DNA of 64,000 bases from Alcanivorax sp. DP30 (GTDB lineage: Bacteria; Pseudomonadota; Gammaproteobacteria; Pseudomonadales; Alcanivoracaceae). Position numbers and translations under genes: made by a program. Below, piece by piece: positions 1-64,000 of this stretch; position 1 is the stretch's first letter, and every line of letters begins with the position of its first letter. The notes beneath the pieces are model-generated. The model did no database searches and was not told the DNA's origin. It saw nothing but the letters and a program-made list of their open reading frames with translations. The stretch is taken from contig NZ_WTUY01000003.1 of assembly GCF_009882945.1 (NCBI RefSeq), positions 1 to 64,000 on the forward strand. The letters run 5' to 3'.

Positions 1-122
1 GTGCCTACGCACTTAATACATGCTCAGTTCGTCATCTGAATTAACAAAAACTTTGTTGACTCGTTCAGAACTGAAATCTCTTAAAGATCCCATCCCGAAC
101 AGGTCCCACACGTTTGCTTGCC

Positions 123-137
123 TGATTGTTAAAGAGC
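123..137 (-). promoter_or_regulatory. rrn boxA antitermination site
   Basis: Read on the minus strand this is GCTCTTTAACAATCA, nearly identical to the boxA region of gammaproteobacterial rRNA leaders, where Nus factors assemble to prevent premature termination. It lies between the promoter at 187-214 and the left edge, as expected for a leader of a 16S gene just beyond position 1. Positions 1-122 would be the rest of that leader. Confidence 0.75.
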
Positions 138-186
138 GTCTCAACCGAAGCACCGTCTTGCGTTGTTGCCCCGTCGAGGAGTGCGC

Positions 187-214
187 ATTCTAGAGATTTT
201 CCGGGGGGCGTCAA
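187..214 (-). promoter_or_regulatory. Probable rRNA operon promoter (sigma70 type)
   Basis: On the minus strand TTGACG (209-214) and TAGAAT (187-192) are separated by 16 bp, followed by a GC-rich stretch at the likely start site and preceded by AT-rich sequence that could act as an UP element. The boxA-like sequence some 50 bp downstream supports an rRNA promoter reading out of the left edge. The 16S gene itself lies outside the window, so the assignment is inferred. Confidence 0.7.
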
Positions 215-539
215 CACCTTTTTTCGAACAAAAGTCAGAAATAGTGATTTCCGCTGCGTAGGGGTGTATTTCATGGCCAAAATGCCGAAAAAACAGCCAG
301 TTGCCCGAGAATTGGTGCCTGCCGCAGCGCGGCTGGTAAGCTGTCATGCCCTCACGTTCTAATGCGCTGTATAGGCTTTGGGCACAATTGCAAATAATGG
401 CATTTTCCAGCGGCACGCTGTGAGCCCCTCTCGACCCAACCTGGGAGGCGCCACACTGGGACCCAATAATGTCAGGATGCCCCCATTTGGGTGCCAGGGA
501 TGCAGGTTCGCTGCAGGCACACTCCCACGGCTATTCCAC
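215..539. other. Intergenic stretch without recognised gene
   Basis: Between the rRNA promoter and the end of the first SDR gene I see no open frame with a credible ribosome binding site. The part next to 215-245 is AT-rich and may belong to the rRNA promoter. No strong intrinsic terminator is visible for the SDR gene. Confidence 0.5.
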
Positions 540-1310
540 CTAGAACGCCGAGACGCCGCCATCCACCGCCAGCGCCTGACCGGTCATGTAGCTGTTGGCC
601 GGGGACAGCAGCATCAGCATGACGGTAACAATCTCTTCCGGTTGTCCCAGGCGCTTCATGGGACTGCCGGAGGCCAGCATGGCGTGCACCGTTTCCTTGT
701 TCTCTGACAGTTCGCCCTCGTCCACCATCGGCGTGTGAGAGTAGAACGGGCAGATGGCATTGATGCGGATGTTACGACGGGCATATTCCACCGCAGCAGT
801 TTTGGTCATGCCGATCACCGCATGCTTGGCTGCGGAGTAGGCGCCAATCTTGGGTGCGCCCCCGAGCCCCGCCATGGAACTGACATTGACGATGGCGCCA
901 CCGCTTTCCTTCATGGCTGCGATCTGGTGCTTCATGCCGTACATGACGCCCTTCACGTTGATGTTGATCTGCTGATCCAGCACCTCGTCAGTGAGCGCCT
1001 CAAAGGGGATAAATCCATGGGCGATGCCGGCGTTGTTCACTGCCATGTCAAGATGGCCGAACTGGGCCAGGGCAGTGTCCACCATGGCCTTGCAATCCGC
1101 TTCGCTGGACACATCGCAGCGCACTGCCGCCACCTTGATGCCCTGCCCGGCCAACGTGTCCGCCACCGCATTGAGCGCATCCATATTGATATCGCCCAAC
1201 ACCAGACAGGCACCGCGCTTGCCCAGCTGTTCCGCCAGCAGCTTGCCAAAACCACTGGCCGCACCGGTGATGATGACGCTCTTGGCAGTGAAATCGAGGA
1301 TTGGATCCAT
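540..1310 (-). CDS. SDR family NAD(P)-dependent oxidoreductase
   Basis: A 256-residue classical short-chain dehydrogenase that would oxidise or reduce a hydroxyl/keto group with NAD(P) in the cytoplasm. The cofactor motif TGAASGFG is at residues 15-22, NNAG at 92-95, the catalytic serine is S144 or S145, and the YxxxK pair is Y158/K162. The C-terminal YMTGQALAVDGG stretch is typical of the family. The start follows a GGAGAACACCC ribosome site. It is the last gene of a minus-strand block with a second SDR, an APH-like kinase and an acyl-CoA dehydrogenase, so a role in fatty-acid or hydroxyacyl-CoA breakdown is likely. The substrate cannot be read from the sequence. Confidence 0.93.
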   Translation of the reverse strand: MDPILDFTAKSVIITGAASGFGKLLAEQLGKRGACLVLGDINMDALNAVADTLAGQGIKVAAVRCDVSSEADCKAMVDTALAQFGHLDMAVNNAGIAHGFIPFEALTDEVLDQQININVKGVMYGMKHQIAAMKESGGAIVNVSSMAGLGGAPKIGAYSAAKHAVIGMTKTAAVEYARRNIRINAICPFYSHTPMVDEGELSENKETVHAMLASGSPMKRLGQPEEIVTVMLMLLSPANSYMTGQALAVDGGVSAF

Positions 1311-1603
1311 GGGTGTTCTCCTTCGTTGAACAGCTGCGAGCTACAACAGGGGATGGGCTGGCAGTTAATGAACCGCGCCGGGCTCCTCGCGGCAACGGGA
1401 TTGGTAAAACATTGCCATGTGGCCGCTGTAGGAGCGCCGTTCACGGCGCGAAGACGATGACTTCGCGCTTTATGCAGGCCTCCAGGCAGCAGGATCTGGT
1501 GTGATCTGAAATCCCTGATCCTCCTGCGGTGGATGCCGTGCCGCGCACGGTTCGTCCCCTGGAAGGGAACTCCTGCAGCGGCTTCTGCGCTCGTAGCTCG
1601 TAT
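1311..1603. repeat. Intergenic region with REP-like palindrome
   Basis: At 1429-1456 the sequence TGTAGGAGCGCCGTTCACGG continues into a short palindrome and resembles the REP elements of pseudomonads (TGTAGGAGC followed by a stem). Fragments of the AGCT-type heptad words occur at 1330-1345 and 1588-1604, the latter touching the stop codon of the upstream SDR. I see no gene here. Confidence 0.5.
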
Positions 1604-2371
1604 TTAGATGGTAAAGCCGCCGTCCACCACCACACACTCGCCAGTGACATAGCTGGACGCATCGGAGACCAGATACAGTACGGTGCCAGCCATTTCTTTC
1701 GGCTCGGCGTGGCGGCGCATGGGGATCTGGGCGATGGCGTGCTTGTAGATGTCATCGTTGGTAAACAGGGCGCCAGCGAACTTGGTCTTGGTCAGACCGG
1801 GCAGCAGCGCATTCACGCGGATATTGAATGGGGCGCATTCCTGGGCGAAGGATTTGGTCATGCTGATAACCGCGGCCTTGGAGATGGAATAGATGCCCTG
1901 CATGTCGCCTGGATGCAGGCCGTTGATGGACGCGGTGTTCACAATGGCACCGCCACCGTGCTCTCGCATCAGCTTGGCCCCGTTCACTGACATATAGAAG
2001 TAACCACGCAGGTTCACGTCCACCGTCTTGTCGAAGGCATCCACCGGCGTATCGAGGATATGCCCGAAGTACGGATTAGCAGCGGCATTATTCACCAGAA
2101 TATCCAGCTTGCCGTGGGTCTCGCGGATATGGGCAAAGATTGCTTCGATCTGCGCCATCTCGCCAATGTGGCACGCGAACCCTTCGGCACTGCCGCCGTC
2201 CGCGTTGATGGCATCCGCCACCGTCTGGCAGTCATCCTGCTTGCGACTGGAAACGATCACATGGGCGCCCTGCTCCGCCAGCAGGCGGGCTATCTCTTCA
2301 CCGATGCCACGGCTGGCGCCAGTAACCAGGGCAATCTTGCCCGTTAAATCAAACAGCTTGGTACTCATCAT
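1604..2371 (-). CDS. SDR family oxidoreductase
   Basis: A 255-residue short-chain dehydrogenase, different from the one at 540-1310. The Rossmann motif TGASRGIG is at residues 17-24, NNAA at 94-97 in place of NNAG, and YSISK at 161-165 carries the catalytic tyrosine and lysine. Two consecutive ATG codons follow a GGGAGAG ribosome site, so the first residue is uncertain by one. The gene lies between the kinase gene and the other SDR on the same strand. It probably oxidises a hydroxyacyl-CoA or alcohol intermediate, but this is an inference from neighbours. Confidence 0.93.
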   Translation of the reverse strand: MMSTKLFDLTGKIALVTGASRGIGEEIARLLAEQGAHVIVSSRKQDDCQTVADAINADGGSAEGFACHIGEMAQIEAIFAHIRETHGKLDILVNNAAANPYFGHILDTPVDAFDKTVDVNLRGYFYMSVNGAKLMREHGGGAIVNTASINGLHPGDMQGIYSISKAAVISMTKSFAQECAPFNIRVNALLPGLTKTKFAGALFTNDDIYKHAIAQIPMRRHAEPKEMAGTVLYLVSDASSYVTGECVVVDGGFTI

Positions 2372-2387
2372 TACTCTCCCGGAAAAA

Positions 2388-2505
2388 ACGCTTCAAGCTA
2401 CAAGCTGCAACGCGTGAGACGGGGGCTTCCATCCGGCAACGTCCTGCCCGCGCATCATGGTTGTTTTTAGGTTTTATTGAAGCTTGTAGCTTGAGGCTTG
2501 GGGCT
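2388..2505. repeat. Facing pair of AAGCTAC-type heptad arrays
   Basis: Units AAGCTAC-AAGCTGC-AACGCGT run at 2395-2415. In the opposite orientation AAGCCTC-AAGCTAC-AAGCTTC lies at about 2480-2500, just beyond the stop codon of the kinase gene. Together they form an imperfect inverted repeat with about 65 bp between the arms. The same words recur at 8205-8530, 14318-14468 and 49776-49803. Confidence 0.75.
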
Positions 2506-2506
2506 G

Positions 2507-3553
2507 TTACGCCCCGTTATGGATAATATCCACCGCCATGCTGGCCAGTGGCTCTACCAGTGCGCCAACGGTGACTGCCTCCTTGCTGGAGGCATTGCCG
2601 TCTTCAGCGCGTTTGGCCACACCCTGGCAGATGGCGGCCAGGCGGAAGAAGCTGAAGCACAGGTAGAACTCCCAGTTGTCGATTTTGTCGATACCGCGTC
2701 GTTTACAGTATGCGGCCACGTACTCTTCTTCGGTGGGGATGCCAAGTGCCTTGCGATCCACCCCGGCCATACCCGCCATCTTGGCTTTACCCTGCGGCAT
2801 GCGCATGCCCATACACTGATAGGCCAGGTCCGCAAGAGGGTGGCCCAGGGTAGACAGCTCCCAATCCAGTACGGCGATCACTTTCGGTTCGCCGGGATGC
2901 CACATCATGTTATCGAGACGGAAGTCGCCATGGGCCAGGGCCACCTGGCCATCGTCTTCCGGCTGATGCTTTTCAAGCCAGGCCATCAACTCATCCATGG
3001 CAGGAATCTCTTTCAGCTTGGACGCTTCATATTGCTTGGTCCAGCGGCCCAGCTGACGCTCGAAATAATTGCCCGGTTTGCCGTAATCGCTCAGACCTGC
3101 CGCCTCCAGATCCACACTGTGCATGGCCGCCAGCACCCGGTTCATCTCGTCATACATGGCCGCGCGCAGGGCATTCCCCTCTTCGCCTTCCCCACACTCC
3201 GGCAGGGAAGCGTCCCACAGGATGCGCCCTTCACAGAACTCCATGACATAGAACATGGAACCGATCACGTCACGGTCTTCGCACAGGTGCAACACCCTGG
3301 GCACCGGCACATCGGTGTCCCTGAGAGCATCCATGACACGGTATTCACGATCTACGGCATGGGCAGACTTGAGCAGTTCACCCGGCGGCTGGCGGCGTAA
3401 TACATAAGCACCGGACGGCGACGTAATCTTGAAGGTGGGGTTGGACTGGCCCCCCTCGAATTTGTCAGCTTCGATGGGACCCTTGAAGCCATCAATGTTT
3501 TGCTCGAGGTACTCGGCCAGTTTTACGGTATCCAGCGAATCCACCTGGGACAT
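2507..3553 (-). CDS. Phosphotransferase family protein (APH/ACAD10-11-like kinase)
   Basis: A 348-residue protein with the aminoglycoside-phosphotransferase fold. The catalytic loop HGDFRLDN is at residues 208-215 and the metal-binding DWE at 230-232. Proteins of this subgroup next to an acyl-CoA dehydrogenase resemble the kinase half of mammalian ACAD10/11 and the bacterial LvaA enzyme, which phosphorylate 4-hydroxyacyl-CoA so that the hydroxyl group can later be removed. The start follows AGGAGAGCTCC. The acyl-CoA dehydrogenase gene ends about 80 bp upstream on the same strand. A drug-resistance role is unlikely in this context; the exact acyl substrate is unknown. Confidence 0.88.
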   Translation of the reverse strand: MSQVDSLDTVKLAEYLEQNIDGFKGPIEADKFEGGQSNPTFKITSPSGAYVLRRQPPGELLKSAHAVDREYRVMDALRDTDVPVPRVLHLCEDRDVIGSMFYVMEFCEGRILWDASLPECGEGEEGNALRAAMYDEMNRVLAAMHSVDLEAAGLSDYGKPGNYFERQLGRWTKQYEASKLKEIPAMDELMAWLEKHQPEDDGQVALAHGDFRLDNMMWHPGEPKVIAVLDWELSTLGHPLADLAYQCMGMRMPQGKAKMAGMAGVDRKALGIPTEEEYVAAYCKRRGIDKIDNWEFYLCFSFFRLAAICQGVAKRAEDGNASSKEAVTVGALVEPLASMAVDIIHNGA

Positions 3554-3635
3554 GGAGCTCTCCTGTTATTCTGTCTGCTGCGCAAATGGCTCATCACGAC
3601 ACGCCCTGATTCAGGGCGCGCCGGACACGATCGGT

Positions 3636-4844
3636 TCAGGCGAATTGCTTGGCCAGGGTCCGGCCCAGCTGCATCATGTGCACCTGATCCGGTCCGTCTG
3701 CCAGCCGCAGGCTGCGGGCATAGCTGAAGAAGTGGGCCAGCGGCGTATCCTGACTGACACCCACGGCACCGTGGATCTGAATCGCCCGATCGATGACATT
3801 TAACGCCATATTGGGCGCAACCACCTTGATCATTGCGATCAAATCCTTGGCGACTTTGTTACCTTCGCGGTCCATCAGGTCCGCCGCCTTCAGAGTCAAG
3901 AGGCGAGCCTGCTCGATTTCGCACCAGGATCTGGCCAGATCTTCACGCACGGAACCCTGTTTGCTCATGGGCTGACCGAACACTTCCCGCTCGTTAACCC
4001 GTTTGGCCATCAGCTCGAAGGCTTCCTGAGCCGCCCCGATCAGACGCATGCAGTGGTGAATACGACCCGGGCCCAAGCGACCCTGGGCGATTTCGAATCC
4101 CCGCCCCTCGCCGAGAATGATGTTTTCCCTGGGCACCCGCACGTTCTCGAAAATCACTTCTGCATGCCCTTCCGGCGCATCGTCATAGCCGAATACTTTC
4201 ATGGGGCGCACGATCTTGACCCCCGGCGTGTTGGTGGGCACCAGCACCTGGGACTGCTGCACATGGCGGCTGGGGTTATCCGGGTCGGTCTTGCCCATGA
4301 CAATGAGGATCTCACAGCTCTTGCGCATGGCCCCGCTGATATAGAACTTGCGGCCATTGATGACATAGTCGTCACCGTCGCGCTCGATGCGGGTTTCGAT
4401 GTTGGTGGCGTCAGACGACGCTACCTCCGGTTCGGTCATGGCAAAGGCGCTTCGAATTCGGCCTTCCAGCAAGGGCTCCAGCCACTGCTTCTTCTGCTGC
4501 TCATTGCCGTATTTGGCCAGCACTTCCATATTGCCGGTATCCGGCGCGGCGCAGTTGAACACCTCGGACGCTATCAGGCTACGGCCCATTTCCTCCGCCA
4601 GCGGCGCATATTCCAGGTTGCTCAGGCCGGCACTGTACTCGCCATATTCCTTCGGCAGAAACAGGTTCCAGAGCCCCTTCTCCTTCGCCCTGGCCTTGAG
4701 TTCATCCATCACCGGCGGGGTTTCCCACGGGTTGGCCGCCAGTTCCTCACGGAACCGGGCTTCGGCCGGACGGATTTCGGTGTTGATGAATTCACGAACC
4801 TGAAGCACCAGATCCTTCATCTTGTCGGTGTATTGAAAGTCCAT
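3636..4844 (-). CDS. Acyl-CoA dehydrogenase (ACAD10/11-like)
   Basis: A 402-residue FAD-dependent acyl-CoA dehydrogenase. [16 protein letters not shown] in the middle domain and the C-terminal helical bundle with [20 protein letters not shown] are typical. Near the C-terminus [10 protein letters not shown] stands where short- and medium-chain enzymes have an E-G-T motif, so Asp383 may replace the usual catalytic glutamate, as I recall for ACAD11-like proteins. It starts after GGGAGAGCTGC. With the downstream APH-like kinase it probably handles 4-phosphoryl- or branched acyl-CoA. This is family-based inference; only the dehydrogenase assignment is firm. Confidence 0.92.
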
Positions 4845-4933
4845 GCAGCTCTCCCTGTGCGCCTTGGCGCCTTGTCTGATTGCAAACGATAGGCGGTCTT
4901 GCTGCCGCCCTTGAACGCTGCGTACGTTGCTGT

Positions 4934-5614
4934 CTAGAAATAGGTAATGGCGTCGAACCGGTCTGCCCGATCCAGATGCGGCACATTATTGAAGCTGGCC
5001 ACGCGTACCGCCTTTCGATTAAAGAAACCGTGAATTACGCTGGTGTTGCGGATCTGCAGGTTCAGCTCCACCACGGTGTCATCCGCGGTGTTGAGGGCAT
5101 GCTTCATGAACATACCCATGGCGCCACCGGAACTGACGATGACCACCTTTTCCTTGTCGCTGTAGTGGTGCTGAATGTGGTCGCGAGCGGCGGCAACACG
5201 GTCAGAGAAATGTGCCCAGCTCTCCGGCAGCTCGCCATCCAGCTCACCATGACGCCAAGCCTGCATGGCGGCCTTCAATGCCTTGTAAAAAGCAGACGCA
5301 TGAGCTGCATCAGCTTTAGCGTTGTCTTCAGGGTGCTGTGCCTGCCAGGCGTTGACGATAGCGTGGAAATCGAATTCATTGAGGCCGGTGTGAATCTCGG
5401 AAGGCAACACGATACCCAGCCCTTCGCAGATCCCCGCACCGGTTTCCTGGTGACGCACCAGATCGCCAGTGATCAGCCCATCAAACTGCATGTCCCGTTC
5501 GGCAAAGTACTCGCCCAGCCAGCGCGCCTGCTGGTGCCCCAGCGGAGATAGCTGATCGTAGTTATCACTGCCGAACGACGCTTGTCCGTGCCGGACAAGG
5601 TAAAACTGGGCCAT
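4934..5614 (-). CDS. Histidine phosphatase family protein
   Basis: A 226-residue member of the phosphoglycerate-mutase-like phosphatases. The catalytic RHG is at residues 8-10 ([11 protein letters not shown]), followed by [12 protein letters not shown], and the second histidine lies in [14 protein letters not shown], where the usual S-H-G is changed to S-G-G. The start at 5614 is chosen because GGAGAAGCG lies directly before this ATG; longer frames begin inside or before that site. It sits upstream of the acyl-CoA dehydrogenase in the same direction and could act on phosphorylated intermediates of the same pathway, which is speculative. Loss of the second SHG histidine makes activity less certain. 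Confidence 0.85.
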
Positions 5615-5914
5615 GCGCTTCTCCATTGGGGCGATTTTCAAAGTAAGCCCAGACTAGAACAGGCCGCACTGTTAGTGAAATTGATATTTTGAATCCCAAC
5701 CAATAAGTTTCATGCATACCAAACAAATGGAGAAAAGCTGGACGGGACGTCATGGCCGGACAGGCGATTGCCCGCGAATTGATCGGGGAGAGAACGCTGA
5801 AGGGTCAAGGCTGGTGGAAAAACGGAGAACCCCCTGTGCGAACGGGCAGCGCCATCTTCTCTGTTGATAGACGAAAGCCGACTCCCGGCGAGGGCAAGAT
5901 ATCCTGTGTTGTAC
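5615..5914. other. Intergenic region between phosphatase and TetR genes
   Basis: This 300-bp gap probably holds the promoter of the phosphatase operon (AT-rich around 5660-5720 on the minus strand). No clear -35/-10 pair stands out and no strong terminator is visible for the TetR gene. An 88-codon plus-strand frame from 5752 has an arginine/glycine-rich product with no family look and runs into the TetR gene, so I do not call it. Confidence 0.4.
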
Positions 5915-6544
5915 TCAGCCGGTCCGCATCACACCCTGCAGGGCCACGTCCACCACTTCTCGCACCAGATGGTCTAATTGCTCAGGCGTTTCGTGGTCGC
6001 GGGGGTGGTACCAGTTGATCACGGAGTTCATGGCACCAAACACCGGCTTGATGGCCACACGGGGCCGACGGGCACGCATGGATCCTTCTTCTATCCCCTG
6101 CTCCAGCACCGAAAGAAACAAGCCTTCGCATTGATTGCGCCGCGCCTGCAGGCTGGTGAGTTGCTGGCGCTGGGTTTCCGTGGTGGAACTGCGCAGCAGC
6201 ATCTGCACGGCTTCCGACACCGTGCGCTGGTAGTGCCGAGTGAGAATCAGGGTACGCACATAACGGTGGGCCATTTCACTGAATCGCTGGGAAGCGGGCA
6301 TGTCGGCCGAGGCTAGCGGAGTGACTTCATCCAGCAGGGCATCCATGGCCCGGTGGTGAATCTCAAAGAACAGTTCAGCCTTGGAATCAAAGTAGTGATA
6401 GACCATTCCCTTGGTGGCGGACAGTTGCCGGGCGATATCGTCAATGCTGGTGGCACTGAATCCACGCTCCATGAAGCACCATGCCGCAGCCTCCAGAATG
6501 GCATCACGGGGGTCACTGGCCAGGGCTTCGCTTTGTTGCACCAT
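5915..6544 (-). CDS. TetR/AcrR family transcriptional regulator
   Basis: A 209-residue repressor. The N-terminal helix-turn-helix is clear: AILEAAAWCFMERGFSATSI, then DDIARQLSATKGMVYHYF at about residues 39-56. The C-terminal part should bind a ligand, in this context perhaps an acyl-CoA. It is the most upstream gene of the minus-strand catabolic block and is the natural candidate for controlling it. A partly palindromic GTAAATACTTAC lies 36 bp before its start. Effector and regulon are unknown. Confidence 0.92.
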   Translation of the reverse strand: MVQQSEALASDPRDAILEAAAWCFMERGFSATSIDDIARQLSATKGMVYHYFDSKAELFFEIHHRAMDALLDEVTPLASADMPASQRFSEMAHRYVRTLILTRHYQRTVSEAVQMLLRSSTTETQRQQLTSLQARRNQCEGLFLSVLEQGIEEGSMRARRPRVAIKPVFGAMNSVINWYHPRDHETPEQLDHLVREVVDVALQGVMRTG

Positions 6545-6579
6545 GGTGGCTGTCCTCGGTCTTCTTGTTTTACACAGGA

Positions 6580-6591
6580 GTAAATACTTAC
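6580..6591. promoter_or_regulatory. Possible TetR operator
   Basis: GTAAATACTTAC is a near-palindrome upstream of the TetR gene at 5915-6544. Position and symmetry fit an autoregulatory site, but there is only one copy and no second site near the other genes of the block. Confidence 0.3.
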
Positions 6592-6807
6592 CTTCTAGTC
6601 TGGCACAGGGCTGGGGTTACACCATTGACCTTGCGGCGCAGACAACACGTTGGCGCGCCCTACTGTTGGGCATTTTTTGGCCCGATCCCACCTCTACATG
6701 TTTTGCTGCAGGGGTTATAGCCGTGCACTATCCCTGCAAGCTGGATTTTTGCTTGCAGCGATGGCGGACGCTGGTTAGTCTGATGCCATCTTGAACAGGA
6801 AAGATTG

Positions 6808-6921
6808 ATGATGAACGCGATTGCCACTTCACAACTGCACCAAACCGCCTCTGTGTTGGTTCGTGCTGCCGTGTCTGTCGCTTTCTATTTCGGGTATTGG
6901 TTTAGCCGCTCGCGCGCCTGA
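6808..6921 (+). CDS. Aromatic amino-acid leader peptide of the DAHP synthase gene
   Basis: A 37-codon reading frame starting ATGATG after an AGGA ribosome site (6797-6800). Residues 26-32 are FYFGYWF: six aromatic residues in seven codons (6883-6903), covering phenylalanine, tyrosine and tryptophan. Six codons later the TGA stop (6919-6921) lies on the edge of a 9-bp hairpin, and an intrinsic terminator follows at 6967-7001, all upstream of the DAHP synthase gene. This is the layout of trp- and phe-type ribosome-mediated attenuators: when charged aromatic tRNA is scarce the ribosome stalls on these codons and the terminator is avoided. Reading and layout are seen directly; the mechanism is inferred. 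Confidence 0.85.
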   Translation: MMNAIATSQLHQTASVLVRAAVSVAFYFGYWFSRSRA

Positions 6922-6937
6922 CTTTACCCAGGCGCGC
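6912..6937 (+). promoter_or_regulatory. Attenuator hairpin over the leader stop codon
   Basis: GCGCGCCTG (6912-6920) pairs perfectly with CAGGCGCGC (6929-6937) around an 8-nt loop and includes the leader stop codon. The right arm could instead pair with CGCCTG at 6949-6954. The arrangement matches the 1:2 pause hairpin and an alternative 2:3 pairing of classical attenuators. Confidence 0.7.
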
Positions 6938-6966
6938 CCGCTACGGGACGCCTGCCGAAACCTCTG

Positions 6967-7001
6967 AAAACCCCGGTCGGTATCCCGCCCGGGGTTTTTT
7001 T
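6967..7001 (+). terminator. Intrinsic terminator in the DAHP synthase leader
   Basis: AAAACCCCGG (6967-6976) pairs with CCGGGGTTTT (6989-6998) around a 12-nt loop and runs into a T tract ending at 7001. It sits between the leader peptide and the DAHP synthase gene, so it must be passed for expression and is the attenuating terminator. Confidence 0.85.
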
Positions 7002-7050
7002 ATGCCTGATCGCCTGACAAAACATCGAGACGCCACACGGGAGAGACACC

Positions 7051-7125
7051 ATGTATCGATATCAGCCGACAACACTGCAGCTCAAGGGCCTCTGGCCACA
7101 GATCCTTTTGACATTACGACGATGA
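7051..7125 (+). CDS. Possible second small upstream ORF
   Basis: After the attenuator terminator a GGGAGAGACACC sequence precedes an ATG that opens a 24-codon frame (MYRYQPTTLQLKGLW, then PQILLTLRR) ending 40 bp before the DAHP synthase start. The ribosome site is good, but the product has only two tyrosines and one tryptophan and no family resemblance. It may couple translation to the downstream gene or be chance. Confidence 0.3.
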   Translation: MYRYQPTTLQLKGLWPQILLTLRR

Positions 7126-7165
7126 ATGAACGCGTGCCGTTGCACGCAGAGCACAAGGAAAGACC

Positions 7166-8206
7166 ATGCAACAGCTTCAGAATAGTGCTATCAGCAGCCA
7201 CACCGATGAATCCCGGCGCAGCCTGCCGCTGCCCACACCATCGGTGCTGCGCGAGCGCCTGCCCGTGGACACCGATCTGGCCCGGCAAATTGCCAGCCAC
7301 CGCCAGACCATCCGTAATATTCTCAACGGCGACGATGCGCGGCTGCTGATCATCACCGGGCCCTGCTCACTTCACGATCCCAAATCGGCGCTGGAATACG
7401 GCCACAAGCTCGCTGCACTGGCGCAAAGCCTGTCTGATCGCGCTTTCATCGTAATGCGTGCCTACGTGGAGAAGCCCCGCACGACGATAGGCTGGAAAGG
7501 CATGCTTTACGATCCCCATCTGGATGGCAGCCATGACATGGTCACCGGGCTGAATGTGTCCCGTCACCTGTTGCGGGATCTGGCCCGGCTGGGTTTACCG
7601 CTTGCCACGGAGCTGTTACATCCCATGGCGGCGGATTACCTGGGCGACCTGCTCAGCTGGGCGGCCATCGGTGCGCGCACCACTGAATCACAGGTTCACC
7701 GGGAAATGGTCAGCGGCCTGCCTATGCCCGTGGGCTTCAAGAACGGTACCGATGGCAGCATCGGGGTAGCCTGCGATGCCATGGGCTCCGCCGCCCATCC
7801 ACACAGCCACATGGGCATGGACGAGCAAGGCCATGCCGCCCTTCTGCAAACCGCCGGCAACCCGGATACCCACCTGGTGCTGCGCGGCGGCCATGATGGC
7901 CCCAACTACGATGCCGACAGTGTTGCGCAGGCGGTGGCAGCGCTGCAGCAGCGGGGTCAGAATCCACGTCTGATTGTGGACTGCAGTCACGCCAACAGCG
8001 GCAAGGATCCATTGCAGCAGCCTGCGGTGATGCGCGATCTGTTGGCACAACGGGCCGCAGGTCAGCAGCACATTGCCGGGGTGATGCTGGAAAGCCACCT
8101 TGAGGATGGGCGCCAGGGCCAGGACGGCGAGCTGGCTTACGGGGTGTCCATCACCGATGGGTGTCTCGGATGGGAGAAGACCTGTGCGTTGCTGGAGGGA
8201 GTTTAG
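7166..8206 (+). CDS. aroG: 3-deoxy-7-phosphoheptulonate synthase (class I DAHP synthase)
   Basis: A 346-residue cytoplasmic enzyme joining phosphoenolpyruvate and erythrose 4-phosphate in the first step of the shikimate pathway. LIITGPCSLHDP at about residues 61-72 carries the metal-binding cysteine (C67), followed by MRAYVEKPRTTIGWKG at 97-112 and KNGTDGS; the metal-binding histidine lies in DCSHANSGKDP. Length and motifs match the AroF/AroG/AroH type; which amino acid inhibits it cannot be told. ATG at 7166 follows AAGGAAAG. Upstream lies an attenuator with a leader peptide rich in Phe, Tyr and Trp codons. A heptad repeat array begins within the stop codon. The isozyme letter is a convenience. 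Confidence 0.94.
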   Translation: MQQLQNSAISSHTDESRRSLPLPTPSVLRERLPVDTDLARQIASHRQTIRNILNGDDARLLIITGPCSLHDPKSALEYGHKLAALAQSLSDRAFIVMRAYVEKPRTTIGWKGMLYDPHLDGSHDMVTGLNVSRHLLRDLARLGLPLATELLHPMAADYLGDLLSWAAIGARTTESQVHREMVSGLPMPVGFKNGTDGSIGVACDAMGSAAHPHSHMGMDEQGHAALLQTAGNPDTHLVLRGGHDGPNYDADSVAQAVAALQQRGQNPRLIVDCSHANSGKDPLQQPAVMRDLLAQRAAGQQHIAGVMLESHLEDGRQGQDGELAYGVSITDGCLGWEKTCALLEGV

Positions 8207-8530
8207 CTACAAGCTGCAAGACGAGGGATGGGTGGTGAGTCATTTGAACCGCCCTGCCCGCGCAGCATCGATGGCCTGGCTTTTTCTGATGGATGTTACC
8301 TGCAAACAAAACAGGTAGGCTGAAAGGCTTGGCTTGCAAGCAATCTCCCACCGATACCCCTCTGTCGCAGTGGTGGCTGAAATACCCTTCGATAAAAACC
8401 CGCCACTGCCCACCGGATTTCATTTTCGACTTTAAACTTTGAACTTTTAACTGAGTCCCGCGGGCACAGCCTTTCCGTCCAGAACTCCCTACCCCGCGCC
8501 TTGCAGCTTGAGGCTTGTAGCTTGCAGCTC
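8205..8530. repeat. Converging heptad arrays around a 280-bp non-coding core
   Basis: On the left, an AGCTACAAGCTGCAAG array begins within the aroG stop codon (8205-8220). On the right, 8496-8530 read on the minus strand is GAGCTGC-AAGCTAC-AAGCCTC-AAGCTGC-AAGGCGC, matching 34 of 35 bases of the array at 14318-14352. In between, a different family with the same 7-bp step, GACTTTA-AACTTTG-AACTTTT-AACTGAG, occupies 8428-8455. I see no gene in the core. Confidence 0.8.
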
Positions 8531-8531
8531 T

Positions 8532-8642
8532 TTATTTGCCCCGCTGGTTTTTCAGGTAGACCACGAACGCTACACAGGCAATCACCAGCAGAAAAATTAC
8601 CAGAGCGGTGAGCCATTCATACAGTGTCAGATCATTCAGCAC
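8532..8642 (-). CDS. Small single-pass membrane protein, hypothetical
   Basis: A 36-residue product starting at GTG (8640-8642) after a GGGAG ribosome site. The first ten residues (MLNDLTLYEW) are followed by a hydrophobic helix of about 20 residues (LTALVIFLLVIACVAFVVYL) and a basic tail KNQRGK, which predicts an inner-membrane protein with its C-terminus inside. It lies 28 bp downstream of the PhzF-like gene on the same strand and likely shares its transcript. I do not recognise the family; tiny membrane proteins of this type often modulate transporters or enzymes. The GTG start and small size make it moderately certain. Confidence 0.6.
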   Translation of the reverse strand: MLNDLTLYEWLTALVIFLLVIACVAFVVYLKNQRGK

Positions 8643-8670
8643 AGTCTGCTCCCGGTTACTTGATCACAGT

Positions 8671-9576
8671 TCAGGAATACAGCAACGAACCGACACCCAT
8701 CTTCACCACCTTCCCGCCAATACGACAACGCAGCGCCTTGCCGGCATGCTTGTCGAACTCTGCCCGTAACAGGCTTTTGCGGGTATCAAGACTGCCGCGA
8801 TCAATAGAGAAAGTATGGGTACCCTCTGCGGTGTCTTTCTGTTCAGCCAGGTACGCAATAAATTCCGGCATCACATTGCCAATGGGCGGATAGACATCCC
8901 TGGGTAAATTCGGGTTGAGAATCCTGCCATGGAAATCGGATTCGCCGGTAATGGTTCCCGGCGCGAACAGGAAAAGCTCAGTGGTATAAACATGTCCGCT
9001 CAATGCCGCCCAATAGCCGGTATTCAAACTGGCGGCCAGCACATGCTCTGGCTTGGTAAACGGCACGATCAGAGTGGGCTTGTCCACGCTGACCACCATG
9101 GGTTTGTACTTGCTGAAAGAGATATGTTTTTCGTGCGTATTCAGGGCCGCTGCAAGCTTGCTGATTTCCGGGGTGTAATGATCGATAGCGGGATCCAGCT
9201 CACGGGCAAACTGGATGGCACCAGGCCCGGCCTCGCCTTTGTCCACAAAACTCTTGATCAGCTGGTCATTCTGTTTCAGCAGGAAAGACGCAAAGGTGCC
9301 CTCATCCTTGGTCAGGCCCATTTCATGGGCGACGTAGGAGGCGGCCAGAATGGTATGGGCACCGAACAGCTGCTGGCCTCGTCCATTGAACACGGACACC
9401 GGGGAGCGACTGTTGCCGGGTTCAATAAAGACGGTTTCCGTTTGCTGGAACTCACTGGCAATTGCGGCCTTGCCGCGTGCATCAATGGGTTCACTGCCAA
9501 GCGTTACCACGGGTATTTGCGTACCCTGAAAGGGGGCGCCAGCGAATACATCCAGCAAGGCATAATCGAGGGCCAT
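8671..9576 (-). CDS. PhzF family isomerase/epimerase-like protein
   Basis: A 301-residue member of the PhzF/YddE family, with the two-domain diaminopimelate-epimerase fold. Glu47 in EFQQTETVFI corresponds to the catalytic glutamate of PhzF. The glycine motif that usually reads GNP near residue 18 is here GTQIPVV, and NGRGQQLFGAHT replaces the more common P-x-x-E-x-x-x-x-G-H region, so the activity may differ. The start at 9576 is preferred because AGGA stands eight bases before it; an ATG nine bases earlier is too close to that site. There are no phenazine genes nearby, so the substrate is unknown. A small membrane ORF follows. Confidence 0.87.
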   Translation of the reverse strand: MALDYALLDVFAGAPFQGTQIPVVTLGSEPIDARGKAAIASEFQQTETVFIEPGNSRSPVSVFNGRGQQLFGAHTILAASYVAHEMGLTKDEGTFASFLLKQNDQLIKSFVDKGEAGPGAIQFARELDPAIDHYTPEISKLAAALNTHEKHISFSKYKPMVVSVDKPTLIVPFTKPEHVLAASLNTGYWAALSGHVYTTELFLFAPGTITGESDFHGRILNPNLPRDVYPPIGNVMPEFIAYLAEQKDTAEGTHTFSIDRGSLDTRKSLLRAEFDKHAGKALRCRIGGKVVKMGVGSLLYS

Positions 9577-9829
9577 AACATCCATCCTGTTTATTGTTTT
9601 TCACCCTTCGACTATGCCCTACAGATGATTTTTTGCAATGGGGATTGGGCGCCCAACGCCGAATGCCAGAGGCATAACGACTCGGGCTATGCAGGAATGC
9701 TGTGCCCGGCATGTCAGCGGGTTTAACGTGGAAAGTTAAAACTCAAAACGGGTCGCGTCGCGCTGTACAACTTTAAACGTTGACCCTGCAACTCGCCCGT
9801 ATGGCTTCCCGCGTCAGGCGTCCTGCCTG
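9577..9829. repeat. Intergenic region with AAC-type heptads
   Basis: TGGAAAG-TTAAAAC-TCAAAAC (9729-9749) and ACAACTT-TAAACGT-TGACCCT-GCAACTC (9767-9794) show a degenerate 7-bp step and face each other. They lie downstream of the PsrA-like gene. No gene is seen. Confidence 0.5.
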
Positions 9830-10462
9830 TTAGGGCATCGGCGCGGTGATGCCGCCGATCAGGAAAGGCAGCAGACGGCGGGTAATGTCTGCCTCAGTGA
9901 CTTCCATGTTGAAGTCGTTGCGGCTGATTTCCTTGAGGGATTCCATGCCAGACAAAGTGAAAATGGCTGCGCCCAGCCCAAACTGGACTCGCCAGAACAA
10001 TTCGCGGGGCGGCATCTGCGGCAGGGCTCGCTGCATGTGATCCTGTAGTCGGCTGAAAACCGCACCGTATTGCTTGTGAAGATACTCGCGCAAATGGCCC
10101 ACCGGCTGGCTATAGGCTTGCCCGGAAAGTCGAAAGAAAATGGCGGCGCGGCGGGGATCGTCAGGATGCGTGCCGAGTGCGAGACGAGAGATCAGGGACA
10201 GCAAATTTTCCGGCGTATCCGGTGTGCCGGTCTCTTCCATTTCAGCCAATTTGGCATTCAGCGCTTCGGAAAACGGGGACAGGAACCGTTCGAACACGGC
10301 CTGTATCAGCGCTTCCTTGGAACCAAAGTGATAATTGACTGCGGCAAGGTTAACCCCGGCCTTGCTGGTAATGGCTCGCAAACTGGTTTCCGCAAACCCT
10401 TTCTGGGCAAACAGCGCCTCCGCCGTATCCAGAATCCGGTCCACTGTTCCCGGCTGTGCCAT
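9830..10462 (-). CDS. psrA: PsrA-like TetR family fatty-acid-responsive regulator
   Basis: A 210-residue TetR protein whose N-terminal half (ILDTAEALFAQKGFAETSLR, then AITSKAGVNLAAVNYHFGSK) is very close to what I recall of Pseudomonas PsrA, a repressor released by long-chain fatty acids that controls beta-oxidation genes, itself and rpoS. The helix-turn-helix spans about residues 26-47; the C-terminal ligand domain is of the DUF1956-like type. Two tandem sites matching the PsrA consensus lie 18-45 bp before the start, strongly supporting both identity and autoregulation. In a lipid-degrading organism it would be a global switch for fatty-acid use. Confidence 0.87.
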   Translation of the reverse strand: MAQPGTVDRILDTAEALFAQKGFAETSLRAITSKAGVNLAAVNYHFGSKEALIQAVFERFLSPFSEALNAKLAEMEETGTPDTPENLLSLISRLALGTHPDDPRRAAIFFRLSGQAYSQPVGHLREYLHKQYGAVFSRLQDHMQRALPQMPPRELFWRVQFGLGAAIFTLSGMESLKEISRNDFNMEVTEADITRRLLPFLIGGITAPMP

Positions 10463-10480
10463 ACCCTGCCCCTAGCGTTC

Positions 10481-10507
10481 AAAACATACGTTTCAAACAT
10501 ACGTTTG
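10481..10507. promoter_or_regulatory. Two tandem PsrA operators
   Basis: CAAACATACGTTTG (10494-10507) fits the published PsrA consensus (G/C)AAAC-N2-4-GTTT(G/C) exactly. The adjoining AAAACATACGTTTC (10481-10494) matches except for the first base. They share one base and lie 18 bp upstream of the psrA-like start, ideal for autorepression. Confidence 0.8.
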
Positions 10508-10613
10508 GCAGAAGGCGCGGTCAAGGCTTCCTGACTGGCTACAGCCTGAATCGATGACGCTGCTGCCAGGGCTTTGACCAGGCGCCGCAGTGCGGAAGCA
10601 GAGATGGCCTCCC

Positions 10614-10637
10614 TTCCAACTTTTAACTCAATACTCA
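10614..10637. repeat. AAC-type heptad array at a stop codon
   Basis: TTCCAAC-TTTTAAC-TCAATAC-TCA has a 7-bp step, and the last unit contains the stop codon of the outer-membrane barrel gene. Confidence 0.5.
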
Positions 10638-11918
10638 GAAGTAATACACCAGTTCCGCCTGCACAAAATCCGATCGACTGATCGGGCCCAGGCCCGGGTT
10701 GGTGTTCACGTTACGCAGGGCATCGCGATACAGCGCGGATGGACTTCTCGGGTCTGCGGCATCGGTGTAGAAACGGGCTTCCAGGGTTGCCTTCAGGTTA
10801 TTGCCGAAACGCCGGCTGGACTCCAGGCTGATGGCCTTCTCTTCATCCTCGGTGTCATAGATGATGCCGGCAAGAATTTCTGTGGAGGCCACATCGTTGA
10901 AGGTAAACCGGGTACCCAGCAGTACATCGCTGGCCACCGGAGAGGCCAGGCTGTCGTCCCTATCTTCCCAGATGTATTCCAAAATCCAGCCCAGATCCGT
11001 GGCGCTGCCGAACAGACCTACCTGGGTATATTCAAAGCCGCCATCCAGTGCGTTGAAACGTTCGCCCTGTCCGGACCGGCTGATGCCTTCCAGTTTCCAC
11101 AGCCAACCGTTGCGCAGGTACTGCAGCTCCAGGCCGGTCTGATCGATGACGTTATAGAGCGGAGTAAATTCCGGATTGGTACCGCTCGGTAACTGTCCGG
11201 TGGCCAGCAAGGTCTGCACTTCTGCCAGCGTCAGGTTCTGGGGAATCAACAGCGGATCCCGGCTGGTACCGGAAAAATGCGACAGGGCCAGTTCAATGCC
11301 GTTATCGAAGTATTGCTGGTAGCGAATGGCGAAATCCACCCGTCCATCTTCTTTGGATGATTCATACACCGCATCGTCGGATACCGGCAGCGGTGTGCGC
11401 GGGCGCCCTTCTTCACCAGCGAAGGTTCGCTCGCGGAACCCCGGCAGCACGAACAGGTCGATGATCCCCCAGTCTCGCACCAGGGACAGGTTGATCATGG
11501 GCTGACCAAGCTTTTCCTCGCCGTCCACCTGATCCACCTGATCGGTCTGGTTGATGATATCCACCAGATGTCGCCCTTCAGTCACACCCCAGAACACCTT
11601 GCGAATGCCCACCCGGGATTCCCAGCCATTGCCCACATGAATCCACGACAGTTCGCGGATATCCCAGTGCGTTCGCTCGCTGTCGTTTTCGTCCACACGG
11701 ACGTAGGGAATGAACGTGAACAGGTCATCCCGGTTGTTCCATTCGTGGAGCAATTCGGGTTTCAGGTACGCAGAGCCGTTGCTGGAGTAATCCGCTTCGG
11801 GGTAAGGCGATTCCTGGGTGAAGTAGCGACCTTCCAGTGCCGCTTCACCGCGGAATTCCCAGCCCGGCGAGAGCAGCGGCAGGGCCAGCAGCGATGCCGT
11901 TAAAAAACATTTTTTCAT
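10635..11918 (-). CDS. Predicted outer-membrane beta-barrel protein
   Basis: A 427-residue exported protein: a short positively charged start (MKKCF), a hydrophobic stretch LTASLLALPLL, then alternating polar/aromatic segments and the C-terminal AELVYYF ending in phenylalanine, which is the assembly signal of barrel proteins. Charged repeats such as YVRVDENDSERTHWDIREL are typical strands and loops. It starts 3 bp after the LolA-like gene ends, so the two are translationally coupled. In other bacteria a LolA-like protein and a barrel often sit with an RND pump of the COG1033 type; here the pump is absent from this locus. Possible role: moving lipids or hydrophobic compounds across the envelope. 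The family name is not certain. Confidence 0.8.
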   Translation of the reverse strand: MKKCFLTASLLALPLLSPGWEFRGEAALEGRYFTQESPYPEADYSSNGSAYLKPELLHEWNNRDDLFTFIPYVRVDENDSERTHWDIRELSWIHVGNGWESRVGIRKVFWGVTEGRHLVDIINQTDQVDQVDGEEKLGQPMINLSLVRDWGIIDLFVLPGFRERTFAGEEGRPRTPLPVSDDAVYESSKEDGRVDFAIRYQQYFDNGIELALSHFSGTSRDPLLIPQNLTLAEVQTLLATGQLPSGTNPEFTPLYNVIDQTGLELQYLRNGWLWKLEGISRSGQGERFNALDGGFEYTQVGLFGSATDLGWILEYIWEDRDDSLASPVASDVLLGTRFTFNDVASTEILAGIIYDTEDEEKAISLESSRRFGNNLKATLEARFYTDAADPRSPSALYRDALRNVNTNPGLGPISRSDFVQAELVYYF

Positions 11919-11921
11919 GGC

Positions 11922-12716
11922 TTAGCGGGCGCGCTTGAGGCTGTTCTTGTTGAAGTCCGCTTCGCCAAGACCAGTGTCATACTGGTAGTTGCTCCAGAAC
12001 AGGTCGGTTGCCTTGCCGGTCTGGTGGTTAACCATGGACATCTTCGCCGGCTGCCAGAACTTGCCCTTGTACTGGGTAAAATCACTGGATTCCAGGGTCT
12101 TGAGCAAGCTGCCACGGCGGTCGTAGTAATCCACTTTCCAGGTCCGGTATTCCTGCTGATCCAGCCAGACCACCATTTTGGTATAGCCGGAGTGTTCATC
12201 CGTGGGGTAACGCTCCATCACGTAGCAGGTCAGTTCACCACAGGCTTCGTCGCGCAGGTACTTATAGGTGTACTTTTCCACTTCCTGGCCACGCATGTCC
12301 TCGAAGCTGAATTCACTGCCCATGAACGGGCCGGACTTGTTGCGCGAGGCAATGGTCTTCACCCGGCGCAGTGCCGGCAGGTACAACCATTGATCATCGT
12401 CTTTGGTCTTGTAGCTGAAAGTCAGCATGGCAGTGCCACGGACATCGCGGGGGGTATCGAAAATGGTCAGACTCTTGTCACCCTCTGCCTCGCCGCTGCC
12501 TTCCAGGGTTTTGACGCGCAGTTCGCGCTCGGCCTGATCGCCACGCTTGGTGATCAGCACCATCTTCATCTCCGCCTGAAAGTCACCAAAACCTTCCCCG
12601 CGGGCATCCGCTTCGCGGGCAATTTCCAGCCCCTTTTCTTCGGGAGTCTGGGCAGCTGCAGAAAGGGGAAAAGCGATGGCCAGTGCCAGGCCGGCAGTCA
12701 GCAAACGAGATGTCAT
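11922..12716 (-). CDS. Outer-membrane lipoprotein-sorting (LolA-like) protein
   Basis: A 264-residue periplasmic protein with a signal peptide (LLTAGLALAIAFPLSAAAQ) and the body of the COG2834/LolA-like family: GDKSLTIFDTPRDVRGTAML, DDDQWLYLPALRRVKTIASR, and the Q-EYRTWKVDYYDRRGSLLKTL region. These proteins are related in fold to LolA and are thought to carry lipids or lipidated cargo for RND-type exporters. ATG at 12716 is chosen because AGGACACCC lies before it; a start four codons upstream would consume that site. The barrel gene follows after 3 bp. The cargo is unknown. Confidence 0.88.
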   Translation of the reverse strand: MTSRLLTAGLALAIAFPLSAAAQTPEEKGLEIAREADARGEGFGDFQAEMKMVLITKRGDQAERELRVKTLEGSGEAEGDKSLTIFDTPRDVRGTAMLTFSYKTKDDDQWLYLPALRRVKTIASRNKSGPFMGSEFSFEDMRGQEVEKYTYKYLRDEACGELTCYVMERYPTDEHSGYTKMVVWLDQQEYRTWKVDYYDRRGSLLKTLESSDFTQYKGKFWQPAKMSMVNHQTGKATDLFWSNYQYDTGLGEADFNKNSLKRAR

Positions 12717-12869
12717 GGGTGTCCTCATACTGTCAGGGATCGTTGTTGTAGCGACGACGTGGGCAACATCGTGTTTACCATGATACCTGCCCCGCCGGAA
12801 ACAGCGATGCCTATGAGGCCAAAACTTCGGACGGCAGTGTCAATTAATATCACTGTCCCGATATAGATG

Positions 12870-13640
12870 TCAGATCGAGGCCCCCGCCCTGCTGAAATAA
12901 CCGTATTCAAGAAAGGCTAGAACCTGTTGGATGACCGCTCTTTTTCGCATGATAAAAGCATGGCTGGCGGGCACTACCAGATAGTCTCGCATTTCCTTGA
13001 GGCGGGTGCTGGGCAGCGAGACCTTGCCGTCATCATCGCCGGGAATCATCCACGACAACCAGGGATCCACTGTGCGGGTACCGGCGATGACACCGATTTC
13101 CGCCGCCACCGGCTCGAGTCTGGCGGCGATACCGTCAGCGCCGGTACCCAGCTGCTGCCCCGCCGGGCCGGTGAGTTTCTGAAACAGCCACCAATCCTGC
13201 ATTCGATCCACCACTTCACTACCGTGATTCGGCGGCGCCAGCATCACCACACGGCCCAGTTCCGGGATTGTCTGATCCTGCAGATAGCTGCGCACCAGAA
13301 TGCCACCCATGGAGTGGGTCACGAAATGAACGCGGCCGGCGGTCCGGCTCCGGCACCAGCTCAACGCCTGGCGGATTTCCTGATTGGCCAGAGACTGCAC
13401 CGGTGCAGAGGTGGAAGGATAATCCTGGTTGTAGACCAGGTAACCGGCTTCGTTGAGAGAATCCTCAATCCGGGACATGGCCCAGGCAGAGCGACGCAAG
13501 CCATGGAGAATAACCACACAATCGGACTGCTCTTGCGTCAGTGCTGGTTGCTCATCCGCCCTGGCTGGCTGCATGCTCGACAGCATCCAGGCAGACAGGA
13601 CAAGCAGCAAGAGGGTGGTCACGCGGTAAGGGCGAGTCAT
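12870..13640 (-). CDS. Exported alpha/beta-hydrolase, triacylglycerol-lipase-like
   Basis: A 256-residue protein with a signal peptide (TTLLLLVLSAWMLSSMQPARA) and a lipase fold. VVILHGLRRSAW forms the oxyanion-hole region, the nucleophile serine is in THSMGG, and a late histidine in PASHAF completes the likely triad; the acid residue is probably in PGDDDGKVS. The start at 13640 follows GCCGGAGCCACC; a TTG five codons earlier is less likely. It stands alone between the LolA-like and DUF6586 genes. It is probably a periplasmic or secreted esterase/lipase acting on lipids; the substrate cannot be specified. Confidence 0.87.
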   Translation of the reverse strand: MTRPYRVTTLLLLVLSAWMLSSMQPARADEQPALTQEQSDCVVILHGLRRSAWAMSRIEDSLNEAGYLVYNQDYPSTSAPVQSLANQEIRQALSWCRSRTAGRVHFVTHSMGGILVRSYLQDQTIPELGRVVMLAPPNHGSEVVDRMQDWWLFQKLTGPAGQQLGTGADGIAARLEPVAAEIGVIAGTRTVDPWLSWMIPGDDDGKVSLPSTRLKEMRDYLVVPASHAFIMRKRAVIQQVLAFLEYGYFSRAGASI

Positions 13641-13769
13641 GGTGGCTCCGGCCAATCATTAACAACCGGCCACCTTTGTAGCAGCCCGGCATGCCAAGGA
13701 TTCAGACTGCCGGAGGCTTTTTCAACGTTACGGGTGCCTGACGGTCGTCTGGACGGACCAAGGCACCGG

Positions 13770-14300
13770 TTACCACTCTTCCAGGTAACCCACGCAGTGT
13801 TCGATCAACTCGCCAACCCGGCTTGCCGCCTGCGACAGACGCTCCAGATCACCTTCAGCCAACGGCGCATAACGATCTTCCGCCATCAGGTTAAGGGCAT
13901 TGGCTTCGCTGGGTGGCGCCGGGCGCCGGGCCAGACCAGAAGCCCCCAGGGCTGTCTGCATCTCACTATCCAGCCAGGCCACCAGATCGCCTCGCTCCTT
14001 GCGGGCCTGTGACAACACAGCGACCTCCGGGGCTTCCACTCCGGCCTCGACAAAGGCCTGCTCAAGAGCGGACAAACTGAACAACGAATCCGCTCCTGCC
14101 ACCTGATAGGTCTTGGCGGACTGACGAATCATGCCAACCAGGGCGGAATAAAGATGAAACACCACCGCACCGCGCAGGGCCAGACGAAGAGTCGGCGTGG
14201 CATCACGCTGATCATGGGTCAGCTGACGCAACATGGCATTGGCAAAATAGATCCGCTCACGCAGGCCACTGACGGTGTTTTCACGAACCATTCGGGACAT
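13770..14300 (-). CDS. DUF6586 family protein
   Basis: A 176-residue soluble, mostly helical protein. I recognise it as the small protein found next to topA in pseudomonads (DUF6586), from the start RERIYFANAMLRQL and the segment GAVVFHLYSALVGMIRQSA. No catalytic motif is visible. ATG follows AGGATTTTGTT. It is downstream of topA on the same strand, separated by 171 bp filled with a heptad-repeat pair. Function is unknown; constant linkage to topA suggests a link with DNA topology or nothing more than shared transcription. Confidence 0.8.
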   Translation of the reverse strand: MSRMVRENTVSGLRERIYFANAMLRQLTHDQRDATPTLRLALRGAVVFHLYSALVGMIRQSAKTYQVAGADSLFSLSALEQAFVEAGVEAPEVAVLSQARKERGDLVAWLDSEMQTALGASGLARRPAPPSEANALNLMAEDRYAPLAEGDLERLSQAASRVGELIEHCVGYLEEW

Positions 14301-14317
14301 AACAAAATCCTGGAAAA

Positions 14318-14468
14318 AAGCTGCAAGCTACAAGCCTCAAGCTGCAAGGCGCGGGGGAGGCCATCGTGGAAATAGGGCCCGTGCCCGCGCTCCTGTTTCG
14401 TCGCAGCACGGAGCACAGAGCCTTCAGAACAATAGATGCGAGCCTCGTGTTGTAGCTTGCAGCTTGTG
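14318..14468. repeat. Converging AAGCTAC-type heptad arrays
   Basis: Five perfect units AAGCTGC-AAGCTAC-AAGCCTC-AAGCTGC-AAGGCGC occupy 14318-14352. An inverted partner TTGTAGCTTGCAGCTTG lies at 14450-14466, just beyond the topA stop codon. The core of about 100 bp between them holds no gene. Confidence 0.8.
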
Positions 14469-14471
14469 TCT

Positions 14472-17204
14472 TTACTTCTTCGCCGCCGTCTTCTTTTTGG
14501 CAGCAGGCTTCTTCTTCGCAGCGGCTTTTTTCTTGGCGGGGGCTTTCTTTTTAGTCTGCTCCTCAACCCATTTACCGTCGCGGTAGAACGCCATCCAGCC
14601 CGTCGCCTTGCCGTCGATCTCGCTCATCACGTACTGCTCTTTGGCCTTTCGGCTGTAGCGCAGTACACCAGGGTTGCCATCCGGATCTTTAGCCGGCGCC
14701 TGGGCAAGATACTTGTGCTTGGGATCGAGCTGCTCAGCCACGCTCTGGATTTCCAGAATCAGCGGCGGACGGGTTTCCCGGTTTTTCGGGAATTTGCTGG
14801 CCGCCATGAACAGTCCGGACGCACCATCACGCAGCAGGTAATGATCGTCATCGTACTTTTCACACTTGAGGTGCGGCATGGGGATCGGGTCGGCACGGGG
14901 TGGCGCCGGCTCGCCGCTCTTGAGCAGCTTGCGCGTGTTGCCACAGGCTTCATTGGTGCATTTGAAGAACTTGCCGAATCGTCCCGTGCGCAGTTGCATT
15001 TCGTGATTGCACTTCTCGCAATCCAGGGTCGGGCCATCGTAACCCTTGATACGGAATTCACCCTGCTCGATGACATAGCCGTCGCAGTCCGGGTTGTTAC
15101 CGCAGACATGCAGCTTGCGCTTCTCGTCGATCAGGTAGTTTTCCATGGCGGTGCCACATTTTTGGCAGCGCTTCTTGTTTCGCAGTTCGGTGATTTCCGC
15201 TTCGTCGTCGTCCGCTTTTACATCTACCGCTTCTTCTCCGGGCAGCAGATTCAGGGTCGCGGTGCAACGCTCCTTGGGCGGCAGGCTGTAGCCGGAACAT
15301 CCCAGAAACACACCGGTAGAACCGGTACGGATCTGCATGGGACGACCACAGGTGGGACATTCGATATCCGTGTCCGTGGGCAGGTTGGCACGCATACCGC
15401 CGATGGCCTGCTTGCCTGACCCTTCGCCCTGGGCCGCTTCCAGCCGGGCCACAAAGTCCTTGTAGAACTCGTCGAGCACGTCTTTCCAGTTACGCTCACC
15501 CTCGGCAATCTCGTCGAGGGTTTCTTCCATGCTGGCGGTAAAACCATAGTCCATCAGGTTGGGAAAGTTTTCCGCCAATCGATCCGTGACAATGTCACCC
15601 ATCTTCTCGGCATAGAAACGGCGGTTGTCCTGGCGGACATAGCCTCGATCCTGAATGGTGGAGATAATCGCCGCATAGGTAGACGGGCGGCCAATACCGC
15701 GCTTTTCCAGTTCCTTTACCAGGCTGGCTTCGGTGTAACGGGCTGGCGGCTTGGTAAAGTGCTGTTCCGCATCCACCTGGTCGATGGCGAGCACATCGCC
15801 TTCCTTCACATCCGGCAGCAGGGTGTCTTCCTGACCTTTGCGCGAAGCCGGCGGCTGGATGCGGGTCCAGCCGTCAAATTTCATGATCCGCCCTTTCGCC
15901 TTGAGCTCGTAACCGTTTCCGGTGGCGGTGAGCGTGCTGCTCAGGTATTCCGCCGGCGGCATCTGACAGGCAATGAACTGGCGACGGATCAGCTCATAAA
16001 GACGCTGGGCATCGCGCTCCATGTCCTTGAGGTGCTCGGAGCGACGGTTTACGTCTGATGGGCGAATCGCTTCGTGCGCTTCCTGGGCACCTTCCTTGCT
16101 GGAGTAGGACAGCGGCTTTTCCGGCAGGTACTTGTCACCCAGATTCTCACCGATCCACTCACGACAGGCCGTCACCGCATCCGCGCTAAGGTTGGTGGAA
16201 TCCGTACGCATGTAGGTAATGTGGCCGGCTTCGTAGAGCCGCTGTGCCATCATCATGGTCTTCTTCACGCCGAAGCCGAGACGGGTACTGGCCGCCTGCT
16301 GCAACGTGGAAGTAATAAAGGGTGCAGAGGGCCGGGACTTGGTGGGCCGCTGCTCACGCTGGGTGATGGTCAGCTGGCCTGCCGCTTCCAGCGCCTGGCG
16401 ATGAGCGCGGGCATCATCACCATTGTTGGGCCGGAAGTTTTCGCCGTTATGCTTGGCCACCTGCATGCGCAGGGCTTCGCCCTGTTCACTGTGGGTGTCG
16501 CTGTACATCTCCCAGTATTCTTCCGGGGTAAAGGCGCGGATTTCGCGCTCGCGCTCCACCACCAGCTCCACCGCCACGGACTGAACCCGCCCGGCAGACA
16601 GGCCACGGGCGATCTTTTCCCAAAGCAGCGGGGAAACCATGAAGCCCACGACACGGTCCAGGAAACGACGGGCCTGCTGGGCTTCCACCCGATGCAGATC
16701 CAGCTTGCCAGGCTCTTCAAAGGCCGACTGAATGGCCTTCTTGGTAATTTCGTTAAATACCACCCGCTCAAAGCGGGCGTCATCGCCACCGATCACTTCC
16801 CGCAGGTGCCAGGCAATGGCTTCCCCTTCGCGGTCCAAATCCGTTGCGAGATAGATGCGGTCGGCTTTTTCTGCCAGTCGCTTGAGTTCGTCGACCACCT
16901 TGTCCTTGCCGGGAAGGATCTCGTAATGCGCATTCCAGCCTTTTTCCGGATCAACCCCCATGCGGTTGATCAGCTGAGCCTTGGACTTCTTCTTTTTATA
17001 GGCTTCGCGCTCTTCCTTGGGCAGGGAACGCGTATACGCCGCTTCCTTGGCACGCTCCTGAGGGGTGCTTTTTTTGGAGCCGCCACTGACCGGCAGATCC
17101 CGCACATGGCCGACGCTGGACTTCACAATGAAGTCATCGCCCAGGTAGCGGTTAATGGTTTTTGCCTTGGCAGGCGACTCCACAATGACTAGCGATTTTC
17201 CCAT
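14472..17204 (-). CDS. topA: DNA topoisomerase I
   Basis: A 910-residue type IA topoisomerase that relaxes negative supercoils in the nucleoid. The TOPRIM domain begins [17 protein letters not shown] and contains [14 protein letters not shown] at 121-134; the catalytic tyrosine is Y331 in [12 protein letters not shown]. Three C-terminal zinc fingers start at [20 protein letters not shown] and CEKCNHEMQ, with one finger holding a longer C-G-N-N-P-D-C spacing. The protein ends in a lysine/alanine-rich tail ([18 protein letters not shown]), more basic than in enterobacteria and common in high-GC gammaproteobacteria. A 280-bp region with no gene lies upstream. Confidence 0.97.
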
Positions 17205-17483
17205 TCTCAGGTACTCAACATCCGATCTAAGGCTTGCGATGGGCGCTATTTAGACAGCGCCAGCATGGCCGGGTCAAGCAGGATCTGACTCGGCCTTCCT
17301 TTTTTAGTACTAGACCAGAGCCCCCACCGAGAGCAAGCCCACGTACTGAAATAGCTCATGTACAAGTACAACCTACCTGCCTCAAACCCGCATGAGGCAA
17401 GGCCTTGATCCGGGTCAGAGAATCATGACGACAGTCTCTGGAAAGCCCTCCAAAGACCGTTATACTCAGGGGAACAGCCGCTC
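17205..17483. other. Divergent promoter region of topA and uspA
   Basis: This stretch must hold the promoters for topA (minus) and the universal stress gene (plus). A TTATACT box at 17459-17465 is a plausible -10 for the latter, but no good -35 is seen. TGCCTCA (17378-17384) and TGAGGCA (17393-17399) form a perfect 7-bp inverted repeat with an 8-nt loop, possibly an operator. Confidence 0.45.
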
Positions 17484-17942
17484 ATGGAGAAGATCGTGCC
17501 TACACCCTATCGCAAGATTCTGGTCGCCATTGATGGCAGTGACGAGTCATCTCAAGTGCTTTCCCGCGCTGCTGGCGTGCTCTCGGGCAATGAGGGCGAG
17601 CTCCACCTGATCCATGTGATCGAACCGCTGGCGCTGGCCTATGGGGCCGATGTCCCCATGGATGTCACGGATCTGCAGACTGGCCTGATGGATCAGGCCA
17701 GGGCCATGGCCTCACGCTATGCCTCGCAGTACAGCATCGACGATGCCAACGTACACGTGGAGTTGGGGTCCATCGAAAAAACCATTCTCGACATGGCCGA
17801 CAAACTGGAAGCCGACCTGATAGCCGTAGGCAGCCACACCCGCAGCGGTTTGGCCCTGCTGCTGGGCTCCACCGCCCGCGGCCTGGTGCCGGGAGCGCAT
17901 TGTGATGTGTTGGCGGTCAAGGTGGACCAGAACAGTAATTAA
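17484..17942 (+). CDS. Universal stress protein, UspA family
   Basis: A 152-residue cytoplasmic protein. KILVAIDGSDES is the nucleotide-binding start of the fold, and GSHTRSGLALLLGSTARGLV near the C-terminus fits the ATP-binding pattern G-x2-G-x9-G-(S/T). The middle DVTDLQTGLMDQARAMASRY is the usual variable helix. The ATG at 17484 is annotated, but a GTG at 17496 has a GGAG site in front and may be the true start. The stop codon TAA forms part of an AT-type heptad array, followed by a perfect palindrome that probably ends transcription from both sides. Confidence 0.93.
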   Translation: MEKIVPTPYRKILVAIDGSDESSQVLSRAAGVLSGNEGELHLIHVIEPLALAYGADVPMDVTDLQTGLMDQARAMASRYASQYSIDDANVHVELGSIEKTILDMADKLEADLIAVGSHTRSGLALLLGSTARGLVPGAHCDVLAVKVDQNSN

Positions 17943-18077
17943 TCGTTAATAACGTCGCGATGCGATGTTTCTGCTTTTAAAACGCATGAGGCCGCGCCCG
18001 GATCCGGGCGCGGCCTCATGCGTTTTAAAAGCAGGAATTCGCTATTTCGCGAACTATTAATTATTCATTATTAAGCG
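17933..18077. repeat. AT-type heptad arrays enclosing a palindrome
   Basis: CAGTAAT-TAATCGT-TAATAAC (17933-17953) overlaps the uspA stop. CGAACTA-TTAATTA-TTCATTA-TTAAGCG (18050-18077) ends 5 bp before the stop of the converging gene at 18083. The same words recur at 38614-38641 and 57517-57551. Confidence 0.75.
17971..18034. terminator. Perfect 64-bp palindrome, probable two-way terminator
   Basis: CTGCTTTTAAAACGCATGAG and the following 12 bases are repeated exactly on the opposite strand, giving 32-bp arms without a single mismatch around a central GATC. The GC-rich centre flanked by AAAA/TTTT fits a bidirectional intrinsic terminator between the converging genes at 17484 and 18083. Arm length and perfection go well beyond a usual terminator. 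Confidence 0.75.
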
Positions 18078-18082
18078 TCTTC

Positions 18083-18733
18083 TCAAGTGAGCTGCAACGC
18101 TCCCGTATTCCCCTGCCCTTCCTCATTCCAGCGACACAGCAGCTCTGCCAGGCCTTGGGCCTGGATACGCAGGGCCTCAAGCTCTTCTTCGCTGCCTTTC
18201 TCACCATTGAATACCGGTAACTTGCGCATGGACTGGACCAGTTCATGATCGGGCTCGGCCATCCGTTTGACCTCCAGGGTCCAGCGGATGTGATGGACGA
18301 TCATGTGGTAGAAAGCAAGCCGAGTGGCCAGAGTATAGGGGCTGTCGTCTTCGCTGAAATCATTGAAGTCCAGACTGGCAATGACCGCCTCCCGGGAGTT
18401 TTCCGATACGCGAATATCCGCACTGCGCGGCGTGCCCAGCAACATGGACAAGGTGCCAAACACCTCCCCCGGAGACACGTAGTAGCGCGGTGGCTGCCCA
18501 TGGGCGTCATCCAGCACTTCCAGTTGCCCCCGCAACAGAAAATACAGGGCGGAATCCACATCCCCGGCACGAATCACTTCATCACCAGACCCCGCAAGCC
18601 ACAGGCGCGTGTTGCTTTCCAGCAGGTAAAACTGGCCCGCATCATCGCGGAAAATCTCATTGAAGAAAGGCACTCCAGACAACAGTTGCCGAATCCTTTC
18701 CTGGCCATAATCGTTGTTATCGGCCTTTTCCAT
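18083..18733 (-). CDS. Cyclic nucleotide-binding domain protein without DNA-binding domain
   Basis: A 216-residue protein with one cNMP-binding beta-roll at about residues 30-130: GDVDSALYFLLRGQLEVLDD and VSPGEVFGTLSMLLGTPRSADI. In CRP-type proteins the phosphate-binding cassette reads F-G-E-x-A-L-L; here the glutamate is replaced (FGTLSML), so cyclic nucleotide binding is doubtful. The C-terminal part is helical, with no helix-turn-helix. It converges on uspA, with the 64-bp palindrome between them. It is likely a sensor or adaptor; the ligand and partner are unknown. Confidence 0.82.
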   Translation of the reverse strand: MEKADNNDYGQERIRQLLSGVPFFNEIFRDDAGQFYLLESNTRLWLAGSGDEVIRAGDVDSALYFLLRGQLEVLDDAHGQPPRYYVSPGEVFGTLSMLLGTPRSADIRVSENSREAVIASLDFNDFSEDDSPYTLATRLAFYHMIVHHIRWTLEVKRMAEPDHELVQSMRKLPVFNGEKGSEEELEALRIQAQGLAELLCRWNEEGQGNTGALQLT

Positions 18734-18930
18734 CTGTTACCCCACAAACGCTGATGGACTGAAAGTCTTAATCCTATTCGGCCTGAGAAATGAGAACAAT
18801 GTCTCATAGAAGCAGATTCACAAATATCGGTGTAAATGGCCCGTTTGGATTAAAAAATCACAGAAGGCCCATCTCATCTGAAGTCAAATCGACAGGCCTG
18901 TGACCTTATGGACAGGGTGGACAAATAACA

Positions 18931-18946
18931 CTGTTCATATCATCAG
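18931..18946. promoter_or_regulatory. Probable LexA (SOS) box
   Basis: CTGTTCATATCATCAG fits the CTGT-N8-ACAG consensus with one mismatch (TCAG for ACAG). It lies about 100 bp before the lexA start, where autoregulatory boxes are expected. The rest of 18734-19043 holds no gene. Confidence 0.6.
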
Positions 18947-19043
18947 TAGTCATGCTAGGATCAAAAATATCGCACAGCTTGTCAGCTTTAGCTGACACGA
19001 CGGACTCTGTGCCGTCACCCTCTGCGCAAACATGGAGAAGGTT

Positions 19044-19658
19044 ATGAGCAGCAAACTCACCGATCGTCAGCAGCAGGTACTGGACTGTATTCGCGAGTGC
19101 ATCGCGGACACCGGCATGGCCCCCACCCGGGCGGAGATCGCCGACATCATGGGCTTCCAGTCCAAGAATGCTGCTTCAGACCACCTCCGTGCCCTGGAGC
19201 GCAAGGGGTATATCCGTCTGCACAGCGACCGCTCTCGCGGCATCCAGCTGTTGGATAATGCCTACTGGTCCGAGGAAGAGCTCCCCATCGTGGGCAAAGT
19301 CGCTGCCGGGGTACCCATCGAAGCCATTGAGAATGTGGAACGCACCGTGCCGGTTCCCCAGGGCCTGTTCAAGCAACGCCCCACCTATCTATTGAAGGTA
19401 CAAGGTGACAGCATGGTGGACGCGGGGATCTTCGACGGAGACCTGATTGCGGTTCGCAAATCCAATGTGGCCCGAAGCGGCGAAATTGTAGTGGCACGCA
19501 TTGACGAAGAAGTCACGGTGAAGACTCTAAAGTTGAACAAATCCAGCGCCACGCTGTTGCCAGCCAATGAGGCCTATGAACCTATCAAGGTTCCGGCAGA
19601 TCAGCTGGTGATCGAAGGCATTTTTGTGGGGTTGATCCGTGATCCGAATTCTTACTAG
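19044..19658 (+). CDS. lexA: LexA repressor
   Basis: A 204-residue SOS repressor. The winged helix at residues 1-70 includes PTRAEIADIMGFQSKNAASD; self-cleavage would occur at Ala88-Gly89 (VGKVAAGVP), and the serine/lysine pair is S123 (GDSMVDAGI) and K160 (EVTVKTLK). All are offset by four from E. coli LexA. The start at 19044 is preferred because GGAGAAGGTT precedes it; an ATG four codons earlier would lie within that site. The gene overlaps the DUF1499 frame by 20 bp, so the two are likely coupled. SOS control is supported by the box at 18931. Confidence 0.96.
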   Translation: MSSKLTDRQQQVLDCIRECIADTGMAPTRAEIADIMGFQSKNAASDHLRALERKGYIRLHSDRSRGIQLLDNAYWSEEELPIVGKVAAGVPIEAIENVERTVPVPQGLFKQRPTYLLKVQGDSMVDAGIFDGDLIAVRKSNVARSGEIVVARIDEEVTVKTLKLNKSSATLLPANEAYEPIKVPADQLVIEGIFVGLIRDPNSY

Positions 19659-20103
19659 CGTTTTGCTTATGGTTTTGAGTAGCAGCGTCATGTCCGATAA
19701 CAACTTGCTCGCACCGTGCCCGAACTCCCCCAACTGTGTGTCCAGCCTGACCAGCAGTGACAAGCACAGAGTGGAGCCTCTGGCGGTTTCCGACAGTCGC
19801 GAAACCAGCATGGCGCGCCTCAAGGCCGTTCTTGATGCCCAATCCCGCGTGGAATATGACGTGGTCGGCGAATCCCGCATCCAGGCCCGCTTCAAGAGCC
19901 TGATACTGCGCTTCACTGACGACGTGACCTTCTATGTACGCGAGAGCGGTGTGGTTGAGGTGCGTTCCGCCTCCCGGGTGGGATACTGGGATTTAGGTGC
20001 CAACCGTCGTCGGGTAGAATCCCTGCGCGAACAGCTGGCAGAGACCCGATCCAATGACCAAAGCGCAAAGCTCAACAACGAATCCGTCCGTCCTTTGGGC
20101 TGA
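19639..20103 (+). CDS. DUF1499 family exported protein
   Basis: A 154-residue protein starting at GTG inside the end of lexA. Residues 1-18 look like a signal peptide ([19 protein letters not shown]), and the body has the DUF1499 pattern: [14 protein letters not shown] near the start, then [20 protein letters not shown] and [20 protein letters not shown]. The two cysteines of CPNSPNC may form a disulphide in the periplasm. No enzymatic activity is known to me. It overlaps lexA by 20 bp and tatD by 50 bp, an unusually tight arrangement that suggests coupled translation and possible SOS co-induction. Confidence 0.85.
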
Positions 20104-20878
20104 TATCGGTGTAAATCTCACTGATAAACAGTTCCACGATGACCGCGACGCGGTCATCCAGCGGGCTCGGGAGGCCGGTGTGTGCTGGCAGTTGCTCACC
20201 GGCACCAACCTCGACGAGTCCCGCCTGGCCATCGAACTGGCCGGGCAACATGATGATCTGTTTGCCACCGCCGGTCTCCACCCCCACAGTGCCCGCTTTT
20301 ACTCCCCGGACCTGGAGAAGGAATTCCGCGAATTGCTGCGCCACCCTGCCGTGCGTGCCGCCGGGGAGATGGGTCTGGATTTCAACCGTGACTTCTCTCC
20401 ACGCCCGGACCAGGAGGCCGCCTTTGAAGCGCAGCTTGCCCTGGCGGTAGAGGCTCGCTTGCCGGTCTTTCTCCATGAACGGGATGCTCATGAGCGATTT
20501 CAGCCGATTCTGAAAACCTTCAGGGATGATCTGGTGGGCGCAGTTGTGCATTGCTTTACCGGTTCCAAAACCGCCCTGTTTGATTATCTGGATCTGGATT
20601 GTCATATCGGCATTACGGGCTGGGTCTGTGATGAGCGACGCGGCAAGTCACTGGCCGGGCTGGTGCATAACATTCCCGATAACCGCCTGCTCATCGAAAC
20701 CGATGCCCCTTACCTCCTGCCCAGAGACCTTCCTGAAGCGCCCCCCAAAAAGCGGCGTAACGAACCGTCTCTGCTGCCCTGGGTCGGGCAGCGCATAGCG
20801 ACTTTGCGACACCAGGACGTGGAAACCGTGGCAGCCATGACCACTGCCAATGCGCAGACGTTGTTTGCCGCAAGGTAA
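20054..20878 (+). CDS. tatD: TatD family metal-dependent hydrolase/DNase
   Basis: A 274-residue TIM-barrel protein close to E. coli TatD, a 3'-5' DNase acting in the cytoplasm. [16 protein letters not shown] takes the place of the HxH motif as it does in E. coli TatD, and [41 protein letters not shown] and [13 protein letters not shown] follow, ending in [16 protein letters not shown]. The ATG lies within the end of the DUF1499 gene in another frame. Linkage to lexA is compatible with a role in DNA damage, but this is inference. Confidence 0.95.
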
Positions 20879-20976
20879 GTCAGTCTACGAAAGACGGGGA
20901 AGCTGGGCCGGCAGAGGTCTGGGCGGGTTCGCATTGCTCCGGGATTGCCATCACTTTAAGGCGAGCGGTTGCCTAT

Positions 20977-21285
20977 TCAGGCGTGGTCACTGCGCCAGTG
21001 AAAGTTCACCCTGAGGGGCGGAATCACCTCGCCTTCCGGCTGACCCACCATCTCGGCATGGGCGGAGTGATGAAGCAGAGTAGCCCTGGCCGTGGACACA
21101 TGGCTGAGCTGGTTATTGGCATGCTCGGGGCCATTGAAACGCTGGATCTTGCCGTTCTGGTCAACGACCCAAAACCACTCCCCTTTGACCCGAACACGGA
21201 CGGTACACACGGAAAGACAGGCAGAGGTAATTTCGATTTCCTCCACCTGCCGCTTGCTGAGTTTGCTTGCTGTGATCGTTTTCAT
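20977..21285 (-). CDS. DUF6482-like small protein, hypothetical
   Basis: A 102-residue soluble protein: MKTITASKLSKRQVEEIEI, then ACLSVCTVRVRVKGEWFWVV, DQNGKIQRFNGPEHANNQLS and a C-terminal HAEMVGQPEGEVIPPLRV. It resembles the short DUF6482-type proteins of marine gammaproteobacteria; I am not sure of the family. The ATG at 21285 is chosen although a GTG two codons earlier is possible; the ribosome site is weak. It is on the same strand as the downstream-facing glutaredoxin and rlmKL genes but 44 bp beyond them. Function unknown. Confidence 0.65.
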   Translation of the reverse strand: MKTITASKLSKRQVEEIEITSACLSVCTVRVRVKGEWFWVVDQNGKIQRFNGPEHANNQLSHVSTARATLLHHSAHAEMVGQPEGEVIPPLRVNFHWRSDHA

Positions 21286-21335
21286 GCACACAGGATTACG
21301 CGTTCACGGTGAATCCTGCGTCATGAGTACAATGC

Positions 21336-21563
21336 TCAGTTTTGCTGCAGAAAAGCCTGCACATCCAGCAGCCCAAATGGCCACCCCAACTCCTGCCCAT
21401 TGCGGGCCAGTACAGGGATTCGCTCACCATAGCGAGCAATCAGATCATCATCTTCCGCCACATCCACCGCGTCAATTTCCACCCCGGGATCCACCATCAG
21501 CAACAGTTCCCGGGCCTGGTCGCAAAGGTGGCAGCCCAGAGTGGTATAGAGAACGACTGTCAT
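21336..21563 (-). CDS. Glutaredoxin-like (DUF836) thiol protein
   Basis: A 75-residue thioredoxin-fold protein with CHLC at residues 11-14 after LYTTLG, a cis-proline in RIPVLA, and the DUF836-type C-terminus WPFGLLDVQAFL. It would serve as a small dithiol redox protein. It overlaps the end of rlmKL by four bases (ATGA), so translation is coupled. Substrate unknown. Confidence 0.9.
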   Translation of the reverse strand: MTVVLYTTLGCHLCDQARELLLMVDPGVEIDAVDVAEDDDLIARYGERIPVLARNGQELGWPFGLLDVQAFLQQN

Positions 21564-23674
21564 GGCTCCTCCACATGGCGGATGGCGTAGAGCACATGGA
21601 TTTTGTCATTGCGCCGGAAGTCTTCAGGAATGCTCCAGCGAGTCAGATCTTCCACTGCATACCACTTGGTGATGGATTCATCGAGTTTGAAACGACGGTA
21701 GTTACAGGAGAAATACAGCACACCGCCCGGCTCCAGCCTGCGCATGATCTTGCGAATCAAGTCACCGTGGTGCTCTTCCACCACGAAGTCACTACGCGAC
21801 TTGTTGTTGGAAAACGTGGGCGGGTCGCAGAACACCATGTCGAACTGTTCCTTGCACTCATCAAGCCAGCGCATGGTGTCCGCCCGCTCCAGGCTATGCT
21901 GATCGGTGGAGAAGCCATTGAGCGCCAGATTACTGGCCGCCCATTCCAGATACTTTTTGGAAGCATCCACAGTGACGGTGCGCTTGGCGCCGCCGACGGC
22001 CGCGTGGACGGTAGCCGAACCAGTATAGGCAAACAGGTTGAGAAAACGCTTGCCTGATGCCTCTTCGGCGATACGCAAACGGATCGGCCGGTGATCAAGG
22101 AACAAGCCGGTATCAAGGTAATCCTGAAGATTCACCAGCAGTTGTGCCTGGCCTTCACGCACTGGCCGATAATGACCCTGGCCGTCCAGTTTCTGGTACT
22201 GCTGATTGCCCTTCTGACGTTCTCGGGTACGCAGATGCACCTGCTCACGATGCACACCAAGCGCGGCGCGCACCGCGGTCACCGCCCAATCCCGGCGCTC
22301 GCGGGCCTTCTCCGGGTCGATGGTCTTGGGCGCCTTGAATTCCTGTACCAACACCTGATCGCCGTAGATATCCACCGCCACATTGAATTCCGGCAAATCC
22401 CGGTCATATAACCGGTAGCACTGGATATCTTCGCGGTCCAACCAGCGTCGCAGGTGCTTGCCGTTCTTTTTTAAACGGTTCACCAGCGGCATGGCCCCTT
22501 CAGGCACATCGAAAGCGGCGCTGTCAGCCACCCGTACCACCTGGGCGGGCTGTTGCTGGCGCGGGGAATAGAGGCGAATAAAATTATTGAAGGGGCCATT
22601 TTTCAGTCGCCACTGGCTCTCCAGGTTCATGCCTGAGCGATCCATGACCTGAGCATCTGCGCCGAGCAAAATCACTGGCCAGTTCGGCGCCAGGCGCGCC
22701 ATGATCCGGCCCAGTCCCAAGTGCAACCAGCCCGCCTGCTCCTGCTCGTCCAGGCGCTCCCCCCAGGGCGGGTTGGTAACCAACACACCCTGATCCGCCA
22801 CATCGCGGGGCCGCAGAGCGCCCAGTTCACGGCGCTCGAAATGGATAGCGCTGCGCACCCCGGCGCGCTCGGCATTCTGCTGAGCCAACTGGATGGCCTT
22901 CAAATCGGCATCGAAGCCTTTCAGGGACAGTGGTGGCACAGGCAAATCAGCGCTGGCAGCGGCTTCATCCATGGCGGCCTGCCAGAGCTGACGACGACAG
23001 CCCCGCCACTGCTGGAAGCCATAGTGTCGCCGCATCAGGCCCGGGGCACGCCCGGCAGCCATCCACGCGGCCTCAATCAACAGCGTGCCGGATCCACAGA
23101 ACGGATCCAGCATGGCACCGGGACGATCCGGCTTGTTCCAGCCCGCCGCCCAGAGCATGGCCGCCGCCAGCGTCTCCCGAAGCGGCGCCCGCCCCCCGGC
23201 AAGCCGATAACCCCGGCGGTGCAGCGGATCACCGGCCAGGTCCAGCCACAGATGTGCCTCATTGGGATCCAGACGAGCACGCACGCAGCAGCTGCCACGC
23301 ACATCGCGGGAAATTTCAAACTGCGACGGCAACGCCTGGATAAAACGCTTGGCACTGATACGGTTGTCGCCACGAACGCCGGCGCCATGCTCCACATGGA
23401 TATGGATCGGAGCATCATTACCCACCAAAGCGGGCCAATCCTGACTCGCAGCCAGTTTTTCCGGGGCGATATCCGGTGTTACCCCCAGCGTGGCCAGGTG
23501 TAACAACACTCGCTCAGCCAGGCGCGACCACAGGCAGACCTTCAGAGCATCGGCTGTGCCACCAGAGAACGCCACATGGGCTCTCCCCGTCTCCGTTACC
23601 GATATGCCCAGAGCGGTCAACTCGTCAGCCAACAACGGCGCGATTCCCGGCATACTGGTGGCAACAAATTCCAT
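21560..23674 (-). CDS. rlmL: Bifunctional 23S rRNA methyltransferase RlmKL
   Basis: A 704-residue fusion that methylates G2445 (RlmL part) and G2069 (RlmK part) of 23S rRNA. The N-terminal THUMP domain (MEFVATSMPGIAPLLADEL) precedes the first Rossmann methyltransferase with LDPFCGSGTLLIEAA and VTNPPWGERL. The second enzyme contains RFLNLFAYTGSATVHAAVGG and MVFCDPPTFSNNK. The ATG at 23674 follows GAGGAACTGATA; an alternative 11 codons upstream lacks a ribosome site. Length and double-domain order match E. coli RlmKL. The glutaredoxin gene is coupled downstream. Confidence 0.95.
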   Translation of the reverse strand: MEFVATSMPGIAPLLADELTALGISVTETGRAHVAFSGGTADALKVCLWSRLAERVLLHLATLGVTPDIAPEKLAASQDWPALVGNDAPIHIHVEHGAGVRGDNRISAKRFIQALPSQFEISRDVRGSCCVRARLDPNEAHLWLDLAGDPLHRRGYRLAGGRAPLRETLAAAMLWAAGWNKPDRPGAMLDPFCGSGTLLIEAAWMAAGRAPGLMRRHYGFQQWRGCRRQLWQAAMDEAAASADLPVPPLSLKGFDADLKAIQLAQQNAERAGVRSAIHFERRELGALRPRDVADQGVLVTNPPWGERLDEQEQAGWLHLGLGRIMARLAPNWPVILLGADAQVMDRSGMNLESQWRLKNGPFNNFIRLYSPRQQQPAQVVRVADSAAFDVPEGAMPLVNRLKKNGKHLRRWLDREDIQCYRLYDRDLPEFNVAVDIYGDQVLVQEFKAPKTIDPEKARERRDWAVTAVRAALGVHREQVHLRTRERQKGNQQYQKLDGQGHYRPVREGQAQLLVNLQDYLDTGLFLDHRPIRLRIAEEASGKRFLNLFAYTGSATVHAAVGGAKRTVTVDASKKYLEWAASNLALNGFSTDQHSLERADTMRWLDECKEQFDMVFCDPPTFSNNKSRSDFVVEEHHGDLIRKIMRRLEPGGVLYFSCNYRRFKLDESITKWYAVEDLTRWSIPEDFRRNDKIHVLYAIRHVEEP

Positions 23675-23853
23675 TATCAGTTCCTCGTAAGTGACTGTTT
23701 TGTGCAATCACAAAAATGTTTTTTCAATGCTTTCAGTGCGTTACACAAATGTCATCCCGCTGTCCTTTATACGTCATATGCTTAAAGAACGACGATGATA
23801 TTGCTACTCGGTATTCGACACTACTCTACCCGTTTTCCATACTGAATTTGTCG

Positions 23854-23916
23854 ACCCCGGAGGTGAAGTCCACAACACAACGGGCCTGTTCGCATTGCCC
23901 GGGGTTATTTCTTTTT
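23854..23916 (+). promoter_or_regulatory. Hairpin with T-rich tail in the rmf leader
   Basis: ACCCCGG (23854-23860) can pair with CCGGGGT (23899-23905), followed by TTATTTCTTTTT. The structure ends about 30 bp before the rmf start. The 38-nt loop is large for a terminator, so it may be an attenuator, an mRNA-stability element or chance. Confidence 0.35.
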
Positions 23917-23945
23917 GTACCGATGTATGTGAAAGGAAAGCGTCT

Positions 23946-24152
23946 ATGAAGCGACAAAAACGAAACAGAGACGACCGCGCCTTCAACCGTGGCTACAACG
24001 CTGGCCTCGATGGAAAATCCCGTGAAGACTGCCCCTTTGGATCCCTCCAGGCCCGAACCAACTGGATGGGTGGATGGCGTGAAGGCCGTACCAATCTCGC
24101 TCAAGGCATGCTGGGTGTGGCCAGCATTCAGAATCTGAAGAACATCGGTTAA
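23946..24152 (+). CDS. rmf: Ribosome modulation factor
   Basis: A 68-residue basic protein that dimerises 70S ribosomes into inactive 100S particles in stationary phase. MKRQKRNRDDRAFNRGYNAG and the following DGKSREDCPFGSL and NWMGGWREGR match E. coli RMF closely; the C-terminus is about 13 residues longer. ATG follows GTGAAAGGAAAGCGTCT. The leader holds a possible hairpin, and an intrinsic terminator follows at 24201. Stationary-phase control through ppGpp is expected from the family. Confidence 0.96.
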   Translation: MKRQKRNRDDRAFNRGYNAGLDGKSREDCPFGSLQARTNWMGGWREGRTNLAQGMLGVASIQNLKNIG

Positions 24153-24200
24153 TTTTTTCCTAGTTCACCAATGCGCCGACGCGTTCGCGCGCCGACCCAC

Positions 24201-24224
24201 AGGGCCCCACCAGGGCCCTTTTTA
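24201..24224 (+). terminator. Intrinsic terminator of rmf
   Basis: AGGGCCC (24201-24207) and GGGCCCT (24213-24219) pair around a 5-nt loop and lead into TTTTTT (24219-24224), 48 bp after the rmf stop. Confidence 0.85.
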
Positions 24225-24237
24225 ATGGCAGTTTCAC

Positions 24238-24264
24238 CACAGAGGGCACAGAGCACACAGAGTA
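24238..24264. repeat. 9-bp step CACAGAG array
   Basis: CACAGAGGG-CACAGAGCA-CACAGAGTA has a 9-bp step. A decayed inverted partner, CTCAGTGATCACTGTGG, lies about 30 bp further right. An intact pair of the same family is at 50796-50928. Confidence 0.7.
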
Positions 24265-24322
24265 AGCCCCTTCTTTACCTCAGTGATCACTGTGGCAAAA
24301 CCCGTCTTGTCTTATCAGATAT

Positions 24323-25324
24323 CTACTTCCAGGCTCGGGCAATTCTGTTGACCAGGCCCGGGCCCTGATAGATCAGGCCGCTGTAGATCTGCACCAGCTC
24401 GGCGCCCAGGACTTTCTTGGCAAGGGCATCATCAGCGCTGCGAATGCCACCCACGCCAATAATCGGGATCCGGCCATTGAGTGCCTTGCTCATTGTTTCC
24501 AGCGCCTGATTGGCTATGGGGGTTAGTGGCGCGCCGCTGAGGCCACCTTGCTCATCACCATGGGGCAAGTCTTGAACGCCCTCTCGGGATAATGTGGTGT
24601 TGCCGACACAAACGCCATCAATGCCATGTTTCACAAAGGCCTCGGCCATGGCCTGCAACTCTTCTGCGCTGTTGTCCGGGGCAATCTTGATCACCAGCGG
24701 CACCTTGCGGCGATGTTGTTGATCCAGGCGGTCCTGGGCTTCCCGCAGGGTCGCCAGCAAGCGGTCCAGGGCGTCCCCGTGTTGCAGCTCGCGCAGGCCG
24801 GGGGTATTTGGCGAAGACACATTGACCACCAGATAGGTCGCATAGGCATGCACCTTCTGCTGGCAAATCAGGTAATCCTCCACCGCATCTTCCACCGGGG
24901 TGTCCTTGTTCTTGCCGATATTGATGCCCAGCACCCCCTCATAGTTGCTCTGCTTCACCGCATTCACCAGATAATCCACACCCAGATTATTGAAGCCCAT
25001 GCGGTTAATGATGGCTTCAGCTTTCGGCAACCGGAAAAGACGGGGCTTCGGGTTACCCGGCTGGGCGCGCGGGGTAATGGTGCCAATCTCGATAAAGCCA
25101 AATCCCAGATCTGCCAGCCCATCGATGCAATCACCGTTCTTGTCGAGCCCGGCAGCCAGCCCGACGGCATTGGGGAACTCGATGCCCATGACCTTCACCG
25201 GTGAAGACACCTTGCCGGCAGGCCAGAGTTTGCCAGCACGCTTGCGCAGCATGGCAAGGGTGAGGTCGTGGGACTGTTCGGCAGAAAGGGTGAACAACAG
25301 GGGTCGGGCAAGGGAATACAGCAT
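24323..25324 (-). CDS. pyrD: Dihydroorotate dehydrogenase (quinone), class 2
   Basis: A 333-residue membrane-associated FMN enzyme of pyrimidine synthesis. The N-terminal helix [20 protein letters not shown] is the quinone-contacting segment of class 2 enzymes. [61 protein letters not shown] (with the catalytic serine) and [13 protein letters not shown] follow. The start at 25324 is set by the conserved [10 protein letters not shown]; the open frame continues 47 codons upstream with no family resemblance. It stands alone. Confidence 0.96.
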
Positions 25325-25636
25325 GGATGGGTCCGCAACTGGTGAGCTGGCGGGCATTATAGCCAAGGGGGGCGGTGACTTCGATGCTTTGTGTCGGACA
25401 GAGAGGCGCGGTGCGCGGCATGCCTTACCCACACGCCAAACCCGGGATACATTACCTCCTTCCAAACTAGAAGCTTGTTGGCAAACGATACGGGTTTCTT
25501 CATGGGGTAATCACCTGCAGGCAAGTTGCCACAGGTTTTGCCTGTTGGGTGTTGCATGTACAGCCGCGGAGCGGCCACAAAAAAAGCCCGGCTTACGCCG
25601 GGCTTACACACACAACCAACGAAATCAGCGCGCCGG
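25325..25636. other. Intergenic region upstream of pyrD
   Basis: No gene is seen in these 312 bp. The right end holds the terminator of the RND gene (25581-25608). The segment 25500-25580 resembles 55300-55350 (a shared CAGCCGC-GAGCGGCC motif followed by an A tract and a GC stem), suggesting a repeated terminator module. Confidence 0.45.
25581..25608 (-). terminator. Intrinsic terminator of the envelope operon
   Basis: Read on the minus strand AAGCCCGGC and GCCGGGCTT (25597-25605 and 25584-25592) pair around TTAC/GTAA and run into TTTTTT. It lies 30-55 bp beyond the RND gene stop. Confidence 0.85.
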
Positions 25637-28006
25637 TTATTTCGCGGCGCTGGCCGGCTTGAGCAGGAAACGCGCCAATGCCGGAAGTAGCCACAGGGCA
25701 CCGATCATGTTCCACAGGAACATGAAGGTCAGCAGGATGCCCATGTCAGCCTGGAACTTGATGGAACTGAATACCCAGAAGATCACGCCAACGGCCAGGG
25801 TAATACCGGTGAATGCCACCGCCTTACCCGTGGTCTTGAGGGTTTCCTTGTAGGCCGACTCAAGATCCATGCCTTGCTTCAGGTACTCGGACAGTTTGCT
25901 GTAGATATAGATGCCGTAATCCACACCGATACCCACACCCAGCGCGATGACTGGCAGGGTCGCCACTTTCACACCAATACCCATCTGCGCCATCAGCGCC
26001 TGACAAAGAATGGAAGTCAGGCCCAGCGGTACGATGATACAGATCACCGCTCGAATGGAACGGAAGGCGATCAACACCAGGATGGACACCACCGCATAAA
26101 CCAGAGCAAGCATCGGATACTGGCTGGCTTCAATGGTCTGGTTGGTAGCGGCTTCCACACCCGCATTACCGGACGCAAGTTTGAACTCGATGACATCCGT
26201 GCTGTTGCGGGTCTCGGAGAAGTCCGCTACCGCCTTGGTCACCCGATCCAGAGTCTCGGCCTTGTGGTCATCAAGGAACACATAAACAGGGGTCAGTGAA
26301 CAGTCCAGGTTGTAGAGACTGTCCGGCATGAAACCCATGACGTTGTTAAGGGCATACTGATCCCGGGAAATGGTGGCCCACTTCAAGGAGCCCTCATTCA
26401 TGTTGGTGGAGATCATCTTGGTGGCGGAGGAAATGGTTACCACATCCTGCACCCCCTCCACGTTCTGCAGGGTCCACGCCAAGTCATCGGCAGTCTGCAT
26501 GGCCTGGTAGGTATTACAGGCTTCCTGCGGCGTCTTGCCCATTACGACAAGCACATCGGCACTCACCGAGTAGTTGGAAACCAGGAAGTTCACGTCGTGG
26601 TTATAGCGGTAACGGTCCTTGGGCTCATAACCACGGGGGCAATCCCTGTCTTCACACGGGTCCGGCCACAGTTCGGGCGCCCCCTTGTCCAGATCCCCAA
26701 TTTTCAGATCCTGGCTCAGATAGATGCCTCCGGCATAACCGATCACCGCCAACAAAATGGATGCTGCTGCCATGCCAGGACGGGTAAAGCGTGCAAACAT
26801 GCCAGCCAGCGGATGGTCCTTCTTCTCCCCGGCCTGAATCTTGCGAACTGCCGCCTGGCCAACACCCACGTAGGACAACACCACCGGCACCACAATCAGG
26901 TTGGTGATGATGATCACGGCGACCCCGATGCTGGCAGCCATGGCCAGTTCACGGATTACACCGATATCGATCATGTACAGGGTCAGGAAACCGATGGCAT
27001 CTGACACCAGCGCCACCATGCCCGGTACCACCAGCGCCTGCAGGGTGGACTTGGATGCGTCCAGGGGAGACTGCCCACCGGCCACATAGTTGGCCAGGGT
27101 ATTCACGATCTGCACCCCGTGTGACACCGCAATGGCAAACACCAGGAACGGCACCAGCATGGAGTAGGGATCAATGGTGAAACCCAGCGAGCTGACGATG
27201 CCCAGCTGCCAGATCACCGCCACAAAGGAACAGATGGAAACGGTCAGCGCACTGCGGATACAGCGGGTATCCAGCAGCAGCAGCAAGGCAATCAGACCCA
27301 GGGTCATGAAGAAGAACATGGCCACTTCCTGGGCCGCAGACATGACGTCACCGGCTTTCTTGGCCAACCCGACAATGTGAATGCGCACATTCGGGTACTT
27401 GTCCTGATAGGTCTGGCGGATCTCTTCCAGGCTGGCAGACAAGGCAGGGATATCCACCCCGTCGTCGCCCAGTGCATCCAGCAGGTACGCATGCACCACA
27501 CTGGACTGGAAGTTATCAGCGACCAGACGGCCCACCTGCCCGGAGCGCAGCACGTTGGTGCGCAGCTGCTCGAGACTTTCCGCGGAACCATCGTAGCCAG
27601 CGGGGATCACTTCCCCGCCCTGGAAACCCTGCTCGGTCACTTCGTTCCAGCGTACATTGCTGGTCCAGAGCGAGCTGATTTTACTGGGATCCACCCCTTC
27701 AAGCGCGAACACCTCATCGGTGATCTCTTTCAGCGCCGTCATGTACTCGGCGTTGAAAACATCCTCGCCCTGGGTTTCCGCCACGATCAGACGAATATCA
27801 TTACCCAGACTGAGATCATTTTTATGTTCAAAGTAATTCTGGATATAGGGATGGCCCAGCGGCACCATCTTGCTGATATCCGTGTTCAGTTGAATCTTGG
27901 ACGCCTGATACCCAAGCAGTGCAGTCAATGCCACAAAGAGGATCAGCACAACCTTGCGCGCCTTGAACAGCCCGCCGGCGATGTTTTGAGAAATGCTACC
28001 TGACAT
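25637..28006 (-). CDS. RND/MMPL family exporter
   Basis: A 789-residue inner-membrane pump of the MMPL (COG1033) type, predicted to use the proton gradient to move hydrophobic molecules. TM1 is at about residues 18-36, then a periplasmic loop to about 225, a five-helix bundle, a second loop, and a second bundle containing VATLPVIALGVGIGVDYGIY, the signature glycine/aspartate stretch. It begins 11 bp after the YCF48-like gene ends and is last in the operon DUF1302-DUF1329-YCF48-RND. The same four-gene set occurs in Pseudomonas and other degraders of hydrophobic carbon. The cargo is unknown; import-linked lipid removal is as possible as export. Confidence 0.9.
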   Translation of the reverse strand: MSGSISQNIAGGLFKARKVVLILFVALTALLGYQASKIQLNTDISKMVPLGHPYIQNYFEHKNDLSLGNDIRLIVAETQGEDVFNAEYMTALKEITDEVFALEGVDPSKISSLWTSNVRWNEVTEQGFQGGEVIPAGYDGSAESLEQLRTNVLRSGQVGRLVADNFQSSVVHAYLLDALGDDGVDIPALSASLEEIRQTYQDKYPNVRIHIVGLAKKAGDVMSAAQEVAMFFFMTLGLIALLLLLDTRCIRSALTVSICSFVAVIWQLGIVSSLGFTIDPYSMLVPFLVFAIAVSHGVQIVNTLANYVAGGQSPLDASKSTLQALVVPGMVALVSDAIGFLTLYMIDIGVIRELAMAASIGVAVIIITNLIVVPVVLSYVGVGQAAVRKIQAGEKKDHPLAGMFARFTRPGMAAASILLAVIGYAGGIYLSQDLKIGDLDKGAPELWPDPCEDRDCPRGYEPKDRYRYNHDVNFLVSNYSVSADVLVVMGKTPQEACNTYQAMQTADDLAWTLQNVEGVQDVVTISSATKMISTNMNEGSLKWATISRDQYALNNVMGFMPDSLYNLDCSLTPVYVFLDDHKAETLDRVTKAVADFSETRNSTDVIEFKLASGNAGVEAATNQTIEASQYPMLALVYAVVSILVLIAFRSIRAVICIIVPLGLTSILCQALMAQMGIGVKVATLPVIALGVGIGVDYGIYIYSKLSEYLKQGMDLESAYKETLKTTGKAVAFTGITLAVGVIFWVFSSIKFQADMGILLTFMFLWNMIGALWLLPALARFLLKPASAAK

Positions 28007-28017
28007 GCTGAGCCCCT

Positions 28018-29157
28018 TTATTTCACGTCTTCAATCACACGCACACCACCCCGACCAGCGATCAGGATGCCGCCCTTTTCACGGGGCAATACGGCGGAGA
28101 TAGATTCACGGTCCGGCAGGAACCGAAGAGAAAAGCTTTTGCCTTCGTCATGGCTGGCAAGAATGCCACCGGCGTTGGTGACCAGCACCACAGTGCCGTC
28201 AGCGAGTACCGCACCATCATTGACGCCACGGGTCAGACCACTGGGCACCCTGCTCCAGCTGACACCGCGGTTGCCGGTCAGCCAGATGTTGCCCTGCAAG
28301 CCATAAACCAGTGCCTTGGCATCAGACAGCACCGTAGCGCCAAATAGCGTGCCGCTATAAGGGCTATTCAGACGCTCCCAGTTGGCACCCTGATCCAGTG
28401 AGCGGAACATGGCACCTTTTTCACCAACCAGATACCGCGTGGAGGTATCGGCCGCCGCACTCAGATCGTAAAGATGCCAACCGTCTCCATTTTTCAGGGT
28501 ATCGAGCTTCTTGCTCCAGGTAGCACCACCATCGGTGGTCTCCAGGTAGTAGCCATACCCCCCCACGGCAATAGCGCGATTCCGGCTTTCGCACTGCACG
28601 TCCAGCAAGGGGGCACCGGAAGTATCTACCGGTCCGTTGGAGCTGGAGGCGTTATCCGCGTAGGGATCATCGCTATATAGATCGTCCCCATAGGGATCAT
28701 CACTGTAGTCATCTTCAGCGTAAGCATCATCGGCATAAGGGTCGCCGTAAATGTCGTCCATGGACAGGTCATCCACCGCAACATCACCCTGAGATTCGGT
28801 TTCCTCAGTACCATCACCACCCAAGGGGTCGCTGTACTGTACCGCCCAGGTTTCGCCGCCGTCGCTGGTGCCAAGCACCAGAGCATCGTGCCCTACTGCC
28901 CAGCCATGACGGGCGTCAGCAAAACAAACGCTGGTCAACAACACTTCCGTTGGTGAGGCCGCGACTTGCCAGTGCGCCCCTTCATCATCGGAGTAGAGGA
29001 TTTTTCCGCGATCCCCAACAGCAACAACACGACCACCTGCATCAGCCAGATCCAGATAGGTATTTGCCGCCACCAGAGGGGAATCATTTGCAACAAACTC
29101 TGCCTGCACAGTTGCAGACAGCACGGCCGAAACAGCCAAAACAGTTAATTTTTTCAT
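28018..29157 (-). CDS. YCF48/BNR-like beta-propeller protein with acidic insert
   Basis: A 379-residue exported protein: signal peptide LTVLAVSAVLSATVQA, then repeated propeller blades of the photosynthesis-assembly-factor/sialidase BNR type (SDDEGAHWQVA, TSDGGETWAVQ, TTDGGATWSKKL, SLDQGANWERL, GNRGVSWSRV). About residues 125-170 form a low-complexity insert made of D-D-P-Y-(A/G)-D-D units. The ATG at 29157 is preferred to a GTG ten codons earlier because it directly precedes the basic MKK of the signal. It is third in the operon with DUF1302, DUF1329 and the RND pump and probably acts as a periplasmic scaffold. The acidic insert may bind calcium (speculative). Confidence 0.85.
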   Translation of the reverse strand: MKKLTVLAVSAVLSATVQAEFVANDSPLVAANTYLDLADAGGRVVAVGDRGKILYSDDEGAHWQVAASPTEVLLTSVCFADARHGWAVGHDALVLGTSDGGETWAVQYSDPLGGDGTEETESQGDVAVDDLSMDDIYGDPYADDAYAEDDYSDDPYGDDLYSDDPYADNASSSNGPVDTSGAPLLDVQCESRNRAIAVGGYGYYLETTDGGATWSKKLDTLKNGDGWHLYDLSAAADTSTRYLVGEKGAMFRSLDQGANWERLNSPYSGTLFGATVLSDAKALVYGLQGNIWLTGNRGVSWSRVPSGLTRGVNDGAVLADGTVVLVTNAGGILASHDEGKSFSLRFLPDRESISAVLPREKGGILIAGRGGVRVIEDVK

Positions 29158-29204
29158 TGTCCCATCTCTTCCCGAGGGCCCCTTCACAAGGAGCCGAGTA
29201 CAAA

Positions 29205-29236
29205 ACGACCGGGGTGATGTGCCCCGGCCGTCTTGT
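29205..29236. promoter_or_regulatory. GC-rich hairpin between DUF1329 and YCF48-like genes
   Basis: CGACCGGGG and CCCCGGCCG (about 29206-29230) form an imperfect stem around 7 nt, followed on the minus strand by TTTTG. It could reduce read-through into the last two genes of the operon or protect the upstream mRNA from decay. Confidence 0.5.
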
Positions 29237-29272
29237 GCATGCGATCATGCAATCGATCGCGTTTTTTCTTTC

Positions 29273-30682
29273 TTAGCCACGACCACGGCGACGCAGGGCT
29301 GCCGGGTGGAAGTAACGGTCATCCGGTACCGGCTGGCTGTAGTCGAGAATGGACGGCTCTTCATTATCCAGGAACTGCACGTGATAACGCTGGGAGCGCA
29401 GATCATGGAAGGCGTCCAGCGCGGTCCACTGGGTCGGCACTTCATAGTAGTTCTTGATGTAGGCCAGGCTGACACGCCACAGCTCGCCACGACGGTCATA
29501 CTGGTCGATGGCGGCAATCTGCCAGGAGTCCGCATCAATATAGAAACGACGTTTCTGGTAGATGTGACGCTCGCCTTCTTTCAGGTTCGCTTCCACTACC
29601 CACACACGATGCAGCTCCCAACGCTGATAATCCGCGTTTACGTGACCTTTCTGCAGCAAGGTCTCGTAGCTAACATCCGGGCTGTCCATCTTGTAGTTGT
29701 TGTAGGGAATGAACATCTCGACCGGCTTGGCATGAACCAGCTTCCAGTTGTACTTGTCCGGTGCACCGTTATACATATCGGTATCATCGGCTGTACGCAG
29801 GCCATCTGCAGCAGCGATCGGGGTATCGTAAGCCAGGTTCGGCGCACGACGGACACGACGCTGACCGGCGTTATAGCCCCAGGCCTGACGTGGCATCTTC
29901 TTCTGATCAAGCATTTCGTGTACCAGTACCGCACCGCCAGCCAGACGTGCCGGCGCCTTGGTGAAGGACAGGTAGTAGAAGATCACATTGTCCAGGCTTT
30001 CGAAGTTGTACTTGGGATCGTAGTAACGGAAGTAGATTTCCTGTTGGGAAGTAATCAGCGAGTAAGCGCCGCTACGCTGGACCGCCACTTCAGAAGCACG
30101 ACGAACCACGTACAGACCACGCCAGCGCAGGATATGGTTCCAGATTGCCTGCAATGCCTTGTCTTCATTACTGCCACTCAGTATCGGGAACGGAATACCA
30201 CCAAACGCCTGATCCACACCGGTTTCACCCAGTTTGGCCTTGCTCGCATTACTCTTGGTATTGTCGTAAACCCACTGTGGCGCCGAGGTAGAACGATGAC
30301 TCGGGTACACATTCAGCTTGAAGGTATCCGGGTAGGTCTTGAGCATCGCTTTGACCCCATCCGGAACCTTGTCAGCATACTGACCGACGTTCTGATTGGT
30401 GATGGTAAAAACCGGCTTCTCATTCGCATAGGGGTCAGGGTGATGCTGCCCCGGACGGGTGTAGCTCTTGGGGATGTCCTTGCGCTGAATGCCACCAGTC
30501 CAGTCAGGAATACCCAGACCGGTAGAGACAGCTTTACCGTTGCCTTTTACTTCAGCACCGAAGGGAGTAAGGGTCTTGCCCAGTTTGGCTGCCTCGGCAG
30601 CGGGAACCGCCGCCTGAACCGTGGCCGCCACGCTGATAGACAGCGCCAGCGCGCTGCCCATTGCGGTCAATTTCTTCAACAT
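29273..30682 (-). CDS. DUF1329 family periplasmic protein
   Basis: A 469-residue exported protein of the DUF1329 family, whose fold is, as I recall, related to LolA/LolB lipoprotein carriers. It has a signal peptide (MLKKLTAMGSALALSISVAA) and family stretches GIPDWTGGIQRK, HRSTSAPQWVYDNT and the tyrosine/tryptophan-rich WRGLYVVRRASEVAVQRSG. The ATG at 30682 follows GGAGAGCAAATC; the frame extends 38 codons upstream into the DUF1302 gene end and that part is not real. It sits 46 bp after the DUF1302 gene. It probably carries a hydrophobic molecule between barrel and pump. Confidence 0.88.
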   Translation of the reverse strand: MLKKLTAMGSALALSISVAATVQAAVPAAEAAKLGKTLTPFGAEVKGNGKAVSTGLGIPDWTGGIQRKDIPKSYTRPGQHHPDPYANEKPVFTITNQNVGQYADKVPDGVKAMLKTYPDTFKLNVYPSHRSTSAPQWVYDNTKSNASKAKLGETGVDQAFGGIPFPILSGSNEDKALQAIWNHILRWRGLYVVRRASEVAVQRSGAYSLITSQQEIYFRYYDPKYNFESLDNVIFYYLSFTKAPARLAGGAVLVHEMLDQKKMPRQAWGYNAGQRRVRRAPNLAYDTPIAAADGLRTADDTDMYNGAPDKYNWKLVHAKPVEMFIPYNNYKMDSPDVSYETLLQKGHVNADYQRWELHRVWVVEANLKEGERHIYQKRRFYIDADSWQIAAIDQYDRRGELWRVSLAYIKNYYEVPTQWTALDAFHDLRSQRYHVQFLDNEEPSILDYSQPVPDDRYFHPAALRRRGRG

Positions 30683-30728
30683 GATTTGCTCTCCGTTAAA
30701 CCGGGCCGCACTGCGGCCCGCAACAAAA

Positions 30729-32696
30729 TTAGAAAGAGTACTTAACAGAAACCGAAGCGTTGTTTCGGTCGGCCAGTTTGTTGGAATAGTCAGCACCCCA
30801 GAAAGTGGTACCAGACATGGCCACTTCCAGGTTGTTCAAGTACACAAAATTAACGCCAAGAGTGGCGGCTTTACGGTCTTCCATGAAGTTGCCACCGATG
30901 GGGGAATTGCCGTTCACGTCATGGGCGAAACGCACACTCGGGCTCATGGAGATACCGGCGAAGACATTGCTGTAGTCCGCTTTTACGACCGCGCGGTAAC
31001 CCCAAGAAGTGGGATCGAGATTATACTCGTTGGGATTCTCCGGGTTCAGAATCTCGGCTTCGCTCCCAAGAATCGCGGCAGTAGAGTTGTAATCGAGATC
31101 CGGGTTTTCCAAGCCTTCGATATGCTCCACGCCAAGCTCAAGCAGAGCGATAAGGCCGTCTGCTCCAAAAGTGGGGCCGAAGTTATAAATATTCACCAAC
31201 GAGCCGTTGTAGCTTTCTACTTCGTCATAAAAATAGTAAAGCTGACCCGCTTCAACCTTCTGAGAGCCATCCAGACAGCTTCCACCAAGCTCAATCCGCA
31301 CACAATGAGAGGTGAAGTCAGCGATCTCCGGGCTTGGGTTCACAGCCACCCGAGCCAGGTTCTGAATGAGGTTGTCCCCCACTTCGTTGATGATGGCCCG
31401 ATTCGGACGGTAGGCGATCTCACCCGCGACGGACAAGTTGCCAAAAGCGGTATTGAAACTACCACCAATCATGTCCTGGTCTTCAACGTAAGCCATTTGA
31501 TACTCAGTGGTATCAATGGTCTCCGGTGCTCCAGCAGGCCCCAAACCATTAATCTGATTCAGACGAGACCCAACAACCGGGGTTTTGGCGTGTGTTCGAG
31601 TGTAGTAGAGAGCAAACTCTGTACCATTCAGGCTATCGGCAAAATAACGATAGGCAAAACCAAACTGGCCACTGTTGGATGCCTCTTTGTCACGAATTCG
31701 ATCAACCGTCACCTGAGTTGCTTCGTACTGGTAATCGGAGAACTGAGACGTGTAGGCAGCAAACGCGTTCTCAAGCCCTGGTGCACCTGCACCCGCAGCA
31801 ACGACCCGACCATCAATAATGACATGATCTGCCCCATTGCCCGGGAAAGCATCGTGCGTAGAGAAGTAAGTACCTACAGGAGCATCTTCCGAATTTTTCC
31901 AGTCGAACTGATAAAATGCTTCTAACGTGGCATTGAAAGTCAGACCGTAAGAAAAATAGAGGCTGTTGAGAGGCAGCAATGCTTCCTTGATCTCCGAACC
32001 CGGCAGGCGCAGGGCGTTGAGATCGAAGTAGTTGGCGGTGTTAACACCATTCTGCAGGAAGAGTGCTTCACCCCAGTTAATCACCTGCCGGCCCAGACGA
32101 ACATTTAAAGGCTTTTCGAAAAGATCGAAGTTGCCCCACACATAGGCGTCCAGCATTCGGGCACGCTCACCGGCATAACGCTCAGCGTCACTGGTGAAGT
32201 CATCACCAACACCGTTATTGGCATAATCGGAGTAAGTGGCATAACGAGTAAAACCATTACCCGGTACGAACGGGGCAGAATTATTCAGCACACCGCCGTC
32301 ATGGCCGCCGCCCATGATTTGCTGATCGTAGAATGCCGTACCACGAAGAAACAGGCCGTACTTGCCCTGCCAGCTCAGATCGAGTTCCGGTGTGATCTTG
32401 TAAACCAGTGAAGCCAGCCCGGTATCGAAGTTGTTGTTGGCATCGTTCTTGTTGATTTGAGAACCAAAGCCTTTGCTGGTCATGTCCACCACATCACCGG
32501 TTGCGGCGAGCATGGCATCCTGTGACTCGGTCCGGAACAACGCACCCACTGACAGAGTGGTGTCCAGTCGGCCTTGCCAGTCCGGATTATCGAACTGAAG
32601 CTGAACCGCCGAAGCCGGTGCAGAGAAGGCCCCGAGGGCGGTGATACTGGCGACAGCCATCGCCAGCCTGGTTTTACGCAGGTGGTTATTATTCAT
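30729..32696 (-). CDS. DUF1302 family outer-membrane protein
   Basis: A 655-residue barrel-type protein. The signal peptide (KTRLAMAVASITALGAFSAP) is followed by QLQFDNPDWQGRLDTTLSVG, the typical DUF1302 start, and by PLNVRLGRQVINWGEALFLQ. The last residues SVSVKYSF end in phenylalanine, as in outer-membrane barrels. Two cysteines (C-V-R-I-E-L-G-G-S-C) may pair in a surface loop. The start at 32696 follows GGAGTAGCTAC. It is first of the four-gene operon and gives it an outer-membrane component. The family occurs widely in organisms using hydrophobic carbon; the transported molecule is unknown. Confidence 0.9.
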   Translation of the reverse strand: MNNNHLRKTRLAMAVASITALGAFSAPASAVQLQFDNPDWQGRLDTTLSVGALFRTESQDAMLAATGDVVDMTSKGFGSQINKNDANNNFDTGLASLVYKITPELDLSWQGKYGLFLRGTAFYDQQIMGGGHDGGVLNNSAPFVPGNGFTRYATYSDYANNGVGDDFTSDAERYAGERARMLDAYVWGNFDLFEKPLNVRLGRQVINWGEALFLQNGVNTANYFDLNALRLPGSEIKEALLPLNSLYFSYGLTFNATLEAFYQFDWKNSEDAPVGTYFSTHDAFPGNGADHVIIDGRVVAAGAGAPGLENAFAAYTSQFSDYQYEATQVTVDRIRDKEASNSGQFGFAYRYFADSLNGTEFALYYTRTHAKTPVVGSRLNQINGLGPAGAPETIDTTEYQMAYVEDQDMIGGSFNTAFGNLSVAGEIAYRPNRAIINEVGDNLIQNLARVAVNPSPEIADFTSHCVRIELGGSCLDGSQKVEAGQLYYFYDEVESYNGSLVNIYNFGPTFGADGLIALLELGVEHIEGLENPDLDYNSTAAILGSEAEILNPENPNEYNLDPTSWGYRAVVKADYSNVFAGISMSPSVRFAHDVNGNSPIGGNFMEDRKAATLGVNFVYLNNLEVAMSGTTFWGADYSNKLADRNNASVSVKYSF

Positions 32697-32831
32697 GTAG
32701 CTACTCCGAGTTGCCAAATGGCTTTATTGTTCTTGCTGCTGTGTCCCTACACGAGGTTCAGATCCCATCTTTCCTACTGAAACACGCCACTAACAGCTAA
32801 TACCTAATTCTTACACATTAGAACCTAAAAT

Positions 32832-32854
32832 AAATCCCCCCTGAGGGGAGATTT
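32832..32854 (-). terminator. Probable pepN terminator
   Basis: On the minus strand AAATCTCCCC and GGGGGATTT pair around a very short loop and continue into ATTTTAGG. It lies 55-75 bp after the pepN stop and before the DUF1302 promoter area. Confidence 0.55.
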
Positions 32855-32908
32855 ACGACCAGCCAGTCACGATGCATTTCGCCCATCGAGATATGCAAAT
32901 ATTGACTC

Positions 32909-35512
32909 CTACTCCGCCAGTATCCGTGCCAGCACCTCTCGCAGGTTCGGGGAGGCCTTCTCACTCACGGATTTGAGTAAACCGCGGAAGACCTGTTGGC
33001 GGGAAGGCTCCAGTCGATGAAGTCGTGCCGCCGCATTGGCAATGCGAGCCGCAATCTGGGGATTGAGTTCATCCACGGTGGCCAACGCGCTGGTGAACAC
33101 CTTGTAGCCCTTGTCTGTATTGAACGCAGAAGGGTTGCTGCCGGCCAGGGCGCCCAGCACCGCCCGGACCCTGTTCGGCACCTTCCAGTCAAAGGCCGGA
33201 TGTGCCAGCAGCCTTTCCACGGTATCGATGGTCATCTCTCCCGGCGCGGAGGCTTGCACGGAGAACCACTGATCCATCACCAGCGCTTCATCTTTCCATT
33301 TTCGTGCAAACTGCTGCAGGGCCTGCTCTGCACCGGGTAAGCGGTGATGCACCAATACCCTCAACGCGCCCAGCTCTTCGGACATGCACAGCGGCAACTC
33401 GAACAATTCCACCGCGATACGTGCAGCCTCATGGTGGCCTCCGGCAGCCAGGTAATCCAGTGCCAGATTACGTAGCTGACGGCGCCCCATTGCCACACCG
33501 TCCATTTGCAACTCGGTGGCCAGCAGGTTTTCAGACAGCGACAACCATTGAGATTGCAATACCTTGCCCAAGGCCTGTTTCAGGTTCTGATGCGCCATGT
33601 GAATGCCAGACGGATCCAGAGGAGAGTGGCGATCACCCAATGCGACTTCCGTTGGCAGCGTCAGCAACAAGGCAGCCTGGGCAGGGTCTTCCCCGGCCCG
33701 GTCAATGACCTGCTCAAGCACCGGCGCCAACCGGACAGCCTCCTCATCCGCATTACCCTGCCCGCGTACCAATCTATCAAGCGCGGCAAAGTAAAGCCGT
33801 TGGGCAGCTGACCAACGGCAATAACCGTCGGTGTCGTGGGCCAGTAATGTGGCCAGCTGATCCGGACGATAATCAAACTCGAGCACCACCGGTGCCGAGA
33901 AGCCCCGTAGCAGGGAGGGCGTTACCGATTCACTGACAGGAAAATGAAAGCTCTGCGCTTGCTGATCCAGTATCAGCACCGTTTCTCGCAAGCCGTCCTG
34001 ATCCAACGCCACCGGCGCGCCATTCTTGTCCAGCAAGGCAAGGCGCACAGGGATTACCAAAGGCTCCTTGTCAGCCTGGCCCGGGGTCGGCGGAGTATGC
34101 TGCCGAAACGTCAGCGAATAATCGTCACCCTCCTGCTCGGCCTCAACAGACAGAATTGGCGTCCCTGCCTGGCTGTACCAGCGACGGAACTGCGCCATGT
34201 CCATGCCGGACACCTCTGCCATGCAATCCACAAAATCATCACAGGTGACGGCCTGTCCATCGAAGCGTTCGAAGTAGAGATCCGTGGCTTTGCGGAACTG
34301 TTCGGCACCCAGCAGGTGGTACTGCATGCGAACAATCTCTGCCCCTTTCTCGTAAATCGTCAGTGTGTAGAAATTGTCGATTTTCTGGTACTCGGAAGGG
34401 CGAACCGGATGCGCCATGGGCCCCTGGTCTTCCGGGAACTGATGATTCACCAGAAAATCCACGTCGCCCACTCGCTGTACCGCCGCCGAGTTCATGTCTG
34501 CGGAAAACATCTGGTCGCGGAAAACGGTAAAGCCTTCCTTGAGGCTGAGCTGGAACCAGTCGCGGCAGGTGACACGGTTACCGGACCAGTTGTGAAAATA
34601 CTCATGGGCCACCACGGATTCCACCCGCTGAAAACCGGCATCGGTGGTGGTAGCCGGGTGCGCAAGGACACAGGAGGTATTGAAGATATTGAGGCCCTTG
34701 TTTTCCATGGCACCCATGTTGAAGTGGCTTACCGCCACGATCATGTAGATATCCAGGTCATACTCGCGCCCATAGGTTTCTTCATCCCAGCGCATGGCGT
34801 GCTTGAGGGACTCCATGGCGTGATCCAGCTTGTCGAGATCGCGATGCTCGGCATACAGACGCAGTGCCACTTCACGCCCCGAAACCGTGGTAAACGTATC
34901 TTCCAGGCAGGCCAGATCACCAGCCACCAGGGCAAACAGATAGCAGGGTTTCGGGAACGGGTCTTCCCAGGTCACCCAGTGGCGCCCGTCCTCTTCGCCC
35001 TGCTCTACCGGATTGCCATTGGAGAGCAGCAAGGGATACTTCTTCTTGTCCGCGCGCACGGTAGTGCGGAACCGGGACAGCACATCCGGGCGATCAGGGA
35101 AGAAAGTAATATGACGGAAACCCTGGGCTTCACACTGGGTGCAGTACATGCCGTTGGACATGTACAGGCCTTCCAGGGCGGTATTTTTTTCCGGTTCGAT
35201 GTCGACAACGGACACCAGTGTTGCCTGCTCCGGCAAACGGCTCAGGGTTAACTCCCCGTTTTCATAGTGGTAGTCGGCTTCCTCCAATACCTTGCCATCC
35301 AAGGCCAGAGAGCGAAGAGTCAGCCCCTCGCCGTTGAACATCATGGAATCGGAAATCACTGCATCAGGATTACGCCGCAACGCCAGCTCACTAGTCACCG
35401 TGGTCACACCGTCATGGATATCCACATCAAGCGTCACGCTATCCACCAGATACGCCGGGGGCAGGTAATCCTTGAGGCGGGTAGTGGTTACAGCAGCGTG
35501 GGCAGTTTCCAT
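32909..35512 (-). CDS. pepN: Aminopeptidase N
   Basis: An 867-residue M1-family zinc metallopeptidase that trims amino acids from peptides in the cytoplasm. MGAMENKGLN is the exopeptidase signature, and VAHEYFHNWSGNRVTCRDWF carries the HExxH zinc site; the third ligand follows in SLKEGFTVFRDQMFS. No signal peptide. The start at 35512 (METAHAAV) follows AGGAGTTGTTTG; 31 upstream codons in frame are not plausible. The length is within a few residues of E. coli PepN. It is downstream of the VolA-like gene, with a hairpin at 35568-35593 in between. Confidence 0.96.
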   Translation of the reverse strand: METAHAAVTTTRLKDYLPPAYLVDSVTLDVDIHDGVTTVTSELALRRNPDAVISDSMMFNGEGLTLRSLALDGKVLEEADYHYENGELTLSRLPEQATLVSVVDIEPEKNTALEGLYMSNGMYCTQCEAQGFRHITFFPDRPDVLSRFRTTVRADKKKYPLLLSNGNPVEQGEEDGRHWVTWEDPFPKPCYLFALVAGDLACLEDTFTTVSGREVALRLYAEHRDLDKLDHAMESLKHAMRWDEETYGREYDLDIYMIVAVSHFNMGAMENKGLNIFNTSCVLAHPATTTDAGFQRVESVVAHEYFHNWSGNRVTCRDWFQLSLKEGFTVFRDQMFSADMNSAAVQRVGDVDFLVNHQFPEDQGPMAHPVRPSEYQKIDNFYTLTIYEKGAEIVRMQYHLLGAEQFRKATDLYFERFDGQAVTCDDFVDCMAEVSGMDMAQFRRWYSQAGTPILSVEAEQEGDDYSLTFRQHTPPTPGQADKEPLVIPVRLALLDKNGAPVALDQDGLRETVLILDQQAQSFHFPVSESVTPSLLRGFSAPVVLEFDYRPDQLATLLAHDTDGYCRWSAAQRLYFAALDRLVRGQGNADEEAVRLAPVLEQVIDRAGEDPAQAALLLTLPTEVALGDRHSPLDPSGIHMAHQNLKQALGKVLQSQWLSLSENLLATELQMDGVAMGRRQLRNLALDYLAAGGHHEAARIAVELFELPLCMSEELGALRVLVHHRLPGAEQALQQFARKWKDEALVMDQWFSVQASAPGEMTIDTVERLLAHPAFDWKVPNRVRAVLGALAGSNPSAFNTDKGYKVFTSALATVDELNPQIAARIANAAARLHRLEPSRQQVFRGLLKSVSEKASPNLREVLARILAE

Positions 35513-35567
35513 CAAACAACTCCTGACATTGGCTTTGGAATAACAGTTTAACGCGTCCCTGAAACGA

Positions 35568-35593
35568 CAACACCCCGCCGAAGCGAGGTGTTG
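35568..35593. promoter_or_regulatory. Hairpin between volA-like and pepN genes
   Basis: CAACACCCCGC and GCGAGGTGTTG form an 11-bp stem with one mismatch around CGAA. There is no T tract on the minus strand, so it is more likely a stability or partial-termination element than a full terminator. Confidence 0.5.
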
Positions 35594-35619
35594 CAACAAC
35601 TTCACATTGAAGGAAAAGC

Positions 35620-38013
35620 TTACGGCGCAGGAACCTCAACATCCCCTGGCGCCTGAGAACCAATCGCCACCTGGGTGCCGCCGGAGAGTACAAAGCTCAT
35701 TACCTGAGCCTGCAACTCTGCCGTCACTTGCGGCGCGCCACCGGACGGGGTCAACAGGGAGCCATGGCCTCCAGCTGTCATCTTGACGATGCCGGCATTA
35801 CCCTGGCTTGTCAGATCAACAGCACCCGGGGCCAATTGGACAGCGCTAGACAGTGACGCCAGACCATCCGTTCCCATCATCGGCAGAGACGGATCACCAT
35901 TCGGCACAACCGTATCACCATTGATTTGCTGCAGCAGCACGGGCTTTCCTGCCGCTGCCAGAGCACCCACAGAGCTAGCGAAGCTCACCGGATCCCCTGA
36001 AGAAACTGTACTCTGCGCGACGTAGAGGAAGCTTTCATAGTCAGAAGTACCCACATTCACCCCGTTGGCTGCCAAACCAGCCTGAATACGCGGAGCAAAC
36101 GCCTGTGAGTTATTCAGCAGATGGGCAAGCTGGGTTCCGCCTACCGACACAACCAAACCATTAAGGCTGTTCAGGTTGCTGCCAAAGTTGGCATCCGCCT
36201 GAATCGCGACCTGGTTAATACCGGTATAGGTAGTCCCAACGATGCCGCCAAGGGAAGCACCAACCAAAGTCACATTGTCAGTATTGAGTGCACCGTTGCT
36301 GTCAATATCCAACGCACTGATCGCACCGAGACTCGCGTTCAGGTTCAGCAAATCCATCACTGCCTGACGCAAGTTATCACGGGTGTTCTTCAAATCGGCA
36401 AGGTTAATAAACCAGCTGCCGGAACCATCAAGCGCGGTCGGAGAATCGAAGTTCATAGGGGCCGGATTACCGGAGGCATCCTGGGCCACATTGAAATGAC
36501 GCTCATGCAGATCCAGACCATCATAGATGGTGGAGAATGGGATCAGCGCACTGTTTTCCACATTCAAGGCACCCGCAAAAGCACTGTTTGCAGGCACACC
36601 GTGAACCGGCAAATCGATCGCAACGGTAGCGATACAACGGGAAGCCAGAGTATGCGCCAACGCCATCACGGAGGTGCGATCACTGGTAATACCGTGGACA
36701 TAAATCACGGTCGGGTAGCCAGTATTGTCCCTGACATTGGCACAGCTGGCACCACCGAGTTCTGCCGGAGTCAACGCCGGGTTAGGCAACGTCACCTGCA
36801 GCGGAACGGTCTCTGTACCTGTTTGAGCCGCAAAGGGATAGCGGTATGTAACATTATAGGAACCATCCACATCCATCGGCGGGATACCCATACCGAGCTG
36901 GGACCCCAGCACCTGATCGGCCGTCCAGGACTTCTGCAGGAAGCTGAAATCCAATGCGCTTGCTGGCGCGGACTGGTAATACGGCAAATCAATCGCCCCG
37001 GTGAACAGCTTGCCAACATCTGCTGCGAGCGCCCCCTGGGTAAGCGTATTGAAATCCACGCCAGTCATAGCGCTGACGGCAACATCCCGTGCCTTTGGAG
37101 TGCTTAAAAGGCCAAGGCCCTCGAGCGCGCTCGCGCCGGCCAGTGCTGTAGAAGGATCAACGCCCGCCTCAATCTGGGACAGGGCAATCGCTCCTCGAGG
37201 AGCCGCCATTGCTGTCAGCGGGGTTTCCGGGTCGGTTGTCGTAAAGGTATAGGAAATCGCCACGCTATCCTTGGCAACATCAACCGGAATCATGTCACCA
37301 GACAACGCATTAATCAGACCACCTGCAATCGTTTCCCAACCCTGGATGGCGCCACGCACCGCCTGAAGGGAAGCAGTTACCGCAGGCTGATTCTCGCCCA
37401 ACAGATTGTAGGCTGTGGACGCTTTAATCGGGTCGCCATTGGTGTCCAGCACGCTGTTGGTAACGAAAACCAGGTACTTGGTTTTTGCCAGCAAGGGCTG
37501 CAGAGGAGTAATCCGCAACGTATTGTCGGTGCCCCCATTCAATGACACAACAGAAGCGCTGATTGCTGTCGAGCCAAACGCGGTCTGGTTAACTCCAACA
37601 ATGTTTGCAGGGTTCAGTGCATCACCGTCACCACCGCTGGTATCCAGAGGCACAAGATATACGTTTGGCAGGCCAGCACATCCACCCGGAACACAGATGG
37701 TGGACTCATCGATGCTGCCACCAGCAAAACCGATATCGAAGTAAGCGGTGCGGGAAAAACCGTCGAGCGCATTCACTGCAGCTTCAATGGCATTTTCCGG
37801 CACACCCACGTTTGCCGTGCCGTCACTGGTGGCCGCATCGGCAAAGATCAGATCCGTGTTGAGGGGCAGATCCGACGTTACCGGGTTGAATTTGGGATAG
37901 GTACCAAGGAAAGTCGCACCTTCACTCTGGTCCTCTACACTGTCACTGCCGCCACCACAGGCAGCCAGAGCCATAGCAACTGCGACAGGCAGTACTTTCT
38001 TGTAGATATGCAT
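35620..38013 (-). CDS. VolA/Pla-1-type surface lipoprotein lipase
   Basis: A 797-residue lipoprotein. The signal ends in the lipobox LAAC followed by GGGSD, so the mature protein is anchored in the outer membrane. The N-terminal half contains an Ig-like/bacterial lipase N domain; the C-terminal half is an alpha/beta hydrolase with PTVIYVHGITSDR, the nucleophile serine near residue 583 in VTLVGASLGG, an aspartate in INGDTVVPN and a histidine in AGGHGSLL. This matches Vibrio VolA and the Pla-1/cef family, which release fatty acids from lysophospholipids or lipids outside the cell. Its promoter region lies at 38014-38186. It is probably the first step of lipid feeding. Confidence 0.88.
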   Translation of the reverse strand: MHIYKKVLPVAVAMALAACGGGSDSVEDQSEGATFLGTYPKFNPVTSDLPLNTDLIFADAATSDGTANVGVPENAIEAAVNALDGFSRTAYFDIGFAGGSIDESTICVPGGCAGLPNVYLVPLDTSGGDGDALNPANIVGVNQTAFGSTAISASVVSLNGGTDNTLRITPLQPLLAKTKYLVFVTNSVLDTNGDPIKASTAYNLLGENQPAVTASLQAVRGAIQGWETIAGGLINALSGDMIPVDVAKDSVAISYTFTTTDPETPLTAMAAPRGAIALSQIEAGVDPSTALAGASALEGLGLLSTPKARDVAVSAMTGVDFNTLTQGALAADVGKLFTGAIDLPYYQSAPASALDFSFLQKSWTADQVLGSQLGMGIPPMDVDGSYNVTYRYPFAAQTGTETVPLQVTLPNPALTPAELGGASCANVRDNTGYPTVIYVHGITSDRTSVMALAHTLASRCIATVAIDLPVHGVPANSAFAGALNVENSALIPFSTIYDGLDLHERHFNVAQDASGNPAPMNFDSPTALDGSGSWFINLADLKNTRDNLRQAVMDLLNLNASLGAISALDIDSNGALNTDNVTLVGASLGGIVGTTYTGINQVAIQADANFGSNLNSLNGLVVSVGGTQLAHLLNNSQAFAPRIQAGLAANGVNVGTSDYESFLYVAQSTVSSGDPVSFASSVGALAAAGKPVLLQQINGDTVVPNGDPSLPMMGTDGLASLSSAVQLAPGAVDLTSQGNAGIVKMTAGGHGSLLTPSGGAPQVTAELQAQVMSFVLSGGTQVAIGSQAPGDVEVPAP

Positions 38014-38186
38014 GTGGTCTCCCGAACCATTTGTTATTTAATTCTTTTATTACCCATTTGGGTAAAAAATTTCGCTACAGGCAGGAAATCGCTAATCCCT
38101 GCGGGCAGGCACAAAATACCTAGCCCGGTTTTGGCCTTATACGAACAATACAGTATGTAGCGCTATCGACCAACGCCAGTAGAAAA
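38014..38186. other. Upstream region of the VolA-like gene
   Basis: AT-rich sequence around 38035-38075 on the minus strand probably contains the promoter. I cannot pick a confident -35/-10 pair. No gene is seen. Confidence 0.4.
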
Positions 38187-38208
38187 CAAAAAGGCCCGGA
38201 GGGCCAAT
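38187..38208 (-). terminator. Terminator of the DUF1315 gene
   Basis: On the minus strand GGCCC-TCC-GGGCC (38193-38205) is followed by TTTTTG. It lies 40-60 bp after the stop of the DUF1315 gene. Confidence 0.75.
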
Positions 38209-38247
38209 AAAAAGATGACCTGACAGTCACTCTTCACGCGAACCCCG

Positions 38248-38520
38248 CTATTGCAGGGTATCCGGCCCACGCAGAGTCACTGCCTGCTCTTGCGTGTCAC
38301 CCTTGTCACCCTTACAGGCCTGCTCCATGTAGCCGGTACGCTGCTCTTCCGGCAGGTTCTGTGCTTCCCAGGCCAGCACTGCCTGCATGCAAAGTTCCCG
38401 CTGCTCCTTGCTCAGCACACGGCCATCCGGCCATTTTCCCAACTCCACGGCCTTGCGCATGTTGTCGCAGATTTCCGGGGTCATGGTGGCGATCAGATCT
38501 TCAAAGCTTTGGTAAGTCAT
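38248..38520 (-). CDS. DUF1315 (YeaC-like) family protein
   Basis: A 90-residue soluble protein with the YeaC pattern: TYQSFEDLIATMTPEICDNM, then RKAVELGKWPDGRVLSKEQR and the stretch AVLAWEAQNLPEEQRTGYM. Two cysteines are conserved-looking but not in a metal motif. The ATG at 38520 follows CCGGAAAACACC; an ATG eight codons earlier is possible. It stands downstream of nadK on the same strand with 125 bp between them. Function of the family is unknown. Confidence 0.85.
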   Translation of the reverse strand: MTYQSFEDLIATMTPEICDNMRKAVELGKWPDGRVLSKEQRELCMQAVLAWEAQNLPEEQRTGYMEQACKGDKGDTQEQAVTLRGPDTLQ

Positions 38521-38613
38521 GGTGTTTTCCGGTTTTGACGGCATGTCGGCGAAGATGGGCCTGCACCCATTACCGCCCTACGAAAGCCAGAGGTTTGTCT
38601 CTTACCTTCGTTG

Positions 38614-38641
38614 TTAACTATTCGTGATTAACTATTAATTG
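38614..38641. repeat. AT-type heptad array next to the nadK stop
   Basis: TTAACTA-TTCGTGA-TTAACTA-TTAATTG gives four 7-bp units and ends 4 bp from the nadK stop codon (38646-38648). Confidence 0.7.
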
Positions 38642-38645
38642 CTCT

Positions 38646-39536
38646 TCAGTTGCTGTCACCAGGCCGGGTGCTCCAGCCCAGTTTCGAGCGACAGGCCTGA
38701 TAAAAATCGTGCCCCGGCGGGTGAATCAGATACAGCCGGTGGGGCTTCTTGCGAATCACGATCACGTCATCCACCTGCAGACGAATGCCCTCGGTGCCAT
38801 CACAGCTCACCAGGGGACGCACCTTCTCGGTGGTAATATGGATCTTGATTTCCGAATCCCCGGCCACCACCAGCGGGCGACTGGTGAGGGTGTGCGGGTT
38901 CAGTGGCACCAATACCATGGCATCCAGTTTGGGGTGCATGATGGGGCCACCCCCGGACAACGCATAGGCTGTAGACCCCGTCGGCGTGGAGATGATTAGA
39001 CCGTCGGAGCGCTGGCCATAGACAAAGTGGCCATCGATACCCAGCTCGAAATCGATCATGTGTACACTGTCACCGGACAGCAGAACCACATCATTCAGGG
39101 CACTACCCTCACCCACCACGGTCTTGCCGCGCCGCACCTCCAGATCAAGAAGAAAACGTTTTTCGGTGGTGTATTCGCCGTCCAGCACCTGCCCCACGCG
39201 GGATTCGATTTCGGACGGGAGAATATCGGTAAGGAACCCCAGATGCCCCCGGTTAATACCCAGCACCGGCACCTTGTAACGCGCCAGGATACGGGCAGCA
39301 CCGAGAAGACTGCCATCACCACCGACCACGATCACCAGATCACAGGACTCCCCCATCTGGGCAGGGGTGGCTGCCTGCAGCCCCATTTCGGGCAAGTTTT
39401 CGATGATTTGCTTATCGAGGATGACGGTGCAATCGCGACCGTGCAAAAAGTGGATCAGCTGGCGCAGCGAATACAGCGCCTGCTCACTCTCGGAACGGGC
39501 AATCAGACCGATATTGCGAAATTTGTCGTGAACCAC
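38646..39536 (-). CDS. nadK: NAD kinase
   Basis: A 296-residue cytoplasmic enzyme phosphorylating NAD to NADP. LVIVVGGDGSLLGAAR holds the GGDG motif; GINRGHLGFLTDI, the N-D-V-V-L stretch and STPTGSTAYALSGGGPI follow in the expected order. I place the start at the GTG at 39536 (VHDKFRNIGLIAR), which gives the normal length and has GGGAT before it; a GTG 16 codons upstream is an alternative. It follows the cNMP-rhodanese gene by some 60 bp (12 bp if the longer start is used) and may share its transcript. Confidence 0.94.
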   Translation of the reverse strand: MVHDKFRNIGLIARSESEQALYSLRQLIHFLHGRDCTVILDKQIIENLPEMGLQAATPAQMGESCDLVIVVGGDGSLLGAARILARYKVPVLGINRGHLGFLTDILPSEIESRVGQVLDGEYTTEKRFLLDLEVRRGKTVVGEGSALNDVVLLSGDSVHMIDFELGIDGHFVYGQRSDGLIISTPTGSTAYALSGGGPIMHPKLDAMVLVPLNPHTLTSRPLVVAGDSEIKIHITTEKVRPLVSCDGTEGIRLQVDDVIVIRKKPHRLYLIHPPGHDFYQACRSKLGWSTRPGDSN

Positions 39537-39596
39537 ATTGATCCCGGGGCAGCGACGGCTGCTGTCGGTTGCGGGGGCCGCCACCGTCAGCAGCGA

Positions 39597-40670
39597 TCAC
39601 CCCTGGGTCATGCTTTCGTTCAGGGTAGCAGCATTGGCATTCAGGCCGCCATCCAAGACGATCACATCCAGGCCGGCGTTTTTTAACAAAAATGCCGCGG
39701 TTGCGCTACGTCTTCCTGTATCGCAATAGGCCGCATAGGTTCTTGAAGGGTCCAGAAGGCGGGATTTCAGGCGCAATACGTTGAGCGGCATATTCGCAGC
39801 GCCCCCCAGATGCCCCTGGTCAAATTCGTCACTGGTGCGCACATCCAACCAGGTGGCGCCCTTCTCCACCGCCTCCTGCACCTTGTCCACCGGCAGGGTG
39901 TTGATGATCGGCTCGCGTAGCAGGGCATCAAAATCCTTGCGGTCCAGGCGCATCAACACCCCATCCGTAGCCATGGCCACAGTGGCATTTCTGGGCTTGC
40001 CAGACAGCAACGCCTCTTCCCCAAACCACTGCCCCTCCTCAAGCATGGCCACCGGCGTCGGCTCATTGTCACCCATGCTCACCGCCACCTCGCAAACGCC
40101 TTCCTTGAGGATGTAACAGCAATCTGCCGCTTCGCCCTGGCGAATAATCACGTCCCCCTCTTTCTGGCGGAAGGCACGCAAACGACGGAAAATTTCGAGA
40201 ATATTGGTGGGCGGTACCCGATGAAACAGCTTGGAGCGAAGCAGACGAATCATCCACTCGCGATCGTTCTGGTAGGCCGAGTTGGCGTTGATATCAAGAA
40301 TCACATAGCCGGCAGACTGATCCCAGGACAGGATGGTATCCAGCCGGAAGCTGTCAAAGCGGACCACACTGACTTCTCCCACTGCCCGTGCCGTGCTGCG
40401 GCGGGGCTGGGCATGATCCAGGGGATGCCAGGAGGCGGAGTCCCCGGCACTGACCACTTCAGCCACTCCGTTTTCGTCAGTGAGTTCCACCTTGCCGCTG
40501 AGCAGGTAGATGGTGGTGTTGTCTTCATCACCTAACGAAAAAAGGACATCACCTGACACATAGCGGCACACCTCCTGCTGATCCAGCAACCAATCCAGCT
40601 GGTCGCCGGACAGTGCATTGACTGGCACAAACGTCTGCAAAAGGCTTTTATCTATGGATTCTCGAGCCAT
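39597..40670 (-). CDS. Double cyclic nucleotide-binding and rhodanese domain protein
   Basis: A 357-residue cytoplasmic protein with two cNMP-type beta-rolls (about residues 15-125 and 145-260) and a rhodanese domain (about 265-350). The second roll has an intact cassette, FGEEALLSGKPRNATV, so it could bind cAMP or a similar ligand; the first is degenerate at this place (SWHPLDHAQPRRSTAR). The rhodanese loop YCDTGRRSA contains the active cysteine. It starts at the ATG after GGGAGCGGCAGTG. This fusion is found in several marine gammaproteobacteria as far as I recall; a sulphur-transfer or signalling role controlled by a nucleotide is a guess. Confidence 0.88.
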   Translation of the reverse strand: MARESIDKSLLQTFVPVNALSGDQLDWLLDQQEVCRYVSGDVLFSLGDEDNTTIYLLSGKVELTDENGVAEVVSAGDSASWHPLDHAQPRRSTARAVGEVSVVRFDSFRLDTILSWDQSAGYVILDINANSAYQNDREWMIRLLRSKLFHRVPPTNILEIFRRLRAFRQKEGDVIIRQGEAADCCYILKEGVCEVAVSMGDNEPTPVAMLEEGQWFGEEALLSGKPRNATVAMATDGVLMRLDRKDFDALLREPIINTLPVDKVQEAVEKGATWLDVRTSDEFDQGHLGGAANMPLNVLRLKSRLLDPSRTYAAYCDTGRRSATAAFLLKNAGLDVIVLDGGLNANAATLNESMTQG

Positions 40671-40731
40671 CACTGCCGCTCCCGGTCTTTTTGAACTCGT
40701 ATATTCTGGTTATATCCAGACTAACTACTGC

Positions 40732-40768
40732 AAAAAGCCGACCACTTCCGCATTCAGCGGAACTGGTC
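40732..40768 (-). terminator. Terminator of the coiled-coil protein gene
   Basis: On the minus strand GACCAGTTCCGC and GCGGAAGTGGTC pair with one mismatch around TGAAT, followed by GGCTTTTTGC. It starts 12 bp after the stop at 40781. Confidence 0.85.
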
Positions 40769-40780
40769 CACAGATTTTGC

Positions 40781-42148
40781 TTACCGGAACTTCAGCACAT
40801 TATCGATGGCTGAGTCGTTCCGGCAGTTCGGACATCGGTTGGCATTACGGTCCGAAACACCAGGCTTGAACTGGTTGGGCACCTCCACACGAATGACGCG
40901 CTTGCCACACACCTGACTGTCCACCCCTGCACTTACCTGGCAGACCGGATTTTCATAGTGCGCCAGCCATGCACGATAATGATCCTCCGTCACCAGACAT
41001 TTGCGTGCTGCAAAGGCCACTGGGTTATCCATGTATTCTGACATCTGCTCGGCCGGGATAGAGATATGCCCGGCGCCGGGATGAAAGGCGATAAAGCTCA
41101 GCCCAAGATCCTCCAGCTTCTCCAGCACCTTTTGAGCGCCACTGCTGGCTTCTTTACCCTGGTTACGCTTGAGCTCACTGATCTGCTCTTTTAACTGACC
41201 GATAACATCATCGCGGGTCAGCACATCCATTTCCTTGGCGTGGATCTGCTCTGAGAGCTTCGCCCGCTCCTCTTCCAGCCGCTGCTCCAGGGCCAGCTTG
41301 TACTGTTCGGTAAGCACCTCAAGTTCGCTGCCCTGGTTGGCGCTCTGGTGGCTCTGCTCCTCAAGACTTCGATTCAGGCTTTGTACTTGCGCCTTGAGTG
41401 AGTCATTCTGCTCGCGCAGGGCACCGTTCTGGGATTTCAGGGCCTTGAACTGCCCCAGCACTTTCTCCAGCTGGGCATTGAGAATCTCTTCCTTTTGCTG
41501 GGCCGCATAGCGTAGCTTCGCAACTTCTTCAGTCTGGGAGTTTTCCATCGTCTGCACCCGCAGGCGCAACTCTTTGATGATCCGTGCCAGTCGCACACGC
41601 TCTGCATCTTCCTTCTTGCGGGAGTCGTCATCGTCTGGAGTGACGGTGGGCGCCTGCCCGGCCAACACTGGAGGCACTGCTACGCTGGTATCCATGTCAT
41701 CATCGATTTCCAGCCCCATCTTGGGACCACGCTCGAGAATCAGATCACGAATAGCAATAAAGTCGTTGGCCCCCGGTTTCATCCCCGGGTCCCACAACTG
41801 ATCCTGGTGCCACGCCACCGGGCACTGACTGCGACAGGCAAGGCGAATCGGCCCCGCCCCCATGTCAGGCCCCTGGGCACCGTGTTCAGCCAGGTGGCGC
41901 AGAGGTACGTTCCAGGTGGTATCGGCCATACCATCTTCATCAAAATCGATGGTAAACAGCACCATCGCCTTTACTTTCAGGTGCCCGTTCACCAGACAGT
42001 AAGCGCCGCGAACCTCTTTATCGGCAAACTCCGGCACGCCCACCATGCCATCGAGAATCGCCTCAAAATCAGAGTACAGCATGCTCTTGCTGATACCCCG
42101 ATGATCAAAAAACAGAATGGCTTCGGACGTCACTGCGGATGCAGACAT
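40781..42148 (-). CDS. Coiled-coil protein with cysteine pairs, hypothetical
   Basis: A 455-residue protein in three parts. The N-terminal ~160 residues (ILFFDHRGISKSMLYSDFEA) contain ACRSQCP and are globular. About residues 175-345 are a long coiled coil rich in Gln, Glu, Leu and Lys (LRYAAQQKEEILNAQLEKVL). The C-terminus holds CQVSAGVDSQVCGKRV and RCPNCRND, a likely zinc ribbon. Relatives in pseudomonads are often labelled as chromosome-partitioning proteins on the basis of the coil alone, which I do not trust. ATG follows AGGAAAGGCACAC. It has its own terminator. Function unknown; a metal-binding, self-associating protein is suggested. Confidence 0.8.
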   Translation of the reverse strand: MSASAVTSEAILFFDHRGISKSMLYSDFEAILDGMVGVPEFADKEVRGAYCLVNGHLKVKAMVLFTIDFDEDGMADTTWNVPLRHLAEHGAQGPDMGAGPIRLACRSQCPVAWHQDQLWDPGMKPGANDFIAIRDLILERGPKMGLEIDDDMDTSVAVPPVLAGQAPTVTPDDDDSRKKEDAERVRLARIIKELRLRVQTMENSQTEEVAKLRYAAQQKEEILNAQLEKVLGQFKALKSQNGALREQNDSLKAQVQSLNRSLEEQSHQSANQGSELEVLTEQYKLALEQRLEEERAKLSEQIHAKEMDVLTRDDVIGQLKEQISELKRNQGKEASSGAQKVLEKLEDLGLSFIAFHPGAGHISIPAEQMSEYMDNPVAFAARKCLVTEDHYRAWLAHYENPVCQVSAGVDSQVCGKRVIRVEVPNQFKPGVSDRNANRCPNCRNDSAIDNVLKFR

Positions 42149-42487
42149 GTGTGCCTTTCCTTTCCCTGAAATTATTGTAAGTGGCCAACATCACGACACA
42201 GTGCCACACCCAGAAAGTGACGCCCAGAGTCAATGTGTTGCCAAATATAGTCAGCCCCAAAAGCAAAGTGTGGCCTGAATGGCTCCCAAAAAAAAGCACA
42301 TTCGTCGACTGTGCAGGATGCCGTAGTCAGGCGTCGCCAACCACAACCGGGATCACGTTGCGAGATATATCCCGCAAAAATGGGTTAGCTGGAACTACTC
42401 TGCCAGCAGGGGAAATCAGGATAAAACGCAACAGGAGGGAGACAGACAGGAGAAGGGAATATCAGATGAGAGGGAGAGACGGGAGGA
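42149..42487. other. Upstream region of the coiled-coil gene
   Basis: No gene is supported in these 339 bp. A 64-codon minus-strand frame overlapping the start of the coiled-coil gene has no good ribosome site and a chance-like composition. Confidence 0.4.
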
Positions 42488-42592
42488 TTACAGTTCCTCG
42501 CCGTCGTCAGCCCAACCATCGTCTTCCAGCCATTCATCCAGGCTTTCCATCATCTGCCTCTCCTCAAGGCGCTCTTCAAACAGTTCTTCCAT
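42488..42592 (-). CDS. Tiny acidic protein, hypothetical
   Basis: A 34-residue product: MEELFEERLEERQMMESL, then DEWLEDDGWADDGEEL. Sixteen of 34 residues are acidic and only two are basic, giving a net charge near -14, with two tryptophans. The ribosome site GGAG lies 7 bases before the ATG and is preceded by an A-rich stretch. It is alone, about 280 bp downstream of tRNA-Asp on the same strand. I do not recognise a family. A DNA mimic, chaperone tail or metal-binding peptide are all possible; the clean start and biased composition argue against chance. Confidence 0.55.
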   Translation of the reverse strand: MEELFEERLEERQMMESLDEWLEDDGWADDGEEL

Positions 42593-42832
42593 GGTATTGC
42601 TCCTTTTTTTTCATTGGTTCGCCATTTCACATGGCAGTCAGGGAATTAGACACGGCAAACGTGACAAGTTCATTAATGAGGCGTCAGACGCTTGATACTC
42701 GACGCCCGACAAAGACAAATCACCAAATAGCACGAATCAAGATGTGGCGGCCAGGGCGGGGAACAACACAAGAGGAGAAAGAGAGGCTTTGCGCTATGCA
42801 TTCGATATCAGGCGTCTGGCGCATAAACAAAA
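42593..42832. repeat. Intergenic region with GAC/CGT-type heptads
   Basis: GTCAGAC-GCTTGAT-ACTCGAC-GCCCGAC (42683-42710) and GATATCA-GGCGTCT-GGCGCAT (42804-42824) have a 7-bp step and face each other in sequence family. The same words recur at 59855-59882. No gene is seen. Confidence 0.6.
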
Positions 42833-42856
42833 AAGGCCCTCCTTTCGGAGAGCCTT
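42833..42856 (-). terminator. Terminator of the tRNA transcript
   Basis: On the minus strand AAGGCTCTCC and GGAGGGCCTT pair with one G-T wobble around GAAA and lead into TTTTG. It lies 14 bp after tRNA-Asp. Confidence 0.85.
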
Positions 42857-42869
42857 TCATGCTGAATAG

Positions 42870-42946
42870 TGGCGGAGCGGACGGGACTCGAACCCGCGAC
42901 CCCCGGCGTGACAGGCCGGTATTCTAACCAACTGAACTACCGCTCC
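42870..42946 (-). tRNA. tRNA-Asp (anticodon GTC)
   Basis: The 77-nt minus-strand sequence folds as a cloverleaf: acceptor GGAGCGG pairs with CCGCTCC, anticodon loop CTGTCAC with GTC, T-arm GGGTTCGAGTCCC, discriminator G and an encoded CCA end. It follows tRNA-Val after 28 bp and is followed by a terminator. Confidence 0.95.
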
Positions 42947-42974
42947 ACATTCCTTTCGGAATTCTTTCAAAATC

Positions 42975-43050
42975 TGGTGGGTGATGACGGGATCGAACCG
43001 CCGACCCTCTGCTTGTAAGGCAGATGCTCTCCCAGCTGAGCTAATCACCC
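42975..43050 (-). tRNA. tRNA-Val (anticodon TAC)
   Basis: The 76-nt minus-strand sequence has acceptor GGGTGAT pairing with ATCACCC, D-arm TTAGCTCAGCTGGGAGAGC, anticodon loop CTTACAA with TAC, T-arm CGGTTCGATCCCG, and an encoded CCA. It is nearly identical to E. coli tRNA-Val. Confidence 0.96.
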
Positions 43051-43162
43051 ATGTTCGCGTCGCTGCGAAGTGGGCGCCATTTTAGGGATTGGGCCGGGGG
43101 TGTCAACGGCTTTTTGCAGAAAAGTGATCGTTTGCCTACAAAATGGCCGAAACGGCTAAAAA

Positions 43163-43202
43163 AGCAACGAGCCACGAGCATCTCGCCCCTGGAAGCTCGT
43201 GG
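43163..43202. repeat. Short inverted repeat of CGAGC-type words
   Basis: AACGAGCCACGAGC and GCTCGTGGCTAC flank about 15 bp and form an inverted repeat that touches the stop codon of the 62-residue protein gene. It looks like a divergent copy of the heptad family at 48472. Confidence 0.5.
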
Positions 43203-43391
43203 CTACTCCCTTTCCAGGGCCTCAATCTTCGCCTTGGCCTCTTCCAGCGTATAGCGCCCGGGAACCGGATCACCGTTGGGCCTGGCGATCAGGTAGTGGT
43301 GGACATCCAGCGCCCAGGTGTCGCGGTTCAGCTCACCCTCTTCAAGAATGCTGTAACCGGTTTCCCCCCAGGCAATGGCATTGCCGATCAT
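43203..43391 (-). CDS. Small protein coupled to the Atu regulator, hypothetical
   Basis: A 62-residue soluble protein: MIGNAIAWGETGYSILEEGE, DTWALDVHHYLIARPNGDPV, then PGRYTLEEAKAKIEALERE, the last part a likely helix. Its ATG overlaps the stop of the TetR gene (ATGA), so translation is coupled. No family is recognised. The tight link suggests a helper of the regulator or an unrelated co-transcribed protein. Confidence 0.7.
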   Translation of the reverse strand: MIGNAIAWGETGYSILEEGELNRDTWALDVHHYLIARPNGDPVPGRYTLEEAKAKIEALERE

Positions 43392-43981
43392 GGCTGCTCT
43401 CCAATGACCCGGGCCAGGATGATCTCAGCCAAATCATCCAGGGTCATCGGGCCGTCCCGATCGAACCAGTTTGGCGCCCAGCCGGTCATGCCGGTAAGCA
43501 GGCGACGCATGATAAAGGGATCGGTTTTCATGGCTCCCTGCGCATGCAACTCATTAAGAGCATCCAGCCACAGCTGTTCGTAGATACTGCGCAGGGCGAG
43601 TGCTTTACGCTGCTTGTCTTCACTGAGACAGCGCCATTCCGTGACCATCACCGTCATGGCCTCGGCGGTATCACCAACAATGGACTGCAGCTCAGCGCGA
43701 ATCAGCGCGCGCAGCCTGCCCTCGGCGGTGGATTCCGCGGCCACCGCCTGCTCGAGACGCGCGGTATTGAAGTGAATCACCTCTTCCATCACGGCATAGA
43801 GGATGTCCTCCTTGCTTTTGAAGTGATGGAAGATGGAACCGCTCTGGATGCCCACGGATGCGGCAATATCCCGTACGGTGGTGCGATCAAACCCCTTGTC
43901 CCGAAACAGGTGTGCCGCCGCACTGAGCAACCGCCCGCGAGGAGAATCATCAATTCCGTTGATTGCCAGTGATTCAGCCAT
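43388..43981 (-). CDS. atuR: TetR family regulator of the acyclic terpene cluster (AtuR-like)
   Basis: A 197-residue repressor with the helix-turn-helix RLLSAAAHLFRDKGFDRTTV, then RDIAASVGIQSGSIFHHFKS at about residues 40-59. The reading frame stays open far upstream across the opposite strand of atuA, but the real start is the ATG at 43981 after GAGGGT. It is divergent from atuA, with a symmetric site between them. In Pseudomonas AtuR represses the atu operon until an acyl-CoA intermediate appears; the same is inferred here. Confidence 0.88.
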   Translation of the reverse strand: MAESLAINGIDDSPRGRLLSAAAHLFRDKGFDRTTVRDIAASVGIQSGSIFHHFKSKEDILYAVMEEVIHFNTARLEQAVAAESTAEGRLRALIRAELQSIVGDTAEAMTVMVTEWRCLSEDKQRKALALRSIYEQLWLDALNELHAQGAMKTDPFIMRRLLTGMTGWAPNWFDRDGPMTLDDLAEIILARVIGEQP

Positions 43982-44082
43982 TGTTACCCTCATCAATATA
44001 AGCCGCGCATTATCCCGGTTTGAGGCAGGTAGCGGCAAGGCAGGAACGAGTTGAACCTTCAACTGTTCTTCACCCTTTACAA

Positions 44083-44100
44083 ACCAAGCGCTTGCTTGGT
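44083..44100. promoter_or_regulatory. AtuR-type operator
   Basis: ACCAAGC (44083-44089) and GCTTGGT (44094-44100) are perfect 7-bp inverted arms around GCTT. The site lies between the divergent regulator and atuA, 40 bp before the atuA start, and fits a TetR dimer. Confidence 0.7.
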
Positions 44101-44140
44101 AGCTTACGGAACCATGCTCAAACAGGCAAATGGAGCCAAC

Positions 44141-45925
44141 ATGACCGATCCGATTCGCATCGGCTGTGCCGCCGGTTTCTGGGGCGACACCAACAGCGCG
44201 GCCTTTCAACTGGTCCGTCAGGCCGATATCGATTATCTGGTATTCGACTATCTGGCCGAGGTGACGCTGTCCATCATGGCCGGCGCCCGCATGAAAGACC
44301 CCACCGCCGGCTATGCCCATGACTTCGTCAACAACGTCATGGCCCCGCTGGCCGCGGACATCAAGGCAAAGAAGATCACGGTGATCAGCAACGCCGGGGG
44401 CGTCAATCCGCGCGCCTGCCGCGATGCGCTGCAAAAAGTCTTTGCCGAGGCCGGGGTGGAACTGAATATTGCCCTGGTGGAAGGAGACGACCTGAATCCT
44501 CGCCGCGGTGACTTTACCGATGCCAGGGAAATAGACAGTGGCACGACCTTGCCACCCATGACTCTGACCATGAATGCCTATCTGGGCGCCCTGCCCATCA
44601 AGGCGGCTCTGGATGCCGGCGCCGATATCGTTCTCACCGGCCGTATCGCCGATTCCGTCCTGGTGCTTGGTCCGCTGATGCACGAATTCGGCTGGGCCGA
44701 CGACGACTATGACAAGCTCGCCCAGGGCTCCTTGGCAGGCCACGTGATTGAGTGTGGCGCACAGTGTACCGGCGGTAACTTCACCGACTGGCGCCAGGTT
44801 CCTGATTTTCACAACATGGGCTTCCCGATTGCCGAATGCTTCGAGGATGGCCACTTCGTCATTACCAAGCCTGCCAACACCGGCGGCCTGGTGAGCACCG
44901 CCACCGTGGGCGAGCAGATTGTTTATGAAATTGGCGATCCCCGCGCCTACCTGCTGCCCGATGTGGTCTGCGACTTTACCGGGGTCACGCTGGAGCAAGA
45001 GGGAGATAACCGGGTCAGTGTCAGCGGCGCCCGGGGGCGTGCCCCCACCGACAGTTACAAGGTGTCCGCCACCTACCCGGATGGCAACAAGATCACCGCC
45101 TCCTTCCTGATGGGCGGCATCGATGCGGCCGAGAAAGGCCAGGTCGTGGCCGACGCCATCCTCAAGAAAGTGGGCGGTCTGTTCACTCAACTGGGCATGG
45201 CCCCGTTCCGGGAAACCAGCTTGGAAATTCTCGGCAGCGAAAGCACCTACGGTGCCCAGGCCCAGCGCAGCGACACCCGCGAGGTGGTGGTGAAGATTGC
45301 CGCCCTCCACGACGACAAGAAGGCCCTGGGCCTGTTCGCCCGGGAAATCGCCCAGGCAGCCACCGGCATGGCACCGGGACTTTCCGGGCTGGTAGGCGGT
45401 CGCCCCAAACCGTTCCCGCGTATCCGCCTGTTCTCCACCCTGGTGAACAAAAGCCAGGTGCCGGTGACGGTGGATGTGAATGGCGAAACCGTTGCGGTGG
45501 ATATCCCCGCAGGCCAGCCCTTTGCGACTAGCCAGTTGCCTGCTGACGCTACCCTGGAAAGCCACACCGGTGACGTCACCGTGCCGCTGGTTAAACTGGC
45601 CTGGGCCCGCAGTGGCGACAAGGGTAACCATGCCAACATCGGCGTCATTGCCCGCAAGAACGAGTATCTGCCTTTTATCAATGCGGCGCTCACCGAAGAG
45701 TCCGTGGCGGCCTACATGCAACACGTGCTCGACCCGGATACCGGCAGCGTCAGCCGCTGGGCCATGCCCGGCATGAACGCCTTCAACTTCCTGCTGAAAA
45801 ATGCCCTGGGCGGCGGCGGCATCGCCTCCCTGCGCATTGACCCCCAGGGCAAGGCGTTCGCCCAGCAACTGCTGGATATGCCTGTTCCGGTTAGCCAGGC
45901 CATCGCCGACGAAGTGGGTGCCTGA
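44141..45925 (+). CDS. atuA: AtuA family protein of acyclic terpene utilisation
   Basis: A 594-residue protein of the AtuA (DUF1446) family. [18 protein letters not shown] at the N-terminus, [19 protein letters not shown] and [20 protein letters not shown] are the family stretches; the C-terminal domain from about residue 480 ([20 protein letters not shown]) is the second part fused in most members. AtuA is required for citronellol/geraniol growth in Pseudomonas, but its reaction is not established. The ATG at 44141 follows TGGAGCCAAC. It is the first gene of the operon, under the operator at 44083. Confidence 0.92.
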
Positions 45926-45936
45926 ACGTGATTTTA

Positions 45937-45964
45937 GCGTCGGACGTACGACGTACGACGCTTT
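45937..45964. repeat. ACGTACG heptad array
   Basis: GCGTCGG-ACGTACG-ACGTACG-ACGCTTT gives four units of 7 bp, 12 bp after the atuA stop and 25 bp before the next start. Confidence 0.65.
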
Positions 45965-45988
45965 CAACCAATAGATAATGGAGTCCCC

Positions 45989-46858
45989 ATGTCATACCGT
46001 TCCGTCTTTAAAGCCGACCTGTTCGCCGGCAAGAACATCATCGTCACCGGCGGCGGCTCCGGAATCGGTCGCTGTACCGCCCACGAGCTGGCGTCCCTGG
46101 GTGCCCGTGTGGTGCTTATTGGTCGCAAGCAGGAAAAACTGGATTCGGTGATCGCAGAGATTGAAGAGGATGGCGGCAGCGCCATTGGTTTTTCCTGTGA
46201 CATTCGTGACGAGGAAGCGGTCAAGGCCACGGTGGCAGACGTCTACAAGGCCGTGGAAGTCGTTCATGGTCTGGTCAACAACGCCGGCGGCCAGTTCCCT
46301 TCTCCGCTGGCACTGATCAACCAGAAAGGTTGGGAGACCGTGGTGCGCACCAACCTCACCGGTGGCTTCCTGATGGCCCGGGAAGTATTCACCCAGGGCA
46401 TGAACAAGAACGGCGGCGCCATCGTCAACATTGTCGCCGACATGTGGGGCGGCATGCCCGGCATGGGCCACTCCGGGGCTGCCCGGGCCGGCATGGTGAA
46501 CTTCACCCAGACCGCTGCCTACGAATGGGGCAGCTGTGGCGTGCGTGTTAATGCGGTGGCCCCTGGTTGGATCATGTCCAGCGGCATGGACACCTACCCG
46601 GAAGGTTTCAAGCAGACCCTCAAGACCCTCAAGGCCGCCGTGCCGCTACAGCGCATGGGCAACGAATCGGAAGTATCCGGGGCTATCTGCTTCCTGCTCA
46701 GTGATGCCGCCGCCTTTATCAGTGGCGACACCTTGCGCATTGATGGCGCGGCCAGCCAGGGTAACGTGGCAATTTTCCCCCTGCCCGCCCACGACAAAAG
46801 CCAGCCGTTTGACGGCTTCCACCGTGCCACCACTCCGGACGTCTTCAAGGATCTCTAA
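45989..46858 (+). CDS. atuB: SDR family oxidoreductase of the Atu cluster (AtuB-like)
   Basis: A 289-residue short-chain dehydrogenase. The Rossmann motif is ITGGGSGIG-like (NIIVTGGGSGIGRC), NNAGG follows in VHGLVNNAGGQF, and the active-site region reads IVNIVADMWGGMPGMGHSGA; the usual tyrosine of YxxxK is replaced by H-S-G-A-A-R, as in DECR-type and peroxisomal trans-2-enoyl-CoA reductase-like SDRs. The stop overlaps the start of atuC (TAATG). In the Pseudomonas cluster AtuB and AtuG are both SDRs; position suggests AtuB. The missing tyrosine makes a plain alcohol dehydrogenase reaction unlikely. Confidence 0.85.
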   Translation: MSYRSVFKADLFAGKNIIVTGGGSGIGRCTAHELASLGARVVLIGRKQEKLDSVIAEIEEDGGSAIGFSCDIRDEEAVKATVADVYKAVEVVHGLVNNAGGQFPSPLALINQKGWETVVRTNLTGGFLMAREVFTQGMNKNGGAIVNIVADMWGGMPGMGHSGAARAGMVNFTQTAAYEWGSCGVRVNAVAPGWIMSSGMDTYPEGFKQTLKTLKAAVPLQRMGNESEVSGAICFLLSDAAAFISGDTLRIDGAASQGNVAIFPLPAHDKSQPFDGFHRATTPDVFKDL

Positions 46859-48468
46859 TGTCAGTTATCGAGTCTGCGCTGGATACCCAGAGCGAGGAAT
46901 ACCGCCAGAACCGCGAGGCCCTGCTGGCCGCACTGGCTGAATTTCGTGGCATCGAACAAGCGGTGATGGATGCTACTGAAAGCAAGCGGCCCAAATTCGA
47001 AAAGCGCGGCCAGCTGCTGCCTAACGAACGGATCTCCCGATTACTGGATCCAGGCTCACCGTTTCTCAGTTTGATGAACCTGGCCGGTTACAAGATGCAC
47101 GACGACAAGGACGGCACCGAAGCCGGCGGCGGCGTCATTGCCGGAATTGGTTATGTCTCCGGTGTACGCTGTCTGGTTACCGCCTCCAACTCGGCGATCA
47201 AGGGCGGTACGGTGACCCCCTCCGGACTGCACAAGACCCTGCGCCTGCAGCGCATTGCCCTGGAAAACAAATTGCCGGTGGTGAGTCTGTCAGAATCCGG
47301 CGGTGCCAACCTGAACTACGCTGCGGACGTCTTTGTAGAAGGCGCCCGGACCTTTGCCAACCAGGCACGCCTGTCTGCCGCCGGCGTGCCGCAGATTACC
47401 GTGGTTCACGGCAACGCCACAGCTGGCGGCGCCTACCAGCCCGGTCTGTCCGATTATGTGATCGTGGTTCGCAACCGCGCCAAGATGTTCCTGGCCGGCC
47501 CCCCCCTGCTGAAAGCCGCCACCGGCGAAGTGGCTACCGATGAAGAACTGGGCGGCGCAGAGATGCACGCCGGCATTGCCGGTACGGCCGAATATCTGGT
47601 GGAGAACGATGCGGATGGTATCCGTCAGGCCCGAGATCTGATGAAGATGCTGGGCTGGCAACGGGCAGCGCAACCGGCACCGGCACATCAACCTCCCGCC
47701 TATGATCCGGAGGAACTACTGGGCGTCATTCCCGCCGATGCCAAGAAACCCTATGACGTGCGTGAAGTCATTGCCCGTATTGTCGACGGCTCCGAGTTTC
47801 TGGATTTCAAGAACGAGTGGGACGGCGCCACCGTGTGCGGCTGGAGCACCATTGAAGGCAAGCCGGTAGGCATCATCGGCAACAATGGCCCTATCACCCC
47901 CCGGGGTGCTGCCAAGGCTGCCCAGTTTATCCAGCTGTGTGACCAGACCCGCCGGCCTCTACTGTTTCTTCACAACACTACCGGCTTCATGGTGGGTACC
48001 GATGCCGAACAGAACGGCGTTATCAAGCACGGCTCGAAAATGCTGCAAGCGGTGGCCAATGCCCGGGTACCCAAAATTTCCGTGGTCATCGGCGGCTCCT
48101 ACGGTGCCGGCAACTACGCCATGTGTGGTCGCGGCCTGGACCCGCGCTTCATCTTTGCCTGGCCTAATTCAAAAGTCGCCGTGATGGGTGGCCAGCAGGC
48201 AGGCACCGTGCTGCGCATCGTGGCGGAAGCCAAACAACGCGCCGCCGGCATTGAGCCGGATGAAAAGGTGCTGGATATGCTGCAACAAAGCACCGCCCAG
48301 AAACTGGACAGCCAGTCCACTGCACTCTACGGCACCGCAAGGCTGTGGGACGACGGCATCATCGACCCAAGAGACACCCGCAAGGTGGTCGCCTACGCAC
48401 TGGATGTATGTGCAGATGCAGACCAGCGGGAACTGCACCCGAATGCGTTCGGGGTGGCAAGACTTTAA
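46858..48468 (+). CDS. atuC: Geranyl-CoA/methylcrotonyl-CoA carboxylase, carboxyltransferase (beta) subunit
   Basis: A 536-residue carboxyltransferase that moves the carboxyl group from biotin to an unsaturated acyl-CoA. GQLLPNERISRLLDPGSPFL, SGGANLNYAADVF and VVIGGSYGAGNYAMCGRGLD are typical of the beta subunits of MCC/GCC enzymes; length fits. Surrounding genes (AtuA, no HMG-CoA lyase) favour geranyl-CoA over methylcrotonyl-CoA. The start overlaps the stop of the SDR gene. It partners with the biotin subunit at 50976. Which acyl-CoA it accepts depends on one pocket residue that I cannot align with certainty. Confidence 0.9.
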   Translation: MSVIESALDTQSEEYRQNREALLAALAEFRGIEQAVMDATESKRPKFEKRGQLLPNERISRLLDPGSPFLSLMNLAGYKMHDDKDGTEAGGGVIAGIGYVSGVRCLVTASNSAIKGGTVTPSGLHKTLRLQRIALENKLPVVSLSESGGANLNYAADVFVEGARTFANQARLSAAGVPQITVVHGNATAGGAYQPGLSDYVIVVRNRAKMFLAGPPLLKAATGEVATDEELGGAEMHAGIAGTAEYLVENDADGIRQARDLMKMLGWQRAAQPAPAHQPPAYDPEELLGVIPADAKKPYDVREVIARIVDGSEFLDFKNEWDGATVCGWSTIEGKPVGIIGNNGPITPRGAAKAAQFIQLCDQTRRPLLFLHNTTGFMVGTDAEQNGVIKHGSKMLQAVANARVPKISVVIGGSYGAGNYAMCGRGLDPRFIFAWPNSKVAVMGGQQAGTVLRIVAEAKQRAAGIEPDEKVLDMLQQSTAQKLDSQSTALYGTARLWDDGIIDPRDTRKVVAYALDVCADADQRELHPNAFGVARL

Positions 48469-48471
48469 GCG

Positions 48472-48543
48472 ACGAGCTGCGAGCCTCTAGCTACGAGAAA
48501 ACACTCTTTTCTTAAACTCGAAGCTCGTAGCCAGCAGCTGCAA
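48472..48543. repeat. Facing CGAGCT-type heptad arrays
   Basis: ACGAGCT-GCGAGCC-TCTAGCT-ACGAGAA (48472-48499) starts 3 bp after the atuC stop. Its inverted partner CTCGAAGCTCGTAGCCAGCA lies at 48518-48537. The core is only some 20 bp and AT-rich, so the pair would form a hairpin in RNA. Confidence 0.75.
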
Positions 48544-48611
48544 TCCCTCTGATCGTCAGTTGCAACACAAACAACCAAACAGAACAGAACGAACACGACA
48601 GGAATCAGACC

Positions 48612-49769
48612 ATGATCTTTACTCAAGAACACGAAGAACTTCGCCGTACCGTCCGCAATTTTGTGGAGAAGAAACTGAACCCCCATGTCCGTGAGTGGGA
48701 GGACGCCGGGCGTTTTCCGATTCATGAGGTGTTCAAGAAGATGGGCGATCTGGGCCTGCTGGGGGTAACCAAACCCACCGATTTCGGCGGTATGGGGCTG
48801 GATTACTCCTACGGTCTGGTAATGAGTGAAGAGATGGGCCGCGTGCACTGTGGTGGCGTGCCGCTGGCGGTGGGGGTACAGACCGATATGGCCACTCCGG
48901 CCCTGGCCCGTTTCGGCAGCGATGAATTACGTCGTGATTTCCTCGCCCCTGCCATCGCCGGTGACATGGTGGCATCCATTGCCGTATCCGAACCCCATGC
49001 CGGTTCCGACGTGGCCAACACCAAGACCACCGCCAAAAAGGACGGCGATGACTATGTGATCAACGGCACCAAGATGTGGATCACCAACTCGCCCAGTGCC
49101 GACTTTTTCTGTCTGCTGGCCTGTACTTCCGATGACAAGCCCCACGTCAACAAGTCCCTGATCGTGGTTCCCAGGGATGCCGCAGGCATCACTGTGGACA
49201 AGCCCCTCAACAAGCTGGGCATGCGTTCCAGCGAAACCGCCCAGGTGTTCTTCGACAACGTACGTGTCCCCCAGCGCAACCTGATCGGTCAGGAAGGCAT
49301 GGGCTTCATGATGCAGATGATGCAGTTCCAGGAAGAGCGCCTGTTCGCTGCCGCCAACAGCCTGATGGGCATGCAGCACGTCATCGACGAAACCATTGCC
49401 TATGCCAAGGATCGAGACGTTTTCGGCATGCCACTGATCGACAACCAGAGCGTGCACTTCCGTCTGGCGGAACTGCAAACAGAAGTAGAAGCCCTGCGCG
49501 CCCTCACCTATCGCGCCTGCGAAATGTACGTGGGTGGCAAGGACGTCCTGCAGCTGGCCTCCATGGCCAAACTGAAAGTGGGCCGTCTCAGCCGTGAAGT
49601 GGCAGACAGCTGCCTGCAGTACTGGGGCGGCAATGGTTTCATGTGGGAAAACCCCGCCGGCCAGCTTTACCGGGACGGCCGCCTGGGCTCCATCGGTGGC
49701 GGCGCGGATGAAGTAATGCTGGGGATTATCTGCAAGACCATGGACATTCTGCCGGGCAAGAAGAAGTAA
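48612..49769 (+). CDS. atuD: Acyl-CoA dehydrogenase (citronellyl-CoA type)
   Basis: A 385-residue FAD enzyme. SIAVSEPHAGSDVANTKTTA and KMWITNSPSADFF mark the flavin domain. The C-terminus reads GRLGSIGGGADEVMLGIICK, with no E-G-T motif, while FQEERLFAAANSLMG contains an E-R-L at the place of Glu254 of isovaleryl-CoA dehydrogenase, which fits enzymes for branched acyl-CoA. In the Atu pathway it would make geranyl-CoA from citronellyl-CoA. ATG is 12 bp after an AGGAATC site. A heptad array follows the stop. Confidence 0.9.
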   Translation: MIFTQEHEELRRTVRNFVEKKLNPHVREWEDAGRFPIHEVFKKMGDLGLLGVTKPTDFGGMGLDYSYGLVMSEEMGRVHCGGVPLAVGVQTDMATPALARFGSDELRRDFLAPAIAGDMVASIAVSEPHAGSDVANTKTTAKKDGDDYVINGTKMWITNSPSADFFCLLACTSDDKPHVNKSLIVVPRDAAGITVDKPLNKLGMRSSETAQVFFDNVRVPQRNLIGQEGMGFMMQMMQFQEERLFAAANSLMGMQHVIDETIAYAKDRDVFGMPLIDNQSVHFRLAELQTEVEALRALTYRACEMYVGGKDVLQLASMAKLKVGRLSREVADSCLQYWGGNGFMWENPAGQLYRDGRLGSIGGGADEVMLGIICKTMDILPGKKK

Positions 49770-49775
49770 AGGAGC

Positions 49776-49923
49776 AAGCTACAAGCTTCAAGCTGCAAGG
49801 CGCGGGTTGGGCCTCTTTGAATTTGAGCGCTCTACCCGAGCTTAGACCATGAAGCGCGGACAAGGCGGACATCGACAAAAAGCGGCCTTGTTCGCGTTGA
49901 AACTTGCGACTTGAAACTTGCTC
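49776..49923. repeat. Facing heptad arrays between atuD and atuE
   Basis: AAGCTAC-AAGCTTC-AAGCTGC-AAGGCGC (49776-49803) follows the atuD stop by 6 bp. GTTGAAA-CTTGCGA-CTTGAAA-CTTGCTC (49896-49923) is its degenerate inverted partner. The core holds a further inverted repeat and no gene. Confidence 0.75.
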
Positions 49924-49977
49924 TTAAGTAATAGCGCCTCAATCGGCGTTCCTGCGGCGGCTCTGTAGAGAGGATTT

Positions 49978-50784
49978 ATGACTTTACCCACAACCGAAAC
50001 GCTGAACCTGAACCAGGACGGCCCGGTTCTGCATATCACCCTGAACCGTCCACAAAGCCGTAACGCCATGAGCCTGACCATGGTGAATGAGCTCATGGCC
50101 GTGTTCGAGGCGGTGAAGGATGACACGGCGGTGCGGGCCATTGTGCTGCGCGGTGCCGGTGGCCACTTCTGTGCCGGCGGCGACATCAAGGATATGGCCG
50201 GCGCCCGTCAGAAGGCCGCTGAGGGTAACAGCGATGCGTATGTCTCCCTGAACCGTCGCTTCGGCGAGATGATTACGGCTGCCAATCAGCAGCCACAGGT
50301 GATCATTACGGTGCTGGAAGGCGCCGTACTTGGCGGTGGTTTCGGTTTGGCCTGTATTTCCGATGTGGCCATTGCGCACACAGACGCCACCTTCGGACTG
50401 CCGGAAACCGGGCTGGGGGTGATTCCGGCACAGATCGCCCCCTTTGTGGTGGAGCGGATTGGCCTGACTCAAGCCCGCCGCCTTGCGCTTACCGGCATTC
50501 GATTCAAGGGAGAGGAAGCCCTTCGTCTCGGCATTGTCCATGAAGTGGCCGCCGATGACGCAGGGTTGCTCGCATCGCTGGAAAACACCCTCAGGGCAGT
50601 TCGCCGGTGCGCCCCCAATGCCAACCGGGTGACCAAGGCACTGGTATTAAAAGTGGGACACGAACCCATGAATACCCTGCTCGACCAGGCGGCCCTGGAC
50701 TTTGCCGCTGCCGTGAATGGCAATGAAGGCCAGGAGGGCACCATGGCGTTCGTACAAAAACGCCCTGCGTCCTGGAACAACTAA
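49978..50784 (+). CDS. atuE: Enoyl-CoA hydratase/isomerase family protein
   Basis: A 268-residue crotonase-fold enzyme. GHFCAGGDIKDMAGARQKAA forms part of the oxyanion hole, followed by VLEGAVLGGGFGLACISDVA, TFGLPETGLGVIPAQIAPFV and GEEALRLGIVHEV. The glutamates of the hydratase pair are visible in FGLPETGLGVIP. In the Atu pathway AtuE hydrates isohexenylglutaconyl-CoA. The start follows GAGAGGATTT. It lies between the dehydrogenase and the biotin subunit gene. Confidence 0.9.
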   Translation: MTLPTTETLNLNQDGPVLHITLNRPQSRNAMSLTMVNELMAVFEAVKDDTAVRAIVLRGAGGHFCAGGDIKDMAGARQKAAEGNSDAYVSLNRRFGEMITAANQQPQVIITVLEGAVLGGGFGLACISDVAIAHTDATFGLPETGLGVIPAQIAPFVVERIGLTQARRLALTGIRFKGEEALRLGIVHEVAADDAGLLASLENTLRAVRRCAPNANRVTKALVLKVGHEPMNTLLDQAALDFAAAVNGNEGQEGTMAFVQKRPASWNN

Positions 50785-50795
50785 AAGATTGATTT

Positions 50796-50928
50796 ACCAC
50801 AGAGGACACAGAGTTCACTGAGTAAAACCATAAGCAGACAAAAACGCCGAGGGATGACGAGAATGTGGACTCTTGCAGCCCAACCGAACCGTTTTTTTTT
50901 GCTCTGTGAACTCTGTGCCCTCTGTGGT
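50796..50928. repeat. Inverted pair of 9-bp step CACAGAG arrays
   Basis: CACAGAGGA-CACAGAGTT-CACTGAGTA (50798-50824) and the inverted CTCTGTGAACTCTGTGCCCT (50902-50921) match at 25 of 27 aligned positions. The 79-bp core carries an unusually long T run (50891-50900). The pair sits between atuE and atuF. Confidence 0.8.
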
Positions 50929-50975
50929 GAAAAAGCATCACGACCACCGGGCCCAAACACCGGTAAGGGAACATT

Positions 50976-52943
50976 ATGAGTTTTGAAAAAATCCTGATTG
51001 CCAACCGCGGGGAAATTGCCTGCCGGGTTATTGCGACAGCACAGTCCCTGGGCTATCGGACGGTGGCGGTCTATTCCAAGCCGGATGCCGGTGCCCGCCA
51101 TGTACAAATGGCTGACGAGGCGATCTGCATTGGCCCAGCTCTGGCCAGTGCCTCCTACCTCAACGTAGATGCCCTGCTGGATGCCTGCCAACAAACCGGT
51201 GCCGATGCAGTACACCCCGGATACGGCTTTCTCTCCGAGAATGCCGGCTTCGCCAAAGCCTGTAAGGAATCCGGCATCACCTTTATTGGCCCGGACGAGG
51301 ACGCCATTCACCTGATGGGCTCCAAGCGGCTCTCAAAGATCGCCATGATTGAAGCCGGGGTGCCCTGCATTCCTGGCTATGAAGGCGAAGACCAGAGCGA
51401 CAAAGCCTTGCTGAAGGAAGCAGAACGGATTGGTCTGCCATTGATGATCAAGGCCAGCGCCGGTGGGGGTGGCCGGGGCATGCGCGTGGTAACGGATGCC
51501 AGTGAGATCGCCGCCCAGCTGAAAAGTGCGCGTCAGGAAGCCGCCAGTGCCTTTGGCAGTGATGAGCTGATTCTGGAACGGGCCGTGATGCAGCCCCGCC
51601 ATGTGGAAATCCAGGTATTTGGCGATCGCCATGGCAACGTAATCCATCTGGGTGAGCGCGACTGCTCAGTGCAGCGCCGTCATCAGAAAGTGGTGGAGGA
51701 AGCCCCCTCCCCGGCGGTAGATGCCTCTCTGCGGCAGCAGATGGGCGAAGCCGCCGTCAACGCGGCCAAAGCCTGCAACTACGTTGGCGCAGGCACCGTG
51801 GAATTTTTGCTGGCTCCCAGTGGCGAGTTCTACTTTCTGGAAATGAACACCCGCCTGCAGGTGGAACACCCTGTCACCGAGCTGGTCACCGGCCTGGATC
51901 TGGTGGCCTGGCAGATTCGCGTCGCCCGTGGCGAGGCTCTGCCGCTCACCCAGCAGCAGGTCAGCCTCACCGGCCACGCCATGGAAGTGCGCCTGTACGC
52001 GGAAGATCCGGCACAGAACTACATGCCGCAAACCGGCCCGGTGCTGCAGTGGCAACCCGCCACCGGCGAGGGGGTGCGCATTGACCACGGCCTGGTACCC
52101 GGTCAGCAGATCGGCAGCCACTATGACCCCATGCTGGCAAAGATCATTGCCTGGGGTGAAACCCGTGACGATGCTCGCCGGCGGCTTATCCGCGCGGTGG
52201 AAGACACCCGCCTGATGGGCGTAAAGGACAACCGTCAGTATCTGGCAGCCATCCTGCGCCACCCGGTATTTGCAGAGGGCCAGGCCACCACGGCCTTTAT
52301 TGGCGACGATTTCGCCACCGACACCAGTCTCTCAGAAACCCGTGTGCCGGATAGCCTGTGGGCGCTGGCCGCCATCCTGCTCAGTCGCCAGCACAGCACC
52401 CACCCCCACCTGGCGGGCTGGCATTCCAGCTCCGTGGGCCAGCAACCCCTGCAACTGGGCTGCCAGGGTGAGACAACCACGGCGTCGCTCAGTTATCACC
52501 CGGATTGCACCGAGGTCACCCTGGGCGAAAACACATTGACGCTGGTGGAATCCGGACCGGACCGTATCAGCGTGGACGGGATTAGCCGTCATTATGCTGC
52601 CATCCACCATGACAACCAGCTGTGGCTGGAATTCATGGGACAAACCGCCTGTTTCGAGGACCTGACCCATGCGGCCGTTGGCAGCGCCGAGCAAGCCGGT
52701 TCCGGTCAGATCCGCGCGCCCATGGATGGCGCCATTGTCGAAGTGCTGGTGCAGGCAGGCGAGACCGTCAGCAAGGGCCAGGTACTGGTTAGCCTGGAAG
52801 CCATGAAGATGGAGCACAGTCTCAAGGCGGACTGTGACGGGGTGGTGGAATCCCTGTCGCTCAAAGCCGGGGACCAGGTTAAACGCCAACAGCTACTGAT
52901 TAACCTGACACCCACAGACAGTGCCCGGGACAATGCACAATAA
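50976..52943 (+). CDS. atuF: Geranyl-CoA/methylcrotonyl-CoA carboxylase, biotin (alpha) subunit
   Basis: A 655-residue biotin-dependent subunit. The carboxylase domain begins FEKILIANRGEIACRVI, with the ATP-grasp stretch KASAGGGGRGMRVV and EMNTRLQVEHPVTELVTG. The C-terminal biotinyl domain has its lysine at K611 in EAMKMEHS. It transfers carboxylate to the beta subunit at 46858. Operon position and lack of HMG-CoA lyase suggest geranyl-CoA carboxylase. ATG follows AAGGGAACATT. Confidence 0.92.
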   Translation: MSFEKILIANRGEIACRVIATAQSLGYRTVAVYSKPDAGARHVQMADEAICIGPALASASYLNVDALLDACQQTGADAVHPGYGFLSENAGFAKACKESGITFIGPDEDAIHLMGSKRLSKIAMIEAGVPCIPGYEGEDQSDKALLKEAERIGLPLMIKASAGGGGRGMRVVTDASEIAAQLKSARQEAASAFGSDELILERAVMQPRHVEIQVFGDRHGNVIHLGERDCSVQRRHQKVVEEAPSPAVDASLRQQMGEAAVNAAKACNYVGAGTVEFLLAPSGEFYFLEMNTRLQVEHPVTELVTGLDLVAWQIRVARGEALPLTQQQVSLTGHAMEVRLYAEDPAQNYMPQTGPVLQWQPATGEGVRIDHGLVPGQQIGSHYDPMLAKIIAWGETRDDARRRLIRAVEDTRLMGVKDNRQYLAAILRHPVFAEGQATTAFIGDDFATDTSLSETRVPDSLWALAAILLSRQHSTHPHLAGWHSSSVGQQPLQLGCQGETTTASLSYHPDCTEVTLGENTLTLVESGPDRISVDGISRHYAAIHHDNQLWLEFMGQTACFEDLTHAAVGSAEQAGSGQIRAPMDGAIVEVLVQAGETVSKGQVLVSLEAMKMEHSLKADCDGVVESLSLKAGDQVKRQQLLINLTPTDSARDNAQ

Positions 52944-52980
52944 TGGCATCAATTTAAGACCGTGCATTTTGAGCCAAAAC

Positions 52981-53013
52981 CGTTCCAGCCCCCGCGCCCC
53001 GCGGACTGGAACG
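52981..53013. promoter_or_regulatory. Hairpin between atuF and the acyl-CoA synthetase gene
   Basis: CGTTCCAG and CTGGAACG are perfect inverted arms around a very GC-rich loop. There is no T tract, so it is more likely an mRNA element or operator than a terminator. The rest of 52944-53188 shows no gene. Confidence 0.45.
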
Positions 53014-53188
53014 AAGGTGGCAACTTGCCCTGCTCTGGTGCTGCGGTTAAGGTAAGCGCCCCGCTTGCCAAATTCCAGGGCCTGACCGAGATGTCAGGGG
53101 TTACAGTTATGCTCCGCCTCAGCCAGGGCATTGTTGTATCCCGGTGAACCTCTCCGGCCTTCCCAAGAACACACAAATTGGAGCACCC

Positions 53189-55018
53189 ATGAGCAGCGCA
53201 GACATTATTACGTTGCCCCAGATTCTGTCCCGGGTTCCCGAACTGGTTTCCAATCTGCCGGCCATGATCAAAGGGTCGCGGATGGCCAAGATCACCGATA
53301 CCAACAAGCCACTCGGGCTCGGTATCGCCATCGAGCGCGCCACCAGCATGAACCCCAACGGCGCCGCCGTGATCTACGAGGACACCGAGCTTACCTACAA
53401 GCAGTTCAATGCCTGGGCCAACCGTATCGCTGACTACTTGGCCTCCATCGGCCTGAAGAAAGGCGACACGGTCGCCGTGGACATCGAGAACCGTCCGGAA
53501 CTACTGGCCACCGTGGTTGGCTGTGCAAAGCTCGGCGTCTGTGCGGCGCTGATCAACACCTCCCAGCGTGGCAAGGTGCTGATCCATTCCTTCAACCTGG
53601 TGGAGCCGAAAGCGGCCATCGTCGGCCAGGAGCTGGTGGAGGCCGTTGAAGAGGTGCGTGACCAGCTGGACCTGAAGGACAACTTCTTCTACTTTGCTGA
53701 TCAGGACACCCTGGACAACCCCGGCGAAGCTCCGGCTGGCTACAAGAACCTGGCCACCGAGATCAAGGATTGCTCCAGCGAGAACCCGGCGTCCAGCAAG
53801 CAAACCTTCCTGCGAGACCCGCTGTTCTACATTTACACCTCCGGCACCACCGGCCTGCCAAAGGCGGTCGTGTTCAACCATGGCCGCTGGGAAAAGGCCT
53901 TTGGCGGCTTTGGTTTCTCCGCCGTGCGCCTGAACAAGCAGGACCGCATCTACACCACCCTGCCTTTCTACCACGCCACCGGCATGGTGATTTGCTGGGC
54001 ATCCGTGATCGCGCCAGCCGGCACCCTGGTCATCTCCCGCAAGTTCTCCGCCAGCCGTTTCTGGGAAGACATCCGCCGCTACAACTGCACCGCTTTCGGT
54101 TATGTGGGTGAACTGTGTCGCTACCTGCACGAGCAACCGGAAAAGCCCAACGACAAGGACAACCAGATCCATACCATTGTCGGCAACGGCCTGCGCCCGA
54201 GTATCTGGAAAGGCTTCAAGGAACGTTTCGGCATTGATCGTGTGGTTGAACTGTACGCTTCCTCCGAAGGCAACGTGGCGTTCACCAACGTGTTCAACTT
54301 TGACAACACCGTGGGCTTTTCACCGGTGAGCTACGCCATCGTCAAATACGACAAGGAACGTGATGAGCCGGTCCGCAACAGCAACGGCAACATGATCAAG
54401 GTGGGCAAGGGCGAATCCGGCCTGATGCTCGGCGAGATTACCGACAAGACCCCGTTCGACGGCTACACCGACCCGGAAAAGACAGAAAAGTCCATCTTCC
54501 GTGATGTCTTCAAGAAAGGCGACGCCTGGTTCAACACGGGCGATATGATGCGCGACATCGGCTTCCGTCATGCTCAGTTTGTGGATCGCCTGGGGGATAC
54601 TTTCCGCTGGAAAGGCGAGAACGTATCCACCACCGAGGTTGAGCAGATTCTGGATGGTTTTGATGGTATTCAGGAGTCTGTGGTGTACGGGGTAGAAATC
54701 CCTAACACCAACGGTCGAGCCGGCATGGCGCAGGTACGTCTGACCTGCAGCCACGACGAGTTCGATTTCCAGGGCCTGTGTGATTACATGAAGCAGGAGC
54801 TGCCCCCGTACGCGATTCCTGTATTCCTGCGTATCAATGAGCAGGAGATGGAAACCACCGGGACCTTCAAACACCAGAAAAACAAGCTCAAGGAGCAGAA
54901 GTACGATCTGGCCCAGCAGGACAACCCTGTGTATGCCCTGCTGCCCGGCGAGTCCTGCTACAAGCAGCTGAGTGAAGAAACCCAGAAAGGCATTGATGGC
55001 GGTGAATATCGTTTCTAG
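53189..55018 (+). CDS. atuH: Long/very-long-chain acyl-CoA synthetase (FATP type), AtuH-like
   Basis: A 609-residue ATP-dependent ligase of the fatty-acid-transport-protein branch. The AMP-binding motif is YIYTSGTTGLPKAVVFNHGR, followed by TLPFYHATGM, VELYASSEGNVAFTN and DRLGDTFRWKGENVSTTEVE, the signature of the FATP/ACSVL subgroup. ATG at 53189 follows TTGGAGCACCC; 15 earlier codons are not needed. In Pseudomonas AtuH at the end of the atu operon is of the same type and activates citronellate. A strong terminator follows, closing the operon. Confidence 0.9.
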   Translation: MSSADIITLPQILSRVPELVSNLPAMIKGSRMAKITDTNKPLGLGIAIERATSMNPNGAAVIYEDTELTYKQFNAWANRIADYLASIGLKKGDTVAVDIENRPELLATVVGCAKLGVCAALINTSQRGKVLIHSFNLVEPKAAIVGQELVEAVEEVRDQLDLKDNFFYFADQDTLDNPGEAPAGYKNLATEIKDCSSENPASSKQTFLRDPLFYIYTSGTTGLPKAVVFNHGRWEKAFGGFGFSAVRLNKQDRIYTTLPFYHATGMVICWASVIAPAGTLVISRKFSASRFWEDIRRYNCTAFGYVGELCRYLHEQPEKPNDKDNQIHTIVGNGLRPSIWKGFKERFGIDRVVELYASSEGNVAFTNVFNFDNTVGFSPVSYAIVKYDKERDEPVRNSNGNMIKVGKGESGLMLGEITDKTPFDGYTDPEKTEKSIFRDVFKKGDAWFNTGDMMRDIGFRHAQFVDRLGDTFRWKGENVSTTEVEQILDGFDGIQESVVYGVEIPNTNGRAGMAQVRLTCSHDEFDFQGLCDYMKQELPPYAIPVFLRINEQEMETTGTFKHQKNKLKEQKYDLAQQDNPVYALLPGESCYKQLSEETQKGIDGGEYRF

Positions 55019-55063
55019 GAAACGCCGCAACCATCACGCCTGACGCTTCATACGCAGGCAAAT

Positions 55064-55098
55064 AAAAAGGCCGCCCTGGTTACAGGGCGGCCTTTTTT
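55064..55098. terminator. Strong two-way terminator after the Atu operon
   Basis: AAAAAGGCCGCCCTG and CAGGGCGGCCTTTTT form a perfect 15-bp stem with a 4-nt loop. The A tract before and the T tract after allow function on both strands. Confidence 0.92.
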
Positions 55099-55345
55099 GT
55101 GCCCGCCAGGCGGGAGTAGCACGCTGTACGAAGCAAAATCGCAAGGCGTACCACAGCGTTCACAGAAACAAGGAATCGAGCCCCCCTGCGGCTCTGGGTG
55201 CCCCGGGATACAAGGCTTTGGTTTCAGGCGACATTCGCCTGCAAGCAAGCTCCTACAGGCAAAGACGAGGTTCGTGTGCAACCCGGCTCTCACAGGGAGG
55301 TAACCCCGGTTATTTTTCTCAGGGGTGCAGCCGCAGAGCGGCCCA
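55099..55345. repeat. Intergenic region with REP-like element
   Basis: On the minus strand CCTGTAGGAGCTTGCTTGCA (55240-55259) followed by GGCGAATGTCGCCTG resembles Pseudomonas REP sequences and the copy near 1429. No gene is seen. Confidence 0.55.
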
Positions 55346-55373
55346 ATAAAAAAAGCCCGCCATAAAGGCGGGC
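55346..55373 (-). terminator. Porin terminator
   Basis: On the minus strand GCCCGCC and GGCGGGC pair around TTTAT and run into TTTTTTTATT. It lies 68-95 bp beyond the porin stop. Confidence 0.85.
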
Positions 55374-55440
55374 AGCTGTCACTTGCGTCGAGGAAATACT
55401 GGCCGGGACACCTCGTAACAAGGTACCCGGCCTTATTATT

Positions 55441-56454
55441 TTAGAACTTGTGTTCCATGCCGATACCGAAGATGGTCTCTTCAGTGTCAGCCACGTCGAA
55501 CTCAAGCTGGGTACCGTAAGCGTAGACTTTGCTGGCTTTAGCCAGTTTGTAGTCGGCGCCCAGGCTCAGCTGAGTCACTTCTTCTTCAGACACGTCGCCT
55601 TCGGTCATGCCGTACTGGGCTTTCAGCTTCACGCGATCAATCTTGAAGGCGGCACTGGCCACTACGGAATCTTCTTCACCATCACCTTCGGTCTCTTCAG
55701 CCATCTGGTAGAGCAGACCCAGTTCCAGGTTGCCCGGCTTGAAGCCTACGGCGGCGCGGGTGATGTCCAGAGTCACGCTGGTACCGGTTTCATCGGATAC
55801 CAGTTCATCTTCCATGTCGGCATCGTGAGAGATGGCACCGAAGAACATGTCCTTTTCAGCCACCAGAGATACAGAGATGGTGTCGGTCAGGCCGTTTTCG
55901 TTCTCGCCATCGCCATCGAAATCATCGCTGTCTTCGTTGGGGATGAACGCTGCGTTCAGGGTCAGCATGTCAGCCAGCTTGGGAGTGCTGTACTGAATGA
56001 TGTTGGAAGCACGGTTTTCACCCGCCAGGATGTTCTTGATATCACCACCGATATCGTTGAACTGGTCGATTTTACCCTGGGCTTTCTTGGTGGGAGTGTC
56101 GAATTTACCCGCTTTCAGGGTACCGAAACCGCCTTCCAGGCCACCGTAGATGTTACGCTGGGTGATGGTCTGGCCACCCTTGTCGCCGTCATCAACGTTG
56201 ATTTCGAATTCAGCCTGGTAGATGGCTTTCAGGCCAGCCACGTCCAGATCGAAATCACCTTTAACACCCAGACGGGAAGCGTTGCTGTTCAGCTCCCACT
56301 TGTCTTCGTTCTTCGGCGCTGCCGGCTCCGGATCGACCTTGGCGTTTTCCAGGGAAATGTTAACTTTACCGTAAACGGTCGGACCATCAGCCAGGGCCAG
56401 ACCAGGCATGGCTACGGCAGCCCCCACAGCGATCGCAAGCAAATTCTTCTTCAT
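55441..56454 (-). CDS. Gram-negative porin
   Basis: A 337-residue outer-membrane barrel: signal peptide LLAIAVGAAVAMPGLALA, first strand GPTVYGKVNISLENAKV, the L3-like YGGLEGGFGTLKAGKFDTP, and the C-terminal FGIGMEHKF ending in phenylalanine. The loops are very acidic (PNEDSDDFDGDGENENG; EETEGDGEEDSV), which fits a marine, salt-tolerant organism and suggests cation selectivity. ATG follows GAAGGAGTGTTGGA. It stands alone with a terminator. Solute specificity is unknown. Confidence 0.92.
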   Translation of the reverse strand: MKKNLLAIAVGAAVAMPGLALADGPTVYGKVNISLENAKVDPEPAAPKNEDKWELNSNASRLGVKGDFDLDVAGLKAIYQAEFEINVDDGDKGGQTITQRNIYGGLEGGFGTLKAGKFDTPTKKAQGKIDQFNDIGGDIKNILAGENRASNIIQYSTPKLADMLTLNAAFIPNEDSDDFDGDGENENGLTDTISVSLVAEKDMFFGAISHDADMEDELVSDETGTSVTLDITRAAVGFKPGNLELGLLYQMAEETEGDGEEDSVVASAAFKIDRVKLKAQYGMTEGDVSEEEVTQLSLGADYKLAKASKVYAYGTQLEFDVADTEETIFGIGMEHKF

Positions 56455-56627
56455 TCCAACACTCCTTCAATCAGGCAATATGTAATCAGCAGGGGTCAAT
56501 CAGGCTGACGCCCTGTCTTTTAAGCATCGCTTCTGCTTGGGAGGGCAGTATGGGGAGAGGTAATGACGGAAAAGTTGCTCTTATGTGAAGTTTTTATTTC
56601 ACGGGAACGCGGGGCAGCTTCGACAGG

Positions 56628-57410
56628 TCATCGTGCATTTTTTTTCGCTGCCTGCCAGGCCAGCTCAAGGGTCTCCGGGTCCAGTGAATCCAGGGGCTCT
56701 GGATGGTCCCGTTCCATGGCACGGAATCGTTTCTCAAATTTGGCGGAGGCTTTTCTTAAGGCCTGTTCGGGGTCGATTTTCAGGTGGCGGGAAAGGTTCA
56801 CCAGGGTAAATATGACATCACCAAGCTCATCTTCGATGGCTTCCTTGTGACCGTTCTGCAGCGCTTCATCCAGTTCCGCCAGCTCCAGATTCACCTGTTC
56901 ACGCACCGGCGCAACCTCCGGCCAATCGAACCCCACTTTGGCGGCCTTCTTCTGGATCTTTGCGGCTCGCTGCAAGGCAGGCATGCCCGCTGGGACACCA
57001 TCCAGCGCACTGTCATGGTCCCTGCCCTTTGACGCCCGCTCCTGCTGCTTGATCTGCTCCCAGTTGGCTTTCACCGCCTGCTCGTCCGCAGCAGGGTCAT
57101 CCCCAAACACATGGGGGTGGCGCCGAACCATCTTGTCGCACAGCACCTGCACCACATCATTGAAATCAAACAGACCCTGCTCGCGAGCTATCTGAGAGTG
57201 GAACACTACCTGCAACAGCAAATCACCCAGTTCTTCCTTCAGCTCCGGGTAATCCCGCTGGGCGATCGCCTCTGCCACCTCGAAGGCTTCCTCAATGGTA
57301 TAGGGGGCGATGGAATCAAAGTCCTGTTTAATATCCCAGGGGCAACCGGACTCCGGGTCACGAAGTTGGGCCATGATCTCAAGAAGCCGGGTTATGGGAG
57401 TGGTAGGCAT
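56628..57410 (-). CDS. mazG: Nucleoside triphosphate pyrophosphohydrolase MazG
   Basis: A 260-residue enzyme hydrolysing NTPs to NMP and pyrophosphate. LRDPESGCPWDIKQDFDSIA at residues 16-35 and the first metal motif EEAFEVAEAI...KEELGDLLLQV define domain one; IEDELGDVIFTLVNLSRHL is the second. Length matches E. coli MazG (263). It is downstream of relA as in E. coli, where MazG lowers ppGpp effects. ATG follows GGGGAAAGC. Confidence 0.96.
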   Translation of the reverse strand: MPTTPITRLLEIMAQLRDPESGCPWDIKQDFDSIAPYTIEEAFEVAEAIAQRDYPELKEELGDLLLQVVFHSQIAREQGLFDFNDVVQVLCDKMVRRHPHVFGDDPAADEQAVKANWEQIKQQERASKGRDHDSALDGVPAGMPALQRAAKIQKKAAKVGFDWPEVAPVREQVNLELAELDEALQNGHKEAIEDELGDVIFTLVNLSRHLKIDPEQALRKASAKFEKRFRAMERDHPEPLDSLDPETLELAWQAAKKNAR

Positions 57411-57460
57411 GCTTTCCCCTGCTGATAGCGGCCGAACGTGCGAATTACGCAGGACCGGAA

Positions 57461-57551
57461 TGAATAATTAATAGCGAAGGACAAAACCCAACGTGCGAGA
57501 TTGCCCTTCGGGTTCCGTTATTAACTATTCATTATTAATTATTAACTGCTA
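57461..57551. repeat. AT-type heptad array at the relA stop codon
   Basis: GTTATTA-ACTATTC-ATTATTA-ATTATTA-ACTGCTA (57517-57551) has five 7-bp units, the last including the relA stop codon. A partial inverted partner, TGAATAATTAATAGCGAAGG, is at 57461-57480, and CCTTCG at 57505 extends the pairing. Confidence 0.75.
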
Positions 57552-59786
57552 CTTCTTGTAGCGCCGCACTTCAAGCACACCCTTGAGCTGGTCCATCTTG
57601 GCCAGCACCTTGCCCAGGTTACCCAGGGAGGCGATTTCCAGGGTGAGGAGCATGGTGGCGGTGTTGTCGTCCTGGTGGGACTGGGTGTGCACCGCAGTGA
57701 CATTCACCTTCTCGTTGGCCAGAACCGCAATCACGTCCTTGAGCAGCCCCTGGCGATCCCAGGCGCGCAGGAAGATGTCCACCGGGTAGGTAATCCGGTC
57801 TGCCTCCCCCCAGCTCACCTCAATCACCCGGTTGGGATCATCACTCTGCATGGCCAGCAGCTTTTCACAGTCCGCCCGGTGTACGGTGACTCCCCGCCCC
57901 TGAGTAATGAACCCCATGACTTGATCGCCCGGCACCGGCTGGCAACAGCCCGCCATATGGGTGAGCAAATTACCTACGCCCTGGATGGTCACATCACCAC
58001 TCTGGGTGGCCTTGGGGCGGGAGGGCACAAAGTCCAGCTCCTGCTGGCTGTCATCAGGCTGGAGGGACTGCACCTGATTGACCACATGGCCGGGACGCAG
58101 ATCTCCGGCCCCGAGGGCCGCCAGCACATCGTCCCCGCTCTTCAGGTTCAGATGCGGCGCCAGTTCATTCAGGTCCACCTTTTCCAGAGCCAGGCGGGAC
58201 ATCTCCTTCTCGAGAATCGCCCGGCCCTGGGTAATGTGTACGTCACGATCCTGCTTTTTGAACCATTGCTGAATACGGGCACGGGCAGAGGAGGTCGCCA
58301 CATAGCCCAGGGACGGGGTCAGCCAGTCGCGGCTTGGCCCCCCTTCCTTTGTCGTAAGAATGGAGACCTGCTCACCGGTATTCAGAGTGTAATTGAGCGG
58401 CACAATATGGCCGTTAACCTTGGCCCCACGGCAGCGATGACCCACTTCGGTATGAATGTGATAAGCAAAGTCCACCGGGGTGGCACCGGACTCCAGATCC
58501 ACCACGTGGCCTTCCGGGGTAAATACATAAACCCGATCGCTGGCCATGCCATGGCGCAACTCATCCACCATGGTATCCGGGCTGTCATCGCCCAGCTCTT
58601 CGTGCCACTCGAGCACCTGCCGCAGCCACGCAATACGCTGCTCATAATCGCTGACGCCGCCCTTGCCTTTCTTGGCGCCTTCCTTGTAGCGCCAGTGGGC
58701 ACACACGCCCAGCTCCGCCTCTTCGTGCATATCAAAGGTACGGATCTGCACTTCCAGCATCTTGCGTTCCGGGCCGACTACCGCGGTATGCAGGCTCTGG
58801 TAACCGTTGCCCTTGGGGCTGGCAATATAGTCGTCGAATTCCTTGGGAACATGCTTCCACAGGGAGTGGACGATACCCAGGGCGGCATAGCAGTCACGCA
58901 CTTCCGGCACCAGAATACGCACAGCGCGAACATCGTAGACCTCACCAAAATCCAGATGCTTTTTCTGCATCTTCCGCCAGATGCTGTAGATGTGCTTGGC
59001 GCGGCCGTGCACTTCGGCCCCGTGGATACCGCTTTCTTCCAGATACCCCCGTAGCTGCTCAAGCACATCCTGAATGTACTCTTCGCGGTCCAGCCGCTTT
59101 TCATCCAGCAACTTGGCGATTTTCTTGTAGGCACCGGGTTGCAGGTAGCGGAAAGACAAATCCTCAAGTTCCCACTTGAGCTGGCCAACCCCCAGTCGGT
59201 GCGCCAGCGGGGCATAGATATCGAAGATTTCCTGAGCCACCTTGCGCTGCCGATCCGGCTCAGCCTCTTTTACGGCCCGGATAATGACCGTCCGTTCAGC
59301 CAGCTTCACCAACGCCACGCGGACATCGTCCACCATGGCCACCAGCATTTTTCGCATGTTATCGAGCTGGCCATCCTGCTGACCCAGCACCGCCTTGCGG
59401 GTGGGATTCAGCGACGTACTGATGGCCGCCATGCGCAGCACGCCTTCGATCAGGCGAGCCAGATCCGGGCCGAACTCCTTTTCCACTTCCAGCAGGGACA
59501 TTTGCCCTTCGCGCACTGCCCGGTAAAGCACCGCCGAGGGCAGCACATCGGTATCCGCGCCCAGATCCACCAGTACCTCGGCCATTTCCAGGCCGATGTC
59601 CAGACAGCCCTTGCCATAGGGCCAGTGGCGCCCTGCCGCCTCTCCAGCCTGCTGGCATTGTTCCGCCCGCTCACAGGCGAGTTCCAGCTGCTCCCGGTTT
59701 CGCAGGGGCGCGCGGGATTCCAACTGGGCCAGCCAGTCACGCCAGTGACTTGCCGCCCCTTCAGGCTGACGACGAACAGTTACCAT
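57549..59786 (-). CDS. relA: GTP pyrophosphokinase (ppGpp synthetase I)
   Basis: A 745-residue stringent-response enzyme making (p)ppGpp on stalled ribosomes. The N-terminal hydrolase domain is degenerate: where SpoT has H-D-x-x-E-D this protein reads VLYRAVREGQMSL, so it should only synthesise. The synthetase region has DVRAVRILVPEVRDCYAALG, the E-x-D-D motif in KEFDDYIASPKGNGYQSLHT, and VQIRTFDMHEEAELGVCAHW. The TGS domain (DRVYVFTPEGHVVDLESGAT) and ACT domain end the protein. The start at 59786 (MVTVRRQPEG) follows GGAGAGGCTTTA and gives E. coli length. It lies between rlmD and mazG as in pseudomonads. Confidence 0.96.
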   Translation of the reverse strand: MVTVRRQPEGAASHWRDWLAQLESRAPLRNREQLELACERAEQCQQAGEAAGRHWPYGKGCLDIGLEMAEVLVDLGADTDVLPSAVLYRAVREGQMSLLEVEKEFGPDLARLIEGVLRMAAISTSLNPTRKAVLGQQDGQLDNMRKMLVAMVDDVRVALVKLAERTVIIRAVKEAEPDRQRKVAQEIFDIYAPLAHRLGVGQLKWELEDLSFRYLQPGAYKKIAKLLDEKRLDREEYIQDVLEQLRGYLEESGIHGAEVHGRAKHIYSIWRKMQKKHLDFGEVYDVRAVRILVPEVRDCYAALGIVHSLWKHVPKEFDDYIASPKGNGYQSLHTAVVGPERKMLEVQIRTFDMHEEAELGVCAHWRYKEGAKKGKGGVSDYEQRIAWLRQVLEWHEELGDDSPDTMVDELRHGMASDRVYVFTPEGHVVDLESGATPVDFAYHIHTEVGHRCRGAKVNGHIVPLNYTLNTGEQVSILTTKEGGPSRDWLTPSLGYVATSSARARIQQWFKKQDRDVHITQGRAILEKEMSRLALEKVDLNELAPHLNLKSGDDVLAALGAGDLRPGHVVNQVQSLQPDDSQQELDFVPSRPKATQSGDVTIQGVGNLLTHMAGCCQPVPGDQVMGFITQGRGVTVHRADCEKLLAMQSDDPNRVIEVSWGEADRITYPVDIFLRAWDRQGLLKDVIAVLANEKVNVTAVHTQSHQDDNTATMLLTLEIASLGNLGKVLAKMDQLKGVLEVRRYKK

Positions 59787-59854
59787 TAAAGCCTCTCCGA
59801 GGCGCAGGATGCTGGGAGCCGAACACAGAACGCTGAGGGTCACTCCGCGTCAGG

Positions 59855-59882
59855 GGTCCGGTATCAGGCGTCCGGCGCTTAT
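59855..59882. repeat. CGTCCGG heptad array at the rlmD stop
   Basis: GGTCCGG-TATCAGG-CGTCCGG-CGCTTAT gives four 7-bp units that run into the rlmD stop codon (59882-59884). The words match the array at 42804. Confidence 0.7.
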
Positions 59883-61222
59883 TATTTCTTTTCAAACAAC
59901 GCGATGGACTCCACATGGGTGGTATGCGGAAACATGTCCATCACGCCCGCCGCCTTGAGACGGTATCCCAGGGCGGTGAGTTCCCCAGCGTCCCTCGCCA
60001 ACGTTGCCGGGTTGCAGGAAACATACACAATCTTTTTTGCACCAAACCGGGGCATCAATTTAATCATCTCCAACGCACCGGTGCGGGGTGGATCAATCAG
60101 AATACGATCATACGCCTTTGACGCCCACGCCTGCCCTGCAATGTCCTGGCTCAGATCCCAGGCATGAAAGTCCAGATTATTCAGGCCGTTACGGGCGGCG
60201 TTTTCATAGCCTCGCTTGACCATGGCCTGACTGACCTCCACGCCTACCACTTTAGCAGCCCGCTTTGCGGCAGGAATGGTGAAGTTACCCAGCCCACAGA
60301 ACAGATCCAACACGGTGTGCTCCGGCGCTATATCCAGCAAATCCAGTGCCAACGGCACCATCTTGCGGTTGATCTCGCCGTTCACCTGGGTGAAATCCGT
60401 GGGATGGAAGGCCAGCTCCACATCCGCCGAGGGATGGCGGTAGTAAAGCCGCTCTTCGTGCTCTGCGCCGGTGAGCGCCGGCCAGATACGATGCACCGTA
60501 CTTTCATTGCCCGGTTGCAGATACAGATGCCAGCCAAGGGGCTGACAGAACGCCAGTAGCGCCTGTTGATCATCTTCCGGCAACGGATCCAGATGACGAA
60601 TGATCAATGCCACGATCTCATCGCCAGCCGCCAGCTCAATCTGCGGAATGCGAGAGCGGCTTTGCAGGCTGTGCATGAGGGCACGCAATTCATCAAGGCG
60701 ATGCCCCACCTGCGGCACCAGAACCTCACAGCCATGCAGCTGGGCGATGAAGCTGTTGCGCTTTTCCCGGAAGCCCACCAGGGTTTCATCCTTGGCTTCC
60801 ACATACTTCACACCCATGCGCGCCTTGCTGCGGTAGCCAGTCACCGGGCCGGTCAACGGCGCCAGCCATTCCTTGGGCTCGAGACCACCAAAGTGCTGCA
60901 ATTGCTCGCGCAGCACCGCTTCCTTGCGGGCAATCTGTACCTCCGGGCTCATGTGCTGCAGGCTACAGCCGCCACACAAATTGCTGTGTTCACAGGGCGG
61001 CGTCACCCGATCCGGTGAAGCCTTGACGATTTCTACCGCCTTGCCTTCATCGAACTTCTTGCGCATATAGGTGAACTTGAACATCACCTCTTCACCGGGC
61101 AGGGCGTTGTCGATAAAGGTAGTTTTGCCATCCCGACGGGCAATGCCCCGGCCATCGTGACTCAGGGATTCAATGCTGGCGGGTTCCGGGGTTTCCGGAA
61201 GAGGCTTGCGTTTACGTGCCAT
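59882..61222 (-). CDS. rlmD: 23S rRNA (uracil-1939-C5)-methyltransferase RlmD
   Basis: A 446-residue SAM enzyme. The TRAM domain is at residues 14-65; the iron-sulphur cysteines are C77, C83, C86 (CEHSNLCGGC) and C164 (QLHGCEVLVP). The methyltransferase has VLDLFCGLGNFTIPAAKRA, ILIDPPRTGALEMIKLM and the catalytic cysteine in IVYVSCNPATLARD. Length and motifs match E. coli RumA. The upstream exonuclease gene is separated by 117 bp, most of it an inverted repeat. Confidence 0.96.
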   Translation of the reverse strand: MARKRKPLPETPEPASIESLSHDGRGIARRDGKTTFIDNALPGEEVMFKFTYMRKKFDEGKAVEIVKASPDRVTPPCEHSNLCGGCSLQHMSPEVQIARKEAVLREQLQHFGGLEPKEWLAPLTGPVTGYRSKARMGVKYVEAKDETLVGFREKRNSFIAQLHGCEVLVPQVGHRLDELRALMHSLQSRSRIPQIELAAGDEIVALIIRHLDPLPEDDQQALLAFCQPLGWHLYLQPGNESTVHRIWPALTGAEHEERLYYRHPSADVELAFHPTDFTQVNGEINRKMVPLALDLLDIAPEHTVLDLFCGLGNFTIPAAKRAAKVVGVEVSQAMVKRGYENAARNGLNNLDFHAWDLSQDIAGQAWASKAYDRILIDPPRTGALEMIKLMPRFGAKKIVYVSCNPATLARDAGELTALGYRLKAAGVMDMFPHTTHVESIALFEKK

Positions 61223-61244
61223 GAAATTCTCAACGTTGATGGCA

Positions 61245-61330
61245 GAGATTGGCTGACGCCAACTTCCGCACTACGGTTCATATACGGGTGGAGCGTATGG
61301 GCAGGGTGGAAATTGGCGTCAGTCAATCTC
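61245..61330. repeat. 23-bp inverted repeat between rlmD and the exonuclease gene
   Basis: The arm at 61245-61267 (GAGATTGGCTGACGCCAACT plus TCC) and the inverted arm at 61308-61330 differ at only 2 of 23 positions. The 40-bp core contains a further ATACG/CGTAT pair. The unit fills 86 of the 117 intergenic bases. Confidence 0.85.
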
Positions 61331-61339
61331 CGCCGGGGT

Positions 61340-62110
61340 TCACCCCTGCCAGCTATCAAGGAAAGACTGGAAATGCGGCAGGCCTTCTTCGGCAAGGTAG
61401 TCTTTCAACAGGCTCAACTCTTGCTCATAGCCGACTGGATCCAGATCCCCTCGCATGAGCAGGAAGCGCACATAGACCAACCAAGTATTAAGCACATCGG
61501 TTTCGCAGTAATCACGAATCCCCTTGATGTCACCGTCCTGGAAGGCATCAAATACCTTGGCGCCGCTCATACCCATCTTGCCGGGGAACCCCAGCAGGGT
61601 AGCGATCTGATCCAGCGGCGCATTGGCGCGGCCATTGTACATGGCCAGCACATCCATCAGGTCCAGATGACGCTGATGATAACGACTGAGGTAGTTGTTC
61701 CACTTGAAGCTGGAGTCTTCATTGCCGCTTTCCCAGTAACGGCGGGCCTGCACACCATGCCTGAGCGCGCGGTAATGGAGCACCGGCAGGTCGAAGCCAC
61801 CGCCGTTCCAGCTCACCAGGTTCGGAGTGAACCGTTCGATGCCGTCATAAAAGCGCTCAATCAGCTCCTTCTCGGTGCTGTCTTCATCCCCCAGGGACCA
61901 GACCTTGATGCCCTGTGCAGAGCGCAGTACCACGGAAATCGCCACGATGCGGTGCAGGTGCAATCGCAAAAATTCGGTGCCGTTTTCCTGGCGGCGCAGG
62001 TTGAACAAGGCGCTTGCGGTGTCCTTGTCGCTGAGCCCATCCAGATCGTAAATCTTGCGGCCGCCCTCCAGGTCCGGAATGGTCTCAATATCGAATACCA
62101 GTACGTTCAT
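61340..62110 (-). CDS. Predicted 3'-5' exonuclease (PolB-like)
   Basis: A 256-residue DnaQ-fold protein. VLVFDIETIPD at residues 3-13 is the Exo I motif with the two metal ligands, LVSWNGGGFDLPVLHYRAL is Exo II, and GIRDYCETDVLNTWLVYVRF is Exo III. The family (PF10108) resembles the proofreading domain of DNA polymerase B without a polymerase. Its start overlaps the cysM stop by four bases (ATGA). The same order cysM-exonuclease-rlmD is found in pseudomonads. The biological substrate is unknown. Confidence 0.93.
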   Translation of the reverse strand: MNVLVFDIETIPDLEGGRKIYDLDGLSDKDTASALFNLRRQENGTEFLRLHLHRIVAISVVLRSAQGIKVWSLGDEDSTEKELIERFYDGIERFTPNLVSWNGGGFDLPVLHYRALRHGVQARRYWESGNEDSSFKWNNYLSRYHQRHLDLMDVLAMYNGRANAPLDQIATLLGFPGKMGMSGAKVFDAFQDGDIKGIRDYCETDVLNTWLVYVRFLLMRGDLDPVGYEQELSLLKDYLAEEGLPHFQSFLDSWQG

Positions 62111-63012
62111 GCCTGCTCCTCACTTGCCTGAAAGACGCCGGTGGAAAGATAGCGATCACCGCGATCGCAGATGATGGCGACAATCACCGCATTCTCCAGC
62201 TGTTCGCTGAGGCGTAGCGCCCCCGCCACAGCACCGCCGGACGATACACCGCAGCAGATGCCCTCTTCGCGGGCCAGCCGGCGCATGGTCTGTTCCGCCA
62301 GTGCCTGATCCATATCCATGACCAGGTCTACACGACGGTCGTCATAGATGGAGGGCAGGTATTCCTTCGGCCAGCGACGGATACCGGGAATCGCCGAACC
62401 TTCCGTGGGCTGCAGACCCACAATCTGGATGTCCGGATTCTGTTCCTTGAGGTACATGCTGCACCCCATGATGGTACCGGTGGTCCCCATGGAACTGACG
62501 AAGTGAGTAACCCCGCCCTCCGTATCACGCCAGATTTCCGGGCCGGTACTTTCGTAATGGGCCAGCGGATTATCCGGGTTGGCAAACTGATCAAGCACCC
62601 GCCCTTCCCCACGGGCCTGCATGGCCTGGGCCAGATCCCGCGCCCCTTCCATACCCTCTTCCTTGCTCACGGAAATCAGCTCGGCGCCATAAGCGGCCAT
62701 GGCATCACGGCGCTCCTGACTCTGGTTGGCCGGCATGATCAGCTTCATCCGGTAACCACGCATGGCAGCTGCCATGGCCAGGGCAATACCGGTATTGCCG
62801 CTGGTGGCTTCGATCAAGGTGTCGCCGGGCCGGATCTCGCCACGGGCTTCTGCCTTGAGGATCATGTTCAGGGCCGGGCGATCCTTCACGGACCCTGCCG
62901 GATTATTCCCTTCCAGCTTCACCAGAATGGTATTGGTGGTCTCGCCCGGCATCCGCTGCAGGCGTACCAGGGGCGTGTTGCCCACAGTCTGTTCGATGGT
63001 TTTCAGATTCAT
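62107..63012 (-). CDS. cysM: Cysteine synthase B
   Basis: A 301-residue PLP enzyme that makes cysteine (or S-sulphocysteine) from O-acetylserine. Lys43 in NPAGSVKDRPALNMI binds the cofactor; EATSGNTGIALAMAAAMRGY and SSMGTTGTIMGCSMYLKE are the substrate and phosphate loops. The sequence ends GVSSGGAVAGALRLSEQLE, as in CysM. The start at 63012 (MNLKTIEQTV) is set by family alignment; the ribosome site is weak, and the open frame continues 57 codons upstream into the gacS promoter. It is divergent from gacS. Confidence 0.95.
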   Translation of the reverse strand: MNLKTIEQTVGNTPLVRLQRMPGETTNTILVKLEGNNPAGSVKDRPALNMILKAEARGEIRPGDTLIEATSGNTGIALAMAAAMRGYRMKLIMPANQSQERRDAMAAYGAELISVSKEEGMEGARDLAQAMQARGEGRVLDQFANPDNPLAHYESTGPEIWRDTEGGVTHFVSSMGTTGTIMGCSMYLKEQNPDIQIVGLQPTEGSAIPGIRRWPKEYLPSIYDDRRVDLVMDMDQALAEQTMRRLAREEGICCGVSSGGAVAGALRLSEQLENAVIVAIICDRGDRYLSTGVFQASEEQA

Positions 63013-63162
63013 GGCGCGAATTGTACCTAATTCCGTGGGCCTTGGCGGCACCTGTGAAAATGGCTTTGCTGTACCGGTTGCCGGCACCATGGCAGCGCCG
63101 GCATTCTCGGGCATAATGGACGCAAACAACCGCGAGTCATAACAACCGTCACCCGGGGATTC

Positions 63163-64000
63163 ATGGCAAAACAAAGTCTGCACTCACGCCTGATGATCAT
63201 GGCAGTCATGCCCGCCATGCTGGCTGCATTGCTGGTGGGCGGCTATGCGCTGATCAGTCACCTGGTCAACGTGCAGGACAGCAATGTCCGCCGACAGCAA
63301 CTGATCGCTGACAGTTTTGCCGCCCAGCTGGAAAGCATGCCCCTGAATGACTCCGCGGGTCAGCGGGCACTATTACGTTCCCTGTTGGAGGAAGAGGATG
63401 TGCGGGCGGCCAACCTGACGTTCTACGATGGTCGCCCTCCCCAACATGCCGGCCCCCGACTGATTCCGCCCCCCAAAGGACTCACCCCAATAGATGGACG
63501 CCTGGATACCGGCCGGAGCTGGCAACTGCAGCGTGAGATTAACCCGGGCAACCCGGCCACCGTGACCATCGAATTTACCCGCCAGGGGCAATACGTGGCC
63601 ATACTGGAAAGCGTGGTTACGCTTATTCTGATCATGTTGGGTGTCGTCCTGGTGGCGATGGTTCCAGCCCTGCGCTTTGCCCGCCAGCTGACCCAGCCCA
63701 TTAACGAGATGGTATCGGCGGTGCATCGCATCCGTGACGGTGACCTGTCCATGAGTATCGATACCCGGGCCCGCGGCGAGTTGTCCGAGCTGGAAGTCGC
63801 CCTGCGTCAGATGGTGTCGGCCCTGGATGATGCCCAGACCGAACTGCAACAGAACGTGGATCAAGCCACCCAGGATCTGCGTGAAACCCTGGAAACCATC
63901 GAGATCCAGAACATCGAACTGGACATGGCTCGCAAGGAAGCCCTCAAGGCCAGCCAGATCAAGTCAGAATTCCTGGCCAACATGAGCCATGAAATCCGTA
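63163..64000 (+). CDS. gacS: Hybrid sensor histidine kinase GacS/BarA (N-terminal part)
   Basis: The first 279 codons of a sensor kinase that runs off the right edge. MAKQSLHSRLMIMAVMPAML starts TM1 at about residues 10-32; a periplasmic domain follows to about 145, then TM2 (SVVTLILIMLGVVLVAMVPA). A HAMP segment (ARQLTQPINEMVSAVHRIRD) leads to a coiled region and the H-box SEFLANMSHEIR at the last codons. This order and the divergent cysM match GacS of Pseudomonas (BarA of E. coli), which controls small RNAs of the Rsm/Csr system. The catalytic, receiver and Hpt domains lie outside the window. Confidence 0.93.
   Translation, partial: MAKQSLHSRLMIMAVMPAMLAALLVGGYALISHLVNVQDSNVRRQQLIADSFAAQLESMPLNDSAGQRALLRSLLEEEDVRAANLTFYDGRPPQHAGPRLIPPPKGLTPIDGRLDTGRSWQLQREINPGNPATVTIEFTRQGQYVAILESVVTLILIMLGVVLVAMVPALRFARQLTQPINEMVSAVHRIRDGDLSMSIDTRARGELSELEVALRQMVSALDDAQTELQQNVDQATQDLRETLETIEIQNIELDMARKEALKASQIKSEFLANMSHEIR

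What the first reader, a model, noticed from the sequence alone, without database searches (positions are those of the whole stretch)
6808..7001. Attenuator reading Phe, Tyr and Trp together in front of DAHP synthase
Seen directly: a 37-codon leader with a good ribosome site, the run FYFGYWF (6883-6903), a perfect 9-bp hairpin over its stop codon, an alternative pairing to 6949-6954, and a terminator with T tract, followed by aroG. Known: trp and phe operons of enterobacteria use such leaders, normally for one amino acid, while DAHP synthases there are mostly under TyrR/TrpR. Inferred: this leader senses all three end products of the common pathway at once. A leader with six aromatic codons in seven is rarely shown in textbooks.
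Basis: partly seen in the sequence, partly recalled or inferred. Interest (0 to 1): 0.75.

Follow-up and report, generated by a model that had tools for sequence, protein, structure and literature searches.

The report
Phe-Tyr-Trp attenuator before DAHP synthase
A marine bacterium appears to switch on the first enzyme of aromatic amino acid synthesis when a ribosome stalls for want of any of three amino acids, and the same switch in Pseudomonas has been catalogued as a small RNA.

Summary
An Alcanivorax-type genome has a 37-codon leader ORF (6808-6921) with FYFGYWF, a 9-bp hairpin over its stop codon, alternative pairings and a terminator before a class I-alpha DAHP synthase (7166-8206). The codon-run pattern occurs once in the genome and is kept in relatives while Phe and Tyr codons interchange. 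The element is homologous to Rfam RF00627, "Pseudomonas sRNA P15" (61.4 bits, below its cut-off of 70). Of 42 RF00627-positive genomes among 390 of the order, 41 carry it directly before a DAHP synthase, and 41 of 41 encode an aromatic run. The folding model is his-operon-like. Simulated stalls free the antiterminator strand within the aromatic run, most at codons -3 to 0 around Trp, and not at the stop codon. Best reading: a ribosome-mediated attenuator sensing Phe, Tyr and Trp together. This is prediction only. DAHP-synthase leaders with aromatic codons are known (C. glutamicum aroR), so it is a new variant. A surprise: a second uORF follows; in relatives it carries a near-invariant TGGCGATTTAGC, which also occurs in uORFs before DAHP synthases in Actinobacteria.

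The parts
6753..6781 (+). Likely promoter: TTGCAG (6753-6758), 17-nt spacer, TAGTCT (6776-6781); expected start near 6788
   Evidence: CTTGC and TA..CT alike in 11 of 11 Alcanivorax-type loci aligned (read by eye); the strict consensus scan found no sigma-70 site
6796..6803 (+). Ribosome binding site of the leader ORF
   Evidence: Sequence; an SD-like match of at least 4 bases before a start codon of the leader in 38 of 41 loci
6808..6921 (+). Leader ORF1, MMNAIATSQLHQTASVLVRAAVSVAFYFGYWFSRSRA*
   Evidence: an aromatic run in frame with a nearby stop in 41 of 41 RF00627 loci next to DAHP synthase, 0 of 41 on the antisense strand, 4 of 58 in other DAHP synthase loci
6883..6903 (+). Regulatory codon run F-Y-F-G-Y-W-F; its 3' part (GGGTATTGG, 6892-6900) is segment 0
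   Evidence: Single genome match; conservation; stall window
6912..6920 (+). Segment 1 (GCGCGCCTG, overlaps the stop codon)
   Evidence: Pairs with segment 2; 1:2 helix as stable in under 5% of synonymous recodings in 28 of 29 loci
6929..6939 (+). Segment 2 (CAGGCGCGCCC), pairs with 1 or with 3
6944..6957 (+). Segment 3 (CGGGACGCCTGCCG), pairs with 2 or with 4
6974..6987 (+). Segment 4 (CGGTCGGTATCCCG), antiterminator partner of 3, also part of the terminator
6966..7001 (+). Intrinsic terminator with T tract
6879..6995 (+). Match to Rfam RF00627 (P15), full model 1-119, 61.4 bits (gathering score 70), E 9.2e-12
7051..7125 (+). Second uORF, MYRYQPTTLQLKGLWPQILLTLRR*, after the terminator; counterpart of the Y-rich WRFS uORF of relatives (the 12-mer is not present here)
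7166..8206 (+). Class I-alpha DAHP synthase gene (346 aa)

Best explanation
A ribosome-mediated transcription attenuator that lets the pathway-entry enzyme respond to shortage of any of its three end products. Transcription starts near 6788 and a ribosome translates ORF1 behind RNA polymerase. If charged tRNA for Phe, Tyr or Trp is short, the ribosome stops within FYFGYWF. It then covers segment 0 but leaves segment 1 free; 1 pairs with 2, so 3 is free to pair with 4, the terminator cannot form, and the DAHP synthase gene is transcribed. If all three are plentiful, the ribosome reaches the stop codon inside segment 1; 2 then pairs with 3, and 4 pairs with 5 as terminator. Untranslated RNA tends to hold segment 3 as well (0:1 or other upstream pairings), giving termination. 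The terminated RNA is the homologue of what Pseudomonas catalogues call sRNA P15. Shown by sequence and comparison: the ORF, codons, terminator, rival helices and their conservation. Inferred: co-transcriptional order, ribosome footprint, actual response to each amino acid.
For: (a) Codon run unique in the genome and kept with F/Y swaps. (b) RF00627: of 42 positive genomes among 390, 41 have it just before a DAHP synthase on the same strand (40 by tblastn, G010 by coordinates); 41 of 41 have an in-frame aromatic run with a near stop, against 0 of 41 antisense and 4 of 58 other DAHP synthase loci; the one exception looks like a chance match. (c) Rival helices, 33 of 60 leaders: 1:2 plus 3:4, 86.5% of cells paired, 5 pairs changed on both sides (1 of 500 shuffles), covariation reached by 0 of 500; 2:3 plus terminator, 91.6% paired, 23 cells changed on both sides (0 of 500); slid versions are lower on every measure. 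(d) Folded before segment 4 is made, segment 3 is held upstream with mean probability 0.20 when stalled at Trp, 0.85 or 0.78 (two footprints) at the stop; stop above stall in 56 of 56. (e) Stepping the stall by codon, 48 leaders of the short type: freed at -5 to +1, deepest at -3 to 0; a 3-nt footprint change moves this by one codon, and shuffling segments 1-2 abolishes it (18 leaders). (f) No TyrR over the curated cut-off in this genome. (g) The DAHP synthase paralogue (53% identical) has no such leader.
Against: No expression data. RF00627 score below its gathering cut-off. In one search two of five measures do not beat the shuffles (pairs changed on both sides: 44 of 500 reach it; further pair types: 450 of 500), and shuffles do not allow for relatedness. 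In 7 Halomonas-type leaders the stall window runs from about -7 to 0 and leaves out +1. In the window itself, stalls upstream of the run hold segment 3 only at 0.44-0.46 (0.81 without a ribosome), so the upstream edge is blunt there. Pairing 0:1 is weakly supported (median 7.7% of recodings as stable; below 5% in 8 of 29). With RNA up to segment 4 folded at equilibrium, 3:4 forms nearly as well in the stop state (means 0.79 stall, 0.67 stop; window 0.83 and 0.82; only 3 of 56 are above 0.3 in stall and below 0.3 at stop), so the model depends on the order of folding. C. glutamicum aroR with a Tyr codon is reported not to respond to Tyr.
Confidence: 0.85

Rival explanations
1. A classical attenuator, but only one or two of the amino acids really matter (for example Trp and Phe); the other aromatic codons are passengers of a Phe/Tyr-tolerant run.
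For: C. glutamicum aroR (Phe-Tyr-Phe) is reported to respond to Phe limitation and not to Tyr (PMC11802643 passages). The simulated effect is weaker at -5, -4 and +1 than at -3 to 0.
Against: In the window Phe at -3, Tyr at -1 and Trp at 0 are all in the deepest part. An aromatic codon is kept at -3 in 57 of 59 leaders (-1, 0 and +1 were partly selected for).
Confidence: 0.2
2. P15 and its homologue are trans-acting small RNAs; position before DAHP synthase is incidental.
For: RF00627 is typed 'Gene'; two papers treat P15 as an sRNA detected by an earlier study (one passage each).
Against: 41 of 42 positive genomes have it before a DAHP synthase on the same strand and 41 of 41 encode the aromatic run; the printed Rfam consensus reads through codons for GYW and on to a stop codon. 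A side role of the released RNA is not excluded.
Confidence: 0.06
3. A metabolite-binding riboswitch (proposed in passing for P15 in 2008 from synteny with a TPP riboswitch).
For: PMC2527527, one passage.
Against: Conserved ORF with pathway codons placed at the switch; by eye, no conserved unpaired pocket in alignment A1 apart from the codon run.
Confidence: 0.03
4. The leader peptide itself acts in trans or as an arrest peptide rather than as a codon sensor.
For: The C-terminus after the run (WFS then H, R or Q, then xRA in most short-type leaders) is conserved beyond the aromatic residues.
Against: That stretch is also segment 1, and its synonymous choices favour the 1:2 helix; Halomonas-type leaders keep a helix with a different peptide (GVP...); F and Y interchange.
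Confidence: 0.05

Closest known systems
Rfam RF00627, Pseudomonas sRNA P15
   Same: Homologous sequence and place: full-length match (61.4 bits), DAHP synthase downstream.
   Different: Scores below the gathering cut-off. Rfam's table types it as a gene (sRNA) and its model starts inside the leader ORF; the Rfam text itself was not seen.
aroR-aroF attenuator of Corynebacterium glutamicum (Neshat et al. 2014, not read; passages in PMC4046766 and PMC11802643)
   Same: Leader peptide with aromatic codons (Phe-Tyr-Phe) controlling a DAHP synthase operon by transcription attenuation.
   Different: No Trp codon mentioned in the passages; responds to Phe and reportedly not to Tyr. Its sequence was not compared here.
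uORFC-13-1 motif before aroF in Acholeplasma (PMC8632094, passages)
   Same: Predicted uORF with Phe codons next to a terminator before DAHP synthase.
   Different: Other phylum; only Phe is named. PMC6429828 (figure legend passage) also shows two shikimate-gene uORFs with F and Y.
E. coli trp, pheA and his operon attenuators (recalled)
   Same: Works like them, most like his: six segments (0-5) with registers 0:1/2:3/4:5 and 1:2/3:4.
   Different: These sense one amino acid each and sit on branch pathways, not on the common entry step.

Membership tests
Ribosome-mediated transcription attenuator | Short leader ORF with ribosome site, upstream of a biosynthetic gene | tested here: met
   (38 of 41 loci with an SD-like match of 4 or more bases)
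Ribosome-mediated transcription attenuator | Run of codons for end products of the pathway, conserved in relatives | tested here: met
Ribosome-mediated transcription attenuator | Intrinsic terminator between leader and gene | tested here: met
Ribosome-mediated transcription attenuator | Mutually exclusive antiterminator with covariation | tested here: met
   (33 of 60 leaders)
Ribosome-mediated transcription attenuator | Stall at the regulatory codons shifts the RNA to the antiterminator | tested here: inconclusive
   Predicted by stepwise folding only; barely visible at equilibrium
Ribosome-mediated transcription attenuator | Read-through rises on starvation for the amino acid | not testable with these tools
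   Needs reporter experiments
Rfam RF00627 (P15) | Score at or above the gathering score of 70 bits | tested here: not met
   61.4 bits in the window; 20 of the 42 positive genomes of the order are over it. Hence called a homologue, not filed as a member
Rfam RF00627 (P15) | Full-length match at the orthologous place | tested here: met
   Model 1-119, before the DAHP synthase
TyrR/TrpR repression of DAHP synthases | TyrR orthologue in the genome | tested here: not met
   No match over the curated cut-off of NF008085, only partial matches up to 256 bits against 576. TrpR was not tested

The most novel reading that the evidence does not exclude
DAHP synthases carry a second cis element that I found in no paper: a Tyr-rich uORF with Trp-Arg-Phe-Ser whose nucleotides TGGCGATTTAGC, not just its residues, are fixed. 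In 25 selected genomes (23 chosen because they have the P15 element) the 12-mer has 21 sites in 20 genomes, 20 of them just downstream of P15 by coordinates. The 15-mer TGGCGATTTAGCTAG ends uORFs before both I-alpha and I-beta DAHP synthases in Actinobacteria, 6 of 6 sites. Together with the FYW attenuator it would form a two-stage sensor, the second stage acting through a specific RNA (or codon) sequence of unknown partner. In the window this uORF is present but has no such 12-mer.
Probability: 0.4. Interest if true: 0.8.

Novelty: new variant of a known kind. Interest (0 to 1): 0.62.

Why it matters
It gives a concrete, testable function to the Rfam family P15: the prematurely ended leader of a DAHP synthase mRNA. 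It shows a single leader that could act as an OR gate for three amino acids at the entry of their shared pathway, with stall window and codon run coinciding. It would explain how a bacterium in which no TyrR was found (one genome tested) controls the entry step, and it exposes a second, sequence-fixed uORF shared with Actinobacteria. It may also matter to those who engineer Pseudomonas for aromatic compounds, since the leader would limit flux.

Tried and rejected
Equilibrium folding of everything up to segment 4 hardly separates stall from stop: stall is higher in 55 of 56, but the means are 0.79 and 0.67. The clear contrast appears when folding is limited to RNA made before segment 4. I report both.

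Translation control of the gene by the second uORF: predicted access of the gene's ribosome site did not change consistently between stall and stop states (42 loci); no T-run terminator was seen by eye after this uORF in the 22 loci printed. Left open.

A wider search with my own model R1 over 369 genomes of the class gave 24 genomes at E <= 0.01. In 6 the I-alpha DAHP synthase lies at the hit, among them G578 and G685 of family f207 outside the order. For the other 18 (best scores 33.2 bits or less) the loci fetched show no I-alpha DAHP synthase; other DAHP synthase types were not looked for there, and three weak places were not fetched. I take these as chance.

TGGCGATTTAGCTRR was absent in 49 further genomes reached through loci, mostly of other phyla, which speaks against a universal element.

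Literature: ten searches and the passages read show no paper that calls P15 an attenuator or describes the WRFS uORF. Read as passages: PMC2965389, PMC4046766, PMC11802643, PMC3766115, PMC2527527, PMC6435475, PMC2375449, PMC8297930, PMC4263517, PMC3460626, PMC9308961, PMC8632094, PMC6429828; no matching passage in PMC2864571; two of three parts of PMC1262725 (no aromatic leader there except trp). The study that first reported P15 (Livny 2006) is not held. Panina 2001 and Vitreschak 2004 on proteobacterial attenuators were seen only as references and may hold a related prediction, so the claim is limited to these searches.

Full report
Setting. The window lies in a 3.6-Mb genome whose genus includes named Alcanivorax records. 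The gene after the leader is a class I-alpha DAHP synthase (346 aa). A second DAHP synthase (53% identical) in the genome has no aromatic leader within 600 nt by the same scan. No TyrR orthologue passes the curated cut-off.

The observation. ORF 6808-6921 encodes 37 residues ending AFYFGYWFSRSRA*. The hairpin 6912-6920/6929-6937, the alternative 6929-6934/6949-6954 and the terminator 6966-7001 are as described. One match in the genome to a degenerate pattern of the run; one of 1067 short ORFs in the window with six aromatic residues in seven, none in 30 random windows. A promoter-like pair, TTGCAG-17-TAGTCT at 6753-6781, is conserved (CTTGC and TA..CT) in 11 of 11 Alcanivorax-type loci aligned, chosen from 17 genomes of the genus; the strict consensus scan did not report it.

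Conservation. I collected 60 distinct leader sequences; one, L099 of Paracoccus, was picked by the text pattern and dropped from the count. In the other 59, codons -5, -4 and -3 before Trp are F, Y or W in 46, 49 and 57, with Phe and Tyr interchanging; in the two other frames the counts are 9, 8, 0 and 10, 14, 28. Positions -1, 0 and +1 were partly required by the selection pattern and are not counted as evidence. Nine of the 60, from f37, read YWF.. GVP or the like with the stop 12-15 nt later, yet keep a 1:2 stem.

Identity with P15. Rfam RF00627 (P15, type Gene) matches the named Pseudomonas loci L040-L042 at 102-124 bits and the window at 61.4 bits, full length, E 9.2e-12, below the gathering score of 70. 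Of 390 genomes of the order 42 have a hit, 20 over the cut-off; none of 14 control genomes has one. In 41 of the 42 a DAHP synthase follows on the same strand: 40 by tblastn (where L144 repeats the G030 locus) and G010 by coordinates. Of these, 41 of 41 carry an aromatic run in frame with a stop within 14 codons (criterion: TGG then Phe, at least 4 of 7 aromatic), against 0 of 41 on the antisense strand and 4 of 58 other DAHP synthase loci. The exception, L140 at 33 bits, overlaps the end of a protein ORF and a terminator. Papers: PMC2527527 (one passage) suggests P15 may be a riboswitch; PMC2375449 (passage) lists P15 among sRNAs of an earlier study. Searches inside PMC8297930, PMC3460626, PMC9308961 and PMC4263517 found no mention of P15.

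Structure. Segments: 0 (codon run), 1, 2, 3, 4, 5. On alignment A1 (33 of 60 leaders), 1:2 plus 3:4 has 86.5% of cells paired, five pairs with changes on both sides (1 of 500 shuffles reaches that) and a covariation score that no shuffle reached. For 2:3 plus the terminator: 91.6% paired, 23 cells changed on both sides and a covariation score, each reached by no shuffle, but the number of pairs changed on both sides is reached by 44 of 500 and the number of pair types by 450 of 500. Slid versions are lower on every measure in both. Random synonymous recoding seldom gives so stable a 1:2 helix (below 5% in 28 of 29 loci); for 0:1 the test is weaker (median 7.7%, below 5% in 8 of 29).

Switching. 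With RNA folded only up to the start of the terminator, segment 3 is held upstream with mean probability 0.72 without a ribosome, 0.20 with a ribosome stalled at Trp, 0.85 or 0.78 with it at the stop codon (two footprints); stop exceeds stall in 56 of 56 leaders (L030, L099, L137 and L141 left out). Stepping the stall along the ORF (16 Alcanivorax-type, 32 other short-type and 7 f37-type leaders, 55 of 60): in the short types segment 3 is freed from codon -5 to +1 (Alcanivorax means 0.59 at -6, 0.39 at -5, 0.10 at -3, 0.05 at -1, 0.08 at 0, 0.43 at +1, 0.83 at +2). In the f37 type the low stretch runs from about -7 (0.41) to 0 (0.32) and +1 is already 0.88. In the window alone, -3 to 0 give 0.01-0.03, -5 and -4 about 0.3, +1 0.47, positions further upstream 0.44-0.46. 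The low stretch thus sits on the aromatic run. It shifts by one codon with a 3-nt change of footprint and vanishes if segments 1-2 are shuffled (18 leaders). Against: with segment 4 included and equilibrium assumed, 3:4 forms in both states in many leaders (means 0.79 stall, 0.67 stop; window 0.83 and 0.82). The model therefore needs 2:3 to form first and persist.

Interpretation. The anatomy is that of a his-type attenuator whose sensing codons are for all three aromatic amino acids, so any one shortage should open the gene. I rate the attenuator at 0.85 and true sensing of all three somewhat lower, because C. glutamicum aroR, with Phe-Tyr-Phe, is reported not to respond to Tyr (PMC11802643 passages).

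What is known. DAHP-synthase leaders with aromatic codons: C. glutamicum aroR (PMC4046766, PMC11802643; passages), Acholeplasma uORFC-13-1 (PMC8632094; passages), shikimate uORFs with F and Y (PMC6429828; figure legend). So the kind is known. New here, within the ten searches made: the P15 family as such an attenuator, with Trp in the run, and the match of stall window and codon run.

Second uORF. Between terminator and gene an ATG ORF with a ribosome site follows in 47 of 60 loci. In one search, 45 fit the residue pattern used; 42 were analysed, three (L040, L134, L143) had no gene start that passed the filter. In 28 of 28 related members with WRF the codons are TGG CGA TTT, and AGC follows in 24. 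TGGCGATTTAGC in 25 selected genomes: 21 sites in 20 genomes, 20 of 21 just downstream of the P15 element by coordinates; the reversed control gave 4; five genomes, the window's among them, have none. In 296 genomes of the phylum of a Solirubrobacteraceae record, TGGCGATTTAGCTAG occurs in 5 (reversed control 1); with G774 that makes 6 sites. All 6 are followed within 150 nt by the start of a DAHP synthase: I-alpha by tblastn in two, I-beta type (PRK08673, TIGR01361, both over their cut-offs) in four. In the window the uORF (7051-7125) has Tyr and Trp codons but not the 12-mer. Its mechanism is unknown.

Other phyla. Among 54 other DAHP synthase loci with enough upstream sequence, 9 have a short sense ORF with at least 6 aromatic residues in 10, against 1 on the antisense strand and 0.25 expected from shuffles; at 5 or more it is 9 against 4. 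Aromatic leaders before DAHP synthase may have arisen more than once.

Noticed in passing
window 7051-7125: Second short ORF (MYRYQPTTLQLKGLWPQILLTLRR*) with ribosome site between the terminator and the DAHP synthase; counterpart of the Y-rich WRFS uORF in relatives.
   Followed up: partly
L179-L184 (position 1501 after orienting): The 15-mer TGGCGATTTAGCTAG ends a uORF before I-alpha (2) and I-beta (4) DAHP synthases in Actinobacteria, 6 of 6 sites.
   Followed up: partly
window 6717-6731: Dyad ATAG-N7-CTAT upstream of the promoter-like boxes, present in 8 of 11 Alcanivorax-type loci by eye on the alignment (my note said N8); a possible regulator site.
   Followed up: no
L080, L086, L100, L078, L102, L047, L071, L097, L098 upstream of the DAHP synthase: Aromatic-rich short ORFs before DAHP synthases in distant bacteria (for example DSFYFYFRFYFYTW in Desulfobacteraceae); L080, L086, L100, L078 and L102 show a terminator-like hairpin with T run after them, by eye.
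   Followed up: partly
L133, L135-L139, L141, L142 (family f37): The second uORF's stop lies within 5 nt of, or overlaps, the DAHP synthase start in 8 of 8 loci with an accepted gene start, suggesting translational coupling (L134 and L143 had none).
   Followed up: no
G000:C20:696600-697565 (L002): Paralogous DAHP synthase, 53% identical, without an aromatic leader.
   Followed up: partly
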